Shown here one piece after another: positions 1-64,000 of a stretch of DNA of 64,000 bases (positions are counted from its first letter, which is position 1; each line of letters opens with the position of its first letter). This DNA comes from Cloacibacillus evryensis DSM 19522 (GTDB taxonomy: Bacteria; Synergistota; Synergistia; Synergistales; Synergistaceae), in the NCBI RefSeq assembly GCF_000585335.1, contig NZ_KK073872.1, forward strand, positions 2,657,283-2,721,282, given 5' to 3'. The translations under genes were made by a program, and so were the position numbers. The notes below the pieces were generated by a model, which saw nothing but the letters and a program-made list of their open reading frames with translations, was not told the origin of the DNA and searched no databases.

Positions 1-1271
1 GGGCGCGAGGCGCTTACGGCGTCGGCCGCCGCCACGAGCACGGCGTAGATCGTCAATGGTTCTTCGTCTTCATGGTGAGAGGCTATCGCGTTGACGATGT
101 CGGGGCTCTCTCCGTAGCGTTTCGCCAGGTCGGCGCCGATCTTCGCGTGCGTACCCTCTATCTGGTGGTCAACGGCTTTGCCTATATCATGTAAAAGCCC
201 TGCTCTGCGGGCCTTCAATTCATCGAGTCCCAGCTCCGCCGCCATCACGCCCGCAAGATGCGCCACTTCAAGGCTGTGGCCGAGGGCGTTTTGTCCGTAG
301 CTGGTGCGGTAACGCAGTTGTCCGATTATCTTTGCAAGCTCACCATTCATGTTTTTGATGCCCGTTTCGAGAAGCGCCTCTTCGGCGGTCTCGAGGATCT
401 GGACCTGAACGTCCTTCTCCGCCCGTTCTATTATTTCCTCTATGCGGGCCGGATGGATCCTGCCGTCCACGACCAGCCTCTCCAGCGAGAGCCTGGCCAC
501 TTCGCGGCGCACGGGATCAAAGCTGCTCAGCGTGACGGCCTCCGGTGTGTCGTCGACGATGAGATCAACTCCGGTGAGTGTTTCAAAAGTCCTGATGTTG
601 CGGCCCTCGCGCCCGATGATACGTCCCTTCATCTCATCGGAGGGAAGGTTTACGACGCTGACGACCACGTCGGAGGCAAATTCAACGCTGCAGCGCTGGA
701 TGGCTGTCGCGATGACCTCCTGAGCCTTGCGGTCCGCCTCGCGTTTCGCGCGTTCTTCAAGCTCTTTGAGGCGCAGCCCTATAATATGGTTCGCGTCGGA
801 CTCAACCTCGGCAAGAAGCTGTTCGCGGGCCTCCTCGCGCGTCAGCTGGGCGATCTGCTCCAGTTTCGCGATGAGTTCCTGCTCCTGTGCGGAGAGCCTG
901 TTCAGCTTTTCCTGTACATGTTCATTGCGGTTCTTGAGTTCTTCTTCTTTGCGGCTGATGTTCTCGATCTTTTTGTCGAGATTTTCTTCTTTTTGTTCCA
1001 GCCTGCGCTCGGAACGCTGGAGCTCCCCGCGGCGCTCTTTCGTGTCGCGGTCGAGTTCCTGCCTCAGTCTGTGTATCTCTTCTTTGCCCTCGGCGAGAAT
1101 ATCGCGCTTCGCGATTTCGGCCTTTTTAGCAGCCTCCTGTATGATGCGCTCTGATTCTGAAAGGGCTCCTCTGAATTTTTTTTCTTCACTTTTTTTGTGA
1201 TATGTAAAACCGACCAGGGCCCCGACTGCAAGCCCGGTGATTATACATAGTACAGCTGTGGTAAATTCCAT
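1..1271 (-). CDS. rny: Ribonuclease Y (3' end beyond window)
   Basis: Membrane-anchored endoribonuclease that starts mRNA decay. The 423 residues visible show an N-terminal membrane segment (about residues 4-22), a long charged coiled coil (about 25-180), a KH RNA-binding domain containing GRIIGREGRNIR, and an HD metal-dependent hydrolase domain containing LLHDIGKAVDH. The family is usually about 510-520 residues, so roughly 90 C-terminal residues lie left of the window. The ATG at 1271 is preceded by AGGTGAAAGG about 5 bases upstream. It is the last gene seen in the minus-strand run that begins with queD, separated from recG by about 350 bases with its own likely promoter. Identification is firm from domain order and motifs. 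Confidence 0.97.
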   Translation of the reverse strand, partial: MEFTTAVLCIITGLAVGALVGFTYHKKSEEKKFRGALSESERIIQEAAKKAEIAKRDILAEGKEEIHRLRQELDRDTKERRGELQRSERRLEQKEENLDKKIENISRKEEELKNRNEHVQEKLNRLSAQEQELIAKLEQIAQLTREEAREQLLAEVESDANHIIGLRLKELEERAKREADRKAQEVIATAIQRCSVEFASDVVVSVVNLPSDEMKGRIIGREGRNIRTFETLTGVDLIVDDTPEAVTLSSFDPVRREVARLSLERLVVDGRIHPARIEEIIERAEKDVQVQILETAEEALLETGIKNMNGELAKIIGQLRYRTSYGQNALGHSLEVAHLAGVMAAELGLDELKARRAGLLHDIGKAVDHQIEGTHAKIGADLAKRYGESPDIVNAIASHHEDEEPLTIYAVLVAAADAVSASR

Positions 1272-1333
1272 TTTCCTTTCACCTCGTTATTCTTTTGTCA
1301 TGGTCCGTATTAAGTGTTATTGTCAGACGTAAA

Positions 1334-1342
1334 ATTGTATCA
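1334..1342 (-). promoter_or_regulatory. Likely extended -10 promoter of rny
   Basis: Read on the minus strand this is TGA followed by TACAAT, an extended -10 form that would start a leader of about 55 bases before rny. A second possible promoter lies at 1380-1408 (TTGTGA, 17 bases, TACAAT). The rest of 1272-1618 holds only a dispersed repeat (1500-1597) and a perfect palindrome GCCCTGATCAGGGC at 1598-1611 just after recG; no gene is seen there. Confidence 0.4.
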
Positions 1343-1499
1343 GATGAAATCAATAATGAATTTTATGCCAACGTCAGGTATTGTACATAAAAAACGCCGC
1401 TTTCACAAGAGGTAGGTTCAAAGACCGCGCCGCAAATACCGGTCATGGGGGCCGCGCCGAAGGATCAGGAGCGGCTCTCCTGATACCCGGACAAACGCC

Positions 1500-1597
1500 G
1501 GCCCCAGGGGCAAGCCCGGGACGACGGGGTGCCGGGCCCGGCATGACAGGATAAATCGCGGTTTACCGTTCGCTTTCAATCGCGTAAATTGGCGTTT
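1500..1597 (+). repeat. Dispersed intergenic repeat, copy 1 (CCCGGG/TAAAT module)
   Basis: A ~98-base stretch that recurs at 35044-35140 with most positions conserved. Its first half carries CAAGCCCGGG...GGCATGACA and its second half GATAAATC...CAATCGCGTAAATTGGCGTTT-like sequence. Shorter copies of the second half occur at 34908-34956, 48794-48840 and 50582-50624. It lies between recG and rny, outside any gene. What it does is not known to me. Confidence 0.75.
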
Positions 1598-1618
1598 GCC
1601 CTGATCAGGGCGGCGTTT

Positions 1619-3685
1619 TTACGACAGGTTTTCGGGAGAGGCCCCTTCGATCTTTGCCCGCAGGCCGGCGGTCAGGGCCGCGGTTCCCTCTTTTTCAAGG
1701 AATTCACGCGCGTCGTCTCTCGCCCTCTCCGCGAGAAGGCAGTCCCTTTGCAGGTCGGCGACCCGGAAACGCGCAAGGCCGTGCTGCACCGTACCCGCGA
1801 TCTCCCCGGCGCCGCGCAGCTCGAGGTCGGCCCTGGCGATCTCAAAACCGTCGTTGGTGGAGGCGAATATCCGCAATCTCTCAGTATCCTCAGGCTTCAT
1901 GGAAAGCAGCACGCAGAGGCCGCGCCGCGCTCCGCGCCCGACCCTGCCTCGCATCTGGTGCAGCTGCGAAAGCCCGTAACGTTCGGGGGATTCGATCACG
2001 ATCACCGTCGCCTCGGGCACATCCACCCCCACCTCAAGAACGGTGGTGCCGACAAGCAGCTGCGACCGCCCTTCGCGAAAGGCGGAGAGGGCCTCATCTT
2101 TTTCCGCGCTCTCCATCTGTCCGTGTATCAGCGACATCTTCACGGGAGGAAGTTTCCTGCCGAGCCACTCGAAACGTTTCACGGCCGCCGGCAGCCCGGA
2201 GTTTCCGTCCTCCTCCACGCGCGGGCATATCCAGTATACGCGCCCGCCTGAGACGATCTCTTCGGCGATGAAGCGCATCAGCTTTATCAGCTGATCTCCG
2301 CCGATTATCCTGGTTTCGACGGGAGCGCGGCCGGCCGGCTTGTCTTCGATCACGGATATGTCAAGGTCTCCGTAAAGCGTCAAGGCCATCGTCCGCGGTA
2401 TCGGGGTGGCGCTCATCATAAGCAGGTGGGGCCTCGCACCGTTTTTCAGCAGCCGCGCGCGCTGGCGCACGCCAAAACGCTGCTGTTCGTCAATGATCAC
2501 AGCGCCGAGGTTTTTAAATTTGATCTCGTCGGAGAACAGCGCCTGGGTGCCGGCAACGACGCCGACGAATCCTTCCGCCAAGCCGTCCAGCGCCTCTTTC
2601 CGCTCCCGCGCGGGCAGGTTGGACTTTATCAGCGCGCATTTGACGCCCAGCGGCGCAAGGTATCCCTCCGCCTGCCTGTAAAGCTGCTCGGCGAGCACCT
2701 CGGTCGGTGCGAGCACCGCGCACTGCGCGCCGCCGTCGCAGACTCCCGCCGCAAACGCGACGGCGACGAGCGTCTTGCCGCAGCCGACGTCTCCCTGCAA
2801 AAGGCGTGATATCGGCCTGCCGGAGGCTCCGTCGGCGAATATTTCCTCTATCACGCGCCGCTGGGAACCGGTGAGTTTGAAGGGAAGGCCGGCGATCAGC
2901 GCTTCAAATAAGGGGCCTTTCACGATCCGCGGGGAGGAGCTCTCCGCACGCTCCTTTCGCGAAGCAGCTAAAGTCAGATGCAGGGCGAACAGCTCCCCGT
3001 AGGCAAGGCGCCGGCGCGCCTCTTTCCAGCTCTCCGGCGACCCTGGCATGTGCATTTCATATATCGCCCGCGAAATTGGCATCAGGCCGTTCTTTTCGAT
3101 TACGGACGCCGGCAGCTCTTCCTCCGCCAGCGCGTGATATTCTTTTACGGCCCCGCAGGCGACGCCGCGGAACCATTTCCGCGGCAGCCCCTCGGTGGAT
3201 GGGTATATGGGAAATATGCCCGAAAAGGGGGCCTCTACCCCCTTTTCAGATTTTATAAGTTCAAATTCGGGTTCCGTCATTTCAAAGACAGTGGCGCGCA
3301 AAGAGGGCGTGCCATAAAGCGCCGCCCGCGCGCCCTCCGCCAATATGCGGTCAAGTCCTCTGCGGTTGAACCAGACGGCGTCCAGAAATCCGCTGCCGTC
3401 AGAAAAACGGCAGGTCGTCAGGAGACGCCCGCGACCGGGAAGCGGCCTGACCTCTACGGCGCGGACGGCGGCATAGACCACCGAGGGAGCGCCGGGCACA
3501 AGCTCCGCGATCTTTTTGACGTTCCTGCGGTCCTCGTAACGGCGGGGAAAGAAGAAAAGCAGATCTTCCAGCGTGCGCAGTCCCAGCCGTTCAAGGAGGG
3601 CGCTGCGGCGCGGCCCCACTCCCTTGAGGGCAGAGAGCGGCAGCGACAGTTTCTTTTCGTTTTTTTTGCTGTGCAAACAGCTCAC
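1619..3685 (-). CDS. recG: ATP-dependent DNA helicase RecG
   Basis: Superfamily 2 helicase that remodels stalled replication forks and Holliday junctions. The 688 residues show the N-terminal wedge/OB region, Walker A GDVGCGKT at about residue 300, motif II read as DEQQRFGV, SATPIPRT, and the MRGRVGRG motif VI. Length is normal for RecG. The usual fourth residue of motif II (DEQH) is Gln here. The GTG at 3685 is used because the frame upstream closes at once; the ribosome site there is weak, so the exact start is uncertain. It lies 46 bases downstream of divIVA in the same operon-like run. Confidence 0.95.
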   Translation of the reverse strand: MSCLHSKKNEKKLSLPLSALKGVGPRRSALLERLGLRTLEDLLFFFPRRYEDRRNVKKIAELVPGAPSVVYAAVRAVEVRPLPGRGRLLTTCRFSDGSGFLDAVWFNRRGLDRILAEGARAALYGTPSLRATVFEMTEPEFELIKSEKGVEAPFSGIFPIYPSTEGLPRKWFRGVACGAVKEYHALAEEELPASVIEKNGLMPISRAIYEMHMPGSPESWKEARRRLAYGELFALHLTLAASRKERAESSSPRIVKGPLFEALIAGLPFKLTGSQRRVIEEIFADGASGRPISRLLQGDVGCGKTLVAVAFAAGVCDGGAQCAVLAPTEVLAEQLYRQAEGYLAPLGVKCALIKSNLPARERKEALDGLAEGFVGVVAGTQALFSDEIKFKNLGAVIIDEQQRFGVRQRARLLKNGARPHLLMMSATPIPRTMALTLYGDLDISVIEDKPAGRAPVETRIIGGDQLIKLMRFIAEEIVSGGRVYWICPRVEEDGNSGLPAAVKRFEWLGRKLPPVKMSLIHGQMESAEKDEALSAFREGRSQLLVGTTVLEVGVDVPEATVIVIESPERYGLSQLHQMRGRVGRGARRGLCVLLSMKPEDTERLRIFASTNDGFEIARADLELRGAGEIAGTVQHGLARFRVADLQRDCLLAERARDDAREFLEKEGTAALTAGLRAKIEGASPENLS

Positions 3686-3731
3686 ATCTTCGAGTTCCGG
3701 GCCATGCGGAATGATATAACTATCCGCTTCC

Positions 3732-4358
3732 TTAATCGGAATTCATCAGCTCCCGCGGGTCTACGCCCAGGATGCCGCAGGCCGCCTCAAAATCTTTGCG
3801 GTCTGTTTTCCGCTCCGGTTCAGCCTGGGGCTCCTCCGCCTCGTCTTCCGCCGGGACCTTCTCGATCCCCTCGAGAACGCTGTCCACGGCCCCTGAAAGC
3901 TGTGATGAGGCCAACGCCTGGCTCAGCTGCGTGTCGAACTTCGCGAGCATGCCGCGGAACTCCTGCGCGTACATATCGCGTATGCTGCGTATCTGTTCGA
4001 CGCCGGTGCGCAGGCGGTCCGCCTCGGCGGCGGCCTCACGGCACATCTCGTCCGCCTGCGCGCGCGCGTCGGAGAGTATCTTGTTCGCCTGTTCGCGCGC
4101 GCTCTTGACGCGCTCGTCGGCGCTCTTCTGCGCCATCAGCAGCGCCTCGTGGAGCACGTCCTTCATACGCTCATATTCGGCGAGGCTATCCTGTTTCAGG
4201 GCAAGCTCGCGTTCGAGCTCTTTGTTTTTCTGATTATAGCTCTGCAGGGTCTCAGCCACGTGGTCAAGGAACTCGTCGACCTCCGCCGCGTCATAGCCGC
4301 GGAGGCTCTTTTTGAAGGACTGGTTCACAACATCAAGCGAGGTCAAAAGTTCGGACAT
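3732..4358 (-). CDS. divIVA: DivIVA-domain protein
   Basis: Coiled-coil protein of the DivIVA/GpsB family that binds curved membrane at poles or division sites and recruits partners. The N-terminus (about residues 5-40) carries the family signature with VNQSFKKSLRGYDAAEVDEFLD, followed by a long coiled coil (40-150) and an acidic tail rich in Glu/Ala/Pro. At 208 residues it is a normal length. The start has a clear GGAAAGGAG ribosome site. It sits downstream of yggS, a common pairing of division-linked genes. Confidence 0.93.
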   Translation of the reverse strand: MSELLTSLDVVNQSFKKSLRGYDAAEVDEFLDHVAETLQSYNQKNKELERELALKQDSLAEYERMKDVLHEALLMAQKSADERVKSAREQANKILSDARAQADEMCREAAAEADRLRTGVEQIRSIRDMYAQEFRGMLAKFDTQLSQALASSQLSGAVDSVLEGIEKVPAEDEAEEPQAEPERKTDRKDFEAACGILGVDPRELMNSD

Positions 4359-4426
4359 TTTTTCTGCTCCTTTCCTTTACAAAAACATCTATAAGAAAAA
4401 CCAACGGCATATATCGTCAAAGCTTT

Positions 4427-5131
4427 CTAACCATAATTGCGCGGACCGAATATCGCGCTTCCCACACGCACTATCGTGCTGCCCTCTTCGACGGCGATCA
4501 TATAATCGCCGCTCATACCCATCGAAAGCTCGGGCAACGGCAGTCCCGCGGCGCGGCGCAGCTTTTCCCGCAGCTCGCGCAGTCCGCTGAATGTTTCGCG
4601 CAGGACCCTTTCATCCTCCGTATCTTCGGCGACGGTCATCAGCCCGTTCACCGCGATCAGCGGACAGCTTTTCATCATATCATCGAGCAGCCGCTCCGTC
4701 TCTTCAGGAGCGATGCCGCTTTTTGCCGCTTCGCGCGACATGTTCACCTCTATAAAAACGGGGAAAGAGCGCGGCTCTCCCTCGGATAGCACACGGTTCA
4801 GCCCGACGGCTGTCTCAAGCGAATCGACGCTCTCAATGAGGTCAAAGCTCTCAAGCGCGCGCCTTATTTTGTTGCGCTGCAGATGGCCGATCATGTGCCA
4901 CGGACAGCTCTCCGCCTCCGCGGGCCAGGCGGATCGCTTGCCGGCCGCCTCCTGCACCTTGTTTTCTCCGATAAGGTCAAGGAGCGGCGCCGCCGCCGTC
5001 ATCATCTCGACGGGGTGGTATTTTGTGACGCCCATAAGTTTTATCTCCGAGAGCGCGCGGCCGCTTCTCTTCGCGGCCGACGCCATATCTTCCCTTATCT
5101 TCGCGATATTTTCACCAATGTTTATCACCAT
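4427..5131 (-). CDS. yggS: PLP homeostasis protein, YggS/PROSC family
   Basis: Small pyridoxal-phosphate-binding protein that keeps vitamin B6 and amino-acid pools balanced; no enzymatic activity is established for the family. Lys37 in VTKYHP is the expected PLP lysine. HMIGHLQRNK, the SMGMSGDY motif and GSTIVRVGSAIFG near the C-terminus are diagnostic of this single-domain TIM-barrel family. At 234 residues it is full length. Its start overlaps the end of the upstream HlyD-like gene by 7 bases, suggesting translational coupling. Confidence 0.95.
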   Translation of the reverse strand: MVINIGENIAKIREDMASAAKRSGRALSEIKLMGVTKYHPVEMMTAAAPLLDLIGENKVQEAAGKRSAWPAEAESCPWHMIGHLQRNKIRRALESFDLIESVDSLETAVGLNRVLSEGEPRSFPVFIEVNMSREAAKSGIAPEETERLLDDMMKSCPLIAVNGLMTVAEDTEDERVLRETFSGLRELREKLRRAAGLPLPELSMGMSGDYMIAVEEGSTIVRVGSAIFGPRNYG

Positions 5132-6060
5132 AGCTGAATCCTTCCTTCGCGGGCGGCGGCGGCGTCTTCGACGACCGCGTCTCCCACCGATATGCCTTTG
5201 GTCACAAGAAATTTATCGTTGGGCAGTCTCTTGCCCTCCACGGGGACAAAGACGACGCGCGCACCGCGCACCATATATATCCCGGTGCGCCCTCCCTTTT
5301 CAAGTATCGCGCTCTGCGGCACGAGAGCTCCCTCCGTCTGCCCCGCGTCTATTATCAGCGTGTAGTTGCGGGAGAGGACAAGTTCGGGGGGGAACCACGG
5401 CATCGTCAGGTATATCTTCGTCATATCCCCGCTCTTCTGGGTAACGCGTATCTTCGCCGACGATACCGTATCTTCGCTGTCGATGCGCACCCTTAACTTT
5501 TTACGTTTTATCTGCTCTGCAACGTCGCCGCGCATCGGCATGTAACCGATAAAGCGCAGCTCCTGCGGCTGTTCTATTATTTTCCCGACGATCTGTCCCC
5601 TCATGGCGGCGGTATTTTCCGGGAGGTACTGCAGATCGAACTGCTTGGATAATTCCGCCCGCTTCGCGGGCCAGAGCGCCGAGTACCGCCACCGCGCCTC
5701 CTGCCCGTCCTTTCCCGCGACAAAGTAGCCCTGTTGGTAGGCCTTCACCTCACGGCCGCCGACACGCGCGACCACCGCGCCTCTGGCGACGCGCACGGGG
5801 CCTCTGCCGAGCGGGTAGGAGAGCGCGCCGGAGGCCGGGGAGAGCAGGACGTTCTCTTTCCAGAGAAGCAGCCCCTTGACCCTTATTATCTGGGTGTCTA
5901 TCCCCGGGATCGCCCACGTTATCTCCGGGTGGAGGTATTCGTAGCGGTCAAAGTATGACTTAAAGGCCAATACCCAGAGCGCGGCGATGACTACGACGCC
6001 GAGCCAGTATGTGACGCGGAAAGTCCTCTTTTTTTCCTCCGGCCTATAGCGCCTGACCAT
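5125..6060 (-). CDS. HlyD-like periplasmic adaptor/membrane protein
   Basis: A 311-residue protein with a short basic N-terminus, one membrane segment (about 17-34, VTYWLGVVVIAALWVLAF) and an extracytoplasmic part. The C-terminal region (VPQSAILEKGGRTGIYMVRG) resembles the barrel/membrane-proximal domains of HlyD-family adaptors. No long alpha-helical hairpin is evident, and no partner transporter or outer-membrane channel lies beside it. It is part of the yggS-divIVA run, a context seen for similar proteins in Firmicutes-like genomes, so a link to envelope or division is possible but unproven. Confidence 0.65.
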   Translation of the reverse strand: MVRRYRPEEKKRTFRVTYWLGVVVIAALWVLAFKSYFDRYEYLHPEITWAIPGIDTQIIRVKGLLLWKENVLLSPASGALSYPLGRGPVRVARGAVVARVGGREVKAYQQGYFVAGKDGQEARWRYSALWPAKRAELSKQFDLQYLPENTAAMRGQIVGKIIEQPQELRFIGYMPMRGDVAEQIKRKKLRVRIDSEDTVSSAKIRVTQKSGDMTKIYLTMPWFPPELVLSRNYTLIIDAGQTEGALVPQSAILEKGGRTGIYMVRGARVVFVPVEGKRLPNDKFLVTKGISVGDAVVEDAAAAREGRIQLW

Positions 6061-6072
6061 TCTCCGCGTTCC

Positions 6073-6714
6073 TTATCTAAGGCCGAAGAGCCCCGGTACC
6101 TCTATCAAATCCGAGCATACGCGCCACGCGCCGGCGGCGGCGAGCCCATCCTCCCCGAAGTTGCCCGTCGTCACGCCGACGCCGCGTACCGCGGCGGCCA
6201 CGGCCGTCTTCATGTCAATGTCAGTATCGCCCACATAGACGGCCTCATCCGCGCCGACGCCGAGCTTGCCGATGGCCTTGAAGAGCGCCTCGGGATCAGG
6301 CTTCGCGTTCGTCACATCCTCAAGCCCGATGATGACGTCCATGTAGGGAGTAAGCTTCGTCGCATCAACGACACGGCGGGCGAAGCGCCGGTTGGAGACG
6401 ACACCCGTCTTTACCCCTTTTGCGCGGAGCTCTTCGAGCGCCGCGACGGTGTTCGGGAACAGGCGGATGCCGGTCTGCTCGACGCCGCGGAATTCGTCGC
6501 GGTAATAGCCGAGCCATTCTTCCTTGAAATCTCCCCAGTACAAGCGCCAGCAGTCCTCGATCGGCAGCCCGATCCCCGCGAGTACCACCTCGCGCGAGAC
6601 CTCTTCCAGCCCGAATTTCCGCGCGAGCAGGTTTGAACAGTGGTGGATCGCGTAACTGCTGTCGGCCAGCGTCATGTCAAAATCAAAAATGACGGCCTTC
6701 GTATCTTTTGTCAT
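6073..6714 (-). CDS. HAD-family phosphatase (phosphoglycolate-phosphatase-like)
   Basis: Haloacid-dehalogenase-superfamily hydrolase of 213 residues. The catalytic FDFDMT motif places the nucleophile at Asp11 and the acid/base at Asp13. VVSNR (motif II), a Lys in NAKPDPE (motif III) and YVGDTDIDM (motif IV) complete the set. The helical cap between motifs I and II is of the PGP/beta-phosphoglucomutase type. The substrate cannot be told from sequence; phosphoglycolate or pyrophosphate are both plausible. It overlaps the end of rlmI by one base. Confidence 0.9.
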   Translation of the reverse strand: MTKDTKAVIFDFDMTLADSSYAIHHCSNLLARKFGLEEVSREVVLAGIGLPIEDCWRLYWGDFKEEWLGYYRDEFRGVEQTGIRLFPNTVAALEELRAKGVKTGVVSNRRFARRVVDATKLTPYMDVIIGLEDVTNAKPDPEALFKAIGKLGVGADEAVYVGDTDIDMKTAVAAAVRGVGVTTGNFGEDGLAAAGAWRVCSDLIEVPGLFGLR

Positions 6715-7913
6715 CAGTCTTCTACTCCCATTACAAATCCCTTCAGATAGTCCGTCTCCGGGACTCCGAGGAGCGCCGGGTGGTCCTGAGGCTGGTGTAT
6801 CTCATGTACGATGCGGCAGACCGCGCCCGCGTCCCTCGCCGCGTCGTTCAGCGTGTCAAGCAGCATATCCCGCGTAAAGGCGTGGCTGCATGACAAAAAA
6901 AGAAGATGCCCTCCCGGTCCCAGCCGTCTGAAACCGCGCACGGCAAGCTCCTTATACCCGCGGCGCGCCGAATCAAGCTGCCCGCGCGCCGGCGAGAAGG
7001 GCGGCGGGTCCATTATCACGATGTCATACCGCGCGCGGTCGGCGTCGATCTCGCGCATTATATCGAAGGCGTTGCCGCAGCGGAAAGTCACCTTTTCCTC
7101 GGGCAGGCCGTTGATGGAGAGATTCTCCTTCGCACGGTCGAGCGCGGCCTGCGACTGATCTATCGCCGTGACCTCCGCCGCTCCCCTGCCGAGGGCGTGA
7201 AGGGTGAAATGTCCCTGATACGAAAAACAGTCGAGCACCTTCGCCCCCTCGTAGACAGGGTCGAGCAAAGCCGGAACATGACGGACGTCAAGATAGGCGC
7301 CGGTCTTCTGTCCGCCCGCGATATCGACGAGCTCATACGTGCCGCCGATCTTCACCTTGAGCGGACCCTCCGGCATTTCGCCGAGCAGCGGCTTGACCTC
7401 GCGCGGGATTCCCTCTTTTTCCAGATGCCTCGTGTCGTTGCGCAGGATGACGGCGGACAGTTTCTTTACCTTGCGGAAGACCTTAGCCACCTCGTCGGCG
7501 TGGCGGTACCATCCCATCACCGAAAGCTGCAGCGACAGGACGTCCCCGTACAGGTCGGCGGAAATGCCCGGAAGCCGGTCCCCCTCGCCGTGTACCCAGC
7601 GGAAGGATTCCTCGCCGGCGCACCAGCACTTGCGCACCGCGAGCGCGCGTTCGACGCGGCGGCGCAGCAGCTCCATCTGGTCCGGCTCATGGCCGCCAAA
7701 GGAGAGGACGCGGATGCAGAGCGCGCCCTCGCTCCAAAGCCCCCAGCCCAGCACCAATCCTTTTTTGTCGGCGAAGGGGATGATGTCGCCGGGGGCGCAG
7801 ACCGGGGCCTGGATCAGATTGCCTCTGAAGAGCCACGGATGGCGCTGTTTTACGCGCTCGGCACCGCCGTCGTTCAGAACGGCGCGGCGCAGTGATTTTT
7901 TCATTGACGTCAT
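6714..7913 (-). CDS. rlmI: Class I SAM-dependent rRNA methyltransferase, RlmI family
   Basis: Predicted 23S rRNA cytosine-C5 methyltransferase. It has an N-terminal PUA-type RNA-binding domain (about 10-80), a central linker domain and a C-terminal Rossmann methyltransferase domain with DCFSYQGHFTLHA as the SAM-binding loop, AIDQS as the acidic ribose-binding motif and MDPPPFSPAR as the PP-F catalytic motif. The 399-residue length fits RlmI/RlmK-like proteins. Start and stop overlap both neighbours by a few bases. The exact target nucleotide is inferred from the family only. Confidence 0.87.
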   Translation of the reverse strand: MTSMKKSLRRAVLNDGGAERVKQRHPWLFRGNLIQAPVCAPGDIIPFADKKGLVLGWGLWSEGALCIRVLSFGGHEPDQMELLRRRVERALAVRKCWCAGEESFRWVHGEGDRLPGISADLYGDVLSLQLSVMGWYRHADEVAKVFRKVKKLSAVILRNDTRHLEKEGIPREVKPLLGEMPEGPLKVKIGGTYELVDIAGGQKTGAYLDVRHVPALLDPVYEGAKVLDCFSYQGHFTLHALGRGAAEVTAIDQSQAALDRAKENLSINGLPEEKVTFRCGNAFDIMREIDADRARYDIVIMDPPPFSPARGQLDSARRGYKELAVRGFRRLGPGGHLLFLSCSHAFTRDMLLDTLNDAARDAGAVCRIVHEIHQPQDHPALLGVPETDYLKGFVMGVED

Positions 7914-8686
7914 ATGCGTTTATCCCTCTCTATCACGGCAAAAGCGTCGTGATTGTGAATACTTTCGTGGCTCGTCACGGATACTCTGTACCAGAGCACC
8001 CGCTCGTCGGCCTGCATCGCGAGCGCGAGCTCGCGCACGGAATCCTCGACGAAGCGCGGATTCGAGTAAGCGCGTTCCGTCACATATTTCTCGTCCTCGC
8101 GTTTGAGCAGACTGTATATCGGCGCCGAGGCGCAGTCGTCAGCCATCCGCACAAACTCCTCCAGCCAGACGAAGCCGGAAAGGCGCACCTCCATCACCGC
8201 GTGCGCGCGCTGATTGTGCGCCCCAAATTCTGAAATCTCCTTAGAACAGGGACAGAGCGTCTGAACGGGGGAAGTCACCGTCGTCACCAGGTCGAAATCA
8301 TCGCCGCAAAGCGCCGCCTCAAAACGGACGTCGCAGCGCAGCCGCCCCTTCGCGCCGCTCACGGGGGCCTCCTTCATGATGAAGTACGGAAATTCAAAGA
8401 CGGCGTGCGCGTCGCGCGCCTGCAGGCGCTCTTTGAGCGTCATTAAAAGTCCCTCCATATTATGGAAGGTGACGCTCTTTTCCTGCGCCCCCAGGACCTC
8501 GATGAAACGGCTCATATGCGTGCCGCGGTAGTCCCGCGGCAGCGAGACGGAGAGGCTCACCTGAGCGACCGTCTCCTGCGTGCCGTTCGTGCGGTCCGGC
8601 ACCGAAATCGGCCACGAGAGGTCGCGGATACCGACGCGGTCGATCGCCATATTTCTGTTGTCGCTCTCGTTCTGTACGTCACGCAT
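7910..8686 (-). CDS. folE2: GTP cyclohydrolase FolE2 (type IB)
   Basis: Converts GTP to dihydroneopterin triphosphate, the entry to folate and queuosine. The MRDVQNE start, the SPVQTLCPCSKEIS block with Cys145 and Cys147 (one being the metal/catalytic Cys of the family) and a C-terminal SHESIHNHDA segment are typical of FolE2 rather than FolE1. At 258 residues it is complete. It overlaps queD by 8 bases, and its product is the substrate of QueD, so the pair supplies 6-carboxytetrahydropterin for queuosine. Confidence 0.95.
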   Translation of the reverse strand: MRDVQNESDNRNMAIDRVGIRDLSWPISVPDRTNGTQETVAQVSLSVSLPRDYRGTHMSRFIEVLGAQEKSVTFHNMEGLLMTLKERLQARDAHAVFEFPYFIMKEAPVSGAKGRLRCDVRFEAALCGDDFDLVTTVTSPVQTLCPCSKEISEFGAHNQRAHAVMEVRLSGFVWLEEFVRMADDCASAPIYSLLKREDEKYVTERAYSNPRFVEDSVRELALAMQADERVLWYRVSVTSHESIHNHDAFAVIERDKRI

Positions 8687-9050
8687 CTTTTACATCCTCG
8701 CGGCGGCAGATGACGGACGAGCTCTCCGTCTCCCAGAGCCTTATCTCAGAAAGCCGGCAGTTGCCGCGCGCAAGCGGCCCGTCGAGCTCCCGGAAGATCC
8801 AGATAGCGATATACTCCGCGGTGGGCTGCGGCAGGATATCGTTTATATAGGCGTGGTCAAGTTTTGAGAGCACGAGTTCGTTAACGGTCTTTTTCAGATC
8901 GACAAAATCGAAGATCATCCCCTCGGCGTCGGGCGCGCCCTCCAGCGTCACCCGCAAATGATAAGTATGGCCGTGAAGGCGCTCACACTTTCCATGATAG
9001 TGTATAAGGTTATGTGCTGCATCAAACTTGAAATCACGGCACAGTAACAT
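8679..9050 (-). CDS. queD: 6-carboxytetrahydropterin synthase QueD
   Basis: Second step of 7-deazaguanine (queuosine) synthesis. In the 123 residues, His13, His26 and His28 (CERLHGHTYH) form the zinc site and Cys22 is the catalytic cysteine. The C-terminal ETESSSVICR segment carries the pterin-binding Glu. The GGGAGG ribosome site precedes the ATG. It is first in the minus-strand operon-like run and is preceded by a recognisable promoter. queC and queE are not in the window. Confidence 0.95.
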   Translation of the reverse strand: MLLCRDFKFDAAHNLIHYHGKCERLHGHTYHLRVTLEGAPDAEGMIFDFVDLKKTVNELVLSKLDHAYINDILPQPTAEYIAIWIFRELDGPLARGNCRLSEIRLWETESSSVICRREDVKDA

Positions 9051-9085
9051 CTATATTCCTCCCAAGTTTATTTTAATACGACTTT

Positions 9086-9114
9086 ATTCTACCACGTAGC
9101 CGCGACACTGTTTA
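9086..9114 (-). promoter_or_regulatory. Likely promoter of the queD-folE2 run
   Basis: On the minus strand TAAACA (9114-9109) and TAGAAT (9091-9086) are separated by 17 bases and lie about 35 bases upstream of queD. The intergenic stretch 9051-9271 also serves the divergent flavodoxin gene. I looked for a preQ1 riboswitch here and saw none. Confidence 0.5.
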
Positions 9115-9227
9115 CCCGTAAAAATTACGCCCGGGTCATATATGTCCCGCTTAGCCAAAAACAGCGGACCCAATTACAGATTGTATCACCTCGGCATCCG
9201 GCATTAGCCTATTCCCCGTAAAAATAA

Positions 9228-9233
9228 TATAAT
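9228..9233 (+). promoter_or_regulatory. Possible -10 box of the flavodoxin-galE pair
   Basis: TATAAT 39 bases upstream of the flavodoxin ATG in an AT-rich setting. No good -35 sequence is seen 16-18 bases upstream, so this is only a candidate. Confidence 0.3.
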
Positions 9234-9271
9234 AGAACGGTTGGATATCATCATAATTGGGGGAAACCGTG

Positions 9272-9835
9272 ATGGCAGATAAAAAAGTGATGACAATATT
9301 GCTTGGAAGCCCGCGCAAAGAGGGCAACAGCGAACAGCTCGCCGATTCCCTCGCAAAGGGCGCCGGGGGAAATGGATACGAGGTGCGCAAAGTGCGCCTC
9401 GCGGCAAAAAAACTGAACGGCTGCCTTGACTGCCGCAAATGCTGGAGCGCCGGAACGCCGTGCATCCAGCGGGACGATATGGATTCTGTGTACCGGGACA
9501 TCACGGCGGCTGAGGTCCTCGTCTTTGCGTCACCGCTATATTTCTATTCGTGGAGCACACAGATAAAACCGGTATGGGACAGATTGCTGCCCTTCTTCGC
9601 CGCAAATTCGCAGGCGAGTGTGAAAGGCAAAAAGGCGGTCCTCCTCGCCACGGCTGGAGATACTGAGATAAGCTGCTTCGACGGACTGAAAGCATCCTTC
9701 CGTCTCGCCTGCGGATTCACCGGCTGGAGCATCGCCGGAATGATCTGCGCGCCGGACATGTACCCAAAGACAGACATGGCCGAAAAGGGACGCAAGTACC
9801 TCTTTGAGGCATACGAGCTGGGAAAGAACTTATAA
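9272..9835 (+). CDS. Flavodoxin-family NAD(P)H-dependent oxidoreductase
   Basis: A 187-residue FMN-binding protein of the NADPH-dependent FMN reductase / iron-sulfur-flavoprotein group. LLGSPRKEGNSE near the N-terminus is the phosphate-binding loop for FMN, and FASPLYFYSWS lies at the isoalloxazine site. CLDCRKC carries Cys residues in the position where related flavoproteins bind a cluster, but the full Cys set is not present. The ATG at 9272 is chosen because GGGGGAA precedes it by about 6 bases; an in-frame TTG lies 15 bases upstream. Its stop overlaps the galE start. Physiological substrate unknown. Confidence 0.85.
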   Translation: MADKKVMTILLGSPRKEGNSEQLADSLAKGAGGNGYEVRKVRLAAKKLNGCLDCRKCWSAGTPCIQRDDMDSVYRDITAAEVLVFASPLYFYSWSTQIKPVWDRLLPFFAANSQASVKGKKAVLLATAGDTEISCFDGLKASFRLACGFTGWSIAGMICAPDMYPKTDMAEKGRKYLFEAYELGKNL

Positions 9836-10833
9836 TGAAGAACATACTTGTAACGGGCGGCGCCGGCTTCATCGGTTCGCATACCTGCGCGGCGCTGCTT
9901 GACGCCGGATATTCCGTCGTCATCGCCGACGACTTTTCCAACAGCAAACCGCAGACATTGGAGCGCATCGGCGAGATAACGGGGCGCGATTTCGTATTCT
10001 GCGAGGCCGACGTGACAGACAGGGCTGCGGTCGCGCGCATATTTGACGAAAACAAGATCGACGGCGTCATCCACTTCGCCGGCTTCAAAGCGGTAGGCGA
10101 GTCCGTGGAAAAGCCGCTGGAATATTACTACAACAACCTTGTGAGCACGATCGAACTGGCAAGGGCCTGCGTAACTCACGGGGTGAAGCATTTTGTCTTT
10201 TCATCCTCCGCCACGGTCTACGGCGACAACCAGGCGCCCTTCGTGGAGACGATGCCGCTTTTGCCGGCGACCAATCCCTACGGAGAGACAAAGGTGATAA
10301 GCGAAAAGATACTCTCGGACACAGCCAAAGCCAATCCGGGCTTCTCCGTGGCGCTGCTGCGCTACTTCAACCCCATCGGCGCGCACGAGAGCGGGCTCAT
10401 CGGCGAAGCGCCCAACGGCATCCCTAATAATTTGATGCCCTACATCACGAAGGTCGCCAAAGGCGAGCTGAAAGAGCTGCGGGTCTTCGGCAGCGACTAC
10501 GACACGCCGGACGGCACCGGCGTGCGCGATTATATCCACGTGATGGACCTCGCGGAGGGACACGCGGCGGCCCTGGAAAAGATGGGCGAGGGAGTGTCGG
10601 TCTACAACCTCGGCACCGGCAAAGGCACCTCGGTGCTGGAATTGGTCACGGCCTTCGAGCGGGTCAATGAAATAAAGATACCCTACCGCATAACGCCGCG
10701 CCGCGCCGGAGACATCGCCGTCTGCTACGCGGAGACGAAAAAAGCCGAACGGGAACTGGGCTGGAAAGCCCGCCGCACGGTAGAGGAAATGTGCCGGGAT
10801 GCGTGGCGGTTTGAGAAAGGACTAACAAGGTAA
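9835..10833 (+). CDS. galE: UDP-glucose 4-epimerase
   Basis: Interconverts UDP-glucose and UDP-galactose (or the N-acetyl forms), supplying nucleotide sugars for the neighbouring surface polysaccharide genes. TGGAGFIGSHT is the NAD-binding loop; SSSATVYG and YGETK give the Ser/Tyr/Lys catalytic set; RYFNPIGAHESG and PDGTGVRDYIHVMDLA are classic GalE motifs. At 332 residues it is full length. Its ATG overlaps the TAA of the flavodoxin gene, so it is translated by coupling. Confidence 0.95.
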   Translation: MKNILVTGGAGFIGSHTCAALLDAGYSVVIADDFSNSKPQTLERIGEITGRDFVFCEADVTDRAAVARIFDENKIDGVIHFAGFKAVGESVEKPLEYYYNNLVSTIELARACVTHGVKHFVFSSSATVYGDNQAPFVETMPLLPATNPYGETKVISEKILSDTAKANPGFSVALLRYFNPIGAHESGLIGEAPNGIPNNLMPYITKVAKGELKELRVFGSDYDTPDGTGVRDYIHVMDLAEGHAAALEKMGEGVSVYNLGTGKGTSVLELVTAFERVNEIKIPYRITPRRAGDIAVCYAETKKAERELGWKARRTVEEMCRDAWRFEKGLTR

Positions 10834-10956
10834 TTTCTGCGGAGCTCGATTAACCGCCTCAGTAAACAAAACAGACTGATGATTTATATCGTGATGTAAA
10901 GATAAACCTAAATATTGGCTTAAGCAAATCGAACCTCCAGCATATCCTCGACAATA

Positions 10957-10983
10957 AAAGCGGCGAACTTTTTTCGCCGCTTA
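10957..10983 (-). terminator. Bidirectional intrinsic terminator between galE and GT2
   Basis: Perfect stem AAGCGGCGAA/TTCGCCGCTT with a T-rich side on the minus strand (TTTTATTG). It lies downstream of both the convergent galE (plus) and the GT2 gene at 11049 (minus). The remaining bases of 10834-11048 show no gene. Confidence 0.75.
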
Positions 10984-11048
10984 TTCTATGTTTAAGAACA
11001 ACGGGGATATCTCTTCCTTTATCGCGATCATAATCTACATATGAAATT

Positions 11049-11963
11049 TTATTCTTTATATAGTAAATGGTATAATTTACACCTAACGGCAATTTTTACC
11101 GTTCTATAATATCTTTTCAATTTATCCATCAATGACAACGTATCCATCTCTTTATCAAAATCAAAACCATTCCTCTTGAAATCAGAAACGCCGGCAAGAT
11201 AACACTCTCTGTAGATATGATAAGCCGGGTAATATGTATCTACGTACAGCTCAAATCCCGCGGCAACAGCCCTTATGCAATACGCTCTATCTTCCCCCCA
11301 GAAAGAAATATTATAAAGTTTAGAGAAATTTACGCCAGCTAAATTGACTTTTCTGGAAATTAAAGTACATGCCCCTAAACCACCAACCCGATAAGTTCCC
11401 TTTTTCTTAAGCGTTTCTATAAATTCCATATGCTTTGCCGTACGGTATATTCTGTTTTCTGCTTTAGGGTCAGAAGGGTCGAAAAACCAACGTTGATCCA
11501 TTAGCCAAACTTGTGGCTCATAGTAGTCCCATCTAGATATTTTAGTCCAAAAAATATTGGAAACGATATCTTTTTGCACCGATAATAAACGCTGGAGAGT
11601 TTCTACATGTAACACGATATCTGAATCAATCAGAAAAAGATAATCATATTTTTCCTGACAAGAAAATTCAATTATCATATTCTTTAACTTGGCTACCCTA
11701 TCAATAACCGCATAATCCCAATTATGCAAATCATAATCGCTTTTATTTTGGATTATAGAATCGGATTTGATCACTGTCACTTTTGAATTTCCAGAATGAA
11801 ACTTGGACAGCATATCGGAAGAAGCTTGCTCATCGCAATCATCAACGAAGAGATAATCTACAGCACAATTAGTTTTATTCAATTCGCATAACGAGGTAAG
11901 GAATTCCCTTAGGATATTCTTTTTTTGTTTTACAGGGCTTCCTATCAATATCTTAAAGGTCAT
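11049..11963 (-). CDS. Glycosyltransferase family 2-like protein
   Basis: A 304-residue GT-A type transferase. The N-terminus FKILIGSPVKQKK, an acidic VDDCDE block and LIDSDIVL (a DxD metal/nucleotide-sugar motif at about residue 110) are visible, and WGEDRAYCIRA near residue 225 supplies the probable catalytic acidic residues. No membrane segment. The ATG has a GGAGGT site. It follows the polymerase/ligase gene by 13 bases. Base composition is markedly AT-rich compared with galE. Donor and acceptor sugars cannot be told. Confidence 0.8.
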   Translation of the reverse strand: MTFKILIGSPVKQKKNILREFLTSLCELNKTNCAVDYLFVDDCDEQASSDMLSKFHSGNSKVTVIKSDSIIQNKSDYDLHNWDYAVIDRVAKLKNMIIEFSCQEKYDYLFLIDSDIVLHVETLQRLLSVQKDIVSNIFWTKISRWDYYEPQVWLMDQRWFFDPSDPKAENRIYRTAKHMEFIETLKKKGTYRVGGLGACTLISRKVNLAGVNFSKLYNISFWGEDRAYCIRAVAAGFELYVDTYYPAYHIYRECYLAGVSDFKRNGFDFDKEMDTLSLMDKLKRYYRTVKIAVRCKLYHLLYKE

Positions 11964-11976
11964 AATTGTACCTCCG

Positions 11977-13254
11977 TCATAGATTGGTACTATCGTTTTT
12001 ATTATAATTGATCAGTGGTGTAAGCACTAACGTAAAAGTTACCCAATATAGGGTTACTATTCGTCTCGTAGCTCTAAACATATCGTCTAATATCCCACAT
12101 GTCATATACGTGAAAACCACTAATAACACAATAAATGGCACGACTAATAACTTTTTCTTTTTTTGCATTAAGGTTGCACACCGGTAAATTAGATTGGACA
12201 AAAACGCCAGCAACAACAGGGCCGCTGGCCATCCAGCTGTCCAAGCAGCCTGTAGAAAGGCAGAGTGAGTATGAACTCTTTCTTCAATAGAAAAATTTGA
12301 AAACTCTGCCCACCCATATCCTAATATCGGGCGCAACTTTATGTGGTTAACTGCCTCCACCCAAATATGATACCGATGATTTGTAAATTTTTCTGCGTTA
12401 AAACCATCAAGTGACAATTGGTATAATTGAACAAAGAAACCATCATACAAATTTTTGTAAAGAAGCGAAACCGAGTATAACACAATAGTCAATATTATCA
12501 ATAACGCCAGTGACAATGTGAATATTTTAAGAAAATGCCGTTTTGAAAATAGCGATAAAATAAACAGTGTTACAACAGTCTGCACCAATAATACCAGCCA
12601 AAAAGTAGTATATAGTGTCAATATAAGTGTTGCTGACATTAATATAAGGACAAAAAGCAAGCCAATGATTTTCCGGCGTGATGTTTCTACTATCAAATCG
12701 TACAGTACCCATGGCAGCATGACAGAAAGGATAGTACCAACGCTCCATGCACCAAGCCGCAAAGGCCAGTTTGAAAAATCAACGGCAAATCCCAATGAAT
12801 AACGCTGGCATAACGCCAAAACCGAGTAAAATAGACAAGCGGCAATTGCAAATTTTTCGATATTTTTGAGAAAGAAAGGATCTTTTGCAAAAACCAGGGT
12901 TGCCCACATCCATATCAACAGTTCGATAAGCCATCCAGTAGACTGTAGCCGTTCCATCAGCGGATCTACTCCAAAAAACAGCGGAATGAAAAATATCCAG
13001 GCACATAACAGCAGCAAAATGCTGCCAGTTATTTTTTGTCCTTTTGTCCACGAAACATAAAACTTATCCTTCAACTGCTCTTTAGTTAGGCAAAACAACG
13101 CACATATTAATAATATTTTTCTGGCAGTGTCGCTGAAAAATAGCCCCAGGGTAATAGCGGAGATAAAAAGAAGCTGTCCTGCTCGGAATTTGTTGATTTC
13201 GGCTCCAAATAGCCTATCAAATGCGGAAAACATATAATCTTTGAATAAGGACAT
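11977..13254 (-). CDS. O-antigen ligase / Wzy-type membrane protein
   Basis: A 425-residue protein with about 10-11 membrane segments and the Wzy_C signature region: a large periplasmic loop followed by HIKLRPILGYGWAEFSNF and HTHSAFLQAAWTAGWPAALLLL. Such proteins either ligate O-chains to lipid A core or polymerise repeat units; the sequence does not decide. It is AT-rich. Its ATG overlaps the stop of a 19-codon reading frame just upstream, and an extended -10 promoter lies about 120 bases upstream. Confidence 0.82.
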   Translation of the reverse strand: MSLFKDYMFSAFDRLFGAEINKFRAGQLLFISAITLGLFFSDTARKILLICALFCLTKEQLKDKFYVSWTKGQKITGSILLLLCAWIFFIPLFFGVDPLMERLQSTGWLIELLIWMWATLVFAKDPFFLKNIEKFAIAACLFYSVLALCQRYSLGFAVDFSNWPLRLGAWSVGTILSVMLPWVLYDLIVETSRRKIIGLLFVLILMSATLILTLYTTFWLVLLVQTVVTLFILSLFSKRHFLKIFTLSLALLIILTIVLYSVSLLYKNLYDGFFVQLYQLSLDGFNAEKFTNHRYHIWVEAVNHIKLRPILGYGWAEFSNFSIEERVHTHSAFLQAAWTAGWPAALLLLAFLSNLIYRCATLMQKKKKLLVVPFIVLLVVFTYMTCGILDDMFRATRRIVTLYWVTFTLVLTPLINYNKNDSTNL

Positions 13255-13313
13255 TACACTTTTAACCCCTTTTGTGGATCAGAAATTACATTTATACCTG
13301 TAACATCTAACAT
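13254..13313 (-). CDS. Possible 19-residue leader peptide before the ligase gene
   Basis: MLDVTGINVISDPQKGLKV, preceded by AAGGTGAG, with its TAA overlapping the ATG of the ligase gene. Its position suggests translational coupling or a leader, or it may be the tail left by a lost upstream gene. No family recognised. Confidence 0.3.
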   Translation of the reverse strand: MLDVTGINVISDPQKGLKV

Positions 13314-13370
13314 GTTGTCACTCACCTTATTTTTTGTCCGGCCAATATCTTGATCTCAAGCATTTAGCAT

Positions 13371-13379
13371 ATTATAACA
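13371..13379 (-). promoter_or_regulatory. Extended -10 promoter for ligase-GT2 pair
   Basis: Minus-strand TGT followed by a perfect TATAAT; start of transcription expected about 50 bases before the small reading frame at 13313. The -35 region is poor, as is usual for extended -10 promoters. Confidence 0.5.
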
Positions 13380-13442
13380 GCTCATTATCGGGGAAGGAAG
13401 TATGCGGTAAATCTATTGCAGGTGTTTGGGAACAATGGTGTT

Positions 13443-13574
13443 TCATCTTTTATTCCGCATATCTATTTTTAGCGTTTCCAGTTCCTGTATGATCTTTTCT
13501 TTAAAAATATTTGAAGAAGTTAGGGCAAATGCCCCCCCCCGAAGGGGCTGAAGTGCAGGGTAAGCGTCGTTCAT
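13443..13574 (-). CDS. Small reading frame with a G9 tract (43 residues)
   Basis: Starts in the TGATG overlap with the GT2 stop and encodes MNDAYPALQPLRGGAFAL then a charged helical tail ending KIDMRNKR. A run of nine G (nine C on the plus strand, 13532-13540) lies in its first third, so a slip of one base would change the downstream frame. It could be a genuine small gene, a truncated remnant or a contingency locus. No family recognised. Confidence 0.35.
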   Translation of the reverse strand: MNDAYPALQPLRGGAFALTSSNIFKEKIIQELETLKIDMRNKR

Positions 13575-14575
13575 CACGGCTTTTTACGTCGATAGTACGC
13601 GTAATAAAGCTTCGGAAGCAGAAGGAACAATATTGCCTTTAAAAAATATTCAGGCTTATGAAAAAAAACATGCCAGCTTCCTAGAAAAACTGCCACGGGA
13701 GTTTTTTCCCTGATTTTTACGAACTCTGTTTCGTTGTCATTCATAGCGGCATATGACAAAAGCCTGAAAAGCGTCTCTGGATAGAGTTTATATTTGGTTA
13801 TATCAAGCAGACCTTTATCGCTTCCATATTCCTCAATGTAGCGACAGCACCGCTCAAGCGCTTTCGCGTTATCGCCATAGCGCTCAACGCGAACCTTCCT
13901 ATCGAAATTTTTAGAACCCATCGCCGGATGCTCAACGTATACGTATGGGCACTCGCTTACTACAGCACAGCTTTTAGCGCGCACCAATGCCTTCAAAAAG
14001 AATTCTCCGTCTTCACCGGCGCGGCAACCCTCGTAATTTTTTATTCCACAGCGCTTTATAAATTCAGTCTTATAAAGCGTGCATATCGAAACTTCATATA
14101 TACTCATTATTTTTGCGCGTGCTGCGGACTGAGGAGATACACTCCAGTTCGCTCCGTTATCCTCCACAGGGAAATTTTTAATCTTCCCTGTGTCAGAACA
14201 ATATACCTTCCGGCCGCACATGGTAACATCCGCGCCTCCAGCTTTCTCCGCAGCAGCGTAGAGCAAAGAGAACAGGTTAGGTTCGCAAAAATCATCTCCG
14301 TCGAAGAAAGCAAAGAATTCGCCAGTAACGTTGTCGATCCCCGTATTACGGGCTGCGGCCACCCCTCTATTGCGTTCGTGCACTATTATTCTGTGCGCAA
14401 AACAGCAGTTTGCAAGCACGGCTTTGGCGGCTGCCGCGGTCCCGTCGTTAGAACTGTCGTCGACCACGATTATCTCAAGTTCAGGATAATCTTGCTTAGC
14501 TATTGCCTCGAGGGCTTTTCCTACCAGCTTCTCGAGATTATATGCTGGGATGATGACACTGATTTTAGGAAACAT
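13574..14575 (-). CDS. Glycosyltransferase family 2
   Basis: A 333-residue GT-A enzyme. The opening KISVIIPAYNLEKLVGKALE, VVDDSSNDGT, AARNTGID and FFDGDDF (DxD) motifs are textbook GT2, and GEDGEFFLKAL carries the catalytic-base region. A hydrophobic stretch near the C-terminus (FLKAILFLLLPKLYYAYY) probably lies on the membrane. The ATG at 14575 is chosen because GGAGGAG sits just ahead of it; a TTG 15 bases upstream lies before that site. Sugar specificity unknown. Confidence 0.9.
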   Translation of the reverse strand: MFPKISVIIPAYNLEKLVGKALEAIAKQDYPELEIIVVDDSSNDGTAAAAKAVLANCCFAHRIIVHERNRGVAAARNTGIDNVTGEFFAFFDGDDFCEPNLFSLLYAAAEKAGGADVTMCGRKVYCSDTGKIKNFPVEDNGANWSVSPQSAARAKIMSIYEVSICTLYKTEFIKRCGIKNYEGCRAGEDGEFFLKALVRAKSCAVVSECPYVYVEHPAMGSKNFDRKVRVERYGDNAKALERCCRYIEEYGSDKGLLDITKYKLYPETLFRLLSYAAMNDNETEFVKIREKTPVAVFLGSWHVFFHKPEYFLKAILFLLLPKLYYAYYRRKKP

Positions 14576-14628
14576 TTTCTCCTCCGTCAAACAATGATAG
14601 TGCTGTTATGTAAATCTTTTTTATCAGC

Positions 14629-15630
14629 CTATAACTCGTACGACGACTTCTCGCCAAGTATGGCATCGAAAGCCTCTTTTACCATGCAATAATCCTCTTC
14701 GGCGCCGTCAGCGTCGTTGATGCAGATTAATTTTGACCTTTGTCCCAAGACACATCTCAATATTTCCGGCGTTTCTGACTTTATATCAAAATACGCCCTG
14801 TCCCTGCGGAGTGGGGCTGGCGAGAAGTTGCCGCTTGCAAACTGCCAGTATTTAAAGAGACATTGGTCAAGGTCTTTCAGTGATCGAAATCTCCGTGTGT
14901 TGGCCTCGTTGAGTTCATTTCGATAGACCGCCCACACCTTCTCAAAGACCGACTTCAAAAATGGCTGAGCCGAATGATGGTTTTTAAAGCCTGGGAATTT
15001 AGGCGACGGGATGAGCCACCATGGATGTATAAACTGCCTGAAGCCGTATTTAAGGCTCAGCCACTTCGCTGGGTTTTTCAATAAGGCTATGTTTTTGTTG
15101 AATTTTCTATTGATCAGCTCGACGTCGTTTGCAATACAAGATAAATATGTGCTACCACTGTCCCGCTTGATCTTTGTCATAATGGCGGCGTCACGCGGCA
15201 ATCCGTTTTCGAAGAAAAAAGACTGAGGCGTGGGCGCTATTATATACATATCGTCGTTAAAATAGACAAATTTTTCCGACAGGCCGTTTATCCTGTAGAT
15301 GTTGTTCTCTATTGGATTGGCGTTGAAAAGCGGAAGGTATTTATGCTCTATAAAATCCGCATGTTTTACAAAATGCAGCTTAGGGTGACTCAGGTTCAGC
15401 CATTTCGGAAGTTGTCCGTTTGTTACAAAATGAACTTTACGAACCCATGGAGTAAATTTTTCAATGCCGCGAAACCAATAAGGAAGCATGCCATGCTCCT
15501 CATATCGAATAGAGCCAATTGATTCGTTGTCTGTCATAGTGGCTTCATGTTTATAAACCGCAAACTCTCTCTTCCATTGTTCGTCGGAATCATCCACCCA
15601 TAAAACAACAAAATCTATCGTATCTTCCAT
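14629..15630 (-). CDS. Stealth-family sugar-phosphate transferase
   Basis: Stealth proteins transfer hexose-1-phosphate in capsule synthesis and are relatives of GlcNAc-phosphotransferase. The four conserved regions can be followed: CR1 IDFVVLWVDDSDEQW at the N-terminus, CR2 WFRGIEKFTPWVRKVHFVTNGQLPKWL, CR3 EKFVYFNDDMYI, and a C-terminal CR4-like stretch near YWQFASG. At 333 residues the size is normal. First gene of the minus-strand half of polysaccharide locus 1, starting from a divergent intergenic region shared with the GT8 gene. Confidence 0.9.
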   Translation of the reverse strand: MEDTIDFVVLWVDDSDEQWKREFAVYKHEATMTDNESIGSIRYEEHGMLPYWFRGIEKFTPWVRKVHFVTNGQLPKWLNLSHPKLHFVKHADFIEHKYLPLFNANPIENNIYRINGLSEKFVYFNDDMYIIAPTPQSFFFENGLPRDAAIMTKIKRDSGSTYLSCIANDVELINRKFNKNIALLKNPAKWLSLKYGFRQFIHPWWLIPSPKFPGFKNHHSAQPFLKSVFEKVWAVYRNELNEANTRRFRSLKDLDQCLFKYWQFASGNFSPAPLRRDRAYFDIKSETPEILRCVLGQRSKLICINDADGAEEDYCMVKEAFDAILGEKSSYEL

Positions 15631-15723
15631 CCGGGCACCTCAAAAAAGCTTTATTTATCGTCAAGGATGACGGCATCATTACGTGAAGCTGTCTTTCTCT
15701 CCACCATCGACCGATAATTGTGC

Positions 15724-15778
15724 TATTATAACAGATATTCCAACAAAAAGCCGTGAAAACTCCGGCTTTTCGTGTTGG
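15724..15778 (+). promoter_or_regulatory. Promoter plus leader hairpin upstream of GT8 gene
   Basis: TGCTATTAT (extended -10, hexamer at 15724-15729) is followed by a long inverted repeat at 15740-15778: outer CCAAC/GTTGG and inner AAAGCCG/CGGCTTT arms. The ribosome site AAAGGAGAG begins directly after it. The hairpin would form in the mRNA leader, or act as a partial terminator. Confidence 0.5.
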
Positions 15779-15797
15779 TAAAGGAGAGTGTGTTTGA

Positions 15798-16823
15798 ATG
15801 GATAATTATATTCATGCGGCGCTGGCATTCTGCGACCCCAAAGGGACCTATTCGCGCCATGCCGCGGTCGTGATGGCTTCCATGTTCGAGAATACAAAAG
15901 ACAAGATTTTTCTCCACATAATCCATGATGATACGCTTTCTTCCCATAATCGCGAGAAACTCAAAGCAACTGCGGAAAATTATGGACAGCGTATCGAATT
16001 TATAAACGTTGAAAGCCTGCTGGAAGGCACATCGATTGACGTGAGCAAACTGACGATTGACGGCGCAAGAGGAACTCTATTTCGGTTGCTGATCCCACAG
16101 CTCATCAACGAAAAAAAAATCCTCTATCTTGACTGTGACCTTATAATCGACCTCGACATAGCAGAGCTCTGGAACGAGCCGCTTGACGGCAAAACGATCG
16201 GTGCGGTATGTGACGTATGGTCGCTGGACTATATCAAGGGAACGCCAGTGCCATGGAGATACGCTTTGGCTTGGGAGATAATGGGTATACGGAATGATTC
16301 TTATTTTAACGCAGGCGTCACCATCATGGATCTTGAGAGGATTCGCGACCGTTATGACTTTCTCAAAGAAGTTGAAACCTTCTATGACAAATACAAAAAG
16401 TGCATAACTCTCGCTGATCAGGACTGTCTCAATTATATATTCGCGGGCGACGTCCAGTTCCTTGACCATAGATACAACAGAATCGACCTCAAAAGTTTTA
16501 CAGACGAAGGACACGGTTCGATTTGGCACATGGCGGGCGGCGCAAAACCGTGGACGCTCTGCTCTAAAGGAAAAGTCGACGAATTATATTGGCACTTTTT
16601 ATCAAAAACAGCCTACTGCGGCGGGCAGGAAGAGCTGACAGCGCTGATAGTATCAAGCCTCGCTGAGTCGCCTTTCATGCACAGACACTCTTCGGACTGT
16701 ATAAAGAGGCTCAAAAAGCAGCTCGCCGATAATATTTTCAGGAGCCATATCTGGACGGTGCCCTATCTGCTGGCGATGAAATTCTTTGGCGCGCGGGCAG
16801 AGAAGAGGAACATTAAAAGATGA
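15798..16823 (+). CDS. Glycosyltransferase family 8
   Basis: A 341-residue LgtC-like retaining transferase. YLDCDLIIDLD holds the DxD metal site, YFNAGVTIMDLE the acceptor-side motif, DQDCLNYIF the second acidic cluster and WHMAGGAKPW the H-x-x-G-x-K-P-W nucleotide-binding motif of the family. Members add galactose or glucose to lipopolysaccharide cores, but the sugar here cannot be told. The ATG is preceded by AAAGGAGAG. Its stop overlaps the next gene (ATGA). Confidence 0.92.
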   Translation: MDNYIHAALAFCDPKGTYSRHAAVVMASMFENTKDKIFLHIIHDDTLSSHNREKLKATAENYGQRIEFINVESLLEGTSIDVSKLTIDGARGTLFRLLIPQLINEKKILYLDCDLIIDLDIAELWNEPLDGKTIGAVCDVWSLDYIKGTPVPWRYALAWEIMGIRNDSYFNAGVTIMDLERIRDRYDFLKEVETFYDKYKKCITLADQDCLNYIFAGDVQFLDHRYNRIDLKSFTDEGHGSIWHMAGGAKPWTLCSKGKVDELYWHFLSKTAYCGGQEELTALIVSSLAESPFMHRHSSDCIKRLKKQLADNIFRSHIWTVPYLLAMKFFGARAEKRNIKR

Positions 16824-17836
16824 AGATAATCGAAATACTTCCCGAGCTGGATATTGGCGGGGTAGAGCGCCACGTTATAGACCTCACCTCCGAGCTTGCG
16901 CGGCGCGGCCATCAAATACTCGTCGTCTCCGCCGGGGGCAAAATGCAGAAACAGCTCTCCCCACAGGTAAGACACCGCCGCCTCAGCGTTCATAAAAAGA
17001 ATCCGTTCACAGGCTATTTTTGCGCGAGAACAATATCATCATGGGTACGCAGCGAGGGCTGGCAGCTGATCCACGCCCATTCGCGGGTACCGGCGTGGAT
17101 CGCCTCGTGGGTCTCTTCCATGACCGGCATACCATTCATCGTCACGGCGCACGTGGATTTCGGCAACAAAAGTCCCTGGATATACGCTCCCTATAGAAAG
17201 GCAGTAAAGACCATCTGCGTAAGCTCCGCCGTTCAAAACGCGATGAAAGACTGTTTCTACGAAAACACCCAAGTCATTCTCAACGGTCTTGACGAACCTG
17301 CATATCATTGGAGCCCGCAGCAGCCGCAGCCTGTAAAATTTCTCTTCGTCGGACGCCTCTCACCCGTCAAAGGGCTTCAAAACGCTCTCAAAGCAATGCC
17401 CGCTGAAGGGAGGTGGACTCTCGACGTCCTCGGCGACGGCCCTATTATAGAAGACTTGCGCCAGGAGGCAAAAGAGCTTGGGCTCGCTGACAGAGTTACA
17501 TTCCATGGCTATTCGGAGCGGGCGGACGAATACATGGCTTCATCTTCCTGCCTGCTCTTCCCCTCTTACACGGAGGGGATGCCCTTGACGCTCGCGCGCG
17601 CCATTCAGATCGGAATCCCGGTGATCGCTTCAAATATCGGCCCGGTATCGGAAATGCTCGGGGGTACGGATGGACTCATTGATCCGGAAGACCTTGACGG
17701 CTGGAGGGCAGCGATCAAAAAATTCATAGACACGGCCGAGCCGCCCTGCTGTTTCCCTAAGTCGTCGGTGCCGACGCTCGATGCCATGACAGATTCCGTA
17801 GAAAAAATATACCTCGCCGCGGCAGCCTTGAGATGA
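16820..17836 (+). CDS. Glycosyltransferase family 4
   Basis: A 338-residue GT-B enzyme. The N-terminal ELDIGGVERHVIDL is the acceptor-domain glycine loop; FVGRLSPVKG opens the donor domain; SYTEGMPLTLAEA-like sequence (PSYTEGMPLTLARA) is the E-x7-E nucleotide-sugar motif, with the second Glu replaced by Arg-Ala context as in some members. No membrane segment; acts at the cytoplasmic face. Starts within the stop of the GT8 gene. Confidence 0.9.
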   Translation: MKIIEILPELDIGGVERHVIDLTSELARRGHQILVVSAGGKMQKQLSPQVRHRRLSVHKKNPFTGYFCARTISSWVRSEGWQLIHAHSRVPAWIASWVSSMTGIPFIVTAHVDFGNKSPWIYAPYRKAVKTICVSSAVQNAMKDCFYENTQVILNGLDEPAYHWSPQQPQPVKFLFVGRLSPVKGLQNALKAMPAEGRWTLDVLGDGPIIEDLRQEAKELGLADRVTFHGYSERADEYMASSSCLLFPSYTEGMPLTLARAIQIGIPVIASNIGPVSEMLGGTDGLIDPEDLDGWRAAIKKFIDTAEPPCCFPKSSVPTLDAMTDSVEKIYLAAAALR

Positions 17837-17843
17837 CATTTAG

Positions 17844-18929
17844 ATGAAGGTCCTTCACTACGTCAATGAAAATAATTTATCGTGGGGACGCTCGTGGGGC
17901 AGCCTGCTGAAAAAACTTGAGTCACTCGGTGTAGAGAATGCCGTCGTATGTAAGAGCGGCGGGACTCTGAGCCGCCTCCTTCGTGAGAGTTCTATCCGTT
18001 GCTCGGAAGCCGATGTCCTCCTTGCCGATCTCCCAGTAACCGCCCTTGGGTTCGCTCAGGCCCTGCGCGGAGCCGCGCCGGAGCTGATACATACCAGGCT
18101 CTCATCTGGCGCCCGTATAGGGGGGTGGTGGGGGAAGAAACTGGGGATACCGGTACTCTCGACGCTCGATAAGTTCGCAAAGATAAAGTATTATCGCGAT
18201 TGTACGTATTTAGCGGCTTGCTCAGAAGCCGTCAGACACGACGCTGTAAGCAAAGGTTTTCCAAGCGAGCGCGCTGTCGTGATACATAATTCTATAGACA
18301 GCAGTCACTATCGGCGCAATGAAAGAGTTGGACGCGAGATGAGGGTAAAGCTTAACCTCCCCGACAGTCATCTTTTGATAACGGCGGCCGGACGTTTCGA
18401 CGATGGCAAGGGCTTTGAACTGCTGCTCAGAGCTTATAGAGATTTTTCACTGCTTGCCTCTGGACCGCAGACAAAGCTGATGCTGCTCGGAGACGGCCCT
18501 TTCCGCGGCAGACTTGAGAGCCTTACGCGTGAACTGGACATAACGGAGGACGTTATAATGCCAGGTTTTGTGGAAGATGTGCGGCCATGGCTTTGGGGCT
18601 CGGATATATTCGTCTTTCCTTCCGACGGACCTGATGCATTTGGCCTCTCACTGCTTGAGGCGATGGCCGCGGGACTGCCAGTCGCAGCCTCCGATTGCGG
18701 CGGGCCAGGAGAGCTGATAAAAGACGGAGAAAGCGGCCTCCTGGTACAGCGCGGTGATCAGAACGCCCTCTGCACCGCCCTCTCGAAGCTTGCCTCCGCC
18801 CCGACGCTCCGCGCGTCGCTTGCAAAATGCGCCGAACGCAGAGCCGACGACTTCAGCGTCGATTCCATCGCCGCGTCCACTGTGGATTGCTACCGCAAGA
18901 TATTACGGGACAGGAATGCTGTGATATGA
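17844..18929 (+). CDS. Glycosyltransferase family 4
   Basis: A 361-residue GT-B enzyme. NLSWGRSWGSLLKKL at the N-terminus stands in for the usual GG loop, AAGRFDDGKGFELLL opens the donor domain and DAFGLSLLEAMAAGLPV is the E-x7-E-type motif. It starts 7 bases after the preceding GT4 and its stop overlaps the next start. Likely sequential transferases on the same glycan. Confidence 0.9.
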   Translation: MKVLHYVNENNLSWGRSWGSLLKKLESLGVENAVVCKSGGTLSRLLRESSIRCSEADVLLADLPVTALGFAQALRGAAPELIHTRLSSGARIGGWWGKKLGIPVLSTLDKFAKIKYYRDCTYLAACSEAVRHDAVSKGFPSERAVVIHNSIDSSHYRRNERVGREMRVKLNLPDSHLLITAAGRFDDGKGFELLLRAYRDFSLLASGPQTKLMLLGDGPFRGRLESLTRELDITEDVIMPGFVEDVRPWLWGSDIFVFPSDGPDAFGLSLLEAMAAGLPVAASDCGGPGELIKDGESGLLVQRGDQNALCTALSKLASAPTLRASLAKCAERRADDFSVDSIAASTVDCYRKILRDRNAVI

Positions 18930-19987
18930 AAAAAATCAGACGTGAGATAATCAGGGGGCAGGTGAAATTAGCGCTTGGTTTCCCGTGGCTGCTGCCTGAA
19001 AGCGTCCGTTCCGGCATTTTTCGCAGATGGAACAGATGCCAGCGCGATTTTACCGCCGACGCCTATGCGAAAGACGACCCGGCGCCGCGCCCTGAGCCTC
19101 CGCTCAGGCTGCTGGACCTTTCATGCACCTCCGGCTTCGGTGAGAATGTGCACCCTGACGTCCTTTATGTCCCTGAGGGTTTCGGCGCCGGTGGCTGGAG
19201 GTATTTTATGGCCTGCACTCCGCTGCCGCAGGGCGTCGAATATTTTGAAAACCCCGAATTTCTGGTCAGCATGGACGGGCTCCGCTGGCACGTTCCAAAT
19301 GGCGGAGCGTCGCCGCTTGTTGGAGCGCCTGACGATTGGATAGGCTATAATTCCGATCCCGCGCTTTACCTGGAAGATGGCGAGTTGTCGCTTTTCTATA
19401 GAGATTACCGCGCCTATTCCGGATACTCCATCATAAGGATACTGGTAAAAAAAACCAGCGACGCTATTTCCTGGAGCGCCCCCAAGACCGTACTCTCGTA
19501 TAAAAGACCGCTCAAGGAAGCGGCGGTCATTATGTCGCCCACCATCGTCAGATCAGGCAAACTCCATTATATGTGGTATGTCTGGCGGAATTCAGATGGG
19601 TGCCATCGCATCTACCGTATGGAGGCTGCTAATCTTTCGGACTGGAACAATCCAAAGCTGGTGACTATAGAGGGGCTTCCTGACGGCGAAGAGCCATGGC
19701 ACCCAGACGTAGCCGCGGCGAACGATGGAAGCCTCGTCATGGCGCTTTGTTCGTTTCCCCGCGATCTGCAAGAAAATAAACGCATCCTCATTTGCAAGGC
19801 CCCCTGCGGCGAAGGGCTCGTTTGGAACTTCAACGGAAGCTCTATCGAGAGAGGCTCCCACAATTTTGGGAAGAAAAGCCTTTACAAACCATCGATAGTA
19901 CTGAATTCGCCCATACCGCGGATCTATTATTCGGGACAGGACGAACGTGATCACTGGCAGATGGTCTGTATGGATATCACAATATAA
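18926..19987 (+). CDS. Beta-propeller glycosidase-like protein of polysaccharide locus
   Basis: A 353-residue cytoplasmic-looking protein without a signal peptide. Repeated blades with SMDGLRWHVPNG, DPALYLEDGELSLFYRDY, SPTIVRSGKLHYMWYVW and KPSIVLNSPIPRIYYSG resemble the five-bladed propellers of GH43/GH32/GH130-like enzymes, where each blade presents an acidic residue to the centre. I cannot assign the family or a substrate. The ATG at 18926 overlaps the TGA of the preceding GT4, so it belongs to that operon; a longer frame upstream lies inside the GT4 gene and is not used. No terminator is seen in the 16 bases before the convergent gspF. Confidence 0.6.
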   Translation: MKKIRREIIRGQVKLALGFPWLLPESVRSGIFRRWNRCQRDFTADAYAKDDPAPRPEPPLRLLDLSCTSGFGENVHPDVLYVPEGFGAGGWRYFMACTPLPQGVEYFENPEFLVSMDGLRWHVPNGGASPLVGAPDDWIGYNSDPALYLEDGELSLFYRDYRAYSGYSIIRILVKKTSDAISWSAPKTVLSYKRPLKEAAVIMSPTIVRSGKLHYMWYVWRNSDGCHRIYRMEAANLSDWNNPKLVTIEGLPDGEEPWHPDVAAANDGSLVMALCSFPRDLQENKRILICKAPCGEGLVWNFNGSSIERGSHNFGKKSLYKPSIVLNSPIPRIYYSGQDERDHWQMVCMDITI

Positions 19988-20003
19988 AAAACCGCAAACG
20001 GCT

Positions 20004-21173
20004 CTATCTTCCCGCCAAACTCGACAAATCGAATATCGGCAGCAGCACCGCGACGACTACGAAGCCTACCAGCACTCCCATCACCAGAATGATCATCGGT
20101 TCGGCGAGGGTCGCCCATTTCTGCATTGATGACTGGGCGTATTCCCAGCAGCTGGAGCCGAGGCGCACGGCGGCGTCGGGGAGGTTGCTGCCGCTTTCGC
20201 CGACGCGGATTATCGTCACGATCTCTTCGGGGAACGAGCCCTCTTTTTCCAGCGCCTGCGAAAAACGGTAGCCCTGACGAATGTGTTCGGCGACGACGGA
20301 GAGGCGTCCCTTGACGGGGTCGAGCGGCTCCGTCAGTTTAAGCGCCTGCACGAGCGGTATGCCGGCGCGCAGCAGCGTGCCGGTCTGGCTGAAGATCAGC
20401 GCGAAGCTCAGGTTGTCATGGATATCTTTGAACATCGGCATCGATATTTTTTTGTTGTTGCGGCGCATCCAGAAGATGATAAGCGCCACAACGGCCGCAA
20501 AGGGCAGGAAGCCGACGCGCACGGCGTCGGAAATGAAGATCAGCATCTTGGTTATGAAGGGCAGTTCCGCGCCCGACTCCACGACGAGCGCCGTGAGGCG
20601 CGGCACGACGAAGCTGAGGAGGAAGACGACGACGCCAAGGCCGACGATAAGCATCAGGACCGGGTAGGTCAGCGAGGATTGTATCTTCCGGCGCAGCGAT
20701 ATCTCATTTTGGATGAGCTCGCCGGCTTTTTCAAGGATGTCCGCGAGGGAGGCCGATTTTTCGCCGGATTCGACCATGCCGACAAGGCTCGGGCGGAAGA
20801 CGCCAAGCGCCGTCATCGAACCGGCGAGCGAGCGTCCGCCCTCCACCGACTCCCTCAGCCGCGTATAGATCGGCTTGAGGTTTTTATCGCGCGTCTGTTT
20901 TTGCAGCAGCCGCAGCACTTCGGTCATGGAGAGCCCGCTGCGCATGAAGGATGAGAGCGTCGTGCAGAACAGGTGCTGTTCTTCGAGCGTAAGGTTTTTT
21001 TTGCGTGTTTTTCCGGAGAAGGACCATGTGCGCGGTTTTTCTTCTTTCACGCTGATTATTACATATTTCGCCTCGCCGAGTTCGCGGAGCAGGTCGTTTT
21101 CGCTCGGCGCCTCCTTGCGCAGCTGTTTTTTCTCCCCGGTAAGGGTGTAGACTTCGGCCTTGAAGAGCGGCAT
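20004..21173 (-). CDS. gspF: Type II secretion inner-membrane protein GspF
   Basis: Polytopic platform protein that couples the ATPase to pseudopilus assembly. The 389 residues contain two repeated GspF domains (about 60-180 and 265-385; motifs FCTTLSSFMRSGLSMTEVL and FALIFSQTGTLLRAGIPLVQAL), each followed by membrane segments; the last (IILVMGVLVGFVVVAVLLPIF) is typical. Last gene of the minus-strand secretion block, 3 bases after gspE. Confidence 0.95.
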   Translation of the reverse strand: MPLFKAEVYTLTGEKKQLRKEAPSENDLLRELGEAKYVIISVKEEKPRTWSFSGKTRKKNLTLEEQHLFCTTLSSFMRSGLSMTEVLRLLQKQTRDKNLKPIYTRLRESVEGGRSLAGSMTALGVFRPSLVGMVESGEKSASLADILEKAGELIQNEISLRRKIQSSLTYPVLMLIVGLGVVVFLLSFVVPRLTALVVESGAELPFITKMLIFISDAVRVGFLPFAAVVALIIFWMRRNNKKISMPMFKDIHDNLSFALIFSQTGTLLRAGIPLVQALKLTEPLDPVKGRLSVVAEHIRQGYRFSQALEKEGSFPEEIVTIIRVGESGSNLPDAAVRLGSSCWEYAQSSMQKWATLAEPMIILVMGVLVGFVVVAVLLPIFDLSSLAGR

Positions 21174-21176
21174 CGG

Positions 21177-22673
21177 CTACACCTCGCCGACGACGCGCAG
21201 CATCTCTTCCGGCGTCGTCTCTCCCTCGCGGACGGCCTGCAGCCCAAGCTCCAGCAGTGTCGCGAAACCACCCTTGCGCGCGAGGTCCCGCAGCTCGTGC
21301 ATCGGTGCGCCGCGGGCGATGGCGTCCTGTATCTCGGGAGTGACGTCGAACTGTTCGTAGAGGCCGAAACGTCCGCGGTAGCCGGTGCCGTTGCAGCGTT
21401 CGCAGCCGGCGCCGCGCCAGGCCTTTTCGATGCCGTTTCTGAGGACGACGCCGGAGGTCGGTATCTCTTTTTTACAGTGCGGGCAGACGCGGCGCACGAG
21501 GCGCTGGGCGACGACGCCGAGCAGCGAGCCGGAGATTAGGTATGGCTCGACGCCCATGTCGGAGAGTCGCGTGACGGCGCTGATCGAATCGTTGGTGTGG
21601 AGCGTGGAGAAGACTAAATGCCCCGTAAGCGAAGCCTGAATGCCGATGTGCGCGGTATCGAAGTCCCGCATTTCTCCGATCATGATGATATCGGGGTCCT
21701 GGCGCAGGATCGAGCGCAGGGTGTTGGCGAAGGTGAGCCCCGCCTTTTCGTTGACCTGCACCTGGCCTACGCCTGGCAGGTCGTATTCTATCGGGTCTTC
21801 GACGGTGATGATGTTCACCTGCGGCCGCGCGAGCGCCTGCAGGATCGCGTAAAGGCTCGTGCTTTTGCCGGAGCCGGTCGGCCCCGTGAAGAGTATCATG
21901 CCGTTGGGACGGCGGATGAGGTTTTCCAGCCTTTCGCGTTCATAGGCCTTCATTCCCAGGTCTTCAAGGGTCAGCAGACCACGCGTCTTGTCGAGCAGGC
22001 GCAGCACGAGGCGTTCGCCGTGCTGCGTCGGCAGCGAGCTGACGCGGATGTCGACGAGGCGGTCTCCGAGGCTGATGCCGATGCGCCCGTCCTGAGGCAC
22101 GAAACGCTCGGCGATGTCCATGTTGGCCATGACCTTGATGCGGCTCGTCACAGGCGACTGATGGCCCTTGGAGAGGGCGTAGCGGTCGGAGAGGACGCCG
22201 TCGACGCGGTAGCGCACGGCGACGCGGTCCTCGTAAGGTTCGATGTGGATGTCCGTCGCGCGCTCGCGCAGGGACTCCATGAGGATGCCGTTGACGAGCT
22301 TGACGACCGGCGCGTCGACGCTGTCGCTCATGACCTCCTGGCGCGCGAGCTCGGAGAGGTCGTCCACCTCTTCGATGGCGTTCAGCGTATCCTGCCCAAC
22401 TCCGCTCTTGATGTCATAGAGGCCGCGGATGAGGTTCTGTATCTCCGCGGGGGGGAAGAGCCTGGCGTCGGCGCTGGCTCCCATTGAGGCCGCAAGCAGC
22501 TGCGTCTCGACGATGCAGGAAAGGTCAGCCGCCGCAAAGGTGACGACCTCCCCGTCCCGAGAGATGGGCACGAAACACTTGTCGCGCAGCGCGTCCAGAC
22601 TCACCCCCGAAGGGATAAGCTCAAGCACGCTCTCGGGCGTTATGTTCAAGTCTTTCAGCGACTGCTCCGTCAT
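21177..22673 (-). CDS. gspE: Type II secretion ATPase GspE
   Basis: Cytoplasmic hexameric ATPase that powers pseudopilus growth. In 498 residues: N-terminal N1E-like domain, Walker A GPTGSGKST at about residue 265, Asp box EDPIEY, Walker B region IIMIGEMRD, His box TGHLVFSTLHTND, and a tetracysteine zinc site CPHC...CERC near residue 415. Full length for GspE/PilB-type ATPases; the context with gspC, L and M settles it as GspE. It overlaps nothing and is separated by one base from gspD. Confidence 0.95.
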   Translation of the reverse strand: MTEQSLKDLNITPESVLELIPSGVSLDALRDKCFVPISRDGEVVTFAAADLSCIVETQLLAASMGASADARLFPPAEIQNLIRGLYDIKSGVGQDTLNAIEEVDDLSELARQEVMSDSVDAPVVKLVNGILMESLRERATDIHIEPYEDRVAVRYRVDGVLSDRYALSKGHQSPVTSRIKVMANMDIAERFVPQDGRIGISLGDRLVDIRVSSLPTQHGERLVLRLLDKTRGLLTLEDLGMKAYERERLENLIRRPNGMILFTGPTGSGKSTSLYAILQALARPQVNIITVEDPIEYDLPGVGQVQVNEKAGLTFANTLRSILRQDPDIIMIGEMRDFDTAHIGIQASLTGHLVFSTLHTNDSISAVTRLSDMGVEPYLISGSLLGVVAQRLVRRVCPHCKKEIPTSGVVLRNGIEKAWRGAGCERCNGTGYRGRFGLYEQFDVTPEIQDAIARGAPMHELRDLARKGGFATLLELGLQAVREGETTPEEMLRVVGEV

Positions 22674-22674
22674 C

Positions 22675-24744
22675 TTATTGCTTATCCGTATTATTTGCGG
22701 GCGCTTTTTCCCGCGGCTTCACATCGTCGGATGTTCCCATGCCGGGGAGCTGTCCGTGCGGGTCGAGCATTTCCCGCGTGATCCCCTGCTGTTTTGTCGA
22801 TTTAAGATAGTCCTCGTTGTTGCGCTGCAGCAGGATGCGCTCCGCCTCGCTGAGCCTCTGTCCGTCGGTGATGATCTCGTTCGTGATCTTCGAGGCGTGC
22901 TGCGGCGTCTCAAGTATATAGGGCGTAAGGAAGATCATCAGGTCGACCTTTTCGCGCTGTTTTTCCTGCGACTTGAAGAGGTTTCCGATCAACGGGATGT
23001 AGGAGAAGAGCGGCACGCGGTTTTTCAGCTCCTTCTCCGCCTCCTTGATGAGGCCGCCGATGACGACCGTCTCGCCGTTCGCGACGAGGACGCTGGTCTT
23101 GACTTCGCGTTTCGAGGTGATCGGCGTCGTCGAGTTGGTCGTCGTCAGCAGGTCTTCGATGCGCTGTTCGATGTCGAGCGCGACGAGGTTCCCGCTCCTG
23201 ATGTGCGGCGTCACCGTGAGGATGAGGCCGACGTCCTTATATTCATAGGTGTTCGTCACAGAGTTAGTGTTCGTCTGGTTCGTAAGGCTGCCCTTGAGCT
23301 GCGGGATGACCTGCCCCACCTGGAGCGAGCTCTGAAGGTTGTCGGTGCACATCAGGCGCGGCATCGAGAGGACGTTGACCGCGTCGAACTTGTTGAGCAG
23401 CTTTATGTAGGCATATACAAGCCCCGCCCCCTGGGTATTTGATGTTGTACTATTACCAAGGTAGTTGCCATTTTTATCATATAAAGGAACTGTTTCCTCT
23501 TTTGTTATTAAACTCTGATAAAGCGTTTGTATGTCTGACGGCACGGCGGTGTTTCCAAGCTGTATATTACCAGCCCCAACTATGCTGCCGAAGATGTCGC
23601 CGCCCCAGGCCGCCCAGTCGATGCCGGCGCTGTTGAGCTTGTTGAGGCTGACCTCGGCGATCATGCCGCGCAGCAGCACCTGCTTCGGCTGCGTGTCAAG
23701 CTGTTCGAGGATGGTTTTGAGGGAATTGAACTGCTCCTGCGTGGCCGTAAATACCAGGCTGTTCGTCGGCAGGTCGGGCACGACCGTCGAGGGCATCGCG
23801 CCCTTGGGGTCGGGCGATAGCTTCGCGGCGACGGAGAGTATTTGCGAGAGCTGCTCCGCCACCGTCTTCGCGTCGGCGTTTTTCAGCCGGTAGACGTGGA
23901 AGTTCTCGGTCCGCGAGGGGACGTCGAGCGATTTGATGATGCGGTCCGCCTCGCGGATGTTCTGGCTGCTGCCGACGAGGATCACCCTCTTGGTGCGTTC
24001 GTCGGAGACCGCCACCATCCCCGCGAGCTTTGAGGAGGCGTCTTTCGCGACCGCGTTGAGCTGCGCTTCGAGCAGCTTAGCGTTAGCATATTGCAGCGTG
24101 CAGACCTTTATCGTGCGGATGCTGTCCGGAGCGTCGATGGCGCGGATGACGCCCACGGCGCGGGAGAGCAGCGCCGCCTTGCCTACGAGCAATACGGAGC
24201 TGCCGTTGCCGATCGGCGAGATCTGTATCTGCGGGATCGCCGTCTTGAGCGGCGAAACGACATAACCGGCCTTGACATAGCTCAGCGGCACGAGCTGCAC
24301 CATTATCGTATCGCTCGGGTCGACGCTCTGGTCTCCCTTGACGATCATATTGCTCGCGGTGCCCCCGGTGGAGAGCGGCACGACCTTTGAATAGCCCTCC
24401 ATGTCCTGTATCGAAAGGTTGTTCATCTCAAGCACGGAGAGCATCACCTGCCGCGCCTCCTTGAGCGTGACTGCCTTCGGCGAGACGACGGAGACCTTGC
24501 CGGAGACCCCGGGGTTCACAAGGATGTTTTCGCCGAGAAGCTCCGACATAAAGCGAATGAATTTCGCCATATCGAGGTCTTTGAAGTTCAGCTGTACGCG
24601 CCCCGCCGCCCTCATCTCCTGCGCGGCCTTGATCAGGTTCAGCTCCTCCTGGTCGGGCTCAGCCGCCGTCGACATGGTGCATGCGGATACGGAGATGGCC
24701 GCCGCTATGAATAATGTATAGAAAAACCTTTTCTTGCTGTGCAT
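22675..24744 (-). CDS. gspD: Type II secretion secretin GspD
   Basis: Outer-membrane channel of the type II secretion system, 689 residues. N-terminal signal followed by an N0 domain (LNFKDLDMAKFIRFMSELL), repeated N1-N3 domains and the C-terminal secretin barrel (LMCTDNLQSSLQVGQVIP; VANGETVVIGGLIKE). The signal ends VSAC, which fits a lipobox, so the protein may be lipidated; signal peptidase I cleavage after TAA is the alternative. A locally AT-rich stretch at 23435-23575 encodes an Asn/Thr-rich insert in the barrel region. No pilotin gene is seen nearby. Confidence 0.95.
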   Translation of the reverse strand: MHSKKRFFYTLFIAAAISVSACTMSTAAEPDQEELNLIKAAQEMRAAGRVQLNFKDLDMAKFIRFMSELLGENILVNPGVSGKVSVVSPKAVTLKEARQVMLSVLEMNNLSIQDMEGYSKVVPLSTGGTASNMIVKGDQSVDPSDTIMVQLVPLSYVKAGYVVSPLKTAIPQIQISPIGNGSSVLLVGKAALLSRAVGVIRAIDAPDSIRTIKVCTLQYANAKLLEAQLNAVAKDASSKLAGMVAVSDERTKRVILVGSSQNIREADRIIKSLDVPSRTENFHVYRLKNADAKTVAEQLSQILSVAAKLSPDPKGAMPSTVVPDLPTNSLVFTATQEQFNSLKTILEQLDTQPKQVLLRGMIAEVSLNKLNSAGIDWAAWGGDIFGSIVGAGNIQLGNTAVPSDIQTLYQSLITKEETVPLYDKNGNYLGNSTTSNTQGAGLVYAYIKLLNKFDAVNVLSMPRLMCTDNLQSSLQVGQVIPQLKGSLTNQTNTNSVTNTYEYKDVGLILTVTPHIRSGNLVALDIEQRIEDLLTTTNSTTPITSKREVKTSVLVANGETVVIGGLIKEAEKELKNRVPLFSYIPLIGNLFKSQEKQREKVDLMIFLTPYILETPQHASKITNEIITDGQRLSEAERILLQRNNEDYLKSTKQQGITREMLDPHGQLPGMGTSDDVKPREKAPANNTDKQ

Positions 24745-24792
24745 TACCTACCACTCCTAATTCCTGCTGCGATATTTATCTATAAAGGCAGT

Positions 24793-25266
24793 TCATTTTT
24801 TCCCACTCTGTCCAGTGTTTTCGCTTTTTTCACTTTTATCGGCCGACAGCCCCTCCGCAACGTTTTCCTCGGAATCCTCCTTCGACGGGATGTAGAGCGT
24901 TATCTTTTTATCTTTTTTATCGGCGACGGTGATCTCGCGCCATTTTACGCGCACGGGCTCGGCGCCGTCGCCGGAGGCAGCTTTGTCAAAATCAAGACGT
25001 CCGAACCCCTCGCCGAACATCTCTGTCTCCTTGTCCTTCGTCTCCCACTTAAAGTCACCGCTGGTACCGACATCGGAGAGCTCCTCCGTAGATATCCCGG
25101 CCTCCACCGCCTGCGCGGCGTTTATGAGGCCCTCCTTGTCCTTGACGGCGGAGAGCGTGTTCTGCGCCATTATCACAAGCCTTATCGCCGCCGTTGTGGA
25201 GAGTGCGAGCACCATGACGGCGATCATCACCTCTATGAGGGTGAAACCGCTCCGCCGCCGTGACAT
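24793..25266 (-). CDS. gspI: Minor pseudopilin, GspI-type
   Basis: Prepilin-like protein of 157 residues. RRSG before FTLIEVMIAVMVLAL is a type IV prepilin peptidase site with Glu at +5, followed by one membrane helix. The C-terminal third is unusually rich in Lys, Glu and Ser. Position between gspC and gspD and small size suggest GspI, but I/H assignments are hard from sequence alone. Confidence 0.8.
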   Translation of the reverse strand: MSRRRSGFTLIEVMIAVMVLALSTTAAIRLVIMAQNTLSAVKDKEGLINAAQAVEAGISTEELSDVGTSGDFKWETKDKETEMFGEGFGRLDFDKAASGDGAEPVRVKWREITVADKKDKKITLYIPSKEDSEENVAEGLSADKSEKSENTGQSGKK

Positions 25267-25269
25267 ACT

Positions 25270-26262
25270 TCATTTCACCTGATACTTGAGGGCGAGCGGC
25301 TTTCCTCCGCGCTGGACCGTAACGTCGAAGCGCGTCCCCGCCATCAGCGAGTTCACGGCGTTGGCGGCGTCAGCCATATTGGATATGGCAACGCCGTTTA
25401 TCGCCTGTATGACGTCTCCCTGTGAGACGCCGACACGCGCGAAGACACTGTCGGGCGCGATGCGTTCAAGCTTCATGCCGGAACCGTCTTCCGCCGGAGT
25501 CATGCGCAGCTTGCCCAGTTCGTCGTAGGGGTTCATCAGCAGCGCGTCAACGAGCTCGCGCGGCACGGCCCCCTCCTGCCCCTCTTTTGCCGGTTCGATG
25601 CCGGAGAAGTCAAGCTTCGGCCCGGATGGCTGCTGAGCGGAAGACGATGCGGACGAGGGAGCGGCGGACTTTGCCGCCGTTCCTCCCGAGAGGAATAAAT
25701 AGAGCGAGTGCTCCTCTTTCCCGTCGGAGAGGACCACCTCGCCGTACTTTATCTTTTCCAGCGTGTATCCGCTCACGTTTTGCCCTTTCAGATAGAGCTG
25801 CGTCCCGTCGGGGCCGTCTATCCAGGCGCCTATATTGGGCAGCGTCCCCTGGAGCGACAGGGAATCGAGCGCCGCCGCGCGCGCGGACGCGCCGTTCTCC
25901 TCTTTCACGGGAAGATCTGCCCCGAAGGGATTCGCGGCGGTAAAGTCGCCCAGCCCGCCGCTTCCGCCGGCGTTGGCAAACGACGGCGCCCGTCCGCTCA
26001 CCCCGGAGGCGGCGGCGATGTCGGCGTCAAGGCGCAGAGAAAGCAGGACGCCTTTGACCATCCAGCAGAGACATAGAGCGGCGAAGAGGCCGCAGAGCAA
26101 AAGCGCCGGCGCCAGCATACGCGCGCTGCCGGCCCCTTTGTCCCTTCCTCCGCCGGCAAAGGGCGAGCGGAGGTAAACGTAAAATTTTATTATCTGTTCG
26201 TAGGAGCCGTCATACTTGAGGCGGTCCGCCATCTTATCTTTTACGGAGGAGATAAAATTCAT
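25270..26262 (-). CDS. gspC: Type II secretion protein GspC with PDZ domain
   Basis: Inner-membrane link between the platform and the secretin, 330 residues. One N-terminal membrane segment (about 50-70), an HR-type domain (SLQGTLPNIGAWIDGPDG) and a C-terminal PDZ domain (RIAPDSVFARVGVSQGDVIQAINGV). The ATG at 26262 is preferred over one 15 bases upstream because it forms an ATGA overlap with gspN and has GGAGG ahead. Confidence 0.88.
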   Translation of the reverse strand: MNFISSVKDKMADRLKYDGSYEQIIKFYVYLRSPFAGGGRDKGAGSARMLAPALLLCGLFAALCLCWMVKGVLLSLRLDADIAAASGVSGRAPSFANAGGSGGLGDFTAANPFGADLPVKEENGASARAAALDSLSLQGTLPNIGAWIDGPDGTQLYLKGQNVSGYTLEKIKYGEVVLSDGKEEHSLYLFLSGGTAAKSAAPSSASSSAQQPSGPKLDFSGIEPAKEGQEGAVPRELVDALLMNPYDELGKLRMTPAEDGSGMKLERIAPDSVFARVGVSQGDVIQAINGVAISNMADAANAVNSLMAGTRFDVTVQRGGKPLALKYQVK

Positions 26263-26852
26263 CTTTCGATCCTCCATTCTCCGCTCTTCACCTTCGTGAG
26301 CGGCGCCATCCCCATCTTGCCAGCCATTTCAAGGGCGCGGTCGAGCTCCGCCGGAACCTTGATAAGCATCTTCGCGCGCGTCAGCTTTCCCGTCTCGCGC
26401 GACAGTTCCGCAAAGCCGGTGGCCGAGGTCTTGCCGGCGAGGGCGATGTTCTCTATCATCAGCGACTGCGGCGTGAGCGAGATATCAGCCGTGCCGCCGT
26501 TCCATTCAAAGGCCTGTCTCGTGACGGGGACGACGCTGCCGCGCCCCATCTCAAGCCGGCAGCTCTTCGTCTCCGAAAAAAGCGAAGAGATTATCGAGGG
26601 AGTGACAGTGACCTCTACCGCGCTGAATCTGAATACGGGGAAGTCGGCGTTCACCCCGCTATAGGTGAAGCTCTTTGAAAACAACCCTGATGTCTCCGAC
26701 GAGGAGATCGTGAGGAAGATGCCGTTTTCCGCCGCCACGCTCGCCGCCGCCGAGGCCAGAGTTCCCGCGAGGGTCGACCAGGGGAAGAAGAGCAGCAGCC
26801 CGCAGACGAGTCCAACGGCTGTTATCGCGGCGTTGCGCAGGAGTTTCATCAT
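26259..26852 (-). CDS. gspN: Type II secretion protein GspN-like
   Basis: A 197-residue protein with one N-terminal membrane helix (AAITAVGLVCGLLLFFPW) and a beta-rich extracytoplasmic part. It matches GspN in size, topology and place between gspM and gspC; GspN has no settled function and is absent from many systems. Overlaps both neighbours by 4 bases. Confidence 0.7.
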   Translation of the reverse strand: MMKLLRNAAITAVGLVCGLLLFFPWSTLAGTLASAAASVAAENGIFLTISSSETSGLFSKSFTYSGVNADFPVFRFSAVEVTVTPSIISSLFSETKSCRLEMGRGSVVPVTRQAFEWNGGTADISLTPQSLMIENIALAGKTSATGFAELSRETGKLTRAKMLIKVPAELDRALEMAGKMGMAPLTKVKSGEWRIER

Positions 26853-27319
26853 TGAGCCTCACCCTCTATCGTCAGCGTCACGTTGATCAGCCGGCCGTCT
26901 TTCTGCCCCGTCATCAGGCGGAGTTCGGCCGTCTTTACCGAAAGCCCGTTCCTCTGGATATCCTCCACAAGTTTGCCCAGCTCCTCGTGATAGAGCCGGT
27001 TGACCTGAAGCACAAGGCCTGTCGGCGACGAGGCGAGCTGGTTCACCTTGCCCTGCAGTCCAAGTTTGTCTATTATCTCCGATACGGCGGAGAGCGGCTC
27101 TTTTCCGAAAACGGTCCCCTGCTGCGGGTAGGATTTCACCGTTATCGCCGCGTTCAGCACCCGTTCCGCGTCGTTCAGCCGGTCCTCGTTTTCTCTCATG
27201 GCGGAGAGCGCGAAAGAGAATGCGGCCAGCGCGGCGAGCCATATCAGCGCCGCGGCCAGCAGCCCCCTTTGCAGGCGCTTCGCGTCCGGCATCGCGCGCA
27301 GTTCTTCGATAGAGATCAT
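26849..27319 (-). CDS. gspM: Type II secretion protein GspM-like
   Basis: A 156-residue single-pass protein: short cytoplasmic N-terminus, membrane helix LLAAALIWLAALAAFSFAL, a heptad-rich stretch and a ferredoxin-like C-terminal domain. These and the overlap with gspL support GspM, which partners GspL in the platform. Confidence 0.75.
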   Translation of the reverse strand: MISIEELRAMPDAKRLQRGLLAAALIWLAALAAFSFALSAMRENEDRLNDAERVLNAAITVKSYPQQGTVFGKEPLSAVSEIIDKLGLQGKVNQLASSPTGLVLQVNRLYHEELGKLVEDIQRNGLSVKTAELRLMTGQKDGRLINVTLTIEGEAQ

Positions 27320-28500
27320 TTCTCACGTCCCCCTTCCGTAAGGTTGAGCGTGAAACGCATGCCGCCGCCCGGTATCTGCTGCACATCGCCGAGCTTGACG
27401 GCGAAACCGTTCTTCGCGAGCGCGTCGCGCAGCTGCTGGATATTGTCCGTCTTCGGCGCCTGCCCCTCTATCTCCGTGCGTTCGCGTCCGTAGCGGATGG
27501 CGTCGACCTTGATATCCGTTCCGGCGGGAAGCGTCTTCCAGGCCGCGCCGAAGTTGGCGAGCGTTCCCTCCAGCGTAAGCTGGACGCCACCTCCGGTCAG
27601 AAGGCGCATCCTCTTTGTGATCGAGGCGAGCGGGCTGCGGCTGACCTCGCCCATCGCGAGCCGGTACACCTCGGAGGGCGCGGCGGCGAATGATTCCGCC
27701 ATATATTTATTTTGTATGAGTATCACAAGCGAAAGAATGAAAAACATAAGGCCCGCCGCCGAGGCGATCTTTATGCTCCGGAAGGCGGTATTGAAAAAGG
27801 CCTCATACCGTTCGGCCATCGAGGCGCCGCGGTTGGAGAGGTCCAGGTGCGCGAGGCCGGGGGCGGCGGCAAAGGTCGCGGCGGCGGCGCGCCTCAGCTC
27901 GCCCAGAGAAACATCCTCCGCGCAAAATATGCGGATATCCTCCGCCGGTATCTCCTTGCCTATCGAGGAGGCATAGCTGCGCATCCACTGCGCGAGAGCC
28001 TCCGCGCCGCCCTCGGGATCGGGAGCGTATCTGTAAAGCTGCGGCGTATAGTCCTCAAGCCACAGCGCGCATGAGGAATTCCCCTCATGCCACACGATAA
28101 GGCCGTTGCCGCCGACCTCTGAGGCAAAGGCGGCCGGAGCCGGAAGAAAGATACTCTTTTTGCCCAGGAGTTCCTCATATTCTGAAATCTCTTCTTTAGC
28201 GACGAACCAGGCCGCGCCGCGCGTAAGGTTGACGCGCTGCTCCGTGACCTGCGGCACCAGCGAAAGCTTGGACTCCTGTTCGCCGAGGACGGGCCTGAAG
28301 GTGAGTGAGACCGCGTTCCTCAGGTTGACCTTGCGCCCGAAGGGGAAAGAGAAGGGAAAGACCGTGGCTGTACGGAAGGGAATGAAATATGCCTCTGTCT
28401 CGCCGGCCAGCGGAAGCTCGCCTTTCTCGCAGGAAAGATGATAAAACTTTATCTTATTCGAAGCCGCCGCCGGCTTGGCGGCGAAGGCTATTTTCTCCAT
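27316..28500 (-). CDS. gspL: Type II secretion protein GspL
   Basis: A 394-residue bitopic protein. The cytoplasmic part (1-240) is the actin/ASKHA-like domain that binds GspE; a membrane helix (IASAAGLMFFILSLVILI) is followed by a periplasmic ferredoxin-like domain (residues 300-390). Overlaps gspM by 4 bases. 78 bases separate it from gspK upstream. Confidence 0.82.
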   Translation of the reverse strand: MEKIAFAAKPAAASNKIKFYHLSCEKGELPLAGETEAYFIPFRTATVFPFSFPFGRKVNLRNAVSLTFRPVLGEQESKLSLVPQVTEQRVNLTRGAAWFVAKEEISEYEELLGKKSIFLPAPAAFASEVGGNGLIVWHEGNSSCALWLEDYTPQLYRYAPDPEGGAEALAQWMRSYASSIGKEIPAEDIRIFCAEDVSLGELRRAAAATFAAAPGLAHLDLSNRGASMAERYEAFFNTAFRSIKIASAAGLMFFILSLVILIQNKYMAESFAAAPSEVYRLAMGEVSRSPLASITKRMRLLTGGGVQLTLEGTLANFGAAWKTLPAGTDIKVDAIRYGRERTEIEGQAPKTDNIQQLRDALAKNGFAVKLGDVQQIPGGGMRFTLNLTEGGREK

Positions 28501-28578
28501 TAAATTACGACTCTTTATCAGCGCAGACCATTCCTCTCTGGTTGAAACCGCAATACTGCCGCCGCTTCGTGGGATAAT

Positions 28579-29490
28579 TTATTCATACCAACTGAATATC
28601 CCGCATTTTTTGCCGCTGCGCTCCACTATAACCCGATAATTCCTGGCGTTGCCGGTCCTGTCTTTGACATTCACTTCAAGCAGAAAGTGAGTGCTCTCAA
28701 AACCGATGACATTCGCCAGCTTCGTCGCGAGCGCCGCGGGGAATCCGGGGACCCGTTTCAGGTCATCCATGCTCGTGAGCGGCGAAATAAGGCGCTGCGC
28801 CGCGATATTCTGCGCGTGAGACAGCGACAGGCCGTCGTCAAGCTTTTCTATCATCTCAGGCGCCGCGACGTTTATGTTTATCTTCTGACCGCCCGGTACG
28901 GTAAAATACTTCGCGAGGCCGCCCGGATGTTCTTTGCCGCCATAAAGCACGGCATCGTCGACCTCCGCTATCGCCTTTAGCTCGTCAAGATCCGATATGA
29001 GCCTGTTTATATTGCCGTCGCGCTCCGCGCCGCCGAGCTTCTGGTTCTTGTCCTTATCGATAAAGTCAAGCACCGTCGCCGCGAGTTCAGGACGCTCCAG
29101 CTCCTCCCAGATATTATTCCACGCCGTCTCATATTCCGAGCGGAGAGTGACGCCGTCGGGAAGTAAAAGGCCGTTTACAGATATTCTATCATTTAACGGC
29201 GTTATTTGAACGGAAATATCATAATCGCCTATCTCAATTTTCGTCAGCTGCCCTGGCGCGTAAAGGGGTTCGGTGAGGCTGTCGTATTTATTGTTGTCCG
29301 AGGCTATCTTTTCGCCGATGACGCCGACCGCGATCTCCGCCGCGTTGCGGCATTTGAGGATATTCTCCCGTGCCGCCGCGCGGCGCGCCTCCGTGCGCGC
29401 GAACCAGGCGAAGGCCGTAGCCGCCGTAATGAGCATGGTGGTGGATAGCAGCACCGATATGAGGATGAAACCGCTACTTCTCCGCCGCAT
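28579..29490 (-). CDS. gspK: Minor pseudopilin GspK
   Basis: Large pseudopilin of 303 residues that caps the pseudopilus tip with I and J. The cleavage site is SSG before FILISVLL; the +5 residue is Ser and not Glu, as expected for GspK. The helix-hairpin-like insert and calcium-site region (DFIDKDKNQKLGG) and the C-terminal LKRVPGF segment fit the family. Overlaps gspJ by 17 bases. Confidence 0.9.
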   Translation of the reverse strand: MRRRSSGFILISVLLSTTMLITAATAFAWFARTEARRAAARENILKCRNAAEIAVGVIGEKIASDNNKYDSLTEPLYAPGQLTKIEIGDYDISVQITPLNDRISVNGLLLPDGVTLRSEYETAWNNIWEELERPELAATVLDFIDKDKNQKLGGAERDGNINRLISDLDELKAIAEVDDAVLYGGKEHPGGLAKYFTVPGGQKININVAAPEMIEKLDDGLSLSHAQNIAAQRLISPLTSMDDLKRVPGFPAALATKLANVIGFESTHFLLEVNVKDRTGNARNYRVIVERSGKKCGIFSWYE

Positions 29491-30142
29491 TGGGAAACCT
29501 CTCCGTGTGCGAATAACGCCCGTCCTTGGCGGCGATCTCGGTCTTCAGGAGTTTCGGGAGCTTCCCGTCGTATTCCTGCTCCCATTTATTCTCCTTCCAG
29601 ACATAAAATTTTACCCCCGCGGCGTCGGCGAGGATGAGCTTGCCCTTCTTAGGGTCGAGCTCGTCGGTGTTCACATCCATCGGCGTCTCCGGTTCGGAGG
29701 AAGAACCGCCGGAAATATCCCCCGATACGGCGGCGGCCGAGGGGACGTTGACGAGCACCCAGCGGTAGAGCCCGGGCTTCGCGTTATTGAGAGCGCCCTT
29801 GGCCACGATCTTATAGACGACCACGCCGACGTTTTTGCCCTCGTATTTCGGGGCGGCGCTCCACACCACGAGGCGGTCGTCGGCCTCGGTCGAGAGGCCG
29901 CTCTTATGGATGATCTTAAACGTCGAAAACGAAGGGTTGGGGACGACGCGGCGCACGTCCGAATATATCTTCTCCACCGCCGCGGCGGTGTTGTGGGAGG
30001 TGCCCCATCTTTGTTGGGCCTCCTCAAGCGAACGGACCGTAAAGACAAGCGGGGCCAGAGCGGCCGTCGCGATGATGCCGATCAGCCCCACTACGAGCAT
30101 TATTTCAATAAGAGTGAATCCGGAGCGGCGTCCGAACCTCAT
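29474..30142 (-). CDS. gspJ: Minor pseudopilin, GspJ-type
   Basis: A 222-residue prepilin. RRSG before FTLIEIMLVVGLIGI gives the peptidase site with Glu at +5 and a single membrane helix. Size and place before gspK favour GspJ. A Ser/Pro/Glu-rich loop (GGSSSEPETPMDVNTDE) lies mid-protein and could be a flexible or modified segment. Begins directly after the ligase-like gene upstream. Confidence 0.82.
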   Translation of the reverse strand: MRFGRRSGFTLIEIMLVVGLIGIIATAALAPLVFTVRSLEEAQQRWGTSHNTAAAVEKIYSDVRRVVPNPSFSTFKIIHKSGLSTEADDRLVVWSAAPKYEGKNVGVVVYKIVAKGALNNAKPGLYRWVLVNVPSAAAVSGDISGGSSSEPETPMDVNTDELDPKKGKLILADAAGVKFYVWKENKWEQEYDGKLPKLLKTEIAAKDGRYSHTERFPNAAEK

Positions 30143-31978
30143 CTACTTTGACAGCGGCGCGGCGCTGCCGGGGGCGCTCCCGTAGGCCGTTGGATGCAGA
30201 TAGCGCGCGAGCTCGGAGAGCAGCCGCTGGTTGCCGGTGCGCTGAGCGAGGTTTATCAGCTCCATGAGCTGCTTTGCCTGCGGCCTCGTATGGAAGCTGC
30301 GGTAAAGCTGCTCGATGCCGGCGGCGAGATCCTCCGGTTTTTTCGTCGCGTTCGCCACGGCGAGCAGGTGATAGGCAAGCTGTTCGTTCGCCTCATCCTT
30401 TCCCATCAGGCTGCGGCGAGCCTCGTCTATGCGGTAGCGCTGCAGGGAGGCGCTGTTCGTCATCGTCGCCGCCCGCAGATACTTATCCGCGCGGCAGCCC
30501 GAATAAAGGAAAAACATTCCCACGACGGCCACGACGGCGAAAAAAAGGCCGAGGAGCCTGTAAATAAAGCCGTGCCTTATCTCGCTGAACCTCACCGAAG
30601 ACGGCAGCAGCTGCCTGTTGGAGAGCGCGAAGGCGAGCGGGAGCCAGACGATATTCTCTATCCGGTGGAAGGGGCGGCTGAAGATGGCGTCGAACCAGAT
30701 CAGATAGACGACGGCGCAGCCCCACATCGCGGCGTAAGAGAGGTCCTTTTTCTGCGTGAGCGCGCGGACAAAGCTCCATATCCACCATGCCGCCGCTCCC
30801 AGCAGGATCAGCGTCCCGAAGATGCCGAACTCCGCCATCCACTGTAAATATTCGCTGTGGGCCCAGTAGGTGAACTGCCACTTCATGTCGGGATGATCCC
30901 TGAACGCCTCCCGCTGCCCTTCGAGGTAATGCCATTTGTAGTGGCCGAGGCCTACGCCGGCGATCGGGTGCTTCTTGATGACGTTCCAGCTCGTGATCCA
31001 TATTTCACGGCGCGCGCCGAAGTTCGCGGTATTCATCAACATATCCGAGGTCTTGTTTATCAGCGCGTAGGCGCGGCTCCAGCCGAAGTAGCCCATGCAG
31101 ATATTGACCACGAGCATCACGGCGACCAGCAGCGCGGCGAAGCCGACGTTCTTCAGCAGCTTCCGCGGCTTGCAGTTCCAGATAATGACGGAAAGGATGA
31201 TCGTTCCCGTCATCAGAGAGAGCATCCCTGCGCGCGTCGTCGAATTCCATAACCCCCACGAGTTGAAGGCCAACATGACGAGGTTGGCGTATTTTATATT
31301 CCGGTATTTACCGGCCTCCGCCTCTGAAAGCTGCGAGTATACCATGTGTAGGAAGATGCCGTTCATCGCGGCCATCGCCATCCAGAGGCCGAACATCTCC
31401 TGCTGCCCGGTGTTGCCGATATAATTCCCGGGGACGTTCATAATGAACCAGAACGGTCCGTTCAGGTCACGGATCAGCAGTTCGGCGAAGATGATATTCA
31501 CCGCCGCGTTGAGGTTCGCGAGCCACAGCAGACAGCGCAGCGCCTTATCGCCCGTGAAAAGATTGTAGCAGAAGATATAGGCGGCGAGCAGCGTCGCGAA
31601 AAAGAACCACTCCTTCATATAGGTCGAGAGCGCGAAGATATCTGCCCACAGCGGCTGCAGCGAAACAAACGCCAGCAGCGAGAACCAGACGCCGCCGAAG
31701 AGGTCGAGACGGAAGCCGGTGCGCTCGGCGCCGTAAAGCGCCAGGATGGAACCGCCGATCAGCGATATGAGGGCGACCGGCACCATCGTCCAGGCCCACT
31801 TCATAATATGCAGGGTATCGAACCAGCTCACGCCGGAAAATATCAGATTCGGCAGCGCGAGCGAAACGAATATCAGCGGATAAAACACCCACCGCGGCAC
31901 CAACTGTACGGGGCCGCCGGCAAGCAGCATCCCCAAGCTTTTCTGCTCCTTAGTTTTCTTTTTGCTTGATATTTTCAT
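30143..31978 (-). CDS. O-antigen-ligase/oligosaccharyltransferase-like membrane protein
   Basis: About 611 residues with 11-12 membrane segments and a Wzy_C-type region (WNVIKKHPIAGVGLGHYKWHYLEGQ, with WAHSEYLQWMAEFGIFG after the large loop). A C-terminal soluble part of about 120 residues looks helical and repeat-like (TPR-type). Proteins of this build include PglL-type protein O-oligosaccharyltransferases as well as LPS ligases. It stops one base before gspJ starts and lies 43 bases after dnaB, so it is in the secretion transcript. ATG at 31978 has GGGTGA ahead; an upstream in-frame GTG is less likely. Pseudopilin glycosylation is only a hypothesis. Confidence 0.75.
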   Translation of the reverse strand: MKISSKKKTKEQKSLGMLLAGGPVQLVPRWVFYPLIFVSLALPNLIFSGVSWFDTLHIMKWAWTMVPVALISLIGGSILALYGAERTGFRLDLFGGVWFSLLAFVSLQPLWADIFALSTYMKEWFFFATLLAAYIFCYNLFTGDKALRCLLWLANLNAAVNIIFAELLIRDLNGPFWFIMNVPGNYIGNTGQQEMFGLWMAMAAMNGIFLHMVYSQLSEAEAGKYRNIKYANLVMLAFNSWGLWNSTTRAGMLSLMTGTIILSVIIWNCKPRKLLKNVGFAALLVAVMLVVNICMGYFGWSRAYALINKTSDMLMNTANFGARREIWITSWNVIKKHPIAGVGLGHYKWHYLEGQREAFRDHPDMKWQFTYWAHSEYLQWMAEFGIFGTLILLGAAAWWIWSFVRALTQKKDLSYAAMWGCAVVYLIWFDAIFSRPFHRIENIVWLPLAFALSNRQLLPSSVRFSEIRHGFIYRLLGLFFAVVAVVGMFFLYSGCRADKYLRAATMTNSASLQRYRIDEARRSLMGKDEANEQLAYHLLAVANATKKPEDLAAGIEQLYRSFHTRPQAKQLMELINLAQRTGNQRLLSELARYLHPTAYGSAPGSAAPLSK

Positions 31979-32021
31979 CAAAATCACCCATTTTCGCCGC
32001 GCCTTACAAAGGGGGGCCGGC

Positions 32022-33374
32022 TTAGTATCCGCTGCTGTATCCGTTCTCGAACCGCGCGAATTCGCGGAAGAAGACGAGGTCTACCTTTCCGGTGGGGCCG
32101 TTGCGGTTTTTCGCGATGATGACCTCGGCCGTCGCGTCGTTCGTGTCGTTCTCCTGCGCGTAGTAGGCCTCGCGGTAGAGGAAGATCACCATGTCGGCGT
32201 CCTGCTCGATCGCGCCGCTTTCCCTCAGGTCCGAAAGCTGCGGCTTCTTTTTTTCGCGTTTTTCAACGTCGCGCGAAAGCTGCGAGAGCGCGAGCACCGG
32301 CACCTTGAATTCGCGCGCGATGCTCTTCAGCGTGCGTGAGATCTCCGAGACCTCCTGGGTGCGGTTCTCTATCCGGCGCGCCGCCTGCATCAGCTGCAGG
32401 TAGTCTACGACGATGAGCCCGCGCCCCTCGCCGTGCTTCGCGAAAAAGCGGCGGCAGCGGCCGCGCAGCTCCATCGTATTCAGCGGCGAGCTGTCGTCGA
32501 TAAAGACCGGGCTCTTTTCGATCGCCGCCGCGGCATCCTTCAGCCGTTTCCACTGTTCGTTCTGCTGGCGCTTGGTCTCAAAGAGAGCCCGGAGATTGAC
32601 CTTCGCCTCCGAGGAGAGCATTCGCTGGACTATCTGCTCCGCCGACATTTCAAGGCTGAAGACGAGGACGGGGATATTCTCCTGCATCGCGGCGTACTGC
32701 GCGATGTTTATCGCAAAGGCCGTCTTTCCCATCGAGGGGCGTGCCGCCAATATGTAAAGCCCGCCAGGCTGCAGGCCGGCGGACATGCTGTCAAAATCTT
32801 TGAATCCAGAGGGCACGCCGGTGACGGCGAGCCCCCCCGCGAGACGCTTTTCTATATCGGCCATCGCCGACGTCAGCACCTCGCGCGTGGAACGTATATT
32901 TGTGGTCTTGCCGGTCCGCGCGATCTCGAAGACCCGCTGTTCCGCGGTCTCCAGCGCGTCGTCCACCTCGACCTCATCGCTGAAACCGAGCTTAGAAATA
33001 TCGCTGCCGACAACGATGAGCGAGCGGTGTATCGACTTGTCGCGCACGATACCGATGTGATATTCGATATTCGCCGTCGTCGTCACCGATTCCATCAGCG
33101 AGGCGATGAAAGATATTCCCCCCAGGCGTTCCTCAAGGTTCTGCTTCTTTATTTCATCCCTGAATGTGAGAGAATCGACGGCGACATTGCGCGCCGCCAT
33201 GGACTCCATAACCTCAAAGACCTTGCGGTGGCGCGGATCGTAAAAATCCTCGGCGGAGAGCCCCTCCATGACGGCGTTCAGGGCCTCGGCGTCAATGAGG
33301 CACGAACCCAGGACAGACCTCTCCGCTTCGAGGTTGAACGGCGGTATTCTGTCTATGCCGCTACCGTTTTCCAA
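32022..33374 (-). CDS. dnaB: Replicative DNA helicase DnaB
   Basis: Hexameric 5'-3' helicase that unwinds the chromosome. The 450 residues show the N-terminal helical domain (NLEAERSVLGSCLID), the linker and the RecA-like domain with Walker A ARPSMGKT, VVDYLQLM (Walker B), LSQLSRD and DLRESGAIEQDADMV. It starts 3 bases after rplI, an order conserved in many bacteria. No intein is present. Confidence 0.97.
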   Translation of the reverse strand: MENGSGIDRIPPFNLEAERSVLGSCLIDAEALNAVMEGLSAEDFYDPRHRKVFEVMESMAARNVAVDSLTFRDEIKKQNLEERLGGISFIASLMESVTTTANIEYHIGIVRDKSIHRSLIVVGSDISKLGFSDEVEVDDALETAEQRVFEIARTGKTTNIRSTREVLTSAMADIEKRLAGGLAVTGVPSGFKDFDSMSAGLQPGGLYILAARPSMGKTAFAINIAQYAAMQENIPVLVFSLEMSAEQIVQRMLSSEAKVNLRALFETKRQQNEQWKRLKDAAAAIEKSPVFIDDSSPLNTMELRGRCRRFFAKHGEGRGLIVVDYLQLMQAARRIENRTQEVSEISRTLKSIAREFKVPVLALSQLSRDVEKREKKKPQLSDLRESGAIEQDADMVIFLYREAYYAQENDTNDATAEVIIAKNRNGPTGKVDLVFFREFARFENGYSSGY

Positions 33375-33377
33375 AAT

Positions 33378-33824
33378 CTATTCGCTCTCCACCTTGAGCG
33401 TCATCTCGGCTTCGACGCCGGGATAGAGCTTTATCCTGAAGGCGTATGAGCCGGCCTGCTTGATCGACTCGTCAAGCTTGATATCTTTCTTGTCTATGCC
33501 GGCTCCAAACTGCGCCGAAAGGGCCTCCGCCACCTGGGCCGAAGTTACGCTGCCGAAGAGCTTCCCGCCCTCGCCAGCGCTGACCTTTACGGAGACGAGC
33601 TTTCCGCCGAGCTTCTTCTTCATCTCCTCCGCCGACTTCTGTCGCTTGTCGTCGCGCGCCTTCTGCGTCTTCTGGAACTCCTGATATTCGCGCAGCCTTC
33701 CCGGCGTCGCCTCTTCGCCGAGACCGCGTCCGACGAGGAAGTTGCGTCCGTATCCGTCCGAAACCTCAACCAGATCTCCCTTTTTACCAACCTTTGCGAC
33801 ATCCTGTTTTAAAATGACCTTCAT
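33378..33824 (-). CDS. rplI: 50S ribosomal protein L9
   Basis: Two-domain ribosomal protein of 148 residues: N-terminal domain KVILKQDVAKVGKKGDLVEVSDGYGRNFL (partly quoted here as MKVILKQDVAKVGKKG), connecting helix and C-terminal 23S-binding domain. The start has AGGAGGAAAT. Two bases after yybS. Confidence 0.97.
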   Translation of the reverse strand: MKVILKQDVAKVGKKGDLVEVSDGYGRNFLVGRGLGEEATPGRLREYQEFQKTQKARDDKRQKSAEEMKKKLGGKLVSVKVSAGEGGKLFGSVTSAQVAEALSAQFGAGIDKKDIKLDESIKQAGSYAFRIKLYPGVEAEMTLKVESE

Positions 33825-33826
33825 TT

Positions 33827-34780
33827 CTATTTCCTCCTTAATTTAATACGCTTGCGTAAATCGTACCATATGTCAAAGATGCCGACCATCGACAGCACGT
33901 ACGAGACGGGCGCGAAAAAGGCGCAGAAGAGCGTCAGCGCCACCCGAACGGCCCTGTTTAACTTATGGGCGCTCATGAAATACCAAAGCAGCGAAAGGCC
34001 TTCGATAAGGAAAATCCCGCGCAGCACCTCCATGAGGTTCAGAGAAAGCATCCGGTAAAGCCCCTCGTCGGGAAAAGCTTTGGAGAGCATATCGAGGACG
34101 AGCGCCGCCAGCAGCGCCCAGAATATATTCTTTGGGAAACGCCAGTGTACGAAGGGCGGCAAAAGCGGCAGCTTCACGCCGCCGACCCTCTTGAAATAGA
34201 GCCGCGTAAGCACATAGCCGGCTATGGTATCCGCCGCCGCGAAGAGTATCAGCATCGCGGGCATCATCAGCGAAACAGTCTGCGCCATCGTCTCGACGTA
34301 GGCGTTCACGGCCTCGGGCGACACCGGCACGCCGCCATGCGACAGCGCCGCCGCGACGGACGAGGCAAGTCCCCGCGCCGCTTCCGGCGTCATCACGAAC
34401 GGATTCACTCCGGCGGCATAGGTGAACACGCCCATCAGCAGCATCTTAACCGCCAGCGAAACGGCGATCGCGAGAACGACATAGTCAGCCCCGTTCTGCA
34501 CCTTGACGATCAGAATGCCCATCAAAAGCCCGAGCAAGCCGAATTCGCAGGTATACAGGAAAGCGGAGACGGGACCCATAAACGCGTAGACGAAGACCGT
34601 CCCGAAAAGCGCGCCAAGCGCCCCCTCGCGCACTCCCTGCCGGCAGACAAGTATCATCATCGGCGCCGGAGCCGCAAGAATGATAAGAGGCGACAGAAAG
34701 GCGATGTCAATACCGGCCCCAAACATCAGGGCGCTGAGCAATACCCAGAAAAACCACTCAAAAATAACTTTACCTTTCAC
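33827..34780 (-). CDS. YybS/DUF2232-family membrane protein
   Basis: A 317-residue protein with about eight membrane segments that matches the DUF2232 (YybS) family found before rplI-dnaB in many genomes. Function unknown; topology resembles small-molecule transporter components. GTG start at 34780 with GGAGG 6 bases ahead. Confidence 0.8.
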   Translation of the reverse strand: MKGKVIFEWFFWVLLSALMFGAGIDIAFLSPLIILAAPAPMMILVCRQGVREGALGALFGTVFVYAFMGPVSAFLYTCEFGLLGLLMGILIVKVQNGADYVVLAIAVSLAVKMLLMGVFTYAAGVNPFVMTPEAARGLASSVAAALSHGGVPVSPEAVNAYVETMAQTVSLMMPAMLILFAAADTIAGYVLTRLYFKRVGGVKLPLLPPFVHWRFPKNIFWALLAALVLDMLSKAFPDEGLYRMLSLNLMEVLRGIFLIEGLSLLWYFMSAHKLNRAVRVALTLFCAFFAPVSYVLSMVGIFDIWYDLRKRIKLRRK

Positions 34781-34805
34781 GTCAAACCTCCGCCTGTCTT
34801 TACTA

Positions 34806-34844
34806 AAAAAGAGAGCCCACGATCCACAGCTCTCACATATTATA
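34806..34844 (-). promoter_or_regulatory. Promoter and terminator-like leader hairpin of yybS-rplI-dnaB run
   Basis: On the minus strand, TGTTATAAT (extended -10, hexamer at 34844-34839) is followed almost at once by GAGAGC...GCTCTC (34834-34811) and then six T (34810-34805). A short intrinsic-terminator shape at the very start of the transcript suggests attenuation, or it may instead end transcription coming from rpsR. Confidence 0.45.
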
Positions 34845-34907
34845 ACAGCAGTTAAAAGATTTTACGGAAGGCTCCCGACATCTCGCGAAGATCTTCGCAG
34901 AGGAAAA

Positions 34908-34956
34908 GATAAACCGCGATTTACTCGATTGGAAGTAAACGATAAATAGCGATTTA
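34908..34956 (-). repeat. TAAAT-module repeat, inverted copy
   Basis: Read on the minus strand it matches the second half of the 35044-35140 repeat (TAAATC...ACTTCCAATCG...TAAATCGCGGTTTA). With that copy it brackets a GC-rich centre holding a perfect GCTCCGGC/GCCGGAGC stem at 34970-34991. Confidence 0.65.
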
Positions 34957-35043
34957 GCGCCCTTCCGTCGCTCCGGCCTCCGAGCCGGAGCCCAGTGGCG
35001 TTGATTTTACATGCGCTGGTGGGGCAAAAACATGGAGCCGCTT

Positions 35044-35140
35044 GGCCCCGGGTCAAGCCCGGGGCGACGGAGTACCAGTGCCGGCATGACAAGATAAATC
35101 ACAATTTACCGTTCACTTCCAATCGCGTAAATCGGCGTTT
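35044..35140 (+). repeat. Dispersed intergenic repeat, copy 2 (CCCGGG/TAAAT module)
   Basis: Second long copy of the repeat seen at 1500-1597, with most bases the same. It lies between rpsR and yybS, inside what is otherwise a conserved ribosomal-protein gene order. Confidence 0.75.
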
Positions 35141-35153
35141 AGAAGTGCGAGTT

Positions 35154-35229
35154 GCTAAATAACTTAGGGCTCTGGAACCGGAGCCGTATATTAATACGGC
35201 GAGGACGCCAGAGCCCTATGTTATGACGC
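35154..35229 (+). repeat. Hairpin element A (GCTAAATAA ... TTATGACGC)
   Basis: A 76-base structured element. Ends GCTAAATAA and TTATGACGC; constant core ACCGGAGCCGTAT-loop-ATACGGCGAGGAC; outer arms AGGGCTCTGG and CCAGAGCCCT pair perfectly. Copies B (48705-48781) and C (50697-50857) share ends and core but have different, still self-complementary arms. It is followed by ATAAACGCCGATTTA, which reaches the rpsR stop codon. Confidence 0.8.
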
Positions 35230-35252
35230 AAATCGCGCTTATAAACGCCGAT

Positions 35253-35492
35253 TTAATCGGAAGTAAAGGGCAGCAGCGCGATAAGCCTCGCGCGCTTGAT
35301 CGCGCGCGTCAGCTGACGCTGATGCTTCGCGCACGTACCGGTTACACGGCGGGGGATTATTTTGCTGCGTTCCGTTATATATTTCTTAAGCTTGTCGATT
35401 TCCTTGTAGTCTATATGTTCGACTTTATCTACACAGAAATGGCATACCTTCGGCCTGCGCTTGCGGCGCTTGCGGTTGAATGCGTTTTCCAT
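35253..35492 (-). CDS. rpsR: 30S ribosomal protein S18
   Basis: Small-subunit protein that pairs with S6 on the platform, 79 residues. Cys17 and Cys20 (VCHFC) with Cys54 and His57 (TGTCAKHQR) form a zinc-binding set, i.e. the Cys-containing form. ATG at 35492 has AGAGGTGG ahead; a TTG two codons upstream lies nearer to that site and is rejected. Its last codons and stop lie inside the TAAAT repeat module. Confidence 0.95.
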
Positions 35493-35512
35493 TGCCAATC
35501 CACCTCTTTCTA

Positions 35513-36070
35513 CTAGAACGGTATCTCTACGTCTCCTGACGAATCGGGGCCTCCGAGTTCAGAAAAGTCAAGCGGGAAATCATCTTCAAAGCCGGCTTCG
35601 CCTCTAAGGCTGCCCATATCGGGAGCCGCCATGGCGTCCGACTGCGGCTGCGGCGCGCGTCCGTAACCGAACTGCTGCCCTCCGCCGTAACTCTGCTGCT
35701 GATAACCGCCCGAACCCTCATCATCTCTGCGCCCGGAGCTCAGAAGAACGATGTTTTCAGCTACTACCTCCGTGACCCAACGGTGCTGTCCTGTCTTGAT
35801 GTCGTCAAAATCACGCACTGTGATCCTTCCCTCCACCAATACGGGGCGCCCCTTCTTCAAGTAGCGCTCACAGAGATCCGCGGATGCGCCCCAAGCCACG
35901 ACCGGAATGAAATCCGTATGGCTCTGAAGCTCGCCGGTGGCCTTGTTCTTCCACTGGCGTCCTATGGCTACCGTGATGCGCGCCACTTTCTGTTTGTTGG
36001 GCGTAAACCTTACGTCCGGATCGCGTGCTAGGTTGCCCATCAGCACGGTCCTGTTATATCCTCTTGACAT
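35513..36070 (-). CDS. ssb: Single-stranded DNA-binding protein
   Basis: 185-residue SSB: OB fold (1-110, [19 protein letters not shown] start, [22 protein letters not shown]), a Gly/Gln/Tyr-rich linker and an acidic tail. The tail ends [10 protein letters not shown], the Asp-hyd-Pro-Phe tip that docks partner proteins. Five bases after rpsF, before rpsR: the classic order. Confidence 0.97.
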
Positions 36071-36075
36071 AAGAT

Positions 36076-36360
36076 CTACCTCTCCTCAAGGTTGACGACC
36101 ATCTGGCGTACAACATAAGGTTTGAGGCTAAGGAGACGTTCCATTTCCTTAACCTGCGCGGGGTCGAGCTTAAACGTGTAGAGAGTATAGAAACCCTCTA
36201 GCTGTTTGTCGATGGGATAGGCAAAACGCTTTTTGCCCCACAGGTCGATCTTCTCAACCTCTGCTCCCAATCCGCGCACGATCTCGGCCGTATCCTCGGA
36301 TACTGTTTTATGATCCTCGATATCAGCCTTAAAAATTACAACCATTTCGTAAGACCGCAC
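36076..36360 (-). CDS. rpsF: 30S ribosomal protein S6
   Basis: 94-residue S6 (MRSYEMVVIFKAD start, VRQMVVNLEER end). The GTG at 36360 is preferred because GGAGGAGGTGA lies a few bases ahead of it; a GTG 9 bases upstream falls within that ribosome site. First gene of rpsF-ssb-rpsR, under a strong promoter and a structured leader. Confidence 0.93.
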   Translation of the reverse strand: MRSYEMVVIFKADIEDHKTVSEDTAEIVRGLGAEVEKIDLWGKKRFAYPIDKQLEGFYTLYTFKLDPAQVKEMERLLSLKPYVVRQMVVNLEER

Positions 36361-36388
36361 GTACTTCACCTCCTCCCTTTGGACTCTG

Positions 36389-36409
36389 GCCTCCTCCTTA
36401 CGAGGAGGC
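36389..36409 (-). promoter_or_regulatory. rpsF leader hairpin competing with the ribosome site
   Basis: Perfect stem GCCTCCTC-GTAAG-GAGGAGGC in the rpsF mRNA leader. The ribosome site 12 bases further on contains the same GAGGAGG string, so the 5' arm can pair with either. S6:S18-binding rpsF leaders are known in other bacteria, but I do not see enough to match that motif. Confidence 0.55.
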
Positions 36410-36427
36410 AGGGAAACACAATGAATT

Positions 36428-36456
36428 ATTATACTTTAAGAGGACGGCTATGGCAA
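36428..36456 (-). promoter_or_regulatory. Promoter of rpsF-ssb-rpsR
   Basis: On the minus strand TTGCCA (36456-36451), 17 bases, TATAAT (36433-36428). The best promoter in the window; its -35 box lies within the last codons of the ftsB-like gene. Confidence 0.8.
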
Positions 36457-36747
36457 GCTATCCTTTGAAGTTATCTCGATTTTATAGATCCTGTCGCCGG
36501 ACTGCACCAGGTTGAACTGCTCGGTGGCAAGGCGCGCGATCCCCTCGGGCGTGCTGTAATAGCGGATGTCCTGCTTCAGCTTCTGCGTCTCGCGCTCCAC
36601 GCCTACCAGCTCCTCCATCCGCTTGTCGAGCGTGGCGGCGAGCACGTCTATCTTCTCGATCTCCTTGAAGAAGGAGGTCAGAAGCACCGCTATCAAAAAG
36701 GTCACCGCCGCTCCGAAGAGCACCCAGCGCAGTTTCGGCGCGTTCAT
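36448..36747 (-). CDS. Septum formation initiator, FtsB/DivIC-like
   Basis: A 99-residue bitopic protein: membrane helix WVLFGAAVTFLIAVLLTSF, then a coiled coil (about 30-65) and a short C-terminal domain with STPEGIARLATEQFNLVQSGD, typical of FtsB/DivIC which bridge FtsL and FtsQ in the divisome. 28 bases after argS. Confidence 0.82.
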   Translation of the reverse strand: MNAPKLRWVLFGAAVTFLIAVLLTSFFKEIEKIDVLAATLDKRMEELVGVERETQKLKQDIRYYSTPEGIARLATEQFNLVQSGDRIYKIEITSKDSLP

Positions 36748-36775
36748 CTTAAAAGCTCGTCCGGGCGCCGCGTCC

Positions 36776-38443
36776 CTACATCTTTTCGGGAGCGGAGACT
36801 CCGAGGATGCCCAGCGCGTTCTTCAGCGTGACGCGCGCCGCCTCCATTAGAAGTATGCGGCTCTTCATCACGTTTTCCTCGACGCCGAGGACGCGCTGCG
36901 CGTTATAGAAGGCGTGAAAAGCCTCTGCGAGCTCCGTCGCGTAGTAGACGAGGCGGTGAGGCGCCGTCTCCTCGGCGGCCTTCGCGATCTCTTCCGGGAA
37001 TCGCGAGATGGCCTTGGCAAGGTTGATCTCCGTCGGATCGGCGAGCAGCGAGACGTCGAAGTCTTCCATCGTCGGCATCGGGATGCCGCGTTCTTCAAGC
37101 TCGCGTTTGATGCTGCAGATACGCGCGTGCGCATACTGGATATAGAACACCGGGTTCTCCGAAGATGCCTTTTTGGCAAGTTCAAGGTCAAAGTCGACGG
37201 TGCTGTCGCAGCGGCGGATCACGAAGAAGAGGCGGGCGGCGTCGCGGCCGACCTCGTCCATGATCTCGCGCAGCGTCACGATCGTGCCGGCACGTTTCGA
37301 CATCTGTACGGGCTTGCCGTCGCGAAGGAGGTTCACCATCTGGATGAGCAGCACCTCGATGCCGTCGTCGGGGAAGCCGAAGGCCTTGTTCACCGACTTG
37401 AGACGCGGCACGTAGCCGTGGTGGTCGGCACCCCAGACGTAGATGTTTTTCTCGAAGCCGCGGTCGTATTTATTCTTGAGATAGGCGACGTCGGAGGTGA
37501 AGTATGTTGGCATCCCGTTTGAGCGAATAAGGACGCGGTCCTTGTCGTCGCCGAACATCGTCGAACGGAACCAGAGGGCTCCCGCATCCTCGTACGCGTA
37601 GTCGCGCGCCTTGAGCGCCTCCATCGCCGGTTCGACAAGGTTGTCGTCGTAGAGAGATTTCTCCGAGAACCAGACGTCGAACTTGACGCCGAAGTCCTCC
37701 AGGTCTTTCCTGATTATGGCGAGGACCATCTTGGCCGTTTCCCGCGAGAAGAATTCTATCGTCTCTTCCAGCGGTTTGGCGGCCAGCGAGTCGCCGTATT
37801 TTTCAACGAAGCTCCGCGCAATGTCGCTCATATATTCGCCGTGGTAGCCGTCTTCCGGCATCGGCGCTTCGCCGGCGCGCCCAAGCGCCTCAAAGTAGCG
37901 GGCCTGCGCCGATTTGCCGAGCAGCTCCATCTGCAGGCCGGCGTCGTTTATGTAGTATTCGCGCTCGACGTCATAACCGGCAAAATCCAGCAGGGCGGCC
38001 GTTATATCGCCGACCGCCGCGCCGCGGCCATGCCCCATGTGAAGCGGCCCCGTCGGGTTGGCGCTGACAAACTCGACCTGAACGCGCCGACCGCCGCCGA
38101 TGTCGCTCCTGCCGTAGGCGTCGCCCTTTTCGATCGCGTTTTTGACCGTCTCCGTCACCCAGTTCGCGGAGAGGGTAAAGTTCATAAAGCCCGGGCCTGC
38201 GACTTCGGCCTTTTCCACCACGGAGTCTTTCGGAAGTTTGGCGATTATATCTTCGGCCAGCTCCCGCGGCTTAACGCCGAATGGTTTCGAGAGCTGCATC
38301 GCGATGTTTGTCGCCCAATCGCCGTGCCCCTCCTGGCGCGGACGTTCAAGGCGCACGATGAAACCCTCCGGTATCTGGTAATCTTTCTCGGCGGCGACCG
38401 CCTTTACAGCGGTATCAAGCGCCTGTTTCAGTTCCTCTGTCAT
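36776..38443 (-). CDS. argS: Arginyl-tRNA synthetase
   Basis: Class I synthetase charging tRNA-Arg. SANPTGPLHMGHGRGAAVGD carries the HIGH motif (HMGH), VQMSKRAGT the KMSKS-like loop, and the C-terminal DALR anticodon domain begins near YIQYAHARI. About 555 residues, full length. The start is uncertain: ATG 38443 is given, but AGGAG is better spaced for a TTG at 38452, and a GTG lies at 38461. Confidence 0.94.
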   Translation of the reverse strand: MTEELKQALDTAVKAVAAEKDYQIPEGFIVRLERPRQEGHGDWATNIAMQLSKPFGVKPRELAEDIIAKLPKDSVVEKAEVAGPGFMNFTLSANWVTETVKNAIEKGDAYGRSDIGGGRRVQVEFVSANPTGPLHMGHGRGAAVGDITAALLDFAGYDVEREYYINDAGLQMELLGKSAQARYFEALGRAGEAPMPEDGYHGEYMSDIARSFVEKYGDSLAAKPLEETIEFFSRETAKMVLAIIRKDLEDFGVKFDVWFSEKSLYDDNLVEPAMEALKARDYAYEDAGALWFRSTMFGDDKDRVLIRSNGMPTYFTSDVAYLKNKYDRGFEKNIYVWGADHHGYVPRLKSVNKAFGFPDDGIEVLLIQMVNLLRDGKPVQMSKRAGTIVTLREIMDEVGRDAARLFFVIRRCDSTVDFDLELAKKASSENPVFYIQYAHARICSIKRELEERGIPMPTMEDFDVSLLADPTEINLAKAISRFPEEIAKAAEETAPHRLVYYATELAEAFHAFYNAQRVLGVEENVMKSRILLMEAARVTLKNALGILGVSAPEKM

Positions 38444-38528
38444 GTTCTGCAAGTCCGACACTCCTTATCTGTTAGCTTTTTAGAAACTATGTTCAACGCG
38501 TATCGCGCAATATCTTTCAGATACCAGG

Positions 38529-40358
38529 CTACTTCCGGAAGGGCAGGTCCAGCACCGGCCATCTCAGAGAAGCGTTAAGCTCCTCTCTGAGGAGCTGCGC
38601 CAGAACGCCGTCTATTTCACGGTTCTTCACGACCCAGGTGCTGTCCGCGAGCAGCTCAGCCTTCTTCGGCCAGTGCGTGATGGACTCTTTAAGAATCGCC
38701 TTTGTGCCGGAGCCAAGCTGTTTGAGCGGCGGCGTCTGCAGCATTTTGAAGCCTCCGGGCATCGACATACGGACCTTCTGGTCTATGATAAAGGGGAAGC
38801 GCAGCGTGTATTTTTTCTCCCTGCCGATCATCTCGCTGACAAGCAGCGGGATTCCGCCGGGCAGTCTGAGCAGCATGCTGCCGCCGTGTATTATCCCCGG
38901 GACGCACCTTACGTCAAACGAAAGTTTATAACCGGCAGAGAGCGGCTCGACCGCCGTCGGCGTGATATTCATTCCCGGTATCGCGAAATTTATTTTCGCG
39001 AGAAGAAGGGGGCCGATCTTATTCAGCGACGGGACCTCGTTTCCGGAAAAGAGGTCGCTCCAGCCGCCGGTGACAGTCACGTCAAGCGTCCCTGCCGCCC
39101 GCCCCTGATCGTCGAGCTTGAGCCGCCACAGCAGCGCGAGGCGGTTTTCCGACGAAGAGCCTGACGGAAGTTTTTTCGTCACATATTCGTCGTCTTTCAA
39201 GCCGTATATCTCCGAGCCGGCAATCGACGAAGGAAGGCGGTCGAAGGCAAAAGGCAGGCCTGCCTTGAAATATGATGGTTTGGCGCCCTCTCTCGGCCTA
39301 AGCTCTAAGATGGGATAGGCAAACAGCGTCGTCGAGGCCGGTGTCGAAGCGTTCAGCGGCATTTTTGCCTCCCACCAGAGGGATACCGTCCAGCCCTGCG
39401 AGGCAAGCCACTTGTTCAGGAGCAGGGTCTGCTCCCATGGGGTCCACGGCCCCTCGGGGGGGATACGGTCCGCCGCGCGGACCCAGTTTGCCGGATAGTC
39501 CCGGAGCGTGCGCTCCGGCGCGGTCACCCATTCGATAAGCTTTGCCCCGGCGCGCGCCGCGTCGCCCTTCATAGAAACCGGCACCGAAGGCGCGGGCATC
39601 GACCTGGCGATATCATTAAGCATGCGAAGGCTGTGCGTCACCCCTTTTTTGGAGCTGAAAGAAAGCATCGGGCGTTCATTCACGACAAAACCCTCTCCGT
39701 GCCACGGCAGCTGGTTCATCACCTGCCAGCTGTAACGCTGCACATTGTTCTGCCTGGCGACGACGGGATCTTTCATGTCTCTGCCGATCCAGAACAATTC
39801 CATCCCCTCCGGGAGTTCGACGCTGACGTTCTGCTCCCATATCGGCAGGCTGCCGGCCATATTGACCGTCTCGTCCACGCCGTAACGGTTCGCACGGTTC
39901 TCTTTGACGGTGATCACCACGGCACGGCCAACGGTGTCGTCCGGAACCGATATGACCTTCACCGCGGCCCCGCCTGCGAGCTTTTCCTCATTTACCGGCA
40001 GAGAGCCCTCCTTCATGCCCGTCATCGTGTTGTACCAGGCGGCCTCCTCTATGGAGAGTGAGCCGTCTGCCGGGACCGGATAGCGGAGCGTCTTCCAATC
40101 GGCGGGCACCCGCTCGCCCATCATTATGATGGTAGCGCGCAGGTTTTCCATCGAACCGTCGGCAAGCATCCGCGACTCGTTGTTGCGCAGCCAGATGACC
40201 GCGCTGTTTTCACCAAAGGTCTCCAGTGAGGGGACTTCCTTTTTCAGGCGCGCGATCTCGTCCGCGCTGTTCCACGCGTGCGCGGCGACGGCGCTCGAAG
40301 AGAGGAGCAGCAGCGCGGCGGCAAAGATAACGGACCTTTTAAAGAAATTATCCTTCAT
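38529..40358 (-). CDS. Exported DUF3857/transglutaminase-like protein, degenerate
   Basis: 609 residues starting MKDNFFKRSVIFAAALLLLS, a signal peptide ending AHA. The N-terminal half is a beta-sandwich of the kind seen in DUF3857 proteins; the middle (WTPWEQTLLLNKWLASQGWTVSLWWE) resembles a transglutaminase core but no Cys-His-Asp triad is visible, so enzyme activity is doubtful. Chosen ATG has GGGAGG 6 bases ahead. It lies 16 bases after secA, the exporter it would use. Assignment is tentative. Confidence 0.5.
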   Translation of the reverse strand: MKDNFFKRSVIFAAALLLLSSSAVAAHAWNSADEIARLKKEVPSLETFGENSAVIWLRNNESRMLADGSMENLRATIIMMGERVPADWKTLRYPVPADGSLSIEEAAWYNTMTGMKEGSLPVNEEKLAGGAAVKVISVPDDTVGRAVVITVKENRANRYGVDETVNMAGSLPIWEQNVSVELPEGMELFWIGRDMKDPVVARQNNVQRYSWQVMNQLPWHGEGFVVNERPMLSFSSKKGVTHSLRMLNDIARSMPAPSVPVSMKGDAARAGAKLIEWVTAPERTLRDYPANWVRAADRIPPEGPWTPWEQTLLLNKWLASQGWTVSLWWEAKMPLNASTPASTTLFAYPILELRPREGAKPSYFKAGLPFAFDRLPSSIAGSEIYGLKDDEYVTKKLPSGSSSENRLALLWRLKLDDQGRAAGTLDVTVTGGWSDLFSGNEVPSLNKIGPLLLAKINFAIPGMNITPTAVEPLSAGYKLSFDVRCVPGIIHGGSMLLRLPGGIPLLVSEMIGREKKYTLRFPFIIDQKVRMSMPGGFKMLQTPPLKQLGSGTKAILKESITHWPKKAELLADSTWVVKNREIDGVLAQLLREELNASLRWPVLDLPFRK

Positions 40359-40374
40359 GTCGTGCCTCCCGTAC

Positions 40375-43086
40375 CTATTTATTTTTTCCGCAGCACTGTT
40401 TGTATTTTTTACCGCTGCCGCATGGGCATGGGTCATTGCGCCCGATCTTTATATCATTCACTACAGGCTGCGTTTTCTGAGCAGTCGCGAGGGCCCCGGG
40501 GTTTTCCATATCGTCGCTGTAGCTTCCGCCGGTGGCCGCCGGAATATCGAAGGGATCGCGGCTCTCGCGCCATTTCTTGCTGCGTTCCTCTCTCTCCGGT
40601 TCTTTGGTGACGACCGAGACGCGCAGGGCGAATTCCGTAATGCCCTCGCGCACCTGGTCAAGCATCTCTTGGAAGAGATTGAAAGATTCAAACTGATATT
40701 CGACAAGCGGGTCCTTCTGGCCGATGGCGCGCAGCCCGATGCCGCGGCGCAGCTCGTCCATCGCGAGCAGGTGCTCCTTCCAGTTTTTATCGAGGACTTC
40801 AAGGAAGATATATCTGTATATCTGCTCCGACAAAACCTCTCCCAGTTCCTGCGTCTTCTGGTTGAAACGGGCGCGTATCTCTTCGATAATCTTGGGGCGG
40901 GCCTCCTCCAGCTCGACCTCCGCCTGAACCCCGTCAAGGTGGCGGGCGATGCCGGGCCAGAAGAGCGCGTTGAGGCGGACGCTCACGGACTTCACATCGG
41001 GTTCTTCGGCGCTCTTGTCGGCAAAGATTTTGTCCATCTGCGCCTGCGCCGTATCCTCAAGCACTCCGAGGGTGCGCCCGATAATGTCCTCGTCATCGAG
41101 TATCTCCGCGCGTTCCCTGTAGATGGCTTCGCGCTGGCGGTTCATAACGTTGTCGTAGGAGAGGAGCTGTTTGCGGATGTCGAAGTGCATCTCCTCCACC
41201 TTTTTCTGGGCGTTTTCTATCGCTTTGGAGAGCAGCGGGTGTTCGATCGATTCGCCAGTCTCCATGCCGAGCTTGTCCATAATGCCGGAGATGCGGTCGC
41301 CGCCAAAAAGGCGGATGAGGTCGTCCTCAAGGGCGATATAGAAGCGGCTCTCGCCGGGGTCTCCCTGACGCCCGGAACGGCCGCGCAGCTGGTTGTCTAT
41401 ACGGCGCGACTCGTGGCGCTCCGTGCCGATGATGCGCAGCCCCCCGGTCTCGATGACCTTGTCGTGCTCTTCGGCGCAGATCTTTTTATACTTTTCAAGG
41501 GTCTCGGCGTAGAGCATGGGCTCCGCCGCCGGGTCTATCCCCTGCTTCTCGATCTCCTCGCGCGCGAGGAACTCAGGATTTCCGCCCAGCACGATGTCGG
41601 TCCCGCGTCCGGCCATGTTGGTGGCTACCGTCACCGCGCCTAACCGTCCGGCCTGGGCGACGATCGAAGCCTCCTTGTCATGCACCTTGGCGTTGAGGAC
41701 GTTGTGCGGGATCTTACGCACGCGCAGCAGCTTGCTGACACGTTCGGAGTGCTCTATGGAGGCCGTTCCGATCAGGATCGGCTGCCCCTTGGCGTGGAAC
41801 TCGGCGGCCTCGTCGGCCGCCGCGATATATTTCTCCTCCGCCGTCTTATAGACGGCGTCCGGCTGGTCGTTGCGCACCATCGGCCTGTGTGTAGGCACGA
41901 CGATGACCTCCAGTCCGTATATCTCTTTGAATTCCTCCGCCTCTGTGAGCGCGGTGCCGGTCATGCCCGCGAGCTTATTATACATACGGAAGTAATTCTG
42001 CAGCGTGATCGTCGCCAGCGTCTGGTTCTCGCGGCCGACCTTCACACGCTCCTTGGCCTCTATCGCCTGATGGAGACCGTCGGAATAGCGGCGCCCGAAC
42101 ATCAGGCGGCCGGTAAATTCGTCGACGATGACGATCTCTCCGTCCTTGACGACATAGTGGACGTCGCGCTGGAAAAGGTGATGGGCCTTCAGCGCCTGCA
42201 CTATCTTGTGCGAGAGGGAGGAGTTCGCGAAATCCGTGAAGAGGTTCGGCAGCTTCATGATACGTTCGGCCTTGGCGATGCCGGCCTCGGTGAGCGCGAG
42301 GTTGCGCTCCTTCTCGTCCACCTCAAAATCAGCGCCCTTCGCAAGCTCGCGAGCGACGCCGTCCGCGACGCGGTAAGGCTCGGTGTCGTCCTCCGAGGGA
42401 CCGGAGATGATGAGCGGCGTTCTCGCCTCGTCTATAAGTATGGAGTCGACTTCGTCGACGATGCAGAAGAAATGGCCGCGCTGTACCTGCTGCTCCTTCT
42501 GGATCGCCATATTGTCGCGCAGGTAGTCGAAGCCGAATTCGCTGTTGGTCCCGTAGGTTATGTCGCAGCGATAGGCCGCGAAGCGCTCCTCCTCCGGCAT
42601 AAAGGGAGATATCACTCCCACCGTGAGCCCCATTCCGCGGTAGACGGGCCCCATCCAGGCGGCGTCGCGCGCCGCGAGGTAGTCGTTTACCGTGACGACG
42701 TGAACGCCCTTCCCAGCGATCGCGTTAAGGGCGACGGCGAGCGTCGCGACGAGCGTCTTTCCCTCGCCCGTCTTCATCTCGGCGATATTTCCGTCGTGAA
42801 GCACCATGCCGCCTATCAGCTGCTCCTTAAAGTGGCGCAGCCCCAGCGTGCGCTTTGATACCTCGCGCACCCGCGCGAACACCTCTGGCATGATATCGTC
42901 GAGAGATTCGCCCTTATCGAGCCGCTCCTTGAAGATCACCGCGGACTGCGCGAGCTCTTCGTTGGAAAGCTTTTCAACCTCCGCCTCGTAGGAATCTATT
43001 ATCTCCGTCTTTTTGTCATACTTTGCCACAGCCCTGTCGTTCGGGTCAAAGCCAAGCGCCTTTATTACACCGTTGAAAAATCCCAT
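40375..43086 (-). CDS. secA: Protein translocase ATPase SecA
   Basis: Motor of Sec export, 903 residues. [11 protein letters not shown] is Walker [17 protein letters not shown] the DEAD region, [11 protein letters not shown] and GRQGDPG later helicase motifs. The C-terminus [13 protein letters not shown] is the zinc-binding SecB/ribosome-contact tail. Preceded by its own promoter. Confidence 0.98.
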
Positions 43087-43157
43087 CTATACTTTTTTCC
43101 ACCTTTCAGGCGGCACAACACAACATGCCGCACATTGCATGCGTTCCATATCAGGTG

Positions 43158-43187
43158 ATTATATACTTATGTGTTAATGTAAGTCAA
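43158..43187 (-). promoter_or_regulatory. Promoter of secA
   Basis: Minus-strand TTGACT (43187-43182), 18 bases, TATAAT (43163-43158), about 70 bases before the secA ATG. The leader contains a GCGGCA/TGCCGC stem. Confidence 0.7.
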
Positions 43188-43269
43188 AATTTTTAAGCGA
43201 ATATCCACGAGCAAACACATCAACAAGGGCCAGGAAAACGGTAAATTGGGGTTTAGCTAAGACCTTTGG

Positions 43270-43347
43270 CTCCCTCTCCGAGGCGGCCTTTAAAGGCATA
43301 AATTAAAATCGCTGAATATCGACAAATTGCTTTTTGTGGATGCCCGC
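43270..43347 (+). repeat. CTCCCTCTCCGAG/GAATATCGAC dispersed repeat, copy 1
   Basis: Contains CTCCCTCTCCGAGG, CCTTTAAAGG and a 37-base stretch (43311-43347, beginning GCTGAATATCGAC and ending GGATGCCCGC) that is identical to 50545-50581. A TAAATCGCCGTTTA module and a degenerate hairpin follow at 43349-43405. The stretch 43087-43485 between secA and livF holds no gene. Confidence 0.75.
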
Positions 43348-43415
43348 ATAAATCGCCGTTTAGACGCGCCGGGTCATTCATCATACGCGGACCGCTCCGC
43401 TAGTATGAAAAGTAC

Positions 43416-43450
43416 AAAAAGCGCGCCGAGGGAAACCCCGGCGGCGCGCC
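43416..43450 (-). terminator. Intrinsic terminator of the liv operon
   Basis: GC-rich stem GGCGCGCCGCCGGGG...CCCTCGGCGCGC followed by TTTTT on the minus strand, 35 bases after the livF stop. Confidence 0.85.
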
Positions 43451-43485
43451 ATTATCTTGTTTCAAACTGCAATAAACTATCCGAA

Positions 43486-44217
43486 CTACTTCTTTTTCCC
43501 GCCCAGATAGGCCTCTTCTATCTCAGGATTGTGGAGCAGATCGTCAGATTTGCCCTCCATCACGATCTTGCCCGTCTGTATGACATAGGCGCGGTGCGAA
43601 AGCTGCAGCGCTTTCCGCGCGTTCTGCTCGACGATGAGGATCGTCATGCCCAGCTGCTTGTTGACCTCGGTCAGCTCCTTGAAAATTTCACTGATGATGA
43701 TCGGAGCGAGTCCCAGCGACGGCTCGTCGAGGAGGAGCACACGCGGTTTCGCCATCAGCGCGCGCCCGATCGCCAGCATCTGCTGTTCTCCGCCGGAGAG
43801 CGTGCCGGCGTACTGGTTTTTACGCTCCAGCAGGCGCGGGAAAAGGTTGAAGACCTCCTCCTTCTGCTTCTCTATCTGGCTTCTGTCCGAGAGCGGAAAC
43901 GCCCCCATATCAAGATTCTCAAGGACTGTGAGCGGAGCGAACACCTTGCGCCCCTCGGGAGAGAGGCTGACGCCGGCTGAGACGACCTGATAACTCTTTG
44001 CGGGAAGTTCCTTGCCGTCAAGCAATATCTGCCCCGAGGCGCGCGGCACGCTCCCCATGACGGCGTTCATCATCGTGGATTTCCCCGCGCCGTTCGCGCC
44101 GATGACGGCGACGATCTCCCCGGCGTAAACATCGAGGGAGGCCCCTTTAAGCGCCTGGATCGCACCGTAGTTCACCACAAGGTCCCTCACGGAAAGGATC
44201 GGAGTTCTCTCTTCCAT
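43486..44217 (-). CDS. livF: Branched-chain amino-acid ABC transporter ATPase LivF
   Basis: 243-residue ATPase: Walker A GANGAGKST, signature LSGGEQQMLAIGRA, Walker B VLLLDEPSLGL. The short size and the GEQQ signature distinguish it from LivG. GAGGAATAG precedes the ATG. Last gene of the operon, ahead of a strong terminator. Confidence 0.95.
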   Translation of the reverse strand: MEERTPILSVRDLVVNYGAIQALKGASLDVYAGEIVAVIGANGAGKSTMMNAVMGSVPRASGQILLDGKELPAKSYQVVSAGVSLSPEGRKVFAPLTVLENLDMGAFPLSDRSQIEKQKEEVFNLFPRLLERKNQYAGTLSGGEQQMLAIGRALMAKPRVLLLDEPSLGLAPIIISEIFKELTEVNKQLGMTILIVEQNARKALQLSHRAYVIQTGKIVMEGKSDDLLHNPEIEEAYLGGKKK

Positions 44218-44219
44218 AA

Positions 44220-44990
44220 CTATTCCTCCTCTCCCAAATAGGCCTTAAGGACTTCGGGATGGTTCTGTATCTCATCCGGCGTTCCCTCGGCGATCTTAGC
44301 GCCGAAATTCATGCAGACGATATGCGGGCAGATCGCCATGACCATATCCATGTGATGTTCTATGAGCAGGATCGTGAGGTTGAAATCTTTGTGGATGTCG
44401 GTAATGAGATGGTTGAGCTGCTCGACCTCTTCGGCGTTCATTCCGGCGGCCGGTTCGTCAAGCAAAAGCAGCTCCGGCTTGAGCGAGATCGCGCGCGCGA
44501 TCTCAAGGCGGCGCTGAAGTCCGTAAGGCAGCGTGCCCGCCGCCTGGTCGGCGCGGTCGTCGAGGCCGACGCGCTTCAGAAGTTCCATACTCTCGCCGCG
44601 TATCTGGCTCTCCATCTTGCTCCAGCGCCCCGCGTGAGTGAGCGCCTCCGCAAAGGAATAGGGATAATGCTGCTGCGCCGCGGTCATGACATTCTCAAGG
44701 ACCGTCGAGGCCGCGAAGAGACGGAGGTTCTGGAAGGTACGGGCGATGCCGAGGCGGATCACCTGGTATGTTTTGAGCTTATTGAGGCTCTGTCCCTTGA
44801 AGCTGATCGCGCCGCTGGTCACGTCATAAACGCCCGTGACGAGGTTGAAGATCGTCGTCTTGCCCGCGCCGTTCGGTCCGATAAGCCCGGCCAGTTCGCC
44901 GCTTCCTATCGCAAAGCTCATATCGCGGACGGCCTGAACTCCGCCGAATGCCTTGTTCACATCTTTAAGTTCAAGTACGGGGGTCGTCAT
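44220..44990 (-). CDS. livG: Branched-chain amino-acid ABC transporter ATPase LivG
   Basis: 256-residue ATPase: Walker [10 protein letters not shown], signature region [14 protein letters not shown], Walker [13 protein letters not shown], and the extra C-terminal segment typical of LivG. Its ATG overlaps the livM stop. Confidence 0.95.
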
Positions 44991-45874
44991 CAGCGGGCTC
45001 CCTCCTCTGCGGCGTCCGTCTTTCTCTTTTTGGAGAAAAGCTTCTTGATGTATGAGCGCGTCAGTTCGTTGGTGCCCATGATGCCCTCAGGACGAAGCAC
45101 CATTACGAGCACAAGCACGAGTCCGTAGATAAGCATGCGGTACTGCGAGATCGGGCGGAAGAGCTCCGTGACCAGCGTCAATATCGTCGTGCCGAGCAGA
45201 CAGCCGCTCATCGAGCCCAGGCCGCCGAAGACGACGATGGAGACAAGCTCCGTCGACTTCGCCATGTCGAACATGACGGGCTGGATGAAAGACATGAAGC
45301 CCGCCAGCAGCGCGCCGGAGACTCCGCAATAGAAGCCCGAGATGGCAAGGCTCAGCACGCGGAAGCGCGCGGTGTTGAAGCCCAGCAGCGAAGCGGCCAC
45401 ATAGTCGTCGCGGCAGGCCTTGAAAGCGCGCCCATAGCTGCTGTAGACAAGGAAAAACATCCCGACAGTCATCACGGCCAGGAACCCGACCGCCACGGGC
45501 ATGGAGGTGAAGTCCTCTATCCCGGGATAGCCGCGCGCGCCGCGCGTGACGGAGTTCCAGTTCTCAATGACAAGACGTATCGCTTCGCCGAGTCCGAGCG
45601 AGGCGATCGCGTAGTAGTCGCCGACGAGTTTAAGCGTCGGGATGCCGATCAGATAGGCGAATATCATGGCTAGCATTCCGCCGGCCAGAACCGCGATCAC
45701 GTAATGCACTCCGTACTCAACTGTCAGTATTGCCGCCGTGTAGGCTCCGATAGCCATATATCCGGCATGTCCGAGCGTGAATATGCCCGTGAAGCCTGTG
45801 AAGAGCGACACTCCCAGGGCAGCTATGCAGTTAATTGAAAGGAGCGTAATTATACCAACGGCATAACCTTCCAT
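44990..45874 (-). CDS. livM: Branched-chain amino-acid ABC permease LivM
   Basis: 294-residue permease with about eight membrane segments and the family block GAYTAAILTVEYGVHY; GFNTARFRVLSLAISGFYCGVSGALL is the coupling-helix region. Nine bases after livH, translationally coupled to livG. Confidence 0.93.
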   Translation of the reverse strand: MEGYAVGIITLLSINCIAALGVSLFTGFTGIFTLGHAGYMAIGAYTAAILTVEYGVHYVIAVLAGGMLAMIFAYLIGIPTLKLVGDYYAIASLGLGEAIRLVIENWNSVTRGARGYPGIEDFTSMPVAVGFLAVMTVGMFFLVYSSYGRAFKACRDDYVAASLLGFNTARFRVLSLAISGFYCGVSGALLAGFMSFIQPVMFDMAKSTELVSIVVFGGLGSMSGCLLGTTILTLVTELFRPISQYRMLIYGLVLVLVMVLRPEGIMGTNELTRSYIKKLFSKKRKTDAAEEGAR

Positions 45875-45883
45875 TTGATCACC

Positions 45884-46765
45884 CTACACTTTCTCGCCGA
45901 CGGACTTTCCGAAGAGTCCGGCAGGGCGCACGATCAACGTTACTATAAGGATTCCAAAGACGACGAGATCGCGGAACTGGCTCGAAATGAACCCCGCCGT
46001 CAGCATTTCCGCAAGGCCAAGGATGAGGCTGCCGACGACCGCTCCCGGCAGCGAGCCAAGACCGCCGATGACCGCCGCGACAAAAGCCTTTGTGGTGATC
46101 ATTCCGAGCTGCGGGTAGAGCGTGTAGCGGACGGAGAGGAATATCCCGCCGACGCCGGCCAGGAGGCCAGCGACAAAAAAGACGATGGCGATAAGACGGT
46201 TGACGTTTACCCCCATAAGTCCGGCCGTCTTGAGGTTATAGGAGGCCGCGCGAATGGCCAGTCCCCATTTCGTCTTGACGAGGAATAGCTGAAGGCCCAC
46301 GAGGAAGACGACGGCCGTCACAAGCGACAGGATATCAAAGGCGCTGGTAGTGGCGAGGCCGAAGAAATTTACCGGATCAGTCGGGATGACCGGCGGCAGG
46401 GCGCGGAAACGGCCGCCGACGGTGACCACGAAAATATTCTCGATTACGATGCTCATTCCCATTGAGGCGATAAGCATATAAAGGGTTATCGGCGTACGTT
46501 CCCTTATGGGACGGTATGCAAGCCGTTCGACCACGATAGCCGAGAGCCCGGCGCCGATCAGAGCGGCAAAGGAGGCTAGCCAAATATTCATGCCTCCGGA
46601 ACGAAGGGCGAAGTAGCAGATGTAACCGCCAATTACAAGAAATCCGCCATGAGCGAAGTTTGAAAACAGCAAAACAGAGTATACCAACGAATAGCCGACT
46701 GCGATAAGCGCATAAACGGAGCCGAGAGACAGACCGTTGATAAGCTGCTGGATAAAGGTCTCCAA
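45884..46765 (-). CDS. livH: Branched-chain amino-acid ABC permease LivH
   Basis: 293-residue permease, eight membrane segments, opening FIQQLINGLSLGSVYALIAVGYSLVYSV as in LivH. TTG start at 46765 with GAGGTG ahead. Separated from livK by a hairpin-bearing gap of 107 bases. Confidence 0.93.
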   Translation of the reverse strand: METFIQQLINGLSLGSVYALIAVGYSLVYSVLLFSNFAHGGFLVIGGYICYFALRSGGMNIWLASFAALIGAGLSAIVVERLAYRPIRERTPITLYMLIASMGMSIVIENIFVVTVGGRFRALPPVIPTDPVNFFGLATTSAFDILSLVTAVVFLVGLQLFLVKTKWGLAIRAASYNLKTAGLMGVNVNRLIAIVFFVAGLLAGVGGIFLSVRYTLYPQLGMITTKAFVAAVIGGLGSLPGAVVGSLILGLAEMLTAGFISSQFRDLVVFGILIVTLIVRPAGLFGKSVGEKV

Positions 46766-46821
46766 TTACAACACCTCAACCTTTCCTGGTGCCCAATTCA
46801 TGGGCTTGTCTGTGAAAAGAG

Positions 46822-46857
46822 ATGCCCAAGGTCAGGGCAAACATGAACCTTGGGCAT
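46822..46857 (-). promoter_or_regulatory. Intercistronic hairpin between livK and livH
   Basis: Perfect 10-base stem ATGCCCAAGG/CCTTGGGCAT with a 16-base loop just after the livK stop. Lacking a long T run, it probably stabilises livK mRNA or terminates part of transcription, giving more binding protein than permease. Confidence 0.6.
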
Positions 46858-46872
46858 AATTTGGTTAAATTT

Positions 46873-48021
46873 TTATTTCGGTTCTACCTTCTTGTAGAAT
46901 CTTGTCTTGAGGTCGTCTCCGACTTTGAGGATTATACCGGGCTTGTTCAGCGGGTTGTGCGTCTTGGGGTCGACGGTAAGAGTCGCATGGTTCAGCTTAA
47001 GTCCATTTGTCTCTTCCAGCGCCTTCGCGATCGCGGGGCCCTCGGCCTTGCCGGCGCGCTTGATGGCATCGATGAGCCAGTACATCGCGTCATAAGCCAT
47101 CGTGCCGTTTACGAACTCTTTGCAGTCGTCCTTGTAAACATCCTTGTAGCGCTTGAATATCGGGGCCATGCCGGGATCTTCCAGATAAGTGTGGTTGACC
47201 CAGTACGTTCCCTTCATCGCCGGGCCGGCGATCTCGTTCATGAATTCGGCATAACCGTCGCCGCCGATGACCGTAGCCTTAAGTCCAAGTTCCTGCGCCT
47301 GTTTGATGGCGAGAGCCATGTCTTTGCCCATTCCCGGCAGGAAGAGCAGATCGGCGCCCGAGTTCTTGATCTTCGTCAGCTGAGCGCGGAAGTCGACGTC
47401 CGTCTCGCGGAATCCTTCGTCGGCAACTATCTTTCCGCCGAGCTTTTCATAGCTCTTGACGAAAAACTCGCGAAGTCCCTGCGCGTAGTCAGAACCTACG
47501 TTATAGAGGATGGCGGCCTTCTTCAGTCCAAGATCCTTAAAAGCGAGGTCGGCGGCAAGCGTTCCCTGATAGGGGTCTGTGAAGCAGATACGGAATGAAT
47601 AGGGGCGCACTTTACCCTTATTGTCGACAGTTACGAGCGGGTTCGTTCCGACCGTAGAGATCTGCGGGGTCTTGCCCTTGGCGACGATAGGAGCTGTCGC
47701 GATGTTGATTCCGCTGGAGTTCGCCCCAACGATAGCGCATACTTTGTCGCTTTCGATCATACGACGTACCGCATTGACCGCGTCTTCATTTCTTGTTTTC
47801 GTGTCATAAGGGATAAGCTCGATCTGACGTCCGAGTATGCCGCCCTTGGCGTTGATGTCGCCCACGACCAGCTTGGCCATGTTGACTTCCGTGATCCCAT
47901 ACTGAGCGTAGTCCCCAGTAAGTGCGGCAAGATAACCGATCTTGATCGGTTCAGCCGCAAAAGCGGCTCCTGCTGCGAAAACAACGATAACGAGAGCGAG
48001 TAAAGCCAGTACCTTTTTCAA
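46873..48021 (-). CDS. livK: Branched-chain amino-acid binding protein LivK/LivJ-type
   Basis: 382-residue periplasmic binding protein. Signal MKKVLALLALVIVVFAAGA...FA, then the type I periplasmic fold (IKIGYLAALTGDYAQYG; VCAIVGANSSG). The start is TTG at 48021 with GGAGGTG 7 bases ahead. First gene of livK-H-M-G-F; ligand among branched-chain or other amino acids not decidable. Confidence 0.93.
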   Translation of the reverse strand: MKKVLALLALVIVVFAAGAAFAAEPIKIGYLAALTGDYAQYGITEVNMAKLVVGDINAKGGILGRQIELIPYDTKTRNEDAVNAVRRMIESDKVCAIVGANSSGINIATAPIVAKGKTPQISTVGTNPLVTVDNKGKVRPYSFRICFTDPYQGTLAADLAFKDLGLKKAAILYNVGSDYAQGLREFFVKSYEKLGGKIVADEGFRETDVDFRAQLTKIKNSGADLLFLPGMGKDMALAIKQAQELGLKATVIGGDGYAEFMNEIAGPAMKGTYWVNHTYLEDPGMAPIFKRYKDVYKDDCKEFVNGTMAYDAMYWLIDAIKRAGKAEGPAIAKALEETNGLKLNHATLTVDPKTHNPLNKPGIILKVGDDLKTRFYKKVEPK

Positions 48022-48069
48022 TATAGTGCACCTCCATATTGTATTGTGTATCAGCTTGTTGCTTCACTT

Positions 48070-48098
48070 ATTTTATAATTATGTCAGCCATATGTAAA
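48070..48098 (-). promoter_or_regulatory. Promoter of the liv operon
   Basis: Minus-strand TTTACA (48098-48093), 17 bases, TAAAAT (48075-48070), about 45 bases upstream of the livK ribosome site. Confidence 0.65.
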
Positions 48099-48144
48099 GG
48101 AAAATTGGCATGGTTAATTTAGTTAATTAAAAATTTTGAATTGA

Positions 48145-48190
48145 ACGCACGATTGAGTTCATTTTCATACAAGCTGCGACAATCGTGCGT
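48145..48190. promoter_or_regulatory. 11-base perfect inverted repeat upstream of liv promoter
   Basis: ACGCACGATTG (48145-48155) and CAATCGTGCGT (48180-48190) with a 24-base spacer, about 50 bases upstream of the -35 box. A regulator site or a terminator for something on either strand; no T run follows closely. Confidence 0.4.
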
Positions 48191-48300
48191 CCGGACGTCA
48201 AAGAATGATTATTTGTTACTTAATTTTTCCCAGGGCGACGCCGCCATCATCGCCTTTTTTCGGCGCTTGAAAAAAAAACGTGATGTGATAAGATTGATTC

Positions 48301-48397
48301 AGGTAAGGCAGAGCCGCCCACAAGGTGGTTTGCCGAAGTTCCTTTAGGTTAAAAAATTACCCCGCGTAACTCGTCAAAGTAGGAGGGGTAATTTTTT
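48301..48397 (+). ncRNA. Predicted small RNA convergent to the toxin-like peptide gene
   Basis: TTGAAA (48267-48272), 16 bases, TGATAAGAT (hexamer 48289-48294) predicts a start near 48301. The transcript would begin with CAGAGCCG... and end at the bidirectional terminator at 48351-48397, about 97 bases. Its first 35 bases repeat, in inverted DNA orientation, the first part of the peptide mRNA; the two RNAs are complementary only across the shared terminator. Proposed antitoxin-like RNA. Confidence 0.5.
48351..48397. terminator. Bidirectional terminator AAAAAATTACCCC...GGGGTAATTTTTT
   Basis: Long perfect arms AAAAAATTACCCC and GGGGTAATTTTTT around a 21-base loop. It ends the peptide mRNA on the minus strand and the small RNA on the plus strand. 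Confidence 0.85.
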
Positions 48398-48412
48398 ATG
48401 CCTTTTTTCGGG

Positions 48413-48514
48413 TTATCTGCCGACAAATGTGAAAATAAATGTCAGCAGCGCCAGAATGAAGGTACCGAATCCAAACATGATCATAATAATCGTATGGAAA
48501 TCGTTATTCTTCAT
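48413..48514 (-). CDS. 33-residue hydrophobic peptide, holin-like toxin type
   Basis: Starts MKNNDFHTIIMIM and continues FGFGTFILALLTFIFTF before the tail VGR. One membrane helix with the pattern M-x-x-F-G-x-F-x-x-x-L-L-T-F that marks the small putative holin-like toxins of type I toxin-antitoxin loci. The ribosome site GGAGGTGAT is nearly ideal, 5 bases from the ATG. Preceded by a promoter at 48597 and a 75-base leader; ends before a bidirectional terminator. Too short for most annotation. Toxicity is inferred from the family resemblance. Confidence 0.65.
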   Translation of the reverse strand: MKNNDFHTIIMIMFGFGTFILALLTFIFTFVGR

Positions 48515-48554
48515 GAGACATCACCTCCATCCCAAACTTGTACATGACAAGGTC

Positions 48555-48590
48555 GGAACTTCGGCGAAACCACCCCGTAACACGGCTCTG
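48555..48590 (-). repeat. 5'-leader repeat of the toxin-like mRNA (mate at 48309-48342)
   Basis: CAGAGCCG...GTGGTTTCGCCGAAGTTCC on the minus strand matches CAGAGCCG...GTGGTTTGCCGAAGTTCC at 48309-48342 on the plus strand, making an inverted repeat around the peptide gene and its terminator. Confidence 0.75.
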
Positions 48591-48596
48591 TCCGTA

Positions 48597-48605
48597 AGTA
48601 TATCA
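48597..48605 (-). promoter_or_regulatory. Promoter of the toxin-like peptide gene
   Basis: Minus-strand TGA followed by TATACT (48602-48597), an extended -10; weak TTGATA-like -35 at 19 bases. Start expected near 48590, at the leader repeat. Confidence 0.5.
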
Positions 48606-48704
48606 TGAGATTCATTGTAAATATCAAACCTGATATATATACTTTTAATAAATACATCAGCAATTGCCATAAACATGGTAAATCGGCGTTTATACGCGCC
48701 GTCT

Positions 48705-48781
48705 GCGTCATAACTTGCCCTCTGAGTGTCCTCGCCGTATGACCAATACGGCTCCGGTACTCAGAGGGCAAGTTATTTAGC
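48705..48781 (-). repeat. Hairpin element B
   Basis: 77-base copy on the minus strand: ends GCTAAATAA and TTATGACGC, core ACCGGAGCCGTAT...ATACGGCGAGGAC, arms AACTTGCCCTCTGAGT and ACTCAGAGGGCAAGTT. Flanked on both sides by TAAATCGGCGTTTA-type modules (48679-48694 and 48794-48807). Confidence 0.8.
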
Positions 48782-48793
48782 ATCCGGCACGTC

Positions 48794-48840
48794 TAAACGC
48801 CGATTTACGCGATTGCGAGGAAAGATAAATAGCGATTTAT
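48794..48840 (-). repeat. TAAAT-module repeat beside hairpin element B
   Basis: On the minus strand GATAAATCG...CAATCGCGTAAATCGGCGTTTA, the same module as the second half of 35044-35140. Confidence 0.65.
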
Positions 48841-48842
48841 CT

Positions 48843-49062
48843 TTTAAAGCCTCCCTCTCCGAGGGAGGTGGGCCGGCGCGCGATTTTGCGCCGGGTCGGA
48901 AGGAGTGTTGCACTGTGCGGCGCATGTTTTCAGCGCCACGCAGTGCCCGCGGCGGAAGCCGCGGAAGATGCGGAAGATGGTAAGGCCAAGAGCAAAACAA
49001 AACCCAAGGTCAACCCTCCTCCAGTCTCGGCGGAAAAACACCGCCGAGCCAGCCCCCTCGGC
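48843..49062 (+). repeat. Paired CTCCCTCTCCGAGGGAG-type repeats, interrupted by the IS
   Basis: The left unit (CCTCCCTCTCCGAGGGAGG then a CCGGCGC/GCGCCGG stem and GGAAGGAGTG) faces an inverted unit (CCTCCAGTC, CTCGGCGG/CCGCCGAG stem, GCCCCCTCGG). The IS lies in the loop of that second unit, whose other half resumes at 50510. Between the units is a CACTG...CAGTG hairpin region. No gene supported. Confidence 0.65.
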
Positions 49063-49119
49063 TGAACAGAGTCCCGCAAACCGGACAACGCTATAAAAGC
49101 TCCCAAGGGTATCAAAAAT

Positions 49120-49990
49120 TTATTCAATAAAGAGACTTCGATATTGCATCGGAGCCTTTTTCAATTTTATCTGTATCCTGTCGTTATTATAATACCCTAT
49201 ATATTCGTCTATAGCATCTTTGGCCTCCTCGTAGTTCTCCCATTTTACTCGGTTGACGAGTTCTGATTTAATGTGACTAAAGAAGTTTCTGCACAGGCAT
49301 TATCCAAACAATTTCCTTTCCTTGACATCGAGACCTTGAGTCCGTATCTTTGTGTCAGGTTGAAATATGCATGGCTTGTATATTGAAACCCCTGGTCGCT
49401 GTGGAGGATTGGTCCATCAGCGACCACCTTATTATTATTTTCAAATGCTTTCTTCAATGTATCGGTTACTAACTTAATATTATTATTACGACTGATTTGA
49501 TATCCCTGTATGGAATTATCAAAGAGATCTTTTATCATGGAGAGGAATATATTACCCTTTTTGTTCGTATATATGTGATATCAGTAACCAGTTTCTGGTT
49601 TGGTCTGTCGGAACGAAATTCTCTGTTCAGGATATTCTCATAGCTGTGGATATTTTCTGACATCACTTTAAACTTTTTCTTTTTTCTTATTTCCGCTTGA
49701 AGTCCCGCTTTTTTCATAACACGCCTTACCCTCTTATTGTTTACATGAATGCCAATGAAGTTGTTGAGCCACAGAGTCATTCGCCTGTACCCATAAGTGT
49801 TTTTGTTGATATTCTGTCCCGTTCTTATTGCTTCTATGAGAGGACCGTCTTTATCTTCCATTCCACGCCGCTTTAGCCAACTGTAGTATGTCGAACGAGA
49901 TACGGACAAAAATCTACACATTACACAGACAGAATGTTTTGTTGAAAATTCAAAAATGATTCTGTATTTAATATTTCTTTCTATCACCAC
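49120..49990 (-). pseudogene. IS150-like OrfB transposase, two frameshifts
   Basis: DDE transposase of an IS3-family element in three frames. The first part (to 49535) has the HTH-21-like region and DDE Asp in VTDITYI; the second (49538-49245) has HSDQGFQYTS and NCLDNACAE; the third (to 49120) continues as FFSHIKSELV...QYRSLFIE. One base is missing in an A run near 49548 and another near 49270 just after GAA. Expression would start by -1 slippage on A7 in orfA. Confidence 0.85.
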
Positions 49991-50427
49991 CTTTGCAGCT
50001 CTAAGGCTTTTTTTAATACATCGACCTGCATTTCCAGCTCTTTAATCTTTTCTATGCTATTTGTAACTTCCAATTTCTTATCTGGACAGTCTTGTTTTGA
50101 ACTAGAAATATCCCCTTGTTCGATAAATTCCTTACACCATCGTCTTAAAAGAGAGGGACTTGAAATGTTAAAAGATGAGGTAACATCTACCATAGTACGT
50201 CCCTCTTCTAAATGAGCCGAAACAGCTTCAAGTTTTACAGCCTTGCTGTAGGTTCTTTTTTTCCTTGTATCATCCAGTAAGTCCTTCTGTCCGCTCTTAT
50301 ATAAAGATATCCATGTTTTAACAGAATCATGACTAACACCAAGTTCTTCAGCAATCCGCCTTCGTGGAATTCCCTGTTTGTGCATCTCAATTGCTTTTAT
50401 TCTTTCTTCTGTTTTACGTTTACGCAT
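49984..50427 (-). CDS. IS150-like OrfA (transposase subunit)
   Basis: 147 residues, two helix-turn-helix units (RIAEELGVSHDSVKTWI; VTSSFNISSPSLLRRW) and a C-terminal leucine-zipper-like coil. TTAAAAAAAG near 50010 is a good -1 slippage site for making OrfAB. Intact although its partner is not. Confidence 0.85.
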   Translation of the reverse strand: MRKRKTEERIKAIEMHKQGIPRRRIAEELGVSHDSVKTWISLYKSGQKDLLDDTRKKRTYSKAVKLEAVSAHLEEGRTMVDVTSSFNISSPSLLRRWCKEFIEQGDISSSKQDCPDKKLEVTNSIEKIKELEMQVDVLKKALELQRW

Positions 50428-50509
50428 AGAAGAGCCCCCTTTATATGTATTTAGTTTTATTATAATCCAGGGGCTTTATTTGGCTGTCCGATTTTCGGGA
50501 TGCTGTTCA

Positions 50510-50581
50510 CCCGAGGGGGCCTTTAAGAGCAAACACTAAAAATAGCTGAATATCGACAAATTGCTTTTTGTGGATGCCCGC
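50510..50581 (+). repeat. CTCCCTCTCCGAG/GAATATCGAC dispersed repeat, copy 2
   Basis: Begins with the palindrome half CCGAGGGGGC, then CCTTTAA and the 37-base stretch identical to 43311-43347. A TAAATCCCCATTTA module follows at 50582-50624. Confidence 0.75.
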
Positions 50582-50696
50582 TAAATCCCCATTTATCTTC
50601 CCTCCCAATCGCAATTTATCTTTTACCCGCCCGAAGGAAATCAACAATAGCAGTTTTGCATAATAACAAAAAAATCGGCGCGAAGAAGTGCCGTAG

Positions 50697-50857
50697 GCTA
50701 AATAAGCCGGTCTCTGAGTACCGGAGCCGTATTCTCCATACGGCGATTGCAAGGCAATGTTCCCCGCCATTGGCGGGGAACTCTTTTCAAATTATCCACA
50801 TTGCCGCGGCATGCGGGTGCGTTTGCCGCAGGACACTCAGGGGCCGGCTTATGACGC
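50697..50857 (+). repeat. Hairpin element C with an 84-base insert
   Basis: Ends GCTAAATAA and TTATGACGC, core ACCGGAGCCGTAT...ATACGGCG and AGGAC, arms CCGG.CTCTGAGT and ACTCAG.G.CCGG. Removing 50746-50829 leaves exactly 77 bases, as in copy B. The insert holds a perfect GTTCCCCGCC/GGCGGGGAAC hairpin (50759-50781) followed by TCTTTTC. Confidence 0.75.
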
Positions 50858-50932
50858 ATACGGTGCTTATTCGCGCCGATTTTTATAAACGCCGATTTAC
50901 CCCCTGTAGATGCGGCCTGCCAGGGGTACTAT

Positions 50933-51358
50933 CTATAGAGACTTCGCCTGCTTCAGGCAGTACAGCTTATATTGTATGAAATTTATGACCTCGGCCTGCC
51001 CGGCCTTATCAAGATAGCGAAAAAGATTCAACAACATCTCTTCTTCAACACCAACACCGCCCGGCACAACTCCAGAAGCGCCCACCTCCCGCAAACACGC
51101 GGAGGCGGCGCCGGCGTCGGCACATTGACGATAATCAAGCACTGGATTATCTGTTTCGCCTAACAAATAGCCGACTCCTGTCCCAAGGGCCATGGCTATC
51201 TTTGTTAAATTATCCGTATCCGGCGTCACTTTATCATTTTCCCATTGAGAAAGACTCACTCGGTTTGTTCCCAATCTATAGGCCAGCTCCTCCTGGCTCA
51301 AGCGCTGCATCTTTCTCATCTCACGTATCCTGTTTCCCAGTGACAACGGCAGCACCAC
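50933..51358 (-). CDS. XRE-family transcriptional regulator
   Basis: 141 residues: N-terminal Cro/CI helix-turn-helix (about 10-65; RLSQEELAYRLGTNRVSLSQWEN), a Gly/Ala-rich linker and a short helical C-terminal domain (LLNLFRYLDKAGQAEVINFI) that may dimerise. GTG at 51358 is given, but a TTG at 51346 has AAGGTGG at better spacing. Divergent from the helicase gene and probably self-regulating. Confidence 0.85.
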   Translation of the reverse strand: MVLPLSLGNRIREMRKMQRLSQEELAYRLGTNRVSLSQWENDKVTPDTDNLTKIAMALGTGVGYLLGETDNPVLDYRQCADAGAASACLREVGASGVVPGGVGVEEEMLLNLFRYLDKAGQAEVINFIQYKLYCLKQAKSL

Positions 51359-51372
51359 CTTTACAGGCCTAC

Positions 51373-51462
51373 ATTATAAATAGGGGCAGAAATGGTTTAT
51401 AACCGTTAAAATTACATTTTTTGTAAATTAGAATTGACATAAAAGAACTATGACGATAAGAT
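51373..51462. promoter_or_regulatory. Divergent promoters and operator-like dyads, XRE and helicase
   Basis: Minus strand: TTATAA (51402-51397), 18 bases, TATAAT (51378-51373) for the regulator. Plus strand: TTGACA (51434-51439), 17 bases, TAAGAT (51457-51462) for the helicase. Between them are the palindrome GGTTTATAACC (51394-51404, over the regulator's -35 box) and TTACA-5-TGTAA (51412-51426), plausible regulator sites. Confidence 0.65.
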
Positions 51463-51610
51463 AACTTCAATAATATCTGGGGTATAACGGGCCGCAAGTA
51501 TTGAGACATAGAAAATCATGAATAGACGTTCTAAAAAACCACAGCCAGGCAAAAATCAAGCCGTCTATGCTGTTGTTTTGTTGTCTGAACATGGGGAAAG
51601 GAGGCGCGAT

Positions 51611-54205
51611 ATGATATCGCTGTTTGCCCACAACCAAATAGCCTATAGCTCCGCCCTCTCCATGCTCAACGACACCGGCAAGGCCGCCGTCGTCCACCCC
51701 ACCGGCACCGGCAAGTCTTTCATCGGCTTCAAGCTCGCGGAGGATCATCCGGATGCCTCTATCTGCTGGCTTTCTCCCTCGGAGTATATTTTCAGGACAC
51801 AGATGGAGAATCTAAGGGCGACTGGCGCGGAGGTCCCTGATAATATTCTCTTCTTCACCTACGCGAAGCTGATGCTTATGCCGGAGGAGGAGCTTTCCGC
51901 TATTCGTCCCTCCTATATCATCCTCGACGAGTTCCACCGCTGCGGCGCGCAGATGTGGGGCGGCGGCGTGGAACGGCTGCTTGCCATGTATCCGCAAGCC
52001 CCCGTCCTCGGTCTCTCGGCTACCAACATCCGCTACCTCGACAACCAGCGTGACATGGCCGACGAACTATTCGACGGCAATATAGCCTCCGAAATGACCT
52101 TGGGCGAAGCGATCGTGCGCGGCATTTTGGCCCCGCCGACCTATGTCGTCTCGATCTACTCCTGCGAAAAAGATCTGGTAAAATACCAGTCCCGCATCAA
52201 AGGCGCGAAAACCAAAGCGGTGCGCGACGAAGCCCAAAAACGTCTCGACGCCTTGAGACGCGCGCTGGAAAAAGCGGAAGGGCTGGACATCGTCTTCGAA
52301 AAGCACATGACCGATAGGCATGGCAAATACCTGCTCTTCTGTTCAAGCGTCGAGCATCTGAACGAAATAGCGGCCCATGTGCCGCAGTGGTTCGCCAAAG
52401 CCGCCGCCGGCGCAAGCGGTGACGCCGGCCTTACTGACGGCGCGAACATACATCTATATAAAGCCTACGCCGACGACCCCGAGACCAGCAAAGCCTTCGC
52501 CGCCTTCAAGACGGACGACAGCGACGCTTTAAAGCTTCTCTTGTGCATAGACATGCTCAACGAGGGCGTCCACATCGACGACATAGCCGGTGTTATCCTC
52601 TTCCGCCCCACAGTCTCCCCCATCGTCTACAAACAGCAGATCGGCAGAGCCTTATCCGCCGGGAACAACAAAAAGACCGTCATCATCGACGTCGTCAACA
52701 ATATAGAGAACCTCTACAGCGTCTCCGCCATCCAGGAGGAGATGCGTTCGATCATCGACTGCTACAGAGCCGCGGGAGACGAAGATAAGATCGTAAACGA
52801 CTCCTTCACCATCATCGACGAGGTGAAGGACAGCCGCCGCCTCTTCAACGAACTTGAAGAGAGCCTCTCCGCCTCATGGGAGACGATGTTCGGATATGCA
52901 AGGGCCTATTACCTGAAACAGGGAAACCTCTACATACCCAAACGCTATAAGACAAAAGAGGGATACTCCCTCGGCTCCTGGCTCAACACACAGAGACTCG
53001 TCTATGCCGGAAAGATACCGGGCGTACTCGGCAAAGAGCGGACAGCCAAACTTGAGAGCATCGGCATGAGCTGGAAAAACCGCTACGACCTCTCGTGGGA
53101 GAGATACTACAAAGCGCTCTGCGCATACAAATACCAGAACGGCAACATCGACGTCCAGGCAAACTACGTGACGCCGGAGGGCCTTGACCTCGGCAAATGG
53201 ATATGCAATCTGCGCCAGGCGAAAAGCGGCGGCCGCAGAGGTTACTACCTCACCGATGAACGTATCGCGGCGCTGGGCAAGCTCGGCATGATCTGGGACA
53301 AACTCGACTACCTATGGGAGCAAAACTACCTCGCCTGCGCCGAATACTACATGAGGCATCACGACCTCAACATACCGGCGAACCACGCCTCCGAAAACGG
53401 CCTGCGCATCGGGGCCTGGCTGAGAAGAATGCGCAAAATAAGAAGCGGCAGGCTCAACGGCTCCGCGCCTCTGACTAAGGAACAGATAGCTCGGCTGGAC
53501 GCGATACATATGAACTGGGTCGACACCCGCACGCGGCAATGGGAATACGGCTATCAACAGGCCGCCGCCCACCATAAAGAATTCGGCACTCTTGACGTGG
53601 CCGCCGGATACGTCAACAAAAACGGCTTCCCGCTCGGCGAGTGGCTGCGAAACCACACTGACCTCAATACAAAAACGGGACGCACATCGATAAAAGTCAC
53701 GCCGGAACGCCGCGCGAAACTCGACAAACTCGGTTTCAAATGGACCGTCGAAGACTCCTGGCAGAAGCGCATCGCTGCCTGCGAAGAATACCTCAAAGGA
53801 CACGGCGACCTCGACGTCCCCGCCAACTACGTTACCGATGGCATCTGGCTCGGCAAATGGCTCTACGAATGCCGGCGCGCCTACCGCGGCGAAACAGATG
53901 GCAAGAGGCTGACCAAAGAACAGATGCGACAGTTGGAAAAACTGGGCATGGACTGGCGCACCGCCTCGGAACGCGCCTGGGCCGAAAGATATGAAACCGC
54001 CGCTCGCCTGTTCAAAACCGGGAGCGACACAAATACCGGACAAGGCGGCAAGACAGAAGAGAGAGCCAAGATCAGCCAATGGATCGCGCGTCAGAGGACT
54101 CTTCACATACAGGGCAAGCTGACACGTGAACAGATAGAGATGTTGAACACGCTGAATGCGGCAAAGACGATGAGGCAAAGAAATTCAGAGAGAGGAACGG
54201 TCTAA
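51611..54205 (+). CDS. SF2 DEAD-type helicase with tandem helicase-associated (HA) repeats
   Basis: 864 residues. N-terminal ATPase core (about 1-440): Walker A HPTGTGKSF, motif II LDEFHRCG, LGLSATN, and QQIGRALS motif VI. The C-terminal half has five clear HA repeats of about 70 residues (pattern W-x-x-x-Y ... GNLDVPANY ... G-x-x-LG-x-WL ... LT-x-EQ-x-x-x-L-x-x-LGM-x-W) and a sixth degenerate one. ATG at 51611 has AAAGGAGG 6 bases ahead; an upstream in-frame ATG at 51518 has none. HA repeats are thought to bind nucleic acid. Cellular role unknown; lies between a regulator and polysaccharide locus 2. Confidence 0.85.
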   Translation: MISLFAHNQIAYSSALSMLNDTGKAAVVHPTGTGKSFIGFKLAEDHPDASICWLSPSEYIFRTQMENLRATGAEVPDNILFFTYAKLMLMPEEELSAIRPSYIILDEFHRCGAQMWGGGVERLLAMYPQAPVLGLSATNIRYLDNQRDMADELFDGNIASEMTLGEAIVRGILAPPTYVVSIYSCEKDLVKYQSRIKGAKTKAVRDEAQKRLDALRRALEKAEGLDIVFEKHMTDRHGKYLLFCSSVEHLNEIAAHVPQWFAKAAAGASGDAGLTDGANIHLYKAYADDPETSKAFAAFKTDDSDALKLLLCIDMLNEGVHIDDIAGVILFRPTVSPIVYKQQIGRALSAGNNKKTVIIDVVNNIENLYSVSAIQEEMRSIIDCYRAAGDEDKIVNDSFTIIDEVKDSRRLFNELEESLSASWETMFGYARAYYLKQGNLYIPKRYKTKEGYSLGSWLNTQRLVYAGKIPGVLGKERTAKLESIGMSWKNRYDLSWERYYKALCAYKYQNGNIDVQANYVTPEGLDLGKWICNLRQAKSGGRRGYYLTDERIAALGKLGMIWDKLDYLWEQNYLACAEYYMRHHDLNIPANHASENGLRIGAWLRRMRKIRSGRLNGSAPLTKEQIARLDAIHMNWVDTRTRQWEYGYQQAAAHHKEFGTLDVAAGYVNKNGFPLGEWLRNHTDLNTKTGRTSIKVTPERRAKLDKLGFKWTVEDSWQKRIAACEEYLKGHGDLDVPANYVTDGIWLGKWLYECRRAYRGETDGKRLTKEQMRQLEKLGMDWRTASERAWAERYETAARLFKTGSDTNTGQGGKTEERAKISQWIARQRTLHIQGKLTREQIEMLNTLNAAKTMRQRNSERGTV

Positions 54206-54207
54206 AG

Positions 54208-54330
54208 ATGGATACAAGGCCGCTTGATCTCCGTGACGGACTGTCTCGCGTAATAGTGCTAACGGCTGTCCTGTCAATGAAAATTAATTATAGCGACATT
54301 AAATATTCCTTTGCGGCTGATCCGTCATAG
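54208..54330 (+). CDS. Possible small protein between helicase and sugar transferase
   Basis: 40 residues (MDTRPLDLRDGLSRVIV at the start, ending FAADPS) beginning 3 bases after the helicase stop. It has a short hydrophobic stretch and ends just before the ribosome site of the sugar transferase. Could be a real coupled peptide or the start of a lost gene. No family recognised. Confidence 0.3.
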   Translation: MDTRPLDLRDGLSRVIVLTAVLSMKINYSDIKYSFAADPS

Positions 54331-54341
54331 AGGTTAAGATA

Positions 54342-54965
54342 ATGTATAAAAACTGCTTTAAAAGATTGATAGATATATCTATATCCTTCATCGGTCTGGC
54401 TTTGCTTGCCATACCGATGTTGGCAGTTGCCGCAATCGTAAAGGCAGACTCCAAAGGTGCTGTACTCTTTTGGCAGAAACGTGTCGGCATACATAAAACA
54501 ACATTCATGATGCCAAAGTTCAGAACAATGTACGTTGATACTCCCGCTAATATGCCGACCCATATGCTAAATGATCCCGATAAATGGATAACTGGATGCG
54601 GAAAATTCTTGCGCAAAACGAGCCTTGATGAATTACCGCAGATTTGGTGCATTTTTACTGGGCAAATGTCCGTCATTGGCCCGCGCCCCGCGCTCTGGAA
54701 CCAATACGACCTCATCGCCGAACGCGACAAATACGGAGCCAACGACATCCGTCCCGGCCTCACCGGCTGGGCGCAGATAAACGGCCGCGACGAACTGCCG
54801 ATAGAGGTAAAGGCCAGATACGACGGCGAATACGTAAAGAAAATGAGCTTCCTCTTCGACTGCAAATGCTTCTTCGGCACCATCGCCTGCGTGCTGAAAA
54901 AAGAGGGCGTTGTCGAGGGCGGCACGGGAACAATTGCGCAAAAGGAATTACATCGGCATGGATAA
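54342..54965 (+). CDS. Initiating sugar-1-phosphate transferase (undecaprenyl-phosphate)
   Basis: 207 residues of the bacterial sugar transferase (PglC/WbgY-like) family: N-terminal membrane helix (ISISFIGLALLAIPMLAVAA), KFRTM, RKTSLDELPQIW with the catalytic Asp-Glu pair, MSVIGPRPA, RPGLTGWAQINGRD. It loads the first sugar phosphate onto undecaprenyl phosphate and opens locus 2. The sugar is likely an N-acetylated deoxyhexose given the downstream dehydratase. GAGG precedes the ATG. Confidence 0.92.
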   Translation: MYKNCFKRLIDISISFIGLALLAIPMLAVAAIVKADSKGAVLFWQKRVGIHKTTFMMPKFRTMYVDTPANMPTHMLNDPDKWITGCGKFLRKTSLDELPQIWCIFTGQMSVIGPRPALWNQYDLIAERDKYGANDIRPGLTGWAQINGRDELPIEVKARYDGEYVKKMSFLFDCKCFFGTIACVLKKEGVVEGGTGTIAQKELHRHG

Positions 54966-55260
54966 ATTTTTAGCTATAACGGGTGCTTCTGGAAAATCAA
55001 GAAAAAATGAGCAGCTTGGTAAAAAGCCAGTATTTTTTAACGTGCCGTTTCCCATTGCGTATTTATTTGTGTGGATACTCTTCTTTGTGTCTTTTACCCA
55101 ACAAGATTACCGAGAAAAGGTACAGCGTCTTTGTGAACCACGCATTTTTTCTCATGAAGCGGCTACTAAAGATCTTAACTATTCCCCTTGCTCTTTCGGA
55201 GAAGGTATTACGGACGAAATCAAAAAATACAAAATTTGGCTTTTAAAGAAAAAGAGCTGA
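54958..55260 (+). pseudogene. NAD-dependent epimerase remnant with internal deletion
   Basis: The frame starts MDKFLAITGASGKS, the nucleotide-binding opening of an SDR epimerase, and jumps almost at once to a sequence like the C-terminus of such enzymes (FFNVPFPIAYLFVWILFFVSF; EPRIFSHEAATKDLNYSP; EGITDEIKKY). About 200 middle residues are missing with the frame kept. Its ATG overlaps the sugar transferase stop. No activity expected. Confidence 0.7.
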
Positions 55261-55271
55261 TTGGTAAAGTC

Positions 55272-56504
55272 ATGAAGATAATGTATTTAACGGCAGAAGG
55301 TTTTGATACTCCCAATCCTAATAATCAACTAGTAATGACAATGCTGGACGATTTCCTTTCATATGGCATTGGCGTGTATCTTGTGCAAAGCCATAAAACC
55401 GGCACATACGATGACATTCCCAATTGTTTAAAAGATAAAGCAGGCCTGACCTATGACATCATTCAGCGCCCTGTAATCAACAAGACAAATTTCATAAAAC
55501 GGTATCTGGACGAATTAAAGTATTTATGGCGTGCAAAAAAAAGATGGGAAATAGGCGGAAGAGATGTGGATTTAATTCTACTACAATCCAACCCAACTAG
55601 TGTTTTTTATATTTTTCTGTTAAAGCATATATTGAAAAAACCGATTGTATATAGCGTATTTGATATCTTTCCTGGCAGTGCCTACGAAATAGGTGTAGTT
55701 AAGCAGAGATGGGTTTATCAAATATTTTATGAAATCCAAAAATTAGCTTACCGTTGGAGCAGCATCATTGTTGTCCCAGGGGATGATATGAAGGACACTT
55801 TAACTTCAATAGGTGTGCCAGAATACAAAATTTGTGTGATTCCTAATTGGTATGACGATCGTTCTGTGTCTGAGATAAAAGATGCCGATAATCGATTTTT
55901 TCAGGAGAATAACATCGAGAAAACAGGCCAATTTATTGTTCAATTTGCCGGTACGCTAGGCTATGTGCTTGATTTTCAAACTATCATTGATGTTGCCGAG
56001 TTACTAAAAAACGATTCCGATATTGTTTTTCATATTATTGGGGATGGAAATATGCGGAAGCGTTACTTTGAAAAAATTAAACAAAGTACGTTGACTAACA
56101 TTAAGACATTTCCATGGCAAAGAATAGAAATTATTCAAGACGTATACAGTGGTTGTGATGTTTGCCTAATTCCTCTGAAAAGAGGTGTCATTGAAACCGG
56201 CTTTCCGAGCAAATCCACATTACTTATGGCTTGCCGGCGTGTTGTTATAAGTTCTGTACCAGAAAATACAAAATATTATCAAATGATTAACAATAATAAT
56301 ATTGGGATTGCTGTTCCAATCGGACAACCACAAAAATTAGCTGAAGTCATCAGGTATTTACGAAATCATCCTGAACAGATTACAAAAATTGAAAATAAGG
56401 CACAAGAATACAGCAAAAAATATTTTTCAAGAACATGTAATGTTCCCAAGTTTATCCACCTTTTTGAAGAGCTATGTGCAAGTGAGGTTGAGAAGAATGT
56501 TTGA
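55272..56504 (+). CDS. Glycosyltransferase family 4 (WbuB-like)
   Basis: 410-residue GT-B enzyme. MKIMYLTAEGFDTPNPNNQ start, PIVYSVFDIFPGSAYEIG in the acceptor domain, FAGTLGYVLDFQTIIDVAE at the donor-domain start and GFPSKSTLLMAC in place of the E-x7-E motif. Resembles WbuB-type enzymes that act on FucNAc-linked lipids. ATG 55272 is taken; the frame extends upstream into the remnant. AT-rich. Confidence 0.85.
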   Translation: MKIMYLTAEGFDTPNPNNQLVMTMLDDFLSYGIGVYLVQSHKTGTYDDIPNCLKDKAGLTYDIIQRPVINKTNFIKRYLDELKYLWRAKKRWEIGGRDVDLILLQSNPTSVFYIFLLKHILKKPIVYSVFDIFPGSAYEIGVVKQRWVYQIFYEIQKLAYRWSSIIVVPGDDMKDTLTSIGVPEYKICVIPNWYDDRSVSEIKDADNRFFQENNIEKTGQFIVQFAGTLGYVLDFQTIIDVAELLKNDSDIVFHIIGDGNMRKRYFEKIKQSTLTNIKTFPWQRIEIIQDVYSGCDVCLIPLKRGVIETGFPSKSTLLMACRRVVISSVPENTKYYQMINNNNIGIAVPIGQPQKLAEVIRYLRNHPEQITKIENKAQEYSKKYFSRTCNVPKFIHLFEELCASEVEKNV

Positions 56505-57513
56505 AGGAAAGGTACTGCTAATAACAGGGGGTACAGGCTCTTTTGGTCATGCCGTTTTGGATCGCTTTTTGTCCTCCAATATTGCAGAAATAAGGATTTT
56601 TTCACGCGACGAAAAAAAGCAAGACGATATGCGCCGCTGCTATCAAAACGATAAAATTAAGTATTACATTGGTGATGTTCGCGATCCCTATAGCCTAGAC
56701 AGTGCGGTGCTGGGTGTTGACTATATTTTTCATGCGGCTGCGTTAAAACAGGTTCCATCGTGCGAGTTTTTTCCAATTGAAGCTGTAAAAACAAATGTGC
56801 TTGGAACAGAAAATGTGCTCAACAACGCTATTGCACATGGCGTAAAAAAAGTTGTGTGTTTGTCTACAGATAAGGCAGCATATCCTGTCAACGCGATGGG
56901 GATATCAAAGGCAATGATGGAAAAAACGTTTGTGGCAAAATCACGCACCATTAATCCCGAAGCTACATCCATTTGCGGCACCAGATACGGCAACGTAATG
57001 TGCTCTCGTGGCAGTGTTATTCCACTTTTCATCAATCAAATCAAATGTGGCCAAGCGTTGACTGTAACGGACCCACACATGACACGCTACATAATGTCAC
57101 TGAAAGAGGCCGTTGACTTGGTGGTTTATGCTTTTTTACATGCACGATCAGGCGATATCATGATTCAAAAAGCACCTTCATGTTATATAGGTGATTTAGC
57201 TCTCGCTATCAGGTTGTTATTTAATGCTGACAATGAGATAGTGACTATTGGCACTCGACATGGCGAAAAAAGATATGAGGTGCTAATGACAAAAGAGGAA
57301 GCCGCAAAAGCTGAAGATTTAGGTTCTTTCTTTCGTATTCCCTCTGATAATCGCAATCTAAATTATGAACATATGGAATCCGGCTCACATGCAATCACAG
57401 AGGCGGATGAATATAACTCACAGAATACAGTTATTTTAACTATTGAGCAGATTGCGGAAAAGCTTAAGGAGATTCCCGAAGTCCAAAAAGAGCTCATAAC
57501 GTGGAGTAAATAA
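56497..57513 (+). CDS. UDP-GlcNAc 4,6-dehydratase/epimerase, CapE/WbjB type
   Basis: 338-residue short-chain dehydrogenase: ITGGTGSFGHAVL NAD loop, FHAAALKQVPSCE, CLSTDKAAYPVNAMGISK with the catalytic set (MGISK replaces YxxxK as in inverting dehydratases), and RYGNVMCSRGSVIP. Makes 4-keto-6-deoxy precursors of FucNAc/QuiNAc-type sugars. ATG at 56497 has GAGGTTGAG ahead and overlaps the GT4 by 8 bases. Confidence 0.9.
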   Translation: MFEGKVLLITGGTGSFGHAVLDRFLSSNIAEIRIFSRDEKKQDDMRRCYQNDKIKYYIGDVRDPYSLDSAVLGVDYIFHAAALKQVPSCEFFPIEAVKTNVLGTENVLNNAIAHGVKKVVCLSTDKAAYPVNAMGISKAMMEKTFVAKSRTINPEATSICGTRYGNVMCSRGSVIPLFINQIKCGQALTVTDPHMTRYIMSLKEAVDLVVYAFLHARSGDIMIQKAPSCYIGDLALAIRLLFNADNEIVTIGTRHGEKRYEVLMTKEEAAKAEDLGSFFRIPSDNRNLNYEHMESGSHAITEADEYNSQNTVILTIEQIAEKLKEIPEVQKELITWSK

Positions 57514-57515
57514 TA

Positions 57516-58376
57516 ATGAAGGTTTTGGTATTAGGATGTAATGGAATGGCAGGGCATGTAGTATCGCTACATCTGCAGGATAACGGGTTTAATGTAACAG
57601 GTTTGGCGCGCTCCCAAAAAATTGGTGTTCCTACAATTATTTGTGATGTGACTGATTTTGCCAAACTTCAAACCATCATTGGTGACGGAAATTATGATGT
57701 AGTTATCAATTGTGTAGGTATTCTTAATCATTATGCACAGGAACATAAGGGAAATGCCGTGCTGATTAACGCGTATCTACCACATTATCTGGCAGAACTG
57801 ACAGCAGATACGAAAACACAGGTCATACAGATAAGCACAGACTGTGTTTTTTCTGGACAGCGAGGAAAATATAAAGAAACAGATATTTGTGACGGACAGA
57901 CATTTTACGACAGGAGCAAAGCTTTAGGAGAAATCATTGACAATAAAAATTTGACCATTCGCACTTCGATTATAGGACCTGACTTGAATCCTGATGGAAT
58001 TGGATTGCTCAACTGGTTCATGCAGCAGGATGGGCCGGTTTATGGCTATACAAAAGCAATTTGGACGGGGCAAACTACATTACAATTGGCAAAAACGATA
58101 GAACAGGCAATAATTCAAAAACTAGCGGGGCTACACCATTTAGTCCCGGAAATGCAAATTTCAAAATATAATTTGCTACTCCTTTGCAACAAATATATTC
58201 GTAAAAACTCTATAAAAATTTTGCCAGATGAAAATATCCTCATAGATAAGTCACTTGTACGAGGAGAAGACTCTTTCAAGTACTCTATCCCCGGTTATGA
58301 GACAATGATTCCTGAGCTTGTTAGTTGGATTAGTAAACATAGAAGTCTATATCCACATTATGAGATCAAAGAGTAA
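57516..58376 (+). CDS. SDR reductase, RmlD/WbjC-like
   Basis: 286 residues: LGCNGMAGHVVSLHL NAD(P) loop, INCVGILNHY, ISTDCVFSG and YDRSKALGE catalytic motifs typical of RmlD-like sugar reductases. Two bases after the 4,6-dehydratase, it most likely reduces that enzyme's keto product. A second enzyme for FucNAc (2-epimerase) is not seen unless beyond the window. Confidence 0.87.
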   Translation: MKVLVLGCNGMAGHVVSLHLQDNGFNVTGLARSQKIGVPTIICDVTDFAKLQTIIGDGNYDVVINCVGILNHYAQEHKGNAVLINAYLPHYLAELTADTKTQVIQISTDCVFSGQRGKYKETDICDGQTFYDRSKALGEIIDNKNLTIRTSIIGPDLNPDGIGLLNWFMQQDGPVYGYTKAIWTGQTTLQLAKTIEQAIIQKLAGLHHLVPEMQISKYNLLLLCNKYIRKNSIKILPDENILIDKSLVRGEDSFKYSIPGYETMIPELVSWISKHRSLYPHYEIKE

Positions 58377-58382
58377 CTTATT

Positions 58383-59447
58383 ATGAAAAATATATGCTTT
58401 ATCACATTAGGAAATCTCTATTTATGCCCCTATTTGGAATTTTACCTCCGTCAAATCAACGGACCTTATACTGTCATATTTTGGGATCGCGAACAAAGGA
58501 ATGAAACAGCAAATGGACAAGCTATCTATAAGAGATTTTCTTTTTCATGTACGACAAATAATAATTTTAGAAAAATTATGGGATATATCAAATTTCGGAA
58601 ATACATAAAGCGGACACTCCATAAAAATGTGTTTGATGTAATTGTCTTACTTCAAACACAAGCGGCATTGTTGGTTTATGATCTATTACTTAAGTATTAT
58701 AAGGGGAAATATATTATTGACATTCGGGATTATAGTTATGAAAAATATAATTTTATATATAATATGGAAGCAACGCTAATAAAAAACTCTCTGCATACCA
58801 TAATATCATCCAATGGTTACCGAGCTTTTTTACCGCCGCATGACTATTTAGTTATACATAACCTAAGGTATTTACCCAAGGTACAGACAAAACATATTAG
58901 TTTGAGGGAGAAGAGGCAAAACGTTCTCACCATTGCTTTTATTGGCTTTGTTAATTATCAGAAACAACATCAGAAATTGATCTTATCACTGAAAGATGAT
59001 TCCAGGTTTGAGTTACGTTTTATCGGTACGCGGGCAAAAGAATTGGAGGCATTTTGCCAGGACCATGCAGTAAAGAACGTAACATTGATAGATACCTTTG
59101 ACTCAAGTAAGATTGTCGATTTATATCATGGCGTTGATTTTGTGAACAATTTATACGGCAATCACACGCCAGTTCTCGATTACGCGCTTTCAAATAAATT
59201 ATATTTTGCCGCAGAATTACGGATACCAATACTTGTTTGTCCAGACACGTACATGTCTGATGTCGTTGAAGATTATGGGATTGGTCTAACTGTCGATATT
59301 AATTCATACAATCTCGGTAACACTTTGTACGACTATTATTGGAAAATTAACTGGGAAGTTTTTGACCGTAATTGCTCTATGTTTCTCGATAAAGCATATG
59401 TTGAGAATAATAATTTAGAAAAACTAATAAAGGAAACTTTTTTGTAA
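58383..59447 (+). CDS. Glycosyltransferase (GT-B fold, unassigned family)
   Basis: 354 residues: MKNICFITLGNLYLCPYLEF start, LTIAFIGFVNYQKQHQKLI opening a donor domain, and VLDYALSNKLYFAAELRIPIL near the nucleotide site. Looks like capsule-type GT-B transferases without a clear GT4 E-x7-E motif. Strongly AT-rich. Followed by a 74-base gap. Confidence 0.7.
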   Translation: MKNICFITLGNLYLCPYLEFYLRQINGPYTVIFWDREQRNETANGQAIYKRFSFSCTTNNNFRKIMGYIKFRKYIKRTLHKNVFDVIVLLQTQAALLVYDLLLKYYKGKYIIDIRDYSYEKYNFIYNMEATLIKNSLHTIISSNGYRAFLPPHDYLVIHNLRYLPKVQTKHISLREKRQNVLTIAFIGFVNYQKQHQKLILSLKDDSRFELRFIGTRAKELEAFCQDHAVKNVTLIDTFDSSKIVDLYHGVDFVNNLYGNHTPVLDYALSNKLYFAAELRIPILVCPDTYMSDVVEDYGIGLTVDINSYNLGNTLYDYYWKINWEVFDRNCSMFLDKAYVENNNLEKLIKETFL

Positions 59448-59521
59448 AACAGCCTTTTATTATGTTGATATGGGTATACCTGGAATCTATGCTAAATATA
59501 TGTTAAGTAAGGAGAAACTAT

Positions 59522-60631
59522 ATGTTACAAATTTTACATACTATACCTGCACTTGACGGCGGTGGCGCTGACCGTATCTTATACGATTATTGTATCAGAA
59601 TGTCAGACGTCATTCATTTTGATTTTATTGTTCATACCGAAAACCAAGGCATCCTTGAACAAGAACTGCAAAATATAGGATGCCGGATATTTCATATTCA
59701 GCCTCTTCACACAAATGCTCGCGCATATTGCTCTAATATTAAAAATATTATAAAAAATGGAAAATATGACATTATACATGTTTCACAAGGATATAGAGGA
59801 TTGATAATGATATTTTATGCAAAAAAATATGGAATCAAGGTTCGCATCGCTCATTCCCATATGGCGTATATTCCAGAGTCAATAAAAGAACATGTGGTTA
59901 GAAAAATATCCACGTTTTTCGTAAAACGATACGCAACACATCTATTCGCCTGTGGCAAAGACGCAGCAATTTGGATGTGGGGGAGGGAAGCCTATACTTC
60001 TGGCAAGGTACATATTATGACAAATGCTATAGATACCGAACGCTTTAAATATTCAGAAGAAAAAAGAGACAAAATTCGTGCCGAGCTAAGACTGGAAGAT
60101 AAATTTGTTATCGGCAATGTGGCACGTTTTTCATATCAAAAAAATCATGAGTTCCTGATAAGGGTTTTCGCCGAAGTTAAAAAAATCAGGAAAGATGCTG
60201 TTTTGATGCTTATTGGTAGAGGAGAACTGGAAGCGGACATAAAAAACCAAGTTTCGGTATTAGGGTTAAACGATTCCGTCATTTTTATGGGTGTGCGAAA
60301 CGATGTATCGGAGCTACTGAATACCATGGATGTTTTTGTGTTGCCATCAAGATACGAGGGACTTCCTGTCACACTGATTGAAGTACAGGCAAACGGACTA
60401 CCAGTACTTGTCGCGGATACTGTCACAAAAGAAATATATATCAATAATAATGTCGCTTATTTGCCGCTCAGTATAAACTGTTGGGTTGATGCTATTATAT
60501 GTAGCTCTACAAAGACAAGATTTAATAATGGTTCTGAATTAGTAAAAAATGCAGGCTATGACATAACCCTAGAAAGCCTTGGGCTATTACAGCATTATAA
60601 GGAATTGCATGATGGAACAAATTCACAATAA
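59522..60631 (+). CDS. Glycosyltransferase family 4
   Basis: 369-residue GT-B enzyme: ALDGGGADRILYDY loop, NVARFSYQKNHEFLIR, RYEGLPVTLIEVQANGLPV (E-x7-E motif). AAGGAGAAACT precedes the ATG. Overlaps the next gene. Confidence 0.92.
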   Translation: MLQILHTIPALDGGGADRILYDYCIRMSDVIHFDFIVHTENQGILEQELQNIGCRIFHIQPLHTNARAYCSNIKNIIKNGKYDIIHVSQGYRGLIMIFYAKKYGIKVRIAHSHMAYIPESIKEHVVRKISTFFVKRYATHLFACGKDAAIWMWGREAYTSGKVHIMTNAIDTERFKYSEEKRDKIRAELRLEDKFVIGNVARFSYQKNHEFLIRVFAEVKKIRKDAVLMLIGRGELEADIKNQVSVLGLNDSVIFMGVRNDVSELLNTMDVFVLPSRYEGLPVTLIEVQANGLPVLVADTVTKEIYINNNVAYLPLSINCWVDAIICSSTKTRFNNGSELVKNAGYDITLESLGLLQHYKELHDGTNSQ

Positions 60632-62054
60632 AAAATACTTAGTTACCTGCAAAGCTATTATACTAATATTTTGTTTATTATTAGCTATGGTATCGTTTAC
60701 AGAAACTCTATTTGATGTATCTCAGGTATATCAGGGGATTGTACTTCTTCCCGCCACTTTTGTGTTTGTTACAATCTGTTTAGCACGTTATTTTTCAGAG
60801 TTTCGGCATAATTTTGCCATGGTGGTTATTTATTTTGGATACATGGCCCGCATGGTGATAACACCGTTTTTTTTCTGCCTTGGTGGCTGTCACTCATTTC
60901 TCTTATTTAATTTTTTTGATGACGTCTTGTTTTCCTCATGTATTTTAATATCAGGAGAATTTATCGCATTTGCGATAGTCTGCATGTTGTGGCGTTCATC
61001 AAAAGAAAGAAAAAGGATCTCTTGTGATTCTAAATCCACAATAGTAGATGTTCATATTTTCCGCAGCAGTTCCGTTGTGAAAATTTTGATTCCTCTTGTA
61101 CTCTTCATGGTTACCGCATACTGGTATATTCCAGAACTACAAACAATTTATTGGCCGATATTTGGGGGTAAAATTTCAGGTTTAACATCGATTTTTTATG
61201 ATAACGAGACGCTTGTTCAGCGTGGGGGAATTCAACGTTATATCTATAGTATGTTTAGATTTTTATGGCCTATTGTGAGATTGATGCTTCCATCGTTTCT
61301 GATCGCGCAGGTCTACAAACGAAATGGACACTTTTTATGGGTCGTATTGTCACTGGTTATTCCATGTATTCTTTTAGGTGACGATAATATAGCACCACTT
61401 TTTTGTAGCCTTATTACGCTTTTCGTCATCGCCAGATTATATCCCAAGCAGTTTCGCCGTCTCTTATTTATAGTATTTATTTTAGGGATAATGTTTCTTG
61501 CCGTAGTACTTCCAGAAAAATTTGAAAGCCTGCAAAGATGGCGTGGCGGCTCAGGGGTTGTTGTGGTTGCCCAAATGCTGCAGGCATACTTGCCAGGTTT
61601 TGACAATACAGCGGTAGTAAAGTCTATTCCTCGAGCGGAATTATTGGAGACATTATTTGCTGACCTTTACTATGCAATTCCGTTTAAAAAAACACTATTG
61701 GGGCTGAATGTTGTTGATTTACAGGAACGTTTTACTTCACAGAGTAAAACAGGAGGACAGATACTTCCATTTGGTGCACAGTTAAATTACTATTTACCGA
61801 TGCCACTTACCTGGTTATTGATTGGAATACTTATGATGTTCGCACTAAAGTATTATGATAAGGCAAAAAATACAAATAATTTTTGGCGATTATTTCAATA
61901 TATTTACTTCTCCATGGATACCGCCATATCTTTTTCTATGTATTCATTCTCAATTTATATAAGAAGTTTAGTCAATATTTATGTTCCAATACTTCTTATT
62001 GTCTGGGTGATGCGCGCGGCAAAAAGACGAAAACCATTGAAACACAATCAATAA
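60609..62054 (+). CDS. wzy: Wzy-like O-antigen/capsule polymerase
   Basis: 481-residue membrane protein with about ten segments and a large loop, no long conserved motif, as expected for Wzy polymerases joining repeat units in the periplasm. Identified by topology and by its place before a flippase. ATG 60609 (or the next codon) has AAGGA ahead. Confidence 0.7.
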   Translation: MMEQIHNKKYLVTCKAIILIFCLLLAMVSFTETLFDVSQVYQGIVLLPATFVFVTICLARYFSEFRHNFAMVVIYFGYMARMVITPFFFCLGGCHSFLLFNFFDDVLFSSCILISGEFIAFAIVCMLWRSSKERKRISCDSKSTIVDVHIFRSSSVVKILIPLVLFMVTAYWYIPELQTIYWPIFGGKISGLTSIFYDNETLVQRGGIQRYIYSMFRFLWPIVRLMLPSFLIAQVYKRNGHFLWVVLSLVIPCILLGDDNIAPLFCSLITLFVIARLYPKQFRRLLFIVFILGIMFLAVVLPEKFESLQRWRGGSGVVVVAQMLQAYLPGFDNTAVVKSIPRAELLETLFADLYYAIPFKKTLLGLNVVDLQERFTSQSKTGGQILPFGAQLNYYLPMPLTWLLIGILMMFALKYYDKAKNTNNFWRLFQYIYFSMDTAISFSMYSFSIYIRSLVNIYVPILLIVWVMRAAKRRKPLKHNQ

Positions 62055-62081
62055 GATTTATGTATATGTAAGGGGGAAAAC

Positions 62082-63356
62082 ATGAAGTTTTTTTTAAGAT
62101 TACAACCATACAATTCTATCGTAATAAAAAACACATCCATGCTCTATCTGTTCAGCATAGCAAGCTTAGTGTTTCCGTTATTGACGCTGCCCTATCTGAC
62201 ACGAGTATTAAGCATCGAATATTACGGCATCAGCGCCTATGTTAAATCCTGCATGGCGTATTTTACTGTGTTCCTTGAGTTCGGCTTCCTGCTGTCGGCA
62301 ACAAGAGACATCGTAAACGCAAACAACGATTGTCAGATGATGTCGCAAATCGTCGGAGCCGTTACAATGGCAAAAGTTCTTCTCTCCGCAGCCGCCCTCT
62401 TTGCGATGCTTGCTATATTTCCATTTCTTCCAATATTGGGCAACAATAAACTATTTACTTTACTGTCCTTCTGCGCAATCGCCATTAACGCTCTAATTCC
62501 TGATTATCTCTTCCGTGGGCTAAACGCCATGGAAGTCATCACCTATCGTTTTATCGTATGTAAGGCAATATCCGTTCTGCTTACATTCGTCCTTGTAAAA
62601 GACGATTCTGATTTCCTTCTGATTCCGCTGCTTGATTTCGGCAGTTCGATACTGGCATTAGCTTTAAGTATAGGATGCATGCACAAAAGAAATATTTCCC
62701 TGCCTCTAGTTTCTATAAAACTTGCCTTATCAACAATGATTAAAAGTTTTACTTATTTTATCTCCGATTTTGCAACGACCGCGTTTAGCGCATTATGTAC
62801 CATCCTTATTGGCCTCTATCTTAATATCACAGATGTAGCGTATTGGAGCCTCAGTATAACGCTGGTCGGTGCGGCGCAATCGCTTTTTAGCCCTATTATG
62901 AACGGCATCTATCCATATATGGTTTCAACGCGAGATTTGTCATTGATAAAAAAGATACTGGCTATTTTCCTGCCAATGATTACTCTTGCATGCCTCATTG
63001 CGTGTTTGTACGCTCCACAGTTGCTGTATTTCGTTAGCGGAGAGAAATACATAGCTGCGGCCCCCATTTTCAGGATGCTTTTACCGTTGGTATTAATTTC
63101 GTTTCCTGGGATGTTGTGTGGTTGGCCTTCACTTGGAGCGATAAACAGAGCAAAAGAAGTATCAATAACTTCTTCCTGTGCGGTTATTTTTCAAATTATA
63201 TCTCTGATTATATTAATAACAAATAATCATTTTAACATTATCAACATAGTAATTGTTCGAACAATGACAGAAACCATACTTTTTATTACACGTTGGTTTT
63301 TCTGTTATCGATATAGAAAAGAATTCACAAACTACGCTAGAAAGGACAATATATAA
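62082..63356 (+). CDS. wzx: Wzx-like oligosaccharide flippase
   Basis: 424 residues, about 12 membrane segments, MATE/MVF-fold polysaccharide transporter: NTSMLYLFSIASLVFPLLTLPYLTRVL and GISAYVKSCMAYF at the N-terminus are typical of RfbX/Wzx. Moves the lipid-linked repeat unit across the inner membrane. Stop overlaps licD start. Confidence 0.9.
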   Translation: MKFFLRLQPYNSIVIKNTSMLYLFSIASLVFPLLTLPYLTRVLSIEYYGISAYVKSCMAYFTVFLEFGFLLSATRDIVNANNDCQMMSQIVGAVTMAKVLLSAAALFAMLAIFPFLPILGNNKLFTLLSFCAIAINALIPDYLFRGLNAMEVITYRFIVCKAISVLLTFVLVKDDSDFLLIPLLDFGSSILALALSIGCMHKRNISLPLVSIKLALSTMIKSFTYFISDFATTAFSALCTILIGLYLNITDVAYWSLSITLVGAAQSLFSPIMNGIYPYMVSTRDLSLIKKILAIFLPMITLACLIACLYAPQLLYFVSGEKYIAAAPIFRMLLPLVLISFPGMLCGWPSLGAINRAKEVSITSSCAVIFQIISLIILITNNHFNIINIVIVRTMTETILFITRWFFCYRYRKEFTNYARKDNI

Positions 63357-64000
63357 TGACACACAAACCGTTAACTTTAGAAGACTTGCATGATGTACAG
63401 CTTGATATGATGATCAAATTAGATACGTTTTGCAATACTCATAAGATTCAATATAGTTTAGCCGATGGCACCTTGCTTGGAGCAATACGGCATAAAGGTT
63501 TTATTCCATGGGATGATGACGTAGATATTTATATGCCTCGAGATGACTATGAAAGATTCATTCAATATGAGGAAATTTCTTCTGAATACAAAATAGTTTC
63601 TCATAACAGTCACAAAGAATACTATCACCCGTTTACATATTGTAATGTTACTGATTCTAAAACTGTAATGATCGAGAATTTAATGAGCACCGCCACAGGA
63701 AAAGGCGTGTTTTTAGATATTTTTCCCTTAGATGGGCTTCCTGACGAAAAAATAAATTTATACAGACATCTACGAAAATTACAGTTTATGAATTTTTTAC
63801 TATGTTACTCAAATATTAGATACCCTAAGATAACCAATTTAAAACAAGTTATAAAAGCTTGCGCTATGGTTTATTGTCATAAGTTTATTATAAAGGAAAA
63901 ACAAATTATGTTGATAGAAAACTTAGCTAAAAAATATTCTTATTTAAACAGCACATATGTATCTCCATGTTCTTTTCTTCCAATCTTTCCCTCTTTTGAA
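63356..64000 (+). CDS. licD: LicD-family nucleotidyl/phospho-sugar transferase (3' end beyond window)
   Basis: The first 215 residues show LADGTLLGAIRHKGFIPWDDDVDIYMPRDDYERF, the LicD signature with its acidic triplet, and VFLDIFPLDGLPD. LicD proteins attach phosphocholine or similar groups, or transfer sugar phosphate, to surface glycans. Coupled to wzx. Right-hand part missing. Confidence 0.88.
   Translation, partial: MTHKPLTLEDLHDVQLDMMIKLDTFCNTHKIQYSLADGTLLGAIRHKGFIPWDDDVDIYMPRDDYERFIQYEEISSEYKIVSHNSHKEYYHPFTYCNVTDSKTVMIENLMSTATGKGVFLDIFPLDGLPDEKINLYRHLRKLQFMNFLLCYSNIRYPKITNLKQVIKACAMVYCHKFIIKEKQIMLIENLAKKYSYLNSTYVSPCSFLPIFPSFE

Follow-up and report, generated by a model that had tools for sequence, protein, structure and literature searches.

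Three short hairpin-like repeats in a 64,000-nucleotide stretch of the Cloacibacillus evryensis DSM 19522 genome (hereafter, the window) share their ends and an asymmetric core, whereas their outer arms differ in sequence yet pair within each copy. What such an element is, whether its fold is selected and how it came to its present sites are the questions that this locus raises. The original prediction described these three copies, and the sequence bears out their number, shared ends and covarying arms; the intervals it gave cover only the inner part of a longer structure. The full element is a 128-bp hairpin bounded by TAAATCGGCGTTTA...TAAACGCCGATTTA, to which all three copies belong. The relevant features, in window coordinates, are as follows.

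35093–35127, plus strand: left leader of copy 1, GATAAATCACAATTTACCGTTCACTTCCAATCGCG (flank listing of 49 copies)
35128–35255, plus strand: copy 1, subfamily A, arm GGGCTCTGG, loop ATTA (cmsearch 136.6 bits, full hairpin)
48679–48807, minus strand: copy 2, subfamily D, arm GCCCTCTGAGT, loop TGGTC (cmsearch 136.1 bits, full hairpin)
48808–48841, minus strand: left leader of copy 2 (sequence and flank listing)
50671–50883, plus strand: copy 3, subfamily E, arms GGTCTCTGAGT/ACTCAGGGGCC, loop TCTCC (cmsearch 96.5 bits including the insert)
50747–50829, plus strand: 83-bp insert TTGCAAGG...TTTGCCGC splitting the core of copy 3 between GGCGA and AGGAC (sequence)
50884–50899, plus strand: extra terminal-repeat copy TATAAACGCCGATTTA after the subfamily E hairpin (sequence and flank listing)

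Copy number and architecture of the element

A DNA search combined with a covariance model located about 55 elements in the 3.49-Mb genome, far from the few further copies that would have told against the original prediction, and the sister species holds 63. The exact core pattern occurs in this genome in 19 copies with a 4-nt loop and in 32 with a loop of 3–8 nt. As a core with up to three mismatches is expected by chance only 0.01 times per window, the three-copy observation is not due to chance.

The exact terminal repeat TAAATCGGCGTTTA is found at 92 sites in the 3,488,464-bp genome, nearly all of them ends of the element or its derivatives: they lie in pairs 114–115 bp apart or mark the single end of a derivative. 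The inverted ends are perfect over 14 bp in most copies, and the length of 128 bp falls within the 50–500-bp range of miniature inverted-repeat transposable elements (MITEs). The element contains no open reading frame of note and no transposase gene. Its feet are complementary, uniform within one genome and different between genera, and the core is better conserved than these terminal repeats. The arms diverge freely and remain complementary. The internal loops are conserved and purine-rich: one, CCGnAG/CGAGGA, lies near the tip, and a second, AAGGC or ACGAAG opposite AACGC or GAAG, about 20 bp below it. The tip itself is a short terminal stem, CCGTAT/ATACGG in subfamilies A–E and GCGCAC/GTGCG within the same loops in F and G, and the core pattern reads CCGGAGnCGTA-loop-TACGnCGAGGA. 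We distinguished at least seven arm subfamilies (A–G), to all of which the feet, loops and total length are common. Most copies are preceded on the left by a leader module of about 33 bp that opens with a degenerate terminal repeat (49 flanks listed).

The 83-bp insert of copy 3 recurs at one identical core site in 11 copies of subfamilies A, C, D and E, and carries a perfect terminator-like hairpin, GTTCCCCGCC..GGCGGGGAACTCTTTT. In this genome, the insert is confined to the element, with one partial exception at 308155. Chimeric copies join the arms of two subfamilies and all bear the insert (for example, at 3126550 on the minus strand and 2759583 on the plus strand), showing that recombination occurs between element copies. 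These chimeras are the exception to the predicted complementarity of the arms, which otherwise holds. The arms of copy 3 pair using two G·U wobbles, and subfamily E is flanked by A/T runs resembling a bidirectional terminator.

The neighbourhood of the element has repeats of its own. Palindromic mosaics lie left of the element at 1496–1597, 35039–35140, 43282–43347 and 50516–50581 of the window, and are built from modules (GAGGGAG, CCGGAG..CTCCGG, GGCATGACAAG and AATATCGACAAATTG) that occur in intergenic regions.

Covariation and the folded strand

To assess the fold, we used 14 distinct sequences from the seven subfamilies. RNAalifold returned a single hairpin of 53 pairs, in 30 of which both sides change. 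In this set, 96.6% of cells are paired, compared with 31–39% once the partner is slid, and the covariation score was reached by none of 500 shuffles. One subfamily F copy shows two full compensatory changes, from CCGAGGGCCTGCC/GGCAGGCCCTCGG to CAGAGGGCTTGCC/GGCAAGCCCTCTG.

Copies were paired with a score that treats G·U and A·C equally, and both were counted inside helices. On the strand bearing CCGnAG...CGAGGA, the G·U to A·C ratio is 53:6 in this genome and 111:7 in the sister species (sign tests, 2e-7 and 2e-12), and 57:9 in other genera of the family and 221:103 in other phyla (4e-6 and 3e-8). Because G·U is tolerated and A·C avoided, this is the strand whose pairing is kept. Palindrome repair purely at the DNA level would favour neither strand, and selection therefore acts on the CCGnAG...CGAGGA strand in its single-stranded form, whether RNA or DNA. 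The fold is thus real and selected, in agreement with the original prediction, to which the G·U excess adds the identity of the folded strand.

Placement behind stop codons

The element sits in one orientation, with its 3′ foot toward the stop codon of a gene. In this genome, a gene reading toward the element has its stop codon at the right foot in 35 cases, compared with 4 at the left foot; the corresponding counts are 39 and 4 in the sister species and, among the matches listed, 32 and 8 in other phyla, where the core ends 42–60 nt from the stop in most of the right-hand cases listed, that is, at the foot. Given this orientation, the folded strand is antisense to the abutting gene.

35253–35498, minus strand: rpsR-like gene for ribosomal protein S18 (Ribosomal_S18, E = 4e-26), whose stop codon is formed by the 3′ foot of copy 1

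Copy 1 ends in the three bases TTA, which complement the TAA stop codon of this gene, and the translation ends ...LLPFTSD* exactly at the junction. At the orthologous site in the sister species (L178), an element of another subfamily is present, and TSD* is once more the protein terminus. No long gene abuts copies 2 and 3 of the window, which in this respect are in the minority.

Amplification within species

The nearest relative of a copy lies in its own genome for 41 of 43 copies here and 54 of 58 in the sister species, and identical copies form groups of 6, 4, 4, 2, 2, 2 and 2 at unrelated sites. Orthologous sites may be empty: the element at 7756–7885 of locus L120 has no counterpart in L163 of the other species, nor does that at 10214–10341 of L170 in L123. 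In the intergenic region shared by L124 and L172, the copies of the two species are oppositely oriented, each against the stop of a different gene. The species-wise clustering, together with the empty sister sites, indicates that the family moves or is copied. Against this, gene conversion could likewise yield species-wise clustering, and an orthologous site can hold different subfamilies, as L178 and copy 1 do. No constant target-site duplication was seen in 49 flanks, and the sister genome, only about 84% identical, is too diverged for clean empty sites. We conclude that insertion, and probably gene conversion as well, multiplies the family.

Distribution across genomes and phyla

The covariance model found relatives in 23 of 53 Synergistaceae genomes, representing 10 of 22 genera. 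These keep a constant length of 126–130 nt, and their feet and arms are of wholly different sequence with the pairing intact; in several other genera, tandem elements are spaced by 0–1 bp. The strict core is rare in the phylum Synergistota beyond Synergistaceae.

We then scanned GTDB genomes with the core pattern (21 fixed bases), for which our own estimate of chance is about one match. At least 104 stretches carry the core. Among the matches listed, they occur in Myxococcales, Desulfobacterales, Syntrophus, Planctomycetota, Rokubacteria and Nitrospira, as well as Spirochaetia, Clostridia, Acidobacteria, Burkholderiales and others. Most of the listed cores are the centres of long hairpins, the second loop recurs in listed copies about 20 nt below the core, and in 64 of the 94 other-phylum cores listed the copy's own arms score above the 99th percentile of swapped arms by the Watson–Crick score alone. 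The few stretches inside coding sequence are probably chance matches. The core hairpin was also seen on two contigs classed as viral (L306, at 9135 and 13724, and L307, at 795). Searches of plasmid, phage and E. coli collections gave no match. Rfam 15 gave no match to the element at gathering score in the window and nothing on the element in 19 other-phylum loci; a weak match to mir-7918 (E = 0.06) is attributable to chance, and group II intron domain V, suggested by GAGCCGTAT, was rejected on its fold and by Rfam.

Search for a mobilizing enzyme

The original prediction had looked to a linked recombinase or transposase, and none turned up: the searches made yielded no mobilizing gene. The Y1/RAYT transposase (PF01797) is absent from this complete genome and from the copy-rich genomes G009, G010, G032, G041 and G044, and no reverse transcriptase domain (RVT_1) was detected in several copy-rich genomes, among them G044 (100% complete, 28 copies), G007, G009 and G032. 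None of the 53 genomes has an integron integrase above the TIGR02249 cut-off. On presence and absence over the 53 genomes, all three were rejected as mobilizers. No gene family recurs beside the other-phylum cores in a clustering of the neighbours of the matches listed, and no pair of TAAATCGGCGTTTA copies brackets a transposase among the 92 exact sites listed, of which single sites such as 3401650 were left unread.

An IS3-family insertion sequence at 49052–50520 of the window, which lies near elements in six loci, was also considered and rejected, as it targets a different palindrome, GAGGGAG, into which it inserts. Its ends are TGAACAGAGTCCCG and CGGGATGCTGTTCA and its transposase is split over several frames; at least 13 copies, about 98% identical, are present in this genome and the sister species, despite the roughly 84% identity of the genomes. 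Group II introns with reverse transcriptase are present in this genome at 451523–452144, 1290437–1292941, 1662474–1663094 and 2348959–2349579 (loci L119, L122, L123 and L128), within about 1.5 kb of hairpin elements and usually in the palindromic mosaic to the left of these; the introns may target those hairpins. A further IS-like element of about 2.1 kb (L111, 11906–12115 and 14217–14425; genome 37905–40440; ends CCGACTTCGGCACTTTT and AAAAGTGCCAAAGTCGGG) has a near-whole subfamily E hairpin with insert on both flanks, which amounts to an unusually long duplication.

Interpretation and alternatives

We consider it somewhat better than an even chance that the family is a non-autonomous, MITE-like mobile element that is passed on as a long hairpin, one strand of which is under selection for its fold. 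We infer an enzyme supplied in trans that would use the conserved internal loops to recognize this strand, whether as RNA or as single-stranded DNA, and would attach the 3′ end of the strand to DNA immediately after a stop codon; were such recognition under selection, this would explain why the arms covary while the loops stay fixed. Gene conversion among copies, together with insertion of the 83-bp module, would give rise to the mosaics. More tentatively, and with the balance tilted against it, the copies in the various phyla could form a single class of folded strands, either RNA or single-stranded DNA, that are mobile and are united by their internal loops and not by sequence, and which insert in one orientation directly behind stops by an enzyme not yet known and even supply the stop codon of an essential gene, as for ribosomal protein S18.

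The strand-specific tolerance of G·U, the loops conserved across phyla and the very tight placement behind stop codons would suit a functional RNA from which the host benefits, a structured antisense or 3′-end RNA that sits where genes end and governs termination or the stability of the mRNA. The terminator-like A/T runs of subfamily E fit such a role, as does the term 'predicted short RNA elements' used in the Geobacter genome paper for its family (PMC2700814, main text). However, the copy sites are partly unconserved between species within one genus, clustering of neighbour genes revealed no common function and the element is patchy within its own family. Moreover, the strand that preferentially folds runs antisense to the neighbouring gene at the foot, and is therefore not the 3′ UTR of that gene. 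We regard a functional RNA as unlikely, though worth keeping in mind.

The uniformity of the terminal repeats within a genome and their change between genera, the constant full length and the recombination evident in chimeras would be expected of an ordinary MITE, the ends of which are bound by a DDE transposase, as proposed for RUP and Correia elements, with palindrome correction (template switching) and gene conversion producing the covariation incidentally. This we judge less probable still: no insertion sequence with such ends was found at the terminal-repeat sites read, and terminal repeats less conserved than the core are the opposite of what a transposase-bound end would show. Palindrome correction, moreover, would give neither an 8:1 excess of G·U over A·C on one strand nor mismatched purine-rich loops preserved across phyla. 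An RNA copied in trans by a reverse transcriptase, primed from the sense strand of the gene behind its stop, would suit the orientation (the 3′ end of the element joined to the 3′ end of the gene) and the several copies that are variant or truncated at the left end alone (431225, 1946185 and 3297388, all minus strand), but is very improbable given the copy-rich genomes that lack RVT_1.

Relation to known repeats

The mobile hairpin that we favour resembles ERIC and other MITEs in architecture, and differs from MITE-like hairpin repeats in its cross-phylum core, free arms, definite folded strand and fixed position behind stops. Copy 1 has no blastn match at E ≤ 1 in 5,426 genomes of E. coli, a host of ERIC. 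Longer versions of ERIC with internal inserts were reportedly described by Wilson and Sharp in 2006. ERIC (or IRU) is a 127-bp imperfect palindrome of enterobacteria, intergenic, found also at gene 3′ ends and co-transcribed, with a reported range of Enterobacteriaceae and Vibrionaceae (PMC2229807, PMC10969869). REPs measure 20–40 bp and have an unpaired tetranucleotide at one end; the GTAG types accompany RAYT, the CGTC-tagged types have no dedicated transposase, and both, like the element, are palindromic intergenic repeats in several phyla (PMC3733652). The element, at 120–180 nt and with no Y1 protein in its genome, is unlike them, so that the 'REP-like' label of the original prediction applies only loosely, the single hairpin of about 128 nt standing against 20–40. 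Integron attC sites and VCRs share with the element a folded single-strand site, a similar length and variable complementary arms. The element differs from them in having no integrase above the cut-off, no cassette arrangement between copies and, as predicted, no fitting ends, RYYYAAC/GTTRRRY boxes being present in 0 of 49 copies.

The closest precedent is in the 2009 genome paper of Geobacter metallireducens, the main text of which describes 24 intergenic 'predicted short RNA elements' centred on the palindrome GRCGTAGCGCTGCTACGCC, and mentions similar sequences in G. sulfurreducens, G. uraniireducens and Desulfotalea (PMC2700814). This palindrome is the reverse complement of the core GGCGTAGCAGCGCTACGyC in Desulfosarcina and others, and it matches cores of Desulfobacterales and Deltaproteobacteria; this genome has the stem CCGTAT/ATACGG in the same loops. 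Like the element, the Geobacter family is intergenic and multicopy, but the main text presents it as a sequence family only, without covariation, folding strand, stop placement or spread across phyla (PMC2700814). As far as our literature search shows, the family has therefore been seen once before, with neither structure nor strand nor placement in that main text; the original prediction, which could name no match, agrees with the empty Rfam result and missed this one precedent.

If our reading is true, the divergent sequence and constant shape of the family explain why it has been overlooked almost entirely in Synergistota, Myxococcota, Desulfobacterota, Planctomycetota, Nitrospirota, Acidobacteriota, Spirochaetes, Clostridia and Burkholderiales. 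It would also point to an as yet undescribed enzyme that is directed to gene ends and recognizes a strand by its fold, and the covariance model offers a way to find copy-rich genomes in which to search for it.

Follow-up and report, generated by a model that had tools for sequence, protein, structure and literature searches.

HA-repeat SF2 ATPases are promoter-proximal genes of probably phase-variable polysaccharide operons in Synergistota and Clostridia

Across the surveyed gut-type bacteria of Synergistota and Clostridia, an SF2 ATPase with tandem HA repeats is nearly always encoded promoter-proximally in polysaccharide operons that are probably phase-variable, in the place that the antiterminator UpxY holds in Bacteroides. 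This placement is based on the sugar genes downstream of the ATPase gene, on the repeat pairs and promoters upstream of it, and on a spacer that is reversed at one locus (L045). We put at roughly 40% the probability that the ATPase is a dedicated regulator of its own polysaccharide operon with a role in elongation or anti-termination. The reference copy is encoded in a 64,000-nucleotide stretch of the Cloacibacillus evryensis DSM 19522 genome (the whole stretch analyzed, hereafter the window), for which an earlier note made from the sequence alone had offered defense, locus variation or control of the sugar genes as possible roles. Of these, control of the sugar genes has the most support, given the genes found directly downstream of the close homologues. 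Surveyed homologous loci are labeled L### and genomes G###, with G000 being the window's own genome.

The divergent pair described in the earlier note, an XRE regulator and an 864-residue SF2 ATPase, was recovered at the same place (Table 1). Pfam assigns the small ORF to HTH_3 (E 1.5e-13) and finds ResIII, Helicase_C and HA stretches (HA E 1.2e-83) in the ATPase, six of the latter where five to six tandem repeats had been counted. Translation from the first ATG of the open frame (51518) would yield 895 aa; we prefer the start at 51611, because it is directly preceded by a strong ribosome site (AAAGGAGG) and agrees with the start of the relatives' ATPases in an alignment. The promoters had been called well formed and divergent, and this holds for the helicase promoter (10/12), whereas no promoter for the XRE gene passed the scan of the intergenic region, where the only candidate is a -10-like ATTATA (TATAAT on the minus strand), which two relatives share. 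Palindromes had also been placed over the promoters, and one of them sits just before the helicase promoter and is kept together with the helicase -35 in L047 and L054; by itself, however, it is not rare (1.45 matches per window are expected by chance when up to 2 mismatches are allowed). The pair does look like the self-controlled module that had been suggested.

The reported position of the pair between a repeat/IS cluster and a sugar locus was also borne out, as one flank holds transposase fragments and a multi-copy inverted-repeat element and the other a polysaccharide operon. Two transposase fragments (HTH_21 and HTH_Tnp_1; 49538-50427, minus strand) lie beside the XRE gene, and a short element with 50-nt inverted repeats occupies 50655-50900 (repeat 50670-50884), with 72 matches in G000 and 63 in G001. 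Many copies of this element lack its middle part (query 93-175), which is also found alone; thus, one small element may sit inside another. The 50-nt inverted repeat was considered as a possible switch and rejected, since it is part of the multi-copy element. On the other side, the helicase stop is separated from the first sugar gene by 137 bp, in which scans detected neither a promoter nor a terminator match.

Table 1. Coordinates of the regulator, ATPase and sugar genes in the window.
Feature	Position	Strand	Remarks
XRE/HTH_3 regulator, 141 aa, divergent	50933..51358	-	probable repressor
-10-like TATAAT for XRE gene	51373..51378	-	read by eye; failed promoter scan
Operator-like palindrome TTTACA-N5-TGTAAA	51411..51427	no strand	1 mismatch; conserved in L047 and L054
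Helicase promoter TTGACA-17-TAAGAT	51434..51462	+	10/12; -35 conserved in L047 and L054
HA-repeat SF2 ATPase, 864 aa	51611..54205	+	two RecA domains, six HA repeats; ORF open from 51518
Priming sugar transferase (Bac_transf), first sugar gene	54342..54965	+	Pfam
Glycosyltransferase (Glycos_transf_1)	55188..56504	+	Pfam
Polysacc_synt_2 dehydratase/epimerase	56389..57513	+	Pfam
RmlD-type reductase	57516..58376	+	Pfam
ORF in sugar operon	58383..59447	+	no Pfam match
Glycosyltransferase (Glycos_transf_1)	59522..60631	+	Pfam
ORF in sugar operon	60579..62054	+	no Pfam match
Polysacc_synt membrane protein (flippase type)	62082..63356	+	Pfam

Homologous loci were gathered by sequence alone and not by context. 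After two duplicates (L132 and L138) were dropped, 97 distinct loci were retained, comprising 73 close loci (profile score of at least 850 bits; 42 genomes) and 24 far loci that score lower or are truncated. Flanking regions were taken for most, not all, of the places matched in Clostridia genomes and in the family, order and class surveys. The window's own genome carries a second copy (L045) that is 81% identical, and matches were detected in 10 of 60 relatives (E up to 0.001) and in 4 of 149 genomes surveyed across the phylum (E up to 1e-40). When each species was represented by a single genome, the scan yielded 28 loci, mostly from Clostridia. At E up to 1e-60, the survey of G173's family gave matches in 13 of 299 genomes, that of G160's order in 13 of 394 and that of G163's class in 7 of 391; individual genomes among the 20 behind the Clostridia loci have as many as 7.

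A priming sugar transferase or DegT aminotransferase is encoded on the same strand within 4 kb downstream of the helicase in 44 of the 48 close loci that have at least 4 kb of downstream sequence (30 of 34 genomes; the exceptions are L097, L142, L161 and L174), compared with 1 of 42 close loci within 4 kb upstream on either strand. For the far group, the same two families were found downstream in 3 of 11 loci and upstream in none of 17. The first assigned sugar gene, present in 54 of 58 loci, lies at a median of 155 bp from the helicase. Genes were assigned to the sugar and recombinase families by means of purpose-built profiles made from a few seeds, most of which, not all, were checked with Pfam; among 25 chosen downstream genes, Pfam independently assigned 11 to Bac_transf and 9 to DegT. 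The survey of neighbors that the earlier note had proposed thus finds close HA-repeat helicases with a conserved downstream partner rather than scattered without one. Within the window's own genome, an HA helicase precedes two of the three priming sugar transferases; the locus of the third (L183, G000:C1:2882001-2901000) yielded no HA helicase. Two plasmid loci of Ruminococcus albus were also read, and L097 (5385-11967) has two tandem HA helicases on an R. albus plasmid, located after nucleotidyltransferase genes and with no sugar transferase downstream in the stretch read.

On the upstream side, the usual feature is an invertible segment, often with a recombinase. Of 53 close loci, 30 have an inverted-repeat pair scoring at least 16 in the 700 bp before the helicase, compared with 0/51 further upstream, 1/61 downstream and 0/73 inside the gene, and an anchored control at a score of at least 18 gave 31/43 upstream vs. 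0/142 downstream anchors. Larger or more distant pairs are present in 11 further loci, ten of which enclose a tyrosine recombinase gene (the gene is antisense in L126 and L161 and sense in the remaining eight). With L048, whose arms are weaker (score 13), a repeat pair marks an invertible segment in 42 of 53 close loci and 30 of 37 genomes, a count in which the last 12 loci were added by hand; the 11 loci without a pair are the window, L047, L001, L003, L007, L017, L097, L120, L123, L142 and L159. Of 51 close loci, 25 encode a site-specific recombinase in the 1 kb before the helicase, of the serine type in 4 and the tyrosine type in 21; none of 58 has one in the 1 kb after it. The serine type lies directly upstream of the own genome's second copy and of the copies in G001 and G021, and Pfam identified a tyrosine recombinase upstream in each of the four Clostridia loci checked.

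The short segments are rich in promoters: a sigma-70 promoter scoring at least 10/12 is present in 28 of 33, where shuffles predict 5.0. The better promoter points toward the helicase in 7 segments and away from it in 22, with one tie and three in which none was found. Nothing passed the sigma-70 scan in the spacers of L045, L048 and L049, in which TTGACT with TATCAA or TATTAA can be read by eye. The L045 spacer matches those of L048 and L049 in reversed orientation only (scores of 31.0 and 27.0; shuffle maxima of 7.5 and 10.5), and this is evidence of inversion between species. In addition, contig ends fall within 300 bp of the helicase on the upstream side in 19 of 73 close loci and on the downstream side in 4, a hint of the kind expected for a mixed population or repeated sites, with other causes also possible. 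Taken together, the repeat pairs, the promoters between them and the reversed L045 spacer are the arrangement by which we recognize phase-variable loci, i.e., inverted repeats around a promoter ahead of an operon.

A protein encoded next to a switch could also act on the switch itself, and the ATPase might help or bias the recombinase, for instance at palindromic sites, as a feedback of the ON state. The recombination sites are indeed strong palindromes, the ATPase core resembles the DNA-repair ATPase RadD, and a recombinase is close by at the 25 loci counted above. However, the other 26 of the 51 loci have no recombinase within 1 kb upstream, the window and L047 keep an intact ATPase gene without a switch, and the protein would be made in the ON state only. 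We therefore regard action on the DNA switch as unlikely.

The invertible segment was not visible in the first reading because the window copy lacks it. No upstream repeat pair was found in the window or L047 and the recombinase-site pattern is absent from the window; a switch hidden there was rejected on these grounds. Where the switch would be, both copies have a divergent XRE gene (62% identical between the two), and the XRE/helicase intergenic region is also conserved in L054, whose contig stops inside the helicase. An XRE gene was seen beside the helicase at these three loci only, and it is thus not a general partner of the helicase. In a quick ATPase-domain tree, the two XRE copies form one clade (support 92) that adjoins switch-bearing copies of the same and related genera. 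The simplest reading would be that the XRE gene once took the place of the switch; as the tree is quick and its root was set at the midpoint, we only infer the direction of this replacement.

Locus variation, as raised in the earlier note, is partly right in another sense, since the pattern of identity among helicase copies of one genome is suggestive of exchange between them. The DNA of the window copy and L045 is 86-97% identical across four blocks of 40 codons (residue 634 to about 790) and 60-84% identical over the motor; L047 and L048 share 93-95% over residues 41-160; and L050 and L051 are 97-99% identical up to residue 434, at the motor/HA border, where the identity drops sharply to 73%. 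Mosaic identity was seen among the helicase genes of L045, L047, L048 and L050-L052. Faster HA divergence within a genome was considered as a sign of locus-specific recognition and rejected: divergence between same-genome copies is not clearly different from that of between-genome pairs, and it therefore lends no support to such recognition.

The several diverged copies per genome (up to 7 matches) could alternatively silence each other's loci, each ATPase repressing every sugar locus but its own, so that the cell would make a single polysaccharide at any time, as with UpxZ. The position of the gene is analogous to that of upxY-upxZ in Bacteroides, according to the available part of the source (PMC7315117). 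However, 23 of 42 genomes have one close locus only among the surveyed loci, the sampling of which is incomplete, and the targets of a silencer in these genomes would therefore have to be helicase-free loci. Cross-locus silencing thus appears improbable.

The protein belongs to the HA-repeat SF2 helicases (PF03457 with ResIII/Helicase_C), with 275.8 bits for HA (cut-off 28.4) and 38.1 bits for ResIII (cut-off 22.5), and its predicted structure comprises two RecA domains and six three-helix repeats (mean pLDDT 78, pTM 0.43). The ATP-binding and DExH motifs are invariant across 21 aligned members. Motif VI reads QQ[IV]GR[AGC]L followed by S, A, T, C or V in all 70 close sequences in which it is readable, whereas both SauUSI and RadD have R at this end position (GLR in RadD, ALS in the window ATPase); the far members read so far also lack the final arginine. 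This arginine contacts ATP. Thus, the motor may work differently or need a partner, and unwinding is uncertain.

The closest solved fold of the motor is that of RadD (YejH; Foldseek E 3e-9, sequence profile E 6.3e-9), and the best PDB sequence match is the ATP-dependent restriction enzyme SauUSI (profile E 3.7e-22). Both matches are limited to the motor, and the NCBIfam RadD model gives 30.5 bits against a cut-off of 720, so that this model does not call the ATPase a RadD. Comparison of the HA array with solved folds returned nothing significant (best E 1.1), and it has one PDB sequence match (2kta, a putative helicase). Other HA helicases (Aneurinibacillus and Vibrio plasmids; Streptomyces plasmid matches) are related in their motor and partly in their HA repeats, whereas no sugar genes lie beside them in the two records whose neighborhoods were read.

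The ATPase domain also matches PADLOC models for type IV restriction and PbeA, as well as SauUSI itself, as might be expected of a phage-defense gene that is co-regulated with the capsule. However, these matches are partial and confined to the motor, Pfam finds no nuclease domain in the ATPase, and the recurring neighbors are sugar genes, with neither a full-length defense model nor defense partner genes found. A defense island was rejected for these reasons, and the defense role advanced in the earlier note is very unlikely. That the helicase is a passenger riding in polysaccharide islands with no role there, for which the adjoining transposase fragments and repeat element and the patchy presence (13/299, 13/394, 7/391 and 4/149 genomes) might speak, is highly improbable given its one-sided same-strand position in 44 of 48 loci and its invariant motifs.

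We thus favor a dedicated regulator of the polysaccharide operon. In the window, the XRE protein would repress the helicase/sugar operon and itself via the conserved palindrome. Once the promoter fires, the ATPase would be made first and would bind nucleic acid via its HA array, and its SF2 motor would let RNA polymerase traverse the long sugar operon, like UpxY, LoaP or RfaH. Several observations argue for a regulator: a position on the sugar genes' strand, between them and the promoter, that nearly all close homologues share, a promoter region that is, or lies behind, an invertible segment in most of them, the lack of a promoter or terminator match in the window's helicase-sugar gap, and the invariant ATP-binding and DExH motifs. 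An elongation role is suggested by the likeness of place to UpxY and by the lack of a second NusG in the window's own genome. Counting against a regulator, no nucleic-acid target of the HA array emerged, whether RNA or DNA; the final motif VI arginine is missing from all 70 close sequences in which that motif is readable; HA divergence lends no support to locus-specific recognition; 4 of 48 loci have neither sugar family within 4 kb; L140 also has a NusG-like gene; and just 3 of 11 more distant HA helicases have sugar genes beside them.

The single NusG of the window's own genome is a housekeeping one, encoded beside the ribosomal L1 gene; thus, no paralogue of the UpxY/LoaP/RfaH type was found in this genome. 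The helicase itself has no NusG match in Pfam and thereby lacks the NusG domain of those proteins. A NusG-like gene lies between helicase and sugar genes at L140 (7148-7924), the sole case among the loci scanned, and a NusG partner as a general feature was rejected on this single match. Extending the preferred reading, the HA-repeat ATPases could form a new class of operon-specific transcription factor in the polysaccharide loci of Clostridia and Synergistota, an ATP-driven counterpart of UpxY, LoaP and RfaH that is unrelated to NusG, is made first from a switchable promoter and lets the polymerase read the operon; we consider this wider claim rather doubtful.

Invertible promoters of capsule loci are already known, and so are the capsule switch and antiterminators of Bacteroides. 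Such invertible segments go by the name inverton, and RfaH is a further analogue of the antiterminator type. Neither a constant promoter-proximal gene of such operons in Clostridia and Synergistota nor an HA-repeat ATPase in that position was described in the literature searched, mostly outside subscription journals. In gut bacteria, capsule switching affects surface contact and phage sensitivity. Should the ATPase control the operon, a new regulator family could be named, the gene would serve as a genome marker for switchable sugar loci, and the reading of long sugar operons in Clostridia and Synergistota would become testable.

The capsule loci of Bacteroides have the same invertible promoter, promoter-proximal gene and long polysaccharide operon, with several loci per genome; however, their promoter-proximal gene, UpxY, is a NusG paralogue rather than an SF2 ATPase with HA repeats, and the window copy differs further in having an XRE gene and no switch. 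In Bacteroidota, antiterminator genes are enriched beside invertons, according to the available part of a study on invertons (PMC11892184), in the text of which the word "helicase" is absent over that part. The accessible portion of PMC7446863 describes post-initiation control behind a DNA switch in Clostridioides difficile, where Rho ends flg OFF transcripts. LoaP, a NusG paralogue, is tied to long biosynthetic and capsule operons (PMC12691694, PMC13174815; both in part), as the HA ATPase is to sugar operons, although the two have no domain in common and a NusG-like gene accompanies the helicase at one surveyed locus only, L140. For the serine recombinase of the window's own genome, the best model is the Mpi master invertase, below its cut-off (59 vs. 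272 bits). A repeat pair similar to those of the other loci lies, as read by eye, right behind an apparent tRNA-Gly gene in G028 (L053, 7250-7720).
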